Below are positions 1 to 17,690 of a stretch of DNA of 17,690 nt, one piece after another. The position numbers were made by a program, and so were the translations under genes. Positions within the stretch are counted from its first letter, which is position 1; each line of letters opens with the position of its first letter. The stretch lies in the NCBI GenBank assembly GCA_005791855.1, contig SXUH01000109.1, forward strand, positions 1 through 17,690. Reading direction: 5' to 3'. This DNA is from Bdellovibrionales bacterium. GTDB lineage: Bacteria > Bdellovibrionota > Bacteriovoracia > Bacteriovoracales > Bacteriovoracaceae. The notes beneath the pieces were generated by a model that did no database searches, was not told the origin of the DNA, and was given only the letters and a program-made list of their open reading frames with translations.

Positions 1-1
1 A

Positions 2-469
2 AGCCCGGCGCGTCTCATCCGAACCGTACTGCTTACAGGCCTCGACGATGTCGCTGCTGCGAGCTCGGAAGCAAGCTTGTCTGGTGTCATCGGAGCCGAA
101 CCAGCGGCAGGCATCCACCACGTCCTCGCTCCGGGCCCGGAAGCACGCCTGGCGGGTTTCGTCGGATCCGTACCACTTGCAAGCCTCGACGACTCCCCCG
201 CTCCGGGCCCGGAAGCACGACTGACGGGTATCGTCCGAGCCGAACCACCGGCAGGCGTCGACCACGTCGCTGCCGCGAGCTTCGAAGCAGACCTTGCGGG
301 TTTCGTCGGAGCCGTACCAGCGGCAGGAGTCGACGACCGAGCTAGAGTCCGCGCGGAAGCAGGCCCGGCGGGTTTCGTCGGAGCCGTACCACTTACAGCT
401 CTCCACCACCGCCGCGTCGTTTGCCCGGAAGCAGGCGAAGCAGGTCTCCTCGGAGCCGAACCAGCGGCA
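2..469 (-). repeat. Tandem 72-bp coding repeats, six full units plus a partial one
   Basis: Successive 72-base units encode the 24-residue repeats of the partial secreted protein. The best conserved DNA core encodes WFGSD/WYGSD followed by ACFR. Units fall into two types. One starts CR and follows a codon for Asp; the other starts CK and follows a codon for Glu. This fits amplification of a two-unit block. The array runs off the left edge. Confidence 0.85.
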
Positions 470-541
470 GGCGTCCGCGACGGACTGGCCCAAGGCCACG
501 GTGGTGGAGAGGAAAAAAGAAAGTACGATTAAGCTTCTCAT
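2..541 (-). CDS. Secreted two-cysteine 24-residue repeat protein, 3' end outside window
   Basis: No stop codon is reached before the left edge, so this is the N-terminal 180 residues of a longer protein. The ATG at 541 follows a GGAGG Shine-Dalgarno (SD) sequence five bases upstream. Residues 1-19 form a Sec signal peptide (hydrophobic core, ALG-Q cleavage region). From residue 25 there are seven tandem units of exactly 24 residues, the seventh cut by the edge. The consensus is CRWFGSDETRQACFRARSSD followed by VVDA, with cysteines in a C-x11-C spacing. Unit 1 has an extra cysteine (ETCFAC). The layout resembles small disulfide-braced helical hairpins, which is inference from spacing only. A protein of the same design lies at 13924-14589. 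I do not recognise a named family. It was missed by simple stop-to-stop ORF finding because it is partial. The reading frame is certain; the function is unknown. Confidence 0.88.
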   Translation of the reverse strand, partial: MRSLIVLSFFLSTTVALGQSVADACRWFGSEETCFACFRANDAAVVESCKWYGSDETRRACFRADSSSVVDSCRWYGSDETRKVCFEARGSDVVDACRWFGSDDTRQSCFRARSGGVVEACKWYGSDETRQACFRARSEDVVDACRWFGSDDTRQACFRARSSDIVEACKQYGSDETRRA

Positions 542-639
542 CCGGGCCTCCGCGCCTTAGGGATTCGTGGGCGCGCCAGCTTAATGCGACTTTCGGTTGC
601 GACCTAGGGGTTTCGAAGAACCGTGTAAGAAGGTAACGC

Positions 640-1590
640 TCAGTCGATCCCGACGTACTTCCGGAACCCGACCTTCTTGAGCTTTTCCTTGAGGCTCACC
701 CCGGTGTTCAGGGCGGCGTCCTCGAAGCTCAGGGTGGAGGAGCCGATCTCCTCCACGGTGTTCGTACTGAAGGTCTCCCCGGCCGGGTCCTGGAGCCGGA
801 TGCTCACCTTCTGCTTCACCAGGAAGAGGTTCCCCTGCTTCTGGTCCAGCATCTCACCCCCGACCCGGAAGATGAGGGGCGCCTCCAGCTCGGAGATCCG
901 GTACCCCTGCTCCGTCACGGCGGTCTTAAGGACGTTGGCGGTCTGCTGGAACTTCGGATCCTCGAGCAGGATGGAGAAGGAGACCCCGTCGAGCTTCGTC
1001 CTCGCCTGCTCCCGGTAGCCCTGGAGCTTGCTCTGGTCAGCGCCCACGGGTGCGCCGAGGGATCCGAGGATGGCGAGGACCGCCTCGTACTCCTCCAGTT
1101 CGGCGTGGAGCTTCGGGGAGCTCCGGAGGTACCCGACCGAGGTCGCCTGGAGCTTCTGCTCGATCGAAGCCGCGAGCCGATCGCGCTGGCCTCCGTAGGT
1201 CTGAAGGACCGAAGCCTTCTCCACCTGGACGAGGACCAGGAAGTCGAAGTCTTCGGTCTGATGAGTCTTTAGCACTTTGTATCCCGTGAGGTCCACCTTC
1301 GAGGTCTCGAGCTCCAGCGTGCTCCGGATCACGTTGCTCCGAGCGTGGGAGCTCGTCACCGAGTCCTGCTTGAACTTCGAGGAGACCACCGTCTTGATCT
1401 GCGCGGCGATCTCGCGGAGGGCGTCCTTGATCGCCGGGTCCTTCGCGGCCCCCTTCCCGGAGGCGTAGAAGAACTGCTCGTCGGAGGTGTTCGGCTCCAG
1501 GTACCACTGCGGGTACTGGGCCCGGCGGTCCTTCTTCGAAGCACAGGAGACGAGCAGAACGAGGAGGAGGAGGTGGCCCAGGGACTTCAA
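640..1590 (-). CDS. LPP20-family outer-membrane lipoprotein
   Basis: 316 residues. A lipoprotein signal with lipobox LVSC puts the lipidated cysteine at residue 16. After it, PQWYLEP (27-33) and a region ending in KDALREIAAQIKTVVSSKF match the LPP20 pattern of a Trp-containing entry followed by an Ala-rich helix. The C-terminal half (about 200-316) is a second alpha/beta region of unknown role. The start is TTG, two bases after the TAA of the CsgG-like gene. GGGAG inside the end of that gene serves as SD, so translation is probably coupled. It is last in a three-lipoprotein operon. LPP20-type proteins such as Vibrio FlgP act at the outer membrane, often near flagella or envelope assemblies. 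The specific role here is unknown. Confidence 0.82.
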   Translation of the reverse strand: MKSLGHLLLLVLLVSCASKKDRRAQYPQWYLEPNTSDEQFFYASGKGAAKDPAIKDALREIAAQIKTVVSSKFKQDSVTSSHARSNVIRSTLELETSKVDLTGYKVLKTHQTEDFDFLVLVQVEKASVLQTYGGQRDRLAASIEQKLQATSVGYLRSSPKLHAELEEYEAVLAILGSLGAPVGADQSKLQGYREQARTKLDGVSFSILLEDPKFQQTANVLKTAVTEQGYRISELEAPLIFRVGGEMLDQKQGNLFLVKQKVSIRLQDPAGETFSTNTVEEIGSSTLSFEDAALNTGVSLKEKLKKVGFRKYVGID

Positions 1591-1592
1591 GC

Positions 1593-2621
1593 TTACTCCC
1601 GCTCTTTGAGCTGGCTCGCGAGCTGCCGGCCCTTCTCGAGCCTCGCCGCGATCCGCTTCACACCGTCGTTGATCTCCGGCACGGGCTTCACGGCGATCTC
1701 GTCGGCGGCCTTGTAGTACTTCTCGGCCTCCGCCAGATCGCCGTGGGCCTCGAGGAGGACGGCGTAGTTGTAGTTGGCGACGTAGCTCTTCCAGCTCACC
1801 GACTCCCCGAACTTCTGGAACCGCTCGAGGGACTTGTCCACCCGGCCGGCCTTGGCGAACTCGAAGGCGGACTTGAAGAGCTCCTCCTGCTTGCCGGAGG
1901 TTTCCACGTTGTCGTCGTCGATCTCATCCAGGAGCGCGACCTCGAGGACGTACTTCGTCGGCGCGACCTTGGCGATGAGGTCCTTGGAGATCTTCCGGAG
2001 CATGGAGCTCAGGACTTCGCTGCCGCCGGGGATGCTTCCGCCGTCCGGGCACTTCGAGTACGATTCGGATTCGGTGAAGGTGTTGGAGAAGACGTAGTTT
2101 CCGGTGGCGGTGTCGACGAGCTTGACTAGGATGCTCACCCCGTAGGTCTTCTCCTGGCAGCTCACGGTGTACTCTTCGTACCGCTCGCACCCGCCCTTCT
2201 TGTTGTGGTAGGCGCACCGAGAGCGGGATTCGTTCCGGTAGGCGTCGGAGGAGGTCACGGAGACCACTTCTCCGCTGAAGATTCCCTGAGCGCCGACCAG
2301 CTTCCCGACCTTGATCCGCTGTTCCGGATCCACGGCCCAGGAAGAAGAGAGCTGCTGCTCGGCGAGGATGTTGGCGAGGTTCTTCCGCTCGACCACCTGG
2401 AAGTACGGCTTCTTCCCGTCGAGCGAGTACCCGCCGAGGGCGCCTTCGATCACTCCGCTCACGCCGATCCGGTCCTTCTCAAAGGTGTCGAAGGCGACGG
2501 TGCGGATGGAAGCGACCTGGTGCTCCTGCGCCGGCTCGATGGCCTGGAAGGCGATCTTTTGCTTGGATGCGCATGAGACAAGGGTTAACGACAGTAGACA
2601 TAATGTCCATCTAGCTTTCAT
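1593..2621 (-). CDS. CsgG/HfaB-like lipoprotein with TPR-like C-terminal tail
   Basis: 342 residues. The lipobox LVSC gives Cys17. Residues 36-125 follow the CsgG pattern: VASIRTVAFDTFE strand, then YFQVVERKNLANILAEQQL, then KVGKLVGAQGIFSGEV. This is the nucleotide-binding-like alpha/beta fold of the curli secretion channel family. A cysteine-rich insert (Cys136, 145, 155, 191) replaces the usual smooth transmembrane hairpin region, and VSILVKLVDTATGNYVFSNT follows. Residues 245-310 look like one or two TPR helices (YNYAVLLEAHGDLAEAEKYY). ATG at 2621 has AGGAG as SD. It is the middle gene of a lipoprotein operon with LPP20-like partners, so an envelope-anchored complex is likely. No curlin genes (csgA/B) are nearby, so curli export is not implied. 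Confidence 0.82.
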   Translation of the reverse strand: MKARWTLCLLSLTLVSCASKQKIAFQAIEPAQEHQVASIRTVAFDTFEKDRIGVSGVIEGALGGYSLDGKKPYFQVVERKNLANILAEQQLSSSWAVDPEQRIKVGKLVGAQGIFSGEVVSVTSSDAYRNESRSRCAYHNKKGGCERYEEYTVSCQEKTYGVSILVKLVDTATGNYVFSNTFTESESYSKCPDGGSIPGGSEVLSSMLRKISKDLIAKVAPTKYVLEVALLDEIDDDNVETSGKQEELFKSAFEFAKAGRVDKSLERFQKFGESVSWKSYVANYNYAVLLEAHGDLAEAEKYYKAADEIAVKPVPEINDGVKRIAARLEKGRQLASQLKERE

Positions 2622-2658
2622 AGATCTCCTCTTGAGATGTGGTGAGTGGGGGTCGTGC

Positions 2659-3339
2659 TTAGTTGCTCGCCGGAGTCCGGTCGGCGAATTCCTTCGGGGC
2701 TTCCGAGAGGGATTTCAAGAGGTCGCTCTTGCCGGCCGTCTGTTCCTTGTTAAGAACCTTGGCGAGGGTGTTCTTCACCACTTCCTCGAGGGTCTTCTTA
2801 CTTAGCTTCACGAGCACCTTGCAGTTGTAGACCGAGTTCGCTCCCCCGGCCTGTGAGTAGTCTCTCTCTTCCCAGGTGGTGGAGACGACCTGCACGCCCG
2901 GGAGCATGGACTTGGCTTCCGAGGAGAGGATCGAAGCGAAGTTCCGGTCCACTCCGTTGCCGCTTGACTCCATCTTATTGATCACGGCCTTCCCTTCGGC
3001 CGTCTCGGACATCTTCGAGGTGATGAAGGTTCCCATCTCCTGCGCGATCTCCTGGCGCGCTCTGGCCTTGGCGGACTCGCAGCCCGCCATGCGGTCGTTC
3101 ACGTCACCGGAGTCGCCCACGAAGAAGCGGTCCGGGCTGCTTTCTTTCTGTTCGTTGAAGGTCATGAAGTCCCAAGACCACTGCGGCGCCTCTTCGTGGC
3201 TCCGGTCTCTTACGATGTAGTTTCTCTGAACGACCTTCGCGGACTGCGGGGCCTGTGCTTTCTCACCGTGCTTGGTTCCCGCACAGCTGGTAAGGATGAG
3301 ACCGGACATGAGAGCCAAAGCGATTTTAGAAGTCGACAT
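2659..3339 (-). CDS. LPP20/FlgP-like lipoprotein
   Basis: 226 residues. The signal peptide ends in lipobox LTSC (Cys19). The mature part contains APQWSWDFMTF (51-61) and then FFVGDSGDV followed by an Ala-rich helix (SAKARARQEIAQEMGTFI), the LPP20-type layout. The C-terminal part (YNCKVLVKLSKKTLEEVV) fits the closing strand and helix. ATG at 3339 has a strong AGGAGG four bases upstream. It is the first gene of the operon, with 37 bases to the CsgG-like gene. The AT-rich 3340-3420 stretch ahead of it probably holds the operon promoter, but no clear hexamer pair stands out. LPP20 assignment is by motif only. The partners suggest an outer-membrane complex. Confidence 0.78.
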   Translation of the reverse strand: MSTSKIALALMSGLILTSCAGTKHGEKAQAPQSAKVVQRNYIVRDRSHEEAPQWSWDFMTFNEQKESSPDRFFVGDSGDVNDRMAGCESAKARARQEIAQEMGTFITSKMSETAEGKAVINKMESSGNGVDRNFASILSSEAKSMLPGVQVVSTTWEERDYSQAGGANSVYNCKVLVKLSKKTLEEVVKNTLAKVLNKEQTAGKSDLLKSLSEAPKEFADRTPASN

Positions 3340-3436
3340 AATCCTCCTGATTAAAAGAAAAACAATTTGGATGAAAAAAATTTTAACACACGAAGAATTT
3401 TTTAATAGAAGAAGTTTTTGCTGATGAAGAGATGGT

Positions 3437-3478
3437 GCGATGTTTCAATAGAGTTTTAATCTCCTACTGAAACATCGC
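3437..3478 (-). terminator. Perfect 11-bp hairpin between orphan gene and lipoprotein operon
   Basis: Arms GCGATGTTTCA (3437-3447) and TGAAACATCGC (3468-3478) are exact inverted repeats around a 20-base loop. The loop can add an inner five-pair stem with one bulge. It lies 22 bases past the stop of the minus-strand gene 3501-3899, which suggests a terminator. No uridine run follows directly on either strand, so an operator or RNA regulatory element for the lipoprotein operon is equally possible. Confidence 0.5.
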
Positions 3479-3500
3479 TAAGAAAGCTAGGAACGAAGAC

Positions 3501-3899
3501 CTATCGACAGATGATCTTGAAGTTGAAGTTCCTTCGGATGGTTAACGTTCCAGCGAAGGATCTCCCACCGGGCTGGAGGACCATGTTCACGATCGCCCCT
3601 TGTTTCACGTCATTTCCGATGATCGCAGAGTTCCCCTGGAGGAAGCTCACCGGGATGTCCGCAGCGAGCCCGAAGATTTCGCCGCTTCGGCCATCGGTTT
3701 GCTTGCCGACGACCAGGTGGTTGAAGAACTGGTTGCCTCTCCGGTCGTTGATCCGAAGCGAGGTGTCTCCGATGCAGAAGCCGAGGTAGTTGGCCGCGTA
3801 GTACAGGCACGGGTTCTGCACGTCGCAGGTAAGAGAAACGGATCGCTGAGCGAAGGCAGAGGTGGTTGAGAGAGCGAGGGCAAGGATGAGAGCTTTCAT
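3501..3899 (-). CDS. Small secreted protein, unknown function
   Basis: 132 residues. Sec signal peptide MKALILALALSTTSAFA is followed by a mature domain of about 115 residues. It is rich in alternating hydrophobic residues (beta-like) and has four cysteines: C25, C31, one in GFCIG, and the penultimate residue in IICR. ATG at 3899 is preceded by AGGAG. The gene is monocistronic and divergent from the methyltransferase. It resembles the other 130-150-residue secreted orphans of this window in size and style, although I see no clear sequence match among them. No function can be assigned. Confidence 0.8.
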   Translation of the reverse strand: MKALILALALSTTSAFAQRSVSLTCDVQNPCLYYAANYLGFCIGDTSLRINDRRGNQFFNHLVVGKQTDGRSGEIFGLAADIPVSFLQGNSAIIGNDVKQGAIVNMVLQPGGRSFAGTLTIRRNFNFKIICR

Positions 3900-3997
3900 G
3901 GGGTCTCCTGTTTTGAGTTAAGGGCCGCACCATATGTGATCACGGAAGTTTTTCCTATTTAAAATGTAGGATTTCCCCGAAAGAAGTGTTTCAAAAA

Positions 3998-4003
3998 TTG
4001 ACA
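3998..4003 (+). promoter_or_regulatory. Perfect -35 hexamer TTGACA upstream of methyltransferase
   Basis: TTGACA lies in the 191-base divergent intergenic region, 88 bases before the methyltransferase ATG. No good -10 box occurs at 16-18 bases. The nearest AT-rich candidate is in ATTAATAATT (4024-4033), so a long spacer or a chance match is possible. The rest of 3900-4090 holds only SD sites and AT-rich DNA. Confidence 0.3.
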
Positions 4004-4090
4004 CACATCTCCTCGATTCCAGCATTAATAATTCTTAGGTCAGCGGCCCGGTGCTTTCGTAGTAGCCTTACCACGAATCAAGGAGGAGAT

Positions 4091-4912
4091 ATGGATGTAC
4101 CAATGAGTCCGAACCGCGCGCTCTGGGAGAAAGGTGACTTCACCCGCCTGGCCGCGACGATGCGAGAGAGCGGGGAACAGCTCGTGAAAACTCTCGGGAT
4201 AGAAAGAGGAATGAGGGTCCTTGACCTGGGTTGCGGAGACGGCACCACTGCCCTCCCCGAAGCGAAGCTCGGCGCGGAGGTCCTCGGGGTCGACATCGCT
4301 GCGAACTTAGTGGAGGCCGGGAATCGACGGGCACGGGAGGCAGGCCTTCCGAATGTAAAGTTCCAGCACGGCGACGCCTGTAGCCTCGATCTTCCGGATC
4401 GCACCTTCGACCGAGTGGTGTCGATCTTCGGCGCCATGTTCGCGCCGAAGCCCTTCGACGTTGCCCGGGAAATGGTCCGAGTAACGAAGCCCGGGGGCGT
4501 GATCACCATGGGAAACTGGATCCCCGGCGACCCCACCCTCGTCGCGCAGGTCCTCCGGGTCAGCTCGGCCCACACCCCTGCTCCCCCGGAGGGCTTCATC
4601 AGTCCGATGACCTGGGGAAAGGAAGAAACCGTCTACGAGCGGTTCACTAAGGCTGGAGTTCCGAAGGGAGACATCTCCTTTAGCAGAGAGACCTACGTGT
4701 TCAACCACCCGGGCACGCCGCGGGAGTTCCTCCGACTCTTCCGAGAGTACTACGGGCCCATGATGAACGCCTTCGAAGCCGCGGAGAAGAACGGCAAGGC
4801 GAAGCAGCTCTTGGCGGAGCTCGAAGAGCTCTTCGAAGCCCAGAACCAGGGCCGCGGCGGGAAGACGTCGATCCCGGCGACCTTCCTGCGGGTGACGGTG
4901 AGGGTTTCCTAG
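4091..4912 (+). CDS. Class I SAM-dependent methyltransferase (type 11/UbiE-like)
   Basis: 273 residues from ATG 4091, chosen because AGGAGGAG ends two bases before it. A longer in-frame ATG at 3986 lacks an SD and would cover the promoter region. The Rossmann methyltransferase motifs are plain. Motif I is VLDLGCGDG (43-51), the acidic ribose contact is GVDIA (D68), the adenine-side motif is HGDACSLDLPD (93-103), and FDRVVSIFGAMF follows. The post-motif is VRVTKPGGVITMGNW. The C-terminal half has a substrate-cap-like helical region (FLRLFREYYGPMMNAFE). Similar proteins methylate small molecules or quinone/lipid precursors; the substrate here is unknown. It is monocistronic. Its stop is three bases from the stop of the convergent cysteine-rich gene. 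Confidence 0.88.
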   Translation: MDVPMSPNRALWEKGDFTRLAATMRESGEQLVKTLGIERGMRVLDLGCGDGTTALPEAKLGAEVLGVDIAANLVEAGNRRAREAGLPNVKFQHGDACSLDLPDRTFDRVVSIFGAMFAPKPFDVAREMVRVTKPGGVITMGNWIPGDPTLVAQVLRVSSAHTPAPPEGFISPMTWGKEETVYERFTKAGVPKGDISFSRETYVFNHPGTPREFLRLFREYYGPMMNAFEAAEKNGKAKQLLAELEELFEAQNQGRGGKTSIPATFLRVTVRVS

Positions 4913-4915
4913 GAG

Positions 4916-5137
4916 CTAGAACGGCGGAGGGAAGATCGGACCAGGGCCGCAGCCCGCGGTGCAAGTGTAGCCAGGAGACGGAACGTTGCAGACCCAGAAG
5001 GTGGCCTGGGTCGTACAGCTACTTCGACCGCCGGGGAAGCACCCGGGTTCGGAGGAGTCACAGGAAACGGCACCGCTCATGAGGCTCTCAAGCGGAGCGA
5101 GGGTGAGAAGGCCGAAGAGAAAGAATCCGCTGCGCAT
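4916..5137 (-). CDS. Small secreted six-cysteine, proline-tailed protein
   Basis: 73 residues with a hydrophobic signal peptide (about 1-25, GAVS end). The mature peptide of about 48 residues contains six cysteines, enough for three disulfides, and ends in the proline-rich GPGPIFPPPF. ATG at 5137 has AGGA six to seven bases upstream. It converges on the methyltransferase with three bases between stops. Size, signal and cysteine content recall secreted inhibitor or toxin-like peptides, but no family is recognisable and this remains speculation. A short ORF of this kind could also be over-called. The signal peptide and SD support it. Confidence 0.6.
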   Translation of the reverse strand: MRSGFFLFGLLTLAPLESLMSGAVSCDSSEPGCFPGGRSSCTTQATFWVCNVPSPGYTCTAGCGPGPIFPPPF

Positions 5138-5186
5138 GGGCCATCCTGATGAATCTAATCTAAGGATAGCACATCCGATCGCTGAT

Positions 5187-5567
5187 TCAACCGGCCCTTC
5201 TGTGCCGGAGGAATTGTCTGACGGTTTGGATCAAGCATCCGAGCAGGGCCACCACCAGCATCGCAATGGTCGCCTCGTCGATCAGGGCAGGGTCCGAGTC
5301 AACGCCGAAGGTCCGGTTCACGACGAGCTTCACATAGGACGGCGGGACGCTCGTGTCTCCGAGCCTCTCCTTCACCTGCCAGTGCCAGTCGGTGAGGAAG
5401 CAGTAGCCAAACCCGTACCAGGCCCCGAACCCGGCCCAGCTCAGGAGGGTGAGCCCGAGGGTCACCTGGGCAATCCTCAGGGTTCGGAGGGACATCCAGA
5501 ACGTCAGGTTGATGAGGATGACGGTGAGGTGGACGATGTGGAAGATGGCGTCTAGGGCCCGGAGCAT
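5187..5567 (-). CDS. DUF2784-like integral membrane protein
   Basis: 126 residues with three likely membrane segments (about 8-28, 33-56, 96-118). Between segments two and three is GYCFLTDWHWQVKERLG (54-70) and then PPSYVK, the signature I associate with DUF2784-type small membrane proteins. ATG at 5567 directly follows the TAG of the upstream gene (TAGATG) with no clear SD, so translation should depend on coupling. It is last of a three-gene operon with a CxxC protein and a secreted protein. The biochemical role of the family is unknown. Confidence 0.75.
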   Translation of the reverse strand: MLRALDAIFHIVHLTVILINLTFWMSLRTLRIAQVTLGLTLLSWAGFGAWYGFGYCFLTDWHWQVKERLGDTSVPPSYVKLVVNRTFGVDSDPALIDEATIAMLVVALLGCLIQTVRQFLRHRRAG

Positions 5568-5936
5568 CTACGGGAACCAGGTGCGGAGTTCGTGGATGAG
5601 CTCACCGACGTTCCGGATCTCTGAAAGGGCCGATGGTCCGAGGAGCAGGTCGAGGCCCTGGGGGCCGTTTCGAAAGATCGCCGGAAGCTCGACCCCCCGG
5701 TGGAATTCTTCCTCGAACTGATCTCGGTAGAGGAAGCGCGCCGGAAGCGGAAGCTCCCTCAGGTACTCACGCCACTCCTTCTTCTGCGTGAAGGCGCCGT
5801 AGGTGAGAGCGCAGAGGTCACAGGCATACGTGCCGGGGGAAACGATCTTATGGACGGCGTCGAGCACGCTGTTTAGCACTCCGCTGTCAGCGGCGTAGAC
5901 GAAGATGATCTCTGAGGTCGCTTCCGCGGGTCGCAT
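5568..5936 (-). CDS. Conserved small CxxC protein, unknown function
   Basis: 122 residues from ATG 5936. GGAG at the end of the upstream gene is the SD, and the upstream TAA is one base away (TAACATG). A longer frame to 6047 would add an unlikely Arg-rich leader inside the neighbour. There is no signal peptide. The N-terminus has a strand IIFVYAADSG followed by SVLDAVHKIVSPGTY, then CDLCALT (C39, C42, a possible metal or redox site) and KKEWREYL. A later stretch reads FLYRDQFEEEF. I have an impression of similar uncharacterised proteins in other bacteria but can name no domain. Coupling to a membrane protein and a secreted protein suggests a shared envelope-related task. Confidence 0.72.
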   Translation of the reverse strand: MRPAEATSEIIFVYAADSGVLNSVLDAVHKIVSPGTYACDLCALTYGAFTQKKEWREYLRELPLPARFLYRDQFEEEFHRGVELPAIFRNGPQGLDLLLGPSALSEIRNVGELIHELRTWFP

Positions 5937-5937
5937 G

Positions 5938-6621
5938 TTAGTTCTCCAGGATCGTAAGGGCTTCGATCTGCTCCCACCGCCCGTCGACGTTCGCCTTGAA
6001 CGGAGTCGTGCCGGTGGTCCGGACGATCTCCTGCGTTTCCTTTTCAAGGTAGAGGTAGATCGGCGCCACGGCGAGGTTCACGAAGAAATTACTCGGCTTC
6101 ATCCGGACCTTCAGTAGCTTCTTCCCTCCCTCTTCGACCGTGTCTTCGAGGAGAAGCTCGAACTCGTAAGACGTCAGCCGGTCGAGGACGCCGAACCGGA
6201 TGGTGAGCTCTTTGCTTTCCAGGAACGCCTTCCAGTGCTTTTTTATGAAGTCCAGGAGGTCCGGAGCGAAGACGAGGTTCTTCTGCGACTTCTCGGAGTC
6301 TTCCTTCTCGTGGCCCTGTCTCCGATAGCGGTAGGTGACCCGCCCGTCCTTTAGCTCAGCGGATCCGAATTCCGAGAGGAGTTTCTGGTCGATGGAGTAG
6401 GACCGGAGGCTCCCGTTGTCTGTGACGGCCCTTTCTTCCACGACCAGCTCCCCCTTCGCGTCGTAGAACCGCGTGATGGTCTCCGCCCCCCTCTTCTCCC
6501 GGTAGAACTTGTAGATGGGCTTGGTCTGGTTGGCGTCTTGCAGGGAGTAGAGGGTCCCAGCGTGGGTCCCGGTCTGCGCCACGGCCGTGCATGAAAAAAG
6601 TATGAGAAGGACGAGACTCAC
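5938..6621 (-). CDS. Secreted protein, unknown function
   Basis: 227 residues from a GTG start at 6621 with GGGAGG about six bases upstream. The signal peptide (MSLVLLILFSCTAVAQ) lacks basic residues before the hydrophobic core, which is unusual. AVA-Q is a plausible signal peptidase I site; the internal FSC is not a proper lipobox. The mature part is beta-rich with YKFYREKRG and ITRFYDAKGELVVEER early, then DLLDFIKKHW and YEFELL. It ends in NLAVAPIYLYLEKETQEIVR, a pattern common in periplasmic beta-sheet proteins of the DUF3108 kind (weak resemblance). It is the first gene of a three-gene operon. No function can be assigned. Confidence 0.75.
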   Translation of the reverse strand: MSLVLLILFSCTAVAQTGTHAGTLYSLQDANQTKPIYKFYREKRGAETITRFYDAKGELVVEERAVTDNGSLRSYSIDQKLLSEFGSAELKDGRVTYRYRRQGHEKEDSEKSQKNLVFAPDLLDFIKKHWKAFLESKELTIRFGVLDRLTSYEFELLLEDTVEEGGKKLLKVRMKPSNFFVNLAVAPIYLYLEKETQEIVRTTGTTPFKANVDGRWEQIEALTILEN

Positions 6622-6783
6622 CGGGTCCTCCCGTGTTGGCCCTGCACCATCCTACCACTGGAAGTAAAACGCTAAAGCTTTATTTAAACTTAAAAATTCT
6701 CTCTACCGCCGCTGCCTCCCATGTCTTCTCCTCGCAGGGCCGTAAGACTTTCTTCAGAGTTTCTTCAATAAAGGAGGATTTTT

Positions 6784-7455
6784 ATGAAAAAGCTCATCTT
6801 AGGAACCCTCGCCAGCGCGTTCTTACTCTCCAACGCCAGCGCGGAGATCAAGTCGACGTTCACGAAGGAAGATGTCACTAAGCACGTCTCTTCCTGGTCT
6901 CAGGAAGCCAAGGACGCTACCTCGTTCATGCTAAGTAAGTACGGAACGCCGACGGGTGTCACCGCCGACATGCTGGTGTGGAACAACGTGAAGCCGTTCA
7001 AGCGCTCCATCGTCTACCGGGAGACCGTCGACCACAGCTTCCCGATGCCCCACAAGGATGTGCTCGAGCACTTCATCGACTACAAGGTCACCGACGCCCA
7101 GAAGGTCGAGGACCTCTGGAACTTCGACGGGTCGGTCATGCTAGAGAGAACCAAGGGGGAGATGTCCGCACGGTGTGACAAGGAAGAGGCGAACATCCTC
7201 GCCCTGAACCTCGCGGACCAGATCGTGCAAGGGAAGACCTCGGTGACCGACGCCAGGATGGAATACGGTCGGCAGATCATGGCGATGAAAGAGGGGTCTC
7301 CGAAGGAGCTCACTCAGAAGCTCGTCTTCACACCGGTCCAGACCTCCTCCGGAGACATGGACCAACCGATCATGGATAAGCTCAAGTCCGAAACGACGAA
7401 GCAGGCCCAGGAAGCTCCACTCGAGTCTTCCGAGGATGCGCAGATCGTAGAATAG
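6784..7455 (+). CDS. Secreted conserved protein, unknown function
   Basis: 223 residues. The signal peptide MKKLILGTLASAFLLSNASA is followed by a helical start (KHVSSWSQEAKDATSFML), then YGTPTGVTADMLVWNN and PFKRSIVYRE. Next come HSFPMPHKDVLEHFIDYKV and GEMSARCDKEEANILALNLA. These blocks look like a conserved periplasmic family, but I know no assigned role. The C-terminal 30 residues are polar and low in complexity. ATG at 6784 has AAAGGAGG seven bases upstream. It is divergent from the secreted/CxxC/membrane operon across a 162-base AT-rich region. A strong hairpin terminator follows. Confidence 0.82.
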   Translation: MKKLILGTLASAFLLSNASAEIKSTFTKEDVTKHVSSWSQEAKDATSFMLSKYGTPTGVTADMLVWNNVKPFKRSIVYRETVDHSFPMPHKDVLEHFIDYKVTDAQKVEDLWNFDGSVMLERTKGEMSARCDKEEANILALNLADQIVQGKTSVTDARMEYGRQIMAMKEGSPKELTQKLVFTPVQTSSGDMDQPIMDKLKSETTKQAQEAPLESSEDAQIVE

Positions 7456-7466
7456 AGACGCCTCTC

Positions 7467-7497
7467 GTCCCGACGCGCCTTCAAGGCGCGTCGGGAC
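7467..7497 (+). terminator. Rho-independent terminator after 6784-7455
   Basis: A perfect 13-bp GC-rich stem, GTCCCGACGCGCC (7467-7479) and its complement (7485-7497), closes a TTCAA loop. It starts 11 bases past the stop codon and is followed by a modest T-rich stretch (TGTTCAGAATTCTT). Confidence 0.82.
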
Positions 7498-7519
7498 TGT
7501 TCAGAATTCTTAACCGAAA

Positions 7520-7549
7520 TTCACTTCCCAGGTCCGCTCGAGCTATGCT
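7520..7549 (+). promoter_or_regulatory. Candidate sigma-70 promoter for 7581-8174
   Basis: TTCACT (7520-7525) and TATGCT (7544-7549) are separated by 18 bases, about 30 bases before the start codon. Each hexamer matches the consensus at four of six positions. Confidence 0.45.
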
Positions 7550-7580
7550 TTCCTAAGGAAAAGCTAACCAAGGAAAGAAC

Positions 7581-8174
7581 ATGCGCCTCCTCCTCCCTTT
7601 CTCCCTTCTCTTCTCCTTCACCGCCTTCGCCTCCATCACCTGCGGAGAACAGACCTTCACCTCCAAACCCGTTGTGGTAAGCGGCAAGTTCACCGCCGGG
7701 GTCGTCGCCGAGTGCACCATCCAAGGGCCCTCGGGGAGTGACATCCGCAAGGTGAGCGCGTTCCTCGAATCCGAGATCCGGACCGAAGGAAACATCCTCC
7801 ACAAGGAAGAAGTAGCCGAGGTCCAGGGACTTCCGGGGAAGCTCTTCGACGTCACCATGTTCGTCGACGAAGGAAGCGTCCGGAGCGACATCAAGGTCGG
7901 GTCCGATGACCGGGATCTCCTCATCTACGATTCGAAGTCCAAGAAGGTGAACCTCGACGGCTTCGCTGGCTTCATCGAACAGATCGACGTGAAGATCAAC
8001 CTGGAGAGAACGGAGCAGGACCTCTTCAAGCTCCGCCTGGATAACTTCACCAAAGTCGATAAGCCCCGGCTGGTTCCAACGTCGACCTTCCGGTCCGTCG
8101 CCTTGAAGCAGCACCTCGAGCAACATGAAAAAAAGCTTCGAAGGTTAGCGGAGAAGATCAAGGCCAACCTCTAA
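7581..8174 (+). CDS. Secreted protein, unknown function
   Basis: 197 residues. Signal peptide MRLLLPFSLLFSFTAFA is followed by a beta-rich mature domain with two cysteines (ITCGEQ and AECTIQ), which could form one disulfide. The tail is a basic helix (LEQHEKKLRRLAEKIKANL). ATG at 7581 has AAGGAAAG five bases upstream. It is monocistronic, with a candidate promoter at 7520-7549 and the terminator of the previous gene before it. No family is recognised. Confidence 0.8.
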   Translation: MRLLLPFSLLFSFTAFASITCGEQTFTSKPVVVSGKFTAGVVAECTIQGPSGSDIRKVSAFLESEIRTEGNILHKEEVAEVQGLPGKLFDVTMFVDEGSVRSDIKVGSDDRDLLIYDSKSKKVNLDGFAGFIEQIDVKINLERTEQDLFKLRLDNFTKVDKPRLVPTSTFRSVALKQHLEQHEKKLRRLAEKIKANL

Positions 8175-8183
8175 CACAAGGCG

Positions 8184-8225
8184 GGTAATAATTACCGCTG
8201 GATAATCATGATCTAATTATTATCC
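8184..8225. repeat. Two AT-rich inverted repeats in tandem
   Basis: GGTAAT-A-ATTACC (8184-8196) is immediately followed by GGATAAT (8200-8206) paired with ATTATCC (8219-8225) around a 12-base loop. They sit between the stop at 8174 and the next promoter. They could be weak terminator stems or an operator; no T-run follows. Confidence 0.45.
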
Positions 8226-8254
8226 TTCAAATTAACGCCGCTCGGAGTTATCTT
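8226..8254 (+). promoter_or_regulatory. Candidate promoter for 8288-9805
   Basis: TTCAAA (8226-8231), a 17-base spacer and TATCTT (8249-8254) lie 34 bases before the ATG. The same TTCAAA -35 with a 17-base spacer recurs ahead of the gene at 11129. Confidence 0.4.
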
Positions 8255-8287
8255 GCCCCCCGTCACACAACCACTAAGGGGTAAAAA

Positions 8288-9805
8288 ATGAAAACTCTAG
8301 TCCTATTACTAACCATGCTTCCGCTCGGGGCCCTGGCCCAGAGACAGCACGAGTGCTACCGGCCGGGCACCATGCTCTCCCGAGACTACGTCGGCGTCTC
8401 CGGCGACAGCGTTTCCAATGCGTTCAACCGCAGCGGCGACCAGAACATCCCGAGCACCGCCACGCTCTCCGGCGTGCTCACCACCAAGACTTTCCGGAAC
8501 TACCGGGAAACTCACTGCGTGACCCGCCAGCACAGCTACCAGGAAAACGTCTGCCACGACGTGGACCTCGACCGGGCCATCGGCCGCGGGAATGACAATT
8601 TCCGATCCATCTTCAACCTCAACGTCACGCTCCTGAAGCGCGCCGAGACCTTCGCCCAGACCGTGAGCTACGGCTCCGGCAGGCCTTCGGCCGAGCGGCT
8701 CGACCTCGCGACGAACATCGTGAAGAACCTCACCCGCCTCGCCGCCACCTCGGCGATCCCGCGCTCCTGGACCGAGTTCTCCGACATGCTCAAGAAGGTC
8801 ATGGAGGAGGGCTTCATCACCCTCGCGGAGTTCGAAGACATCACCAAGGTCAACGTCGAGAAGAATAAGAAGAGCCTCGGCTTCACCCCGATGGACGGCG
8901 TGACCTTCTCCGAAGGCAAGGGCAACGGGAAGCTCCGGCGGATCTTCGACCTCGGCAACTCCGCCCAGGCCCGGGCCGGCATGATCAAGTCCCTCCTCGT
9001 GGGGATCAACGCCCAGACCGCGACCGTCTTCAGCACGTCGTTCATCGACTTCGCCGGATCGAACGGGATCCCGGAGACCTGGAACCAGTTCGTCCTCATG
9101 GTGAAGCACGCCCTCACCAAGGGCCTCATCTCCGAGTCGGTCTTCACCGCCGTCACCGCGACCTACGAGAAGGAGAACCGCCGGAACATGGGCTTCGAGC
9201 TCTCCGCCACCCTGTGCAAGGTCGAGACCCGCACCCAGGACGTGAACGTCATCGAGACCCAGAGCTCCCGCGAGTTCATCCAGTCCGTGTCGCGGAACTA
9301 CCACGTGAACGTGTACAACGCTCCCCTGCTCTCCGGCGAGAAGGAGACCCTCACCGTGATGTTCGATGGCCTCGCCCCGGTCACGGTCAACTACACGAAC
9401 ACCTTCAACACCTACCGCATCGTCTCCTCCACCATGGACGGGGACGTGGAGAAGGTCCAGCTCGAAGGAGCTCGCAAGCGCGTGACTCCGAACAACACCA
9501 TCGTCGCCCAGCTGGTCCGGGACGGGAAGTTCGTCAACGTCAATCTCCAGCAGCCGGACTTCAACGCGAAGGTCGGGGGCCGGGTGGTCGTCCAGGTGAA
9601 GTACTACGAGAAGATCACGCTCTGGCCTGACCGGCACGTCTACACAGACGCCTACCTCATCACCGGTCCGCAGATGATGAGCTTCAAGCCGAGAGTCGCC
9701 CTCTCGAAACCGAACCGCAAGGCCAGCGCCGAAGTCTCGGTCCAGATCCAGGGCAGTCCGTACTATAACGAGAACTTTTCGACGGTGAAGACCGTCGAAC
9801 AGTAG
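8288..9805 (+). CDS. Large secreted protein with duplicated helical domain
   Basis: 505 residues. Signal peptide MKTLVLLLTMLPLGALA. The N-terminal part (20-95) carries cysteines at 23, 77 and 89. Residues 157-199 and 261-303 are an internal duplication spaced 104 residues apart: IPRSW-x2-F-x2-M and IPETW-x2-F-x2-M, each ending in GF, with about 13 of 43 positions identical. The C-terminal third (about 315-505) is beta-rich with NYTNTFNTYRIVSSTM and VVVQVKYYEKI, consistent with an Ig-like or beta-sandwich domain. ATG at 8288 has AAGGGGT as SD. It is monocistronic, with its own promoter candidate and a strong terminator. It is the longest exported protein in the window. Function is unknown. Confidence 0.83.
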   Translation: MKTLVLLLTMLPLGALAQRQHECYRPGTMLSRDYVGVSGDSVSNAFNRSGDQNIPSTATLSGVLTTKTFRNYRETHCVTRQHSYQENVCHDVDLDRAIGRGNDNFRSIFNLNVTLLKRAETFAQTVSYGSGRPSAERLDLATNIVKNLTRLAATSAIPRSWTEFSDMLKKVMEEGFITLAEFEDITKVNVEKNKKSLGFTPMDGVTFSEGKGNGKLRRIFDLGNSAQARAGMIKSLLVGINAQTATVFSTSFIDFAGSNGIPETWNQFVLMVKHALTKGLISESVFTAVTATYEKENRRNMGFELSATLCKVETRTQDVNVIETQSSREFIQSVSRNYHVNVYNAPLLSGEKETLTVMFDGLAPVTVNYTNTFNTYRIVSSTMDGDVEKVQLEGARKRVTPNNTIVAQLVRDGKFVNVNLQQPDFNAKVGGRVVVQVKYYEKITLWPDRHVYTDAYLITGPQMMSFKPRVALSKPNRKASAEVSVQIQGSPYYNENFSTVKTVEQ

Positions 9806-9819
9806 GGTTGAGTGATAGG

Positions 9820-9856
9820 GCAGTGCCCGGGCTTCGGCCCGGGCACTGCTTTATAT
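9820..9856 (+). terminator. Strong UUCG-loop terminator after 8288-9805
   Basis: A perfect 13-bp stem, GCAGTGCCCGGGC and its complement, closes a TTCG tetraloop (9833-9836). It is followed by TTTATAT. It begins 14 bases after the TAG stop and is the clearest terminator in the window. Confidence 0.92.
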
Positions 9857-9909
9857 CCGTCCCCGGCTCCTCGGAAGGCTCCGGCGAGCATGAAAAAATT
9901 TCAACTGGG

Positions 9910-9937
9910 TTGCTCCGCCCCTGGGCTCGTCTATAAT
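9910..9937 (+). promoter_or_regulatory. Promoter with consensus TATAAT six bases from the start codon
   Basis: TTGCTC (9910-9915), a 16-base spacer and a perfect TATAAT (9932-9937) are followed by only six bases before ATG 9944. Transcription would begin at or next to the A of the ATG, giving a leaderless mRNA. No SD exists between. Confidence 0.65.
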
Positions 9938-9943
9938 CCCCGC

Positions 9944-11008
9944 ATGAAACATACCATCCTCTCCCTGCTCCTCGCTCTCCTCTCCCCTGCGTTCGCCGGC
10001 GTCGGTGGCCACGGCGGCGGGGGTCTGATTAAAGTCGAGCAAGCGAGTTCTCCGACGGAGGTCCTCCTCCTCGATCTCTGGGAGGGAGCCACCGAGCAGA
10101 ATCTCGTGATCCCCCAGGCCGATGCTCCGGTTGAGCAGCAGGCGCTGAGGGCCATAGAAAAGCTTACCTTCTTCCATCCGGTTCTGGGGAAGGACCTCTC
10201 CCTCGCCTACGAGCACGTGAAGACCCGGGTCAAGTGGGTCACCGGGAGGGCCCTGACGCCACCGGGAGACACGACGAGAGATTACCTGGAAGAGGGCTAC
10301 TACCTCGTCGGCGTCGCGAACTACAACGACGCCACCGACACGCTTGAGGTGAGCCAGAAGTACTTCCGGCTGATGAGCCCGACCCACCAGGCAGCCCTCT
10401 ACGTCCACGAAGCCCTCTACCTCGTCCTCCGGACCTCCGGGACGGTGACCGACTCGAGACTCGTTCGAAGCCTGGTTGCCCGGGCGTTCTCCACCGAGCC
10501 GCTGCACCCGGTGTTCACCTCTCTGGAATCGTCCGTGCTCTGCGGTTCGGAAGACGGGCAAAACGTGGGCGTCCTGTCCGTCGAGGGCCCGGCGGTTGAG
10601 TTCAAGGTGGTCCGGCTCAACAAACACTACCTCACCAGACCCCTCTCGTTCCTCGCAACTGGCCCCGCGCTGGGACGCCTCGCGGAGAACATGAACTCCC
10701 CCACCTCTCCCCAGTCGCCACTCCTCCGGAGCCTCCGGGCCACAAACTTCGTGGAAGCCACTCATAAGCCCGCGGGCCTCCGGTACTCGGTTCACCGACT
10801 CCGGGTAGACGCCCACGGCGTCTCCTACGAACCGGCGAACCACTTCTGGGTCTACTCGAGGGATGCCGTCGAGCTAGGCCAGGCCTTCGGACCTCGCTTC
10901 GTCGCGAAGAAGGGCGCTCGGGGGAAGTGGTTCCTCACACTGGACTTCAGCTTCCGCCTCCCGGACCACAGGGACGTCCTGCGCTTCTCTTGCCTTCCGC
11001 TCAGGTAG
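9944..11008 (+). CDS. Secreted protein with HExxY motif, unknown function
   Basis: 354 residues from ATG 9944, which starts the signal peptide MKHTILSLLLALLSPAFA. The longer frame to 9812 would run through the preceding terminator and put the signal peptide internally. The mature N-terminus is glycine-rich (GVGGHGGGGL). Around residues 150-180 is QAALYVHEALYLVLRTSG, then DSRLVRSLVARAFS. The HEALY helix (H155, E156, Y159) resembles the first half of a zinc-protease HExxH but lacks the second His. I have an impression of similar vHEalY/SRxVR segments in secreted Bdellovibrio-type proteins of unknown role. The C-terminal 130 residues are mixed beta. No SD: leaderless expression is likely. Confidence 0.8.
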   Translation: MKHTILSLLLALLSPAFAGVGGHGGGGLIKVEQASSPTEVLLLDLWEGATEQNLVIPQADAPVEQQALRAIEKLTFFHPVLGKDLSLAYEHVKTRVKWVTGRALTPPGDTTRDYLEEGYYLVGVANYNDATDTLEVSQKYFRLMSPTHQAALYVHEALYLVLRTSGTVTDSRLVRSLVARAFSTEPLHPVFTSLESSVLCGSEDGQNVGVLSVEGPAVEFKVVRLNKHYLTRPLSFLATGPALGRLAENMNSPTSPQSPLLRSLRATNFVEATHKPAGLRYSVHRLRVDAHGVSYEPANHFWVYSRDAVELGQAFGPRFVAKKGARGKWFLTLDFSFRLPDHRDVLRFSCLPLR

Positions 11009-11052
11009 TCGGGTGTAGCAAATAAGCTTCCACGACTTCTTTTCCCACAGCC

Positions 11053-11081
11053 TTCAAATGCCGTCGGTCCCCGGTTAGGTT
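11053..11081 (+). promoter_or_regulatory. Candidate promoter for 11129-11876 pair
   Basis: TTCAAA (11053-11058), a 17-base spacer and TAGGTT (11076-11081) precede the gene by 47 bases. The -10 is weak, but the -35 and spacing equal those ahead of 8288. Confidence 0.35.
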
Positions 11082-11091
11082 CTCCGCAATT

Positions 11092-11107
11092 GACGTCGCA
11101 AGACGTC
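11092..11107 (+). promoter_or_regulatory. 5'-UTR hairpin with GNRA-type GCAA loop
   Basis: GACGTC-GCAA-GACGTC forms a six-pair stem with a GCAA tetraloop, placed just ahead of the SD (AGGAG at 11118-11122) of the gene at 11129. It may tune translation or mRNA stability, or be incidental. Confidence 0.35.
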
Positions 11108-11128
11108 TCTAACTAACAGGAGTGACCT

Positions 11129-11575
11129 ATGAACTTGAAGATCTTTTCCCTCGCCGCAGTCCTTCTCACCACTGTCGCCGGAGCGACCCCGGACCCGCTC
11201 CCGACCTACCGCCACTGCGGGCCCCAGTCCATCCGCACCGAAGCCCTGGCGGTGACCGGCGCCTGCATCGGTTCCCTCGCCCGCTACGGGGAGGTCGTGA
11301 GCTTCTTCCTCAACGACTCGAGCGTCGTCGTCTATAAGGTCGAGAAGCTCCGGGTCCTGAACCAACAGGGCACGGCCCTCGTCTCCCAGCTCGACCTCTC
11401 CTTCGTCGGTGCGGTCCGGGACGGCCACATGGATTTCTACCGGCAGCGGGAACGGATCCGCGCAACCCTGCTCCTCAAATCCGATGTCGTCCGGGGTCCT
11501 TCGGAGCTCACCGGCGTCCTCCCGGGTAACTTCCGGGTCCACGTCAGAAACTTCGGCAAGCCGAGTTCGCGGTAA
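11129..11575 (+). CDS. Small secreted protein, unknown function
   Basis: 148 residues. Signal peptide MNLKIFSLAAVLLTTVAGA, then a beta-rich domain with two cysteines (YRHCGPQ, GACIGS). Alternating strands such as EVVSFFLNDSSVVVYKVEKL, HMDFYRQRERIRATLLLKS and GNFRVHVRNFG follow. ATG at 11129 has AGGAGTG as SD. A second small secreted gene follows after 16 bases, so the two form an operon. No family is recognised. Confidence 0.8.
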   Translation: MNLKIFSLAAVLLTTVAGATPDPLPTYRHCGPQSIRTEALAVTGACIGSLARYGEVVSFFLNDSSVVVYKVEKLRVLNQQGTALVSQLDLSFVGAVRDGHMDFYRQRERIRATLLLKSDVVRGPSELTGVLPGNFRVHVRNFGKPSSR

Positions 11576-11591
11576 GGACGGGGAGGATCAA

Positions 11592-11876
11592 ATGAGAAAA
11601 CGCATCTTCACCCTCATCGCCCTCGGCGTCCTCTCCTCCGGCGGCTCGACCGCTGCCTGCTGGGAGGAGGGGGCGAGGTCCACCGGCGCCAGCTACCAGC
11701 GTTCCTTCCAGGTAGCCGAGCAGAGTGCGCAGCGGTTCTGCCGCGGCAAGGGAGGCTGGAGCCAGGGAACGGTGGACTCTACCTACGTGACGAGGCGACC
11801 GACTCCGGGGGAGCTCCTCGATCCGCGGGTGACCTTCTACGAGGTGACCGTCTGGGTCCGCTGTTGTCGAGACTAG
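11592..11876 (+). CDS. Small secreted four-cysteine protein, unknown function
   Basis: 94 residues from ATG 11592, chosen because GGGAGGATCAA precedes it and it opens a signal peptide (MRKRIFTLIALGVLSSGGSTAA). A longer frame to 11409 would overlap the previous gene and bury the signal. Four cysteines: ACWEE, RFCRG and the vicinal pair RCCRD at the C-terminus, which allow two disulfides. The mature domain ends in the strand VTFYEVTVWV. It is co-transcribed with 11129-11575. Function is unknown. Confidence 0.75.
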   Translation: MRKRIFTLIALGVLSSGGSTAACWEEGARSTGASYQRSFQVAEQSAQRFCRGKGGWSQGTVDSTYVTRRPTPGELLDPRVTFYEVTVWVRCCRD

Positions 11877-11885
11877 TCCGGGCTG

Positions 11886-11927
11886 CCCCGGGAATGATCC
11901 ACGGACCTTCCCGGGGACCCGGTCCCC
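11886..11927 (+). terminator. Overlapping GC hairpins after the 11129-11876 operon
   Basis: CCCCGGGAA (11886-11894) pairs perfectly with TTCCCGGGG (11908-11916). GGGGACC (11913-11919) can instead pair with GGTCCCC (11921-11927). The two stems share bases and exclude each other. Only a distant T-run (AGTTTCATT) follows, so termination is probable but not textbook. Confidence 0.5.
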
Positions 11928-11941
11928 GTATCCCAGTTTCA

Positions 11942-11970
11942 TTGCTTCTGAAAAGTCCTTAAAGTAAACT
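11942..11970 (+). promoter_or_regulatory. Promoter placing the transcription start at the regulator's ATG
   Basis: TTGCTT (11942-11947), a 17-base spacer and TAAACT (11965-11970) are followed by seven bases and then ATG 11978. No clear SD occurs, so a leaderless transcript is expected. Confidence 0.5.
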
Positions 11971-11977
11971 AGGTACC

Positions 11978-12778
11978 ATGAGTAAAGCCGAACCGTTCTA
12001 CCAAAAATACCTGAAGAAAGAACTCGCCCGGAGGATGAAGGCGAACCCGAGCTATTCCCTCCGGGCCCTCGCGCGGGCCCTCTCGGTGGACGCGACGGCC
12101 CTCAGCCGGATCATCCGGGGCCAGCAGGTGCCCTCGGCGAAGCTCGCCGCCAAGCTCATCAACGCCCTCAATGCCTCGGCCGAGGAACGGGAGAAGTTCC
12201 TCGCCTCCATCGCCAGGACGCAGAACAAGCGGGACCTCACCCGGCGGAGCCCCGTCTGGAACACCATCGTCGACCGGGCGGCCCTGAAGGACACGAAGGA
12301 CCTCGACTCCGAACTCTACCGCGTGATCGGCGAATGGTACCACATGGCGATCCTCGTCCTGACTCAGGAGAAGGGGTTCCAGCGGAGCCCTCGATGGATC
12401 GCCGAGCAGCTCGGCATCTCCGAGCCGGACGCGAAGCTCGCGGTCGACCGGCTCCTCCAGCTCCACCTCCTCGAGGAAAAGGACGAGACCCTGGTCATGA
12501 CCATGGACCACATGACGTCGGCGAACAAGGAGGAGTCCACGGCCGCCCACCGCCGGAACCAGCGCCAGTTCCTCGAGAAGGCCATCGAGTCGCTCGAGAA
12601 CGATCCGATCCGGGAGCGGAGCCACACCTCGATGACCATGGCGATCTCGCTCGACAAGCTCGACGCGGCCAAGCAGCTCATCGAAGACTTCTCCACGTCC
12701 CTCTGCGAACTCCTCGAGACGGGGGAGCAGGCGAGGGTCTATAACCTGAGCATCGCCCTCTTCCCGCTGCAGAAGTAA
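11978..12778 (+). CDS. TIGR02147/DUF4423-family transcriptional regulator
   Basis: 266 residues, cytoplasmic. It opens with EPFYQKYLKKELARRMKANPSYSLRALARALSVDATALSRIIRG. This is the family's N-terminal 'F..YL...L..R...NP.yS.RaLAr.lg' block with a helix-turn-helix at about 26-48. A linker follows, then the DUF4423 domain (about 95-266), including EWYHMAILVLT, RWIAEQLGISEPDAKLAVDRLLQLHLLE (a second winged-helix-like segment) and the closing ARVYNLSIALFPLQK. Such proteins are presumed DNA-binding regulators; their targets are unknown. The gene stands alone, with its stop two bases from that of a convergent secreted gene. It could control nearby secreted genes (inference). The start at 11978 lacks an SD. 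Confidence 0.9.
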   Translation: MSKAEPFYQKYLKKELARRMKANPSYSLRALARALSVDATALSRIIRGQQVPSAKLAAKLINALNASAEEREKFLASIARTQNKRDLTRRSPVWNTIVDRAALKDTKDLDSELYRVIGEWYHMAILVLTQEKGFQRSPRWIAEQLGISEPDAKLAVDRLLQLHLLEEKDETLVMTMDHMTSANKEESTAAHRRNQRQFLEKAIESLENDPIRERSHTSMTMAISLDKLDAAKQLIEDFSTSLCELLETGEQARVYNLSIALFPLQK

Positions 12779-12780
12779 CC

Positions 12781-13197
12781 CTAGCGGGCGAGGCACTCGG
12801 TGTAGTACCGAACTCCGGTCCGCCAGTCGACCACGTGACTGGTGAGCGCCCCGCCGGACTGCTGCAGTTCCCTTTCGGTGTAGTAGAGAAAGAGATCGAA
12901 CGTCCAATCCCGATCGCCGAAGGTCGCCTCTATCGCGTGCTGGGTGACCTGCGCCCGTCCCGGAAGCCGGAAGCCCTTGGCCTCGAGGACGGCTCGCCCG
13001 CGGTCGTCGAAGAGGGCTAGGCGGATGCCCGCCGTGATCGTCCGGAGAGGTCCCCGGTTCGAAGAGTCCTGTTCGAAGAAGCGCCCCTCGATCACCGCGG
13101 TCGGAACCCCTCTGAGGCTCCGGGGCTTACAGTCGAAGGCCTGCGCCGAGAGGGAGAGAGACGAGACGAACTGGAGGATGACGAATTTCTTAAGCAT
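12781..13197 (-). CDS. Small secreted protein, unknown function
   Basis: 138 residues. Signal peptide MLKKFVILQFVSSLSLSAQA, then a beta-rich domain with cysteines near each end (FDCKPR and TECLAR) that could bridge the termini. Strands include IRLALFDDRGRAVLEAKGF and WTFDLFLYYTE. ATG at 13197 has AAAGGA about eight bases upstream. A candidate promoter on the minus strand is TTGCGA, 18 bases, TAGAAA. It is divergent from 13377-13811, another secreted orphan. Function is unknown. Confidence 0.8.
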   Translation of the reverse strand: MLKKFVILQFVSSLSLSAQAFDCKPRSLRGVPTAVIEGRFFEQDSSNRGPLRTITAGIRLALFDDRGRAVLEAKGFRLPGRAQVTQHAIEATFGDRDWTFDLFLYYTERELQQSGGALTSHVVDWRTGVRYYTECLAR

Positions 13198-13376
13198 ACG
13201 ATGTCCTTTGGTGAAGGGTTTCTACATGGGACAGCTTTCTAATCCAGCGGGAGCCCGCCTCGCAACCGGGGTCGCTGCAAAGTGTGGTTCCTTATCTTCC
13301 ACGTAAAAGTTTTGCCAGTTCCTTCCCGGAGCCGGGGTGATCGGGTAGCGTCGGAGTCACCACGAAAGGAGCCCAC

Positions 13377-13811
13377 ATGAACTGGAAGATTCTCGCATCC
13401 ATCGTCGCCCTCGCCGTCGCAACTCTCGCGGGCACCGAGACCGCCGTAGCCCAGGAGCCCGCCCTGGACGTCACGAAGTCCGTGAAGGACCTCGGCTGCG
13501 TGGTCCTAGAGAACGGAGACAATTCGATCCGATACCGGCTGCGGTTTGCCCAACGGAACCCCGGGGACACCGGCCAGGTCCGCTACCTCGTCGTGACCTG
13601 GGGGACGTTGTTCGGATCGAAGTCCCGCGCCCACCTCCTAGCTTCGGTCCTCTACCTTCAGTCCTCTCGGACCTTCCGAGTGACCTTCGAAACCAGTCGG
13701 GGCCAGGGTGCCCTGGAGTTCAAGAACCAGGCTCCGGGAGTCATCACCGACCCTACCCTCTTCCGAACTCCGGTGCGAGCGGATCGCTGCGACGTCCTTG
13801 GGACCTGGTGA
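13377..13811 (+). CDS. Small secreted protein, unknown function
   Basis: 144 residues. The signal peptide spans about residues 1-25 (MNWKILASIVALAVATLAG to AVAQ). Two cysteines (LGCVVL, DRCDVL) lie near the ends of the mature domain, as in the divergent 138-residue protein. Strands include SIRYRLRFAQRN, QVRYLVVTWGTLF and RTFRVTFETS. ATG at 13377 has AAAGGAG as SD. Overall layout (size, two terminal cysteines, all-beta pattern) suggests a fold shared with neighbours, but sequence similarity is not evident by eye. Function is unknown. Confidence 0.78.
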   Translation: MNWKILASIVALAVATLAGTETAVAQEPALDVTKSVKDLGCVVLENGDNSIRYRLRFAQRNPGDTGQVRYLVVTWGTLFGSKSRAHLLASVLYLQSSRTFRVTFETSRGQGALEFKNQAPGVITDPTLFRTPVRADRCDVLGTW

Positions 13812-13886
13812 GACACCGGTTCACCTCCGGAGCCCCGGACCAGTGTAAAGTTTTCACCCCAGTCCCGGGCGACGGTCGTTCTAGGA

Positions 13887-13892
13887 TATAAG
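13887..13892 (+). promoter_or_regulatory. Candidate -10 box TATAAG for the repeat protein gene
   Basis: TATAAG lies 31 bases before ATG 13924 within TAGGATATAAG. No good -35 is seen 16-18 bases upstream, so an activator-dependent promoter or different spacing is possible. Confidence 0.3.
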
Positions 13893-13923
13893 TGATCGAA
13901 GGCCCCATCATAAGGAACTAAAC

Positions 13924-14589
13924 ATGCTCCGAACCATCCTCACCGCTGCCCTCCTCCTCTCTTCCCTCACGGCCTTCGCCCAGAGGAACGGCCGCGAGGA
14001 CGCCATCCGAGCTTGTAACAACCTCTCCTCGAGCTACGTCGAGGCCTGCCTCACCGGTGGCCAGGCTTCCGCGGAGTCGATCAACGCCTGCAACGACCTC
14101 TCCTCGAGCTACATCCTCACCTGCCTCCGGGGACCGCGGAAGACTGCCGAGACGATCCGGGCGTGTAACAACCTCTCCTCGAGCTACATCGAGGCCTGCC
14201 TCGAGGGCCGCGTCTCCTCTGCGGCCCAGGTCCAGGCCTGCAACAACCTCTCCTCCTCCTACATCGTCTCCTGCCTCCAGGGTGGCCGCAAGGACCCGCA
14301 GGTGATCCAGGCCTGTAACAACCTTTCGAGCAGCTACATCCAGGAGTGCCTCGCCAGCCGGCACACGTCGGCGGCGGCGATCAGCGCCTGCAACGACCTC
14401 TCCTCGAGCTACATCGTCACCTGCCTCCGCGGAGGGAAGGGCCCGGAGGTCATCCGGGCCTGCAACGACCTCTCCTCGAGCTACATCCAGACCTGCCTCA
14501 GCGGCCGGGTGAGGAGTGCCGCGGAAGTCCGCGCGTGCAACAATCTCTCCAGTAGCCAGATCGAAGCGTGCCTCGCCGGCAGATGGTGA
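13924..14589 (+). CDS. Secreted two-cysteine repeat protein, eight units
   Basis: 221 residues. Signal peptide MLRTILTAALLLSSLTAFAQ is followed from residue 31 by eight units of 25 residues (unit 6 has 24; unit 8 stops after 17). The unit core is CNNLSSSYIEACLEGR, with cysteines in C-x10-C spacing, then a variable linker ending in an aliphatic-x-Ala before the next cysteine. Sixteen cysteines in all, two per unit, suit intra-unit disulfides in an alpha-hairpin solenoid (inference). Units alternate in type. ATG at 13924 has AAGGAA as SD. It has the same architecture as the partial gene at 2-541. The N/D and S-rich surface is neutral, unlike the R/D/E-rich paralogue. No named family is recognised. 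Confidence 0.88.
   Translation: MLRTILTAALLLSSLTAFAQRNGREDAIRACNNLSSSYVEACLTGGQASAESINACNDLSSSYILTCLRGPRKTAETIRACNNLSSSYIEACLEGRVSSAAQVQACNNLSSSYIVSCLQGGRKDPQVIQACNNLSSSYIQECLASRHTSAAAISACNDLSSSYIVTCLRGGKGPEVIRACNDLSSSYIQTCLSGRVRSAAEVRACNNLSSSQIEACLAGRW
14014..14586 (+). repeat. Tandem 75-bp coding repeats, eight units
   Basis: Each unit contains a strongly conserved DNA core close to AACCTCTCCTCGAGCTACAT, while linkers vary. Near identity of the core at synonymous positions implies recent expansion or gene conversion. Odd and even units differ in linker type, which points to a two-unit (150 bp) duplication block. Confidence 0.88.
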
Positions 14590-14610
14590 TCCCGTCCACC
14601 CGCTAGAGTC

Positions 14611-15330
14611 CTAGGTACCGGGTTCCGTCTCGGCGACCCGGTCCCAAAGCCTCCGCCGCTGGCGAAGGGCTTCGACCCCGGCCCGCTCGGCGAGCCGTCG
14701 GAGACCGTCGTCGTTGCCCGTGAGCTCCTCGAGGCACTTGAGCGCCAAGGGTCCGTGGTCCTCGGCGTCGACTTCGATGTGCCGCTCGAGGTAGTAGAGG
14801 AACGTCGGAGCTTCCAGCTCTTCTGCCCGGAGCACGGAGACGATCCTCTCGAACATCTGAGGGATGAGCTTCTCCCGGCCGAAGAAGAAACTCGCGGCGA
14901 CCTCGACCGCGCTCCCGTGGAGTGCGAGGTTGAGGTTATGGCCAACGAACTCCCGGGCCCCCGGCGGCACTCGCGCGAGGTCCAGCGTCGAGACGAAGTC
15001 CCGGATCTCCGCCGTCGAGGCCCCCACCTCTTCCATCGCCCGGAGGTAGAGTTCGAAGTGGGACCCGGGCCTGCCGTCCAGATCCAGGTCGCTCTCTTCG
15101 CCGAGGACGATCTGGTTGATCAGGCGGACCACTCCGGCCGGGTACTTCGAGGGCCTCCAGGGAACCTGGACGCAGGTGAGCTCTCGCTGGAGGGCCTTCA
15201 GGAGGCTCATGAAGTCCCAGACGGCGAAGACGTGGTAGCGCATGAACCGCTGGAGGGCCTTCCGGTCCGTGAGGGTCTCGTAGACCGGGTGCTGGGTGAG
15301 GAGCTTCTGCTGCTCGAAGATTTGATCCAT
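14611..15330 (-). CDS. DUF3050 heme-oxygenase-fold protein
   Basis: 239 residues, cytoplasmic, full length for the family. The DUF3050 signature is unmistakable: HPVYETL near the start, FMRYHVFAVWDFMSLLKALQ (29-48), LTCVQVPWRP, then INQIVLGEESD (71-81) and SHFELYLRAME (90-100). FFFGREKLIPQMF (148-160) and YYLERHIEVDAEDHGPLA (179-196) complete it. The conserved His and Glu residues (H33, E78/E79, H91, H184, D188, H192) fit a heme-oxygenase-like helical bundle that in related proteins binds a di-iron centre. An oxidase role is possible but unproven. ATG at 15330 has a weak AGG SD. TAAGAT (15350-15355) with TAGCAA 17 bases further is a weak promoter. Its stop faces that of the repeat protein across 21 bases. 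Confidence 0.9.
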   Translation of the reverse strand: MDQIFEQQKLLTQHPVYETLTDRKALQRFMRYHVFAVWDFMSLLKALQRELTCVQVPWRPSKYPAGVVRLINQIVLGEESDLDLDGRPGSHFELYLRAMEEVGASTAEIRDFVSTLDLARVPPGAREFVGHNLNLALHGSAVEVAASFFFGREKLIPQMFERIVSVLRAEELEAPTFLYYLERHIEVDAEDHGPLALKCLEELTGNDDGLRRLAERAGVEALRQRRRLWDRVAETEPGT

Positions 15331-15423
15331 GGTGACCTGCTTTCTGGCTATCTTAGGTGGGAAGGGCCGAGGTTGCTAGCTGCATTTCCTCACGGTAGCT
15401 TTCACAAAGCTTGGACACCGGAG

Positions 15424-17127
15424 CTAGCTCATCGGTAGCTTCAAACAGAAGGTCGTCCCCGCCGCCTCGGTGCTCACGAGCTCCACCTGGCCTCGGTGAG
15501 CTTTGGCGATGGCGGCGACGAGGGTGAGCCCGATCCCCCAGCCTTTCTGGCCCCCCTGCCGAGCGGACTCTGACCGGCGGTAGAGGTCGAAGAGGTTCTT
15601 CTGCTCGACCTCGGGGATCGGGGCGCCCCGGTTGTGCACGCAGATCTTGGCGAAGGCCGCCGTCTGGGAGAAGCTGATCTTGATGGGACTGTCCGGGGTG
15701 CCGTACTTGGCCGCGTTGTTCACGAGGTTCTCCACCGCCCGTTGAATCTGCCGCTTGTCCCAGCAGCCGATCACCGGCTCGGAAGCGGGAACAAACCGGA
15801 TCCGGTTTCCGTAGATCTCCTTCAGAGATGCCTCGACGGGACCCAGGACGAGCTCGAGGTCGCAGACATCGAGGTTCAGGGGGATCGGCTCCCCGGCCCG
15901 CACCCGGCCCGCGTCCAGGAGATCGGAGATCATGTCTTCCATCCGGGTGAGGTTATTGCTCACCTTCTTCGAGAGCTCCTCGATCTTCCCATCGTGTGCC
16001 TTGCGGACGATGAGCTGGGAGCTGAGCTTGGCCGCCGTCAGCGGAGTGCGGAGGTCGTGGGAGAGGGCCGCCACGAAGCGCTCCCGGAGCATGGTCTCTT
16101 CTTCGAGTCGGATCTGGAGGAGCTTCTGTTCGTGGATCTCGGTGTTGGTCCCGATCCATTTGCTGATCCGGCCGTCCGAGTCCTTGATGGGGAGCCCCCG
16201 GGCGATGAACCACCGGTACTCTCCCGTGACCGCGGACCGGAACCGGTGCTCCACCTCGTAGGGGATCTCCTTTTCGCGGGCCGTGGCCCAGGTCTTCGCG
16301 ATGACGTCCCTGTCCTCCGGATGCACCGGGGAGGTGTCGTCGTCCCAGTGACTGTCTCGGGACTTCCCGGTGAACTCGTAGTACCTGTCATTGAACCAGT
16401 CGACGTGGCCGTCGGGCCTTGCGGTCCAGACGATCTGAGGCATGGCGCTCGCGATCTCCTGGATCTTGGCTTCGCTCTCCTCGAGGACCTTCCTCGCACG
16501 GACCTCATCGGTCACGAGCTGGTGGAGGGCGAGGACCCCGCGGACCTCGCCGGTCGGTTTGCGGAACGGGTGGTAGCTGATGTTGAGGTACTGCTCGACC
16601 AGGTTCCCGTGCTCATCCGGAAGCGGGAGTCTGATCTCCTTAGCGGTGCGGGGCCGTCCCGTCCGGTAGACGTCATCGAGGAGCTCGACGAAACCACCGG
16701 CTTCTTCCTCGGAAAAGACTTCGAGGACTTCTTTCCCGACGACCTTCCTTCCGACCATCTCTTCGAAGGCCTTGTTCGCCACCAGGTACCGGTGCTTCGG
16801 ACCCTCGAGCATCCCGATGGGCATGGGAGCTTGCCGGAAGAATTCCTCGAGGTACTCCTGGGCGTCCTTCTGCACCTTTTCGATGCGGACCCGCTCCGAG
16901 ATGTCCGAGACGAGGGTGATGACGCCGAGGACTTTCCCGTCATGCGGATCCTTGTCGGGGATGTAGTCGACGTGGATGTGCCGGGTCCCGGTCGGGTACG
17001 GCGCCTCCTGTTCGAAGGAGACTCGTTCGCCGGCGAAGGCCCGGTCGAGCCAGGGCTTCGCCCGCTGGTAGGCGGCTTCTCCCACGAACTCCCTGACAGA
17101 CTTCCCGACGAGGTCTTCCCGCTTCAC
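15424..17127 (-). CDS. PAS-PAS-histidine kinase, C-terminal segment after in-frame TAG
   Basis: 567 residues from GTG 17127, which has AGAGGTGG upstream and could allow restart. It begins inside a PAS domain (to about residue 80). A second PAS follows (about 93-210), then a PAS_3 fold (about 216-335, with MPQIVWTARPDGHVDWFN and VHPEDRD). The HisKA has ALSHDLRTPLTAAK (phospho-acceptor H357), and the ATPase domain has ENLVNNAAKYG (466-476) and GWGIGLTLVAAIAKAHRG (529-546). The usual DxGxGI is VHNRGAPIP, with Asn for Asp, as I recall is usual in this kinase subfamily. No membrane segments: a soluble sensor. No receiver domain or response regulator gene is adjacent. In frame with 17161-17574; together they form one kinase of about 716 residues. 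Confidence 0.85.
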   Translation of the reverse strand: MKREDLVGKSVREFVGEAAYQRAKPWLDRAFAGERVSFEQEAPYPTGTRHIHVDYIPDKDPHDGKVLGVITLVSDISERVRIEKVQKDAQEYLEEFFRQAPMPIGMLEGPKHRYLVANKAFEEMVGRKVVGKEVLEVFSEEEAGGFVELLDDVYRTGRPRTAKEIRLPLPDEHGNLVEQYLNISYHPFRKPTGEVRGVLALHQLVTDEVRARKVLEESEAKIQEIASAMPQIVWTARPDGHVDWFNDRYYEFTGKSRDSHWDDDTSPVHPEDRDVIAKTWATAREKEIPYEVEHRFRSAVTGEYRWFIARGLPIKDSDGRISKWIGTNTEIHEQKLLQIRLEEETMLRERFVAALSHDLRTPLTAAKLSSQLIVRKAHDGKIEELSKKVSNNLTRMEDMISDLLDAGRVRAGEPIPLNLDVCDLELVLGPVEASLKEIYGNRIRFVPASEPVIGCWDKRQIQRAVENLVNNAAKYGTPDSPIKISFSQTAAFAKICVHNRGAPIPEVEQKNLFDLYRRSESARQGGQKGWGIGLTLVAAIAKAHRGQVELVSTEAAGTTFCLKLPMS

Positions 17128-17160
17128 CGGGAACCACCTCTCGTATTCGGAGTTGACGGT

Positions 17161-17163
17161 CTA
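17161..17163 (-). other. In-frame amber stop inside the first PAS domain of the kinase
   Basis: The codon order is TAC-TAG-ACC-GTC-AAC, giving RRY-stop-TVN. In PAS_4 sensors this spot reads RYxxVN with any residue at the stop position. The reading frame is open for about 137 codons before and 578 after. The stop is a single-base change from CAG (Gln), AAG, GAG, TGG or TTG. Possible explanations are a nonsense mutation, a sequencing error, or read-through. Confidence 0.9.
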
Positions 17164-17574
17164 GTAACGGCGGTCGCCGTCGAGGTAGCTGATGAGGGCC
17201 GGAACCGCGTCCATCACCAACCGGAGCTGCTGTTCCTTGCGCGTGAGCTCCGTCATCGACTTCGCGCGCACGAGCCAGAGGTCCAGAGCTTCGTTCAGGG
17301 CGAAGAAGACGTCGGGGGCCGCTGCCAACTTCTCACCGAAGACCTCCCAGAGCACGCGCCGAAGATTCTTCACGACACCGAGCGGATTCCGGATGCCGGA
17401 GGAGTCGATGGGGCCAGAGCTCTTTCCTTCGGAGACGTTGGCGAGTCCGAGGATAAAATCTGCGAGCTGGCGTTCGGAGATGAGAGACGCATCGACCTTG
17501 GATTTCCACTGTCCCAGGATGACTTCCTGAGAGTCACGCAGGAGGTTCGAAAGAGTTACTCTTGAATCTGACAT
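17161..17574 (-). CDS. N-terminal segment of the interrupted sensor kinase
   Basis: 137 residues from ATG 17574; a GTG six bases earlier (17580) is an alternative. Neither start has a good SD. Residues 8-105 are helical (LLRDSQEVILGQWKSKVD, LWEVFGEKLAAAPDVFFALNEALDLWL), resembling the RsbRD_N-type sensory module found ahead of PAS kinases. A PAS domain then begins (QQLRLVMDAVPALISYLDGD) and is cut after DRRY by TAG. The next codons, TVNSEYERWF, continue the same PAS motif in the same frame. On its own this product would lack a complete PAS and any catalytic part. Confidence 0.75.
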   Translation of the reverse strand: MSDSRVTLSNLLRDSQEVILGQWKSKVDASLISERQLADFILGLANVSEGKSSGPIDSSGIRNPLGVVKNLRRVLWEVFGEKLAAAPDVFFALNEALDLWLVRAKSMTELTRKEQQLRLVMDAVPALISYLDGDRRY

Positions 17575-17640
17575 GCCCACTACATATCAGAAAAAAGGCG
17601 GAAAGGATCAAAAACCTAGAACAAAAATTCTACATCTCGG

Positions 17641-17668
17641 AGCATAGCAAAACAATCTTCCCTGCCAA
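17641..17668 (-). promoter_or_regulatory. Candidate sigma-70 promoter for the sensor kinase gene
   Basis: On the minus strand TTGGCA (17663-17668; five of six consensus positions), a 16-base spacer and TATGCT (17641-17646) lie about 67 bases ahead of ATG 17574. The same TATGCT -10 appears before 7581. The rest of 17581-17690 is AT-rich intergenic DNA. Confidence 0.5.
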
Positions 17669-17690
17669 TTCATAAGACCATCTAATTTTC

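Follow-up and report, generated by a model that had tools for sequence, protein, structure and literature searches.

Two open segments that lie in one reading frame and are parted by a single TAG raise a simple question: are they two genes, one gene that is still read in some unusual way, or one gene that has recently been broken? The window, by which we mean the whole analysed stretch of 17,690 nucleotides, carries the locus on its minus strand. The answer that we favour, and consider probable, is that a gene for a multi-PAS sensor histidine kinase has recently acquired one nonsense change in its first PAS domain (PAS1). The frame opens at ATG 17574 (GTG 17580 gives the longest reading), meets the TAG at 17163-17161 and then stays open for 578 codons to its own stop, a TAG at 15426-15424 (minus strand). 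The residues at the junction read DRRY-stop-TVNSEYERWF and no bases are missing. The sequence-only reading that first pointed to this locus had placed a single TAG at 17161-17163 between two segments of the same frame, and both its coordinates and its junction residues were correct. The features of the locus are as follows.

17161..17574, minus strand: N-terminal open frame, 137 aa from ATG 17574 (139 aa from GTG 17580), a region without Pfam match followed by the first PAS1 strands; listed separately in the protein database as P0203
16885..17211, minus strand: PAS1 (PAS_4), interrupted by the TAG; 64.1 bits, one TAG inside
17161..17163, minus strand: in-frame TAG within PAS1, from the reading frame and the PAS_4 match across the stop
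17134..17142, minus strand: SD-like GAGAGGTGG upstream of GTG 17127; duplex energy -8.3 kcal/mol
15424..17127, minus strand: C-terminal open frame, 567 aa from GTG 17127, ending in TAG, with the rest of PAS1, PAS2, PAS3, HisKA and HATPase_c; listed separately in the protein database as P0002
16501..16839, minus strand: PAS2 (PAS_4); 40.6 bits
16123..16446, minus strand: PAS3 (PAS_4 / PAS_3); PAS_4 31.3 bits, PAS_3 53.2 bits
15892..16086, minus strand: HisKA with the SHDLRTPL phospho-acceptor box; 55.5 bits on DNA, 51.7 bits on protein
15430..15759, minus strand: HATPase_c, positions converted by hand from residues 608-717 of the frame as read through; 68.7 bits

When the frame is read through, with X at the stop, the domain order is PAS-PAS-PAS-HisKA-HATPase_c. 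There are three PAS_4 stretches, and the best of them covers residues 124-232, with the stop at residue 140, i.e. one PAS_4 domain spans the TAG, as had been claimed from the run of the PAS motif. PAS2 and PAS3 share the reading frame of the kinase, while PAS1 is complete only in the read-through version. The further claim that the kinase boxes are kept downstream also agrees with the domain matches, since HisKA, with its phospho-acceptor His, and HATPase_c both lie in the intact 578-codon frame, and in the 567-aa frame the PAS domains, HisKA and HATPase_c are all above the Pfam cut-offs. The reading as two independent genes from the start was rejected because the PAS domain passes through the stop. 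The N-terminal stretch of about 115 residues has no Pfam match; RsbRD_N was considered for it, as the homologue P0003 carries this domain (34.7 bits), but the N-terminal piece gave no match to it at E up to 1. An antisense frame at 15634-17565 (plus strand, 643 aa) has a codon score of -0.178 per codon and was dismissed as a mere shadow of the kinase frame. Upstream of the gene, at 17668-17641, there is a sigma-70-like site with 9 of 12 bases, which is weak evidence as one such site was found and 0.5 were expected in the scanned stretch.

Several neighbours were noted in the window. Immediately downstream of the kinase a DUF3050 protein is encoded on the same strand, at 14611-15330 (minus strand; 271.2 bits, Haem_oxygenas_2 36.2 bits). 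The frame at 13924-14589 (plus strand) encodes a small protein that begins in a signal-like manner and carries tandem repeats of about 25 residues of the kind ACNNLSSSYIEACL; TRF finds 6.6 copies with a period of 75 bases at 14017-14505, and the Pfam matches are scattered, not repeat-wide. A second repeat protein at 2-541 (minus strand), which runs off the contig, has units of about 24 residues (DACRWFGSDETRQACFRARS) in an array with a 72-base period at 36-475; it has no Pfam match over the cut-off and follows the same plan of short, Cys-bearing repeats. Three consecutive genes with lipoprotein-like starts occupy 640-3339 (minus strand), with matches to LPP20 (47.9 bits), CsgG (43 bits) and, weakly and under the cut-off, an LPP20-like family (13.5 bits).

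Codon usage, too, indicates that the continuous frame is not a chance arrangement. The codon score per codon is 0.296 in the C-terminal part of the kinase gene (gene mean 0.29, sd 0.112), 0.249 over the 21 codons leading up to the TAG and 0.223 over the 11 codons between the TAG and GTG 17127, and it is negative in both shifted frames. Against this, the whole N-terminal piece of 137 codons scores just 0.096, so the initial portion is less typical coding sequence; third-position GC is 0.76 in the N-terminal and 0.87 in the C-terminal part. No further damage was seen, the 578 codons after the stop being open with a gene-like score throughout.

The alignment of homologues, which had been proposed as a check, was carried out on 200 database proteins (120 listed of 1163 matches and 88 from another search, minus overlaps and the window's own pieces), PAS1 alignments being accepted at E 1e-4 or better. 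The column of the stop was reached by 107 of the 200 proteins, the remaining 93 giving no alignment that reached it, and a residue is present there in all 107; these proteins are predictions and stop-free by construction, so the count speaks for a widespread continuous form but does not make broken forms rare. Counted by alignment, 138 reached the column, all with a residue, and 4 fell short. The residue is R in 52 of the 107 proteins, V in 12, T in 12, L in 8 and others in fewer, and the usual motif around the column is RY-x-FVN..YE.WFG. The closest full homologue among the best 120 of 1163 matches, P0003, is a continuous protein of 790 aa with 40% identity over 84%. L020, a paralogue of 604 aa from the same assembly, lacks the N-terminal region; its three PAS_4 stretches are all whole, and it runs on without a break at the corresponding position. 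All 107 proteins and the paralogue have a sense codon where the stop lies, which proves the existence of continuous relatives only. Because homologues and paralogue are continuous at this column, the ancestor was one continuous gene and the stop is a derived break.

The search of related genomes turned up neither an orthologue nor a relative with the same split. Of 57 other such genomes, 25 being congeneric, none matched the N-terminal piece, whose only second match was to 34 residues of a PAS kinase in its own assembly. A pattern search of the genome contigs gave 98 matches, none confirmed as an orthologue, and a DNA search with the whole gene, in which at most five candidates were scored per genome, had matches in 2 of the 57 genomes, 64 and 75 bases long and confined to the kinase core. 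The 567-aa protein compared with the genome contigs retrieved six distant kinases (26-38% identity), and the best congener by protein, among the matches listed for 37 other genomes, shows 46% identity over residues 361-717. Among the matches listed, kinases of two congeners each contain a stop, TGA in one case and TAA in the other (G009:C14:38482-39162 and G003:C1:738256-739179); these could be other broken kinases, or their stops could lie near alignment ends.

Among the options offered by the sequence-only reading, a fresh nonsense mutation fits best, as the frame is intact, the domain continuous and the homologues continuous. Under it the TAG would be a biological change rather than an artefact, a recent one, and the function of the full-length protein would presumably be lost: ribosomes starting at 17574 would stop after 137 codons and the full-length sensor would not be made. 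A shorter kinase produced by restart at GTG 17127 would then be a by-product with a damaged PAS1. After this recent nonsense allele we rank an assembly error next, with a functional restart about level with it.

Under the assembly-error option, the main rival, the TAG arose in assembly or consensus building, while the population has a sense codon at this position. The fragmentation of the assembly (462 contigs, 60% complete) speaks in its favour, as does the flawless remainder of the gene. However, a search of the whole assembly found no stop inside 42 HisKA, 33 other PAS_4 and 25 ABC_tran matches, so that stop-making errors are evidently not common in it. In addition, the protein database lists the two halves apart (P0203, 137 aa, and P0002, 567 aa), each on a contig of 20,810 bases, whereas the contig of the window ends at 17,690. 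Since both halves are listed separately there, the TAG seems to recur, which suggests that it stands in the longer contig too, perhaps from the same reads. A continuous, near-identical copy was not present among the best 120 of the 1163 protein matches. On balance we regard an artefact as unlikely, but as an option to be reckoned with.

The second rival holds that the split gene is kept in use, i.e. that restart at GTG 17127 yields a 567-aa kinase in which the N-terminal region and also the beginning of PAS1 are missing. There is a precedent for restart in lacI. GTG 17127 is the first start past the internal TAG, the 12th codon after it and 33 bases on, and the bases upstream of it are GAGAGGTGGTTCCCG. 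The SD-like site that had been pointed out here is real: its duplex energy is -8.3 kcal/mol, and the start at 17574 has no SD (+0.6). An exact SD match of 6 bases occurs at 35 of 202 sampled first starts and at only 64 of the 2596 internal in-frame starts, a rough comparison as the first starts were taken mechanically. The energy is equalled or bettered by 32 of the 202 first starts, which also speaks for the site; against it, 130 of the 2596 internal starts do as well, and the SD-like bases code for the ERW box, a conserved element of the PAS motif. In the paralogue this box is written in other codons and the SD-like stretch is absent, so the stretch is not dictated by the motif alone. The paralogue also bears on the product in two ways: it shows that a kinase without the N-terminal region exists, but its PAS_4 stretches are all whole, whereas restart at residue 152 would drop about the first 29 of 110 PAS1 profile positions, or about a quarter of the domain. 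The absence of this split from the relatives searched is a further point against it. Reinitiation is called frequent in prokaryotes in PMC5972666, where the ribosome is also said to cover 34-38 nt of mRNA, and the distance from TAG to GTG in our case is 33 bases. A literature search on restart in histidine kinases found no paper. Some restart at GTG 17127 is plausible from the sequence, and the SD-like site leaves room for a functional short kinase; as an account of the locus, however, we hold maintained use of the split gene to be doubtful, to much the same degree as an assembly error. If it were true, the locus would illustrate how one substitution can split a sensor kinase. A more elaborate form, in which a short N-terminal protein and a restarted kinase with half a PAS1 make up a translationally coupled pair, kept for a changed (e.g. 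signal-independent) activity, appears to us quite improbable.

It could also be asked whether this bacterium reads TAG as an amino acid, by a suppressor tRNA or by recoding. Stop usage was sampled in 243,026 bases of its own assembly, namely the window and 19 other contigs of the 462, picked for holding kinases, in which 204 open frames were chosen by codon score (both pieces of the interrupted gene are among them). TAG is the commonest terminal stop in these frames (TAG 85, TAA 60, TGA 59), and it also ends the kinase gene. In 17 frames the stop is followed by at least 50 in-frame codons with a coding-like score: 10 with TAG, the kinase included, 5 with TAA and 2 with TGA. The resulting proportions, 10 of 85 for TAG and 7 of 119 for TAA and TGA together, lean towards recoding, but the difference is not significant (Fisher p 0.20). 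When the halves of the nine other TAG-linked pairs were scanned apart, no family was found to be split by TAG. Six pairs have different families on either side (in one of them, L009, the upstream match is under the Pfam cut-off), and the remaining three are uninformative on at least one side, with a complete family upstream only, weak matches upstream only, or no match. In the sampled contigs and the domain families scanned, TAG is thus neither avoided as a terminator nor widespread in-frame in conserved domains. Among the 16 tRNA genes found in the assembly, which is 60% complete, none has a CUA anticodon. The same incomplete assembly gave no match to RF1, which would favour recoding; nevertheless, it gave nothing for RF2 either beyond one match of 22.6 bits under the cut-off, and since RF2 is missing too, the absence of RF1 looks like assembly incompleteness. 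RF1 is over the cut-off in 16 of 17 congeners and in 22 of the 29 genomes searched in all, the present one counted. A structured read-through signal was considered and rejected: the fold of 141 nt around the stop is no better than that of shuffled sequences (139 of 200 at least as stable; z 0.55), and no Rfam match in the window exceeds the gathering score. The searches for other in-frame TAGs and for a suppressor tRNA, which the sequence-only reading had recommended, thus turn against its amber read-through option; we consider recoding extremely unlikely, and the gene lends no support to it in this lineage.

For annotation, our preferred reading of a recent nonsense allele means that the two gene calls correspond to one kinase gene with a stop, and that in the longer of them (567 aa) the first sensing domain is incomplete.

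It is useful to compare this gene with known systems. Firstly, it has the same domain order as the multi-PAS sensor histidine kinases (PAS_4/PAS_3, HisKA, HATPase_c), with its domains over the Pfam cut-offs, but differs from them by the in-frame stop in PAS1 and by the N-terminal region of about 115 residues without Pfam match. Secondly, it resembles bacterial genes disrupted by nonsense changes. A survey of 64 prokaryote genomes reports around 7,000 candidate pseudogenes (PMC522871), and as in such genes, a disabling stop lies in an otherwise recognisable gene; what sets the kinase apart is that it has one disablement only and that no close orthologue was found for dating it. Finally, a split two-component gene is described in Wolbachia, where, according to PMC4426382, the cckA gene of strain wAlbB contains five in-frame stops attributed to one nucleotide deletion. 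That gene was likewise annotated as two open frames through in-frame stops, and an artefact was considered there too. The difference is that the Wolbachia stops are attributed to a deletion, whereas the kinase described here has one stop and no change of frame.
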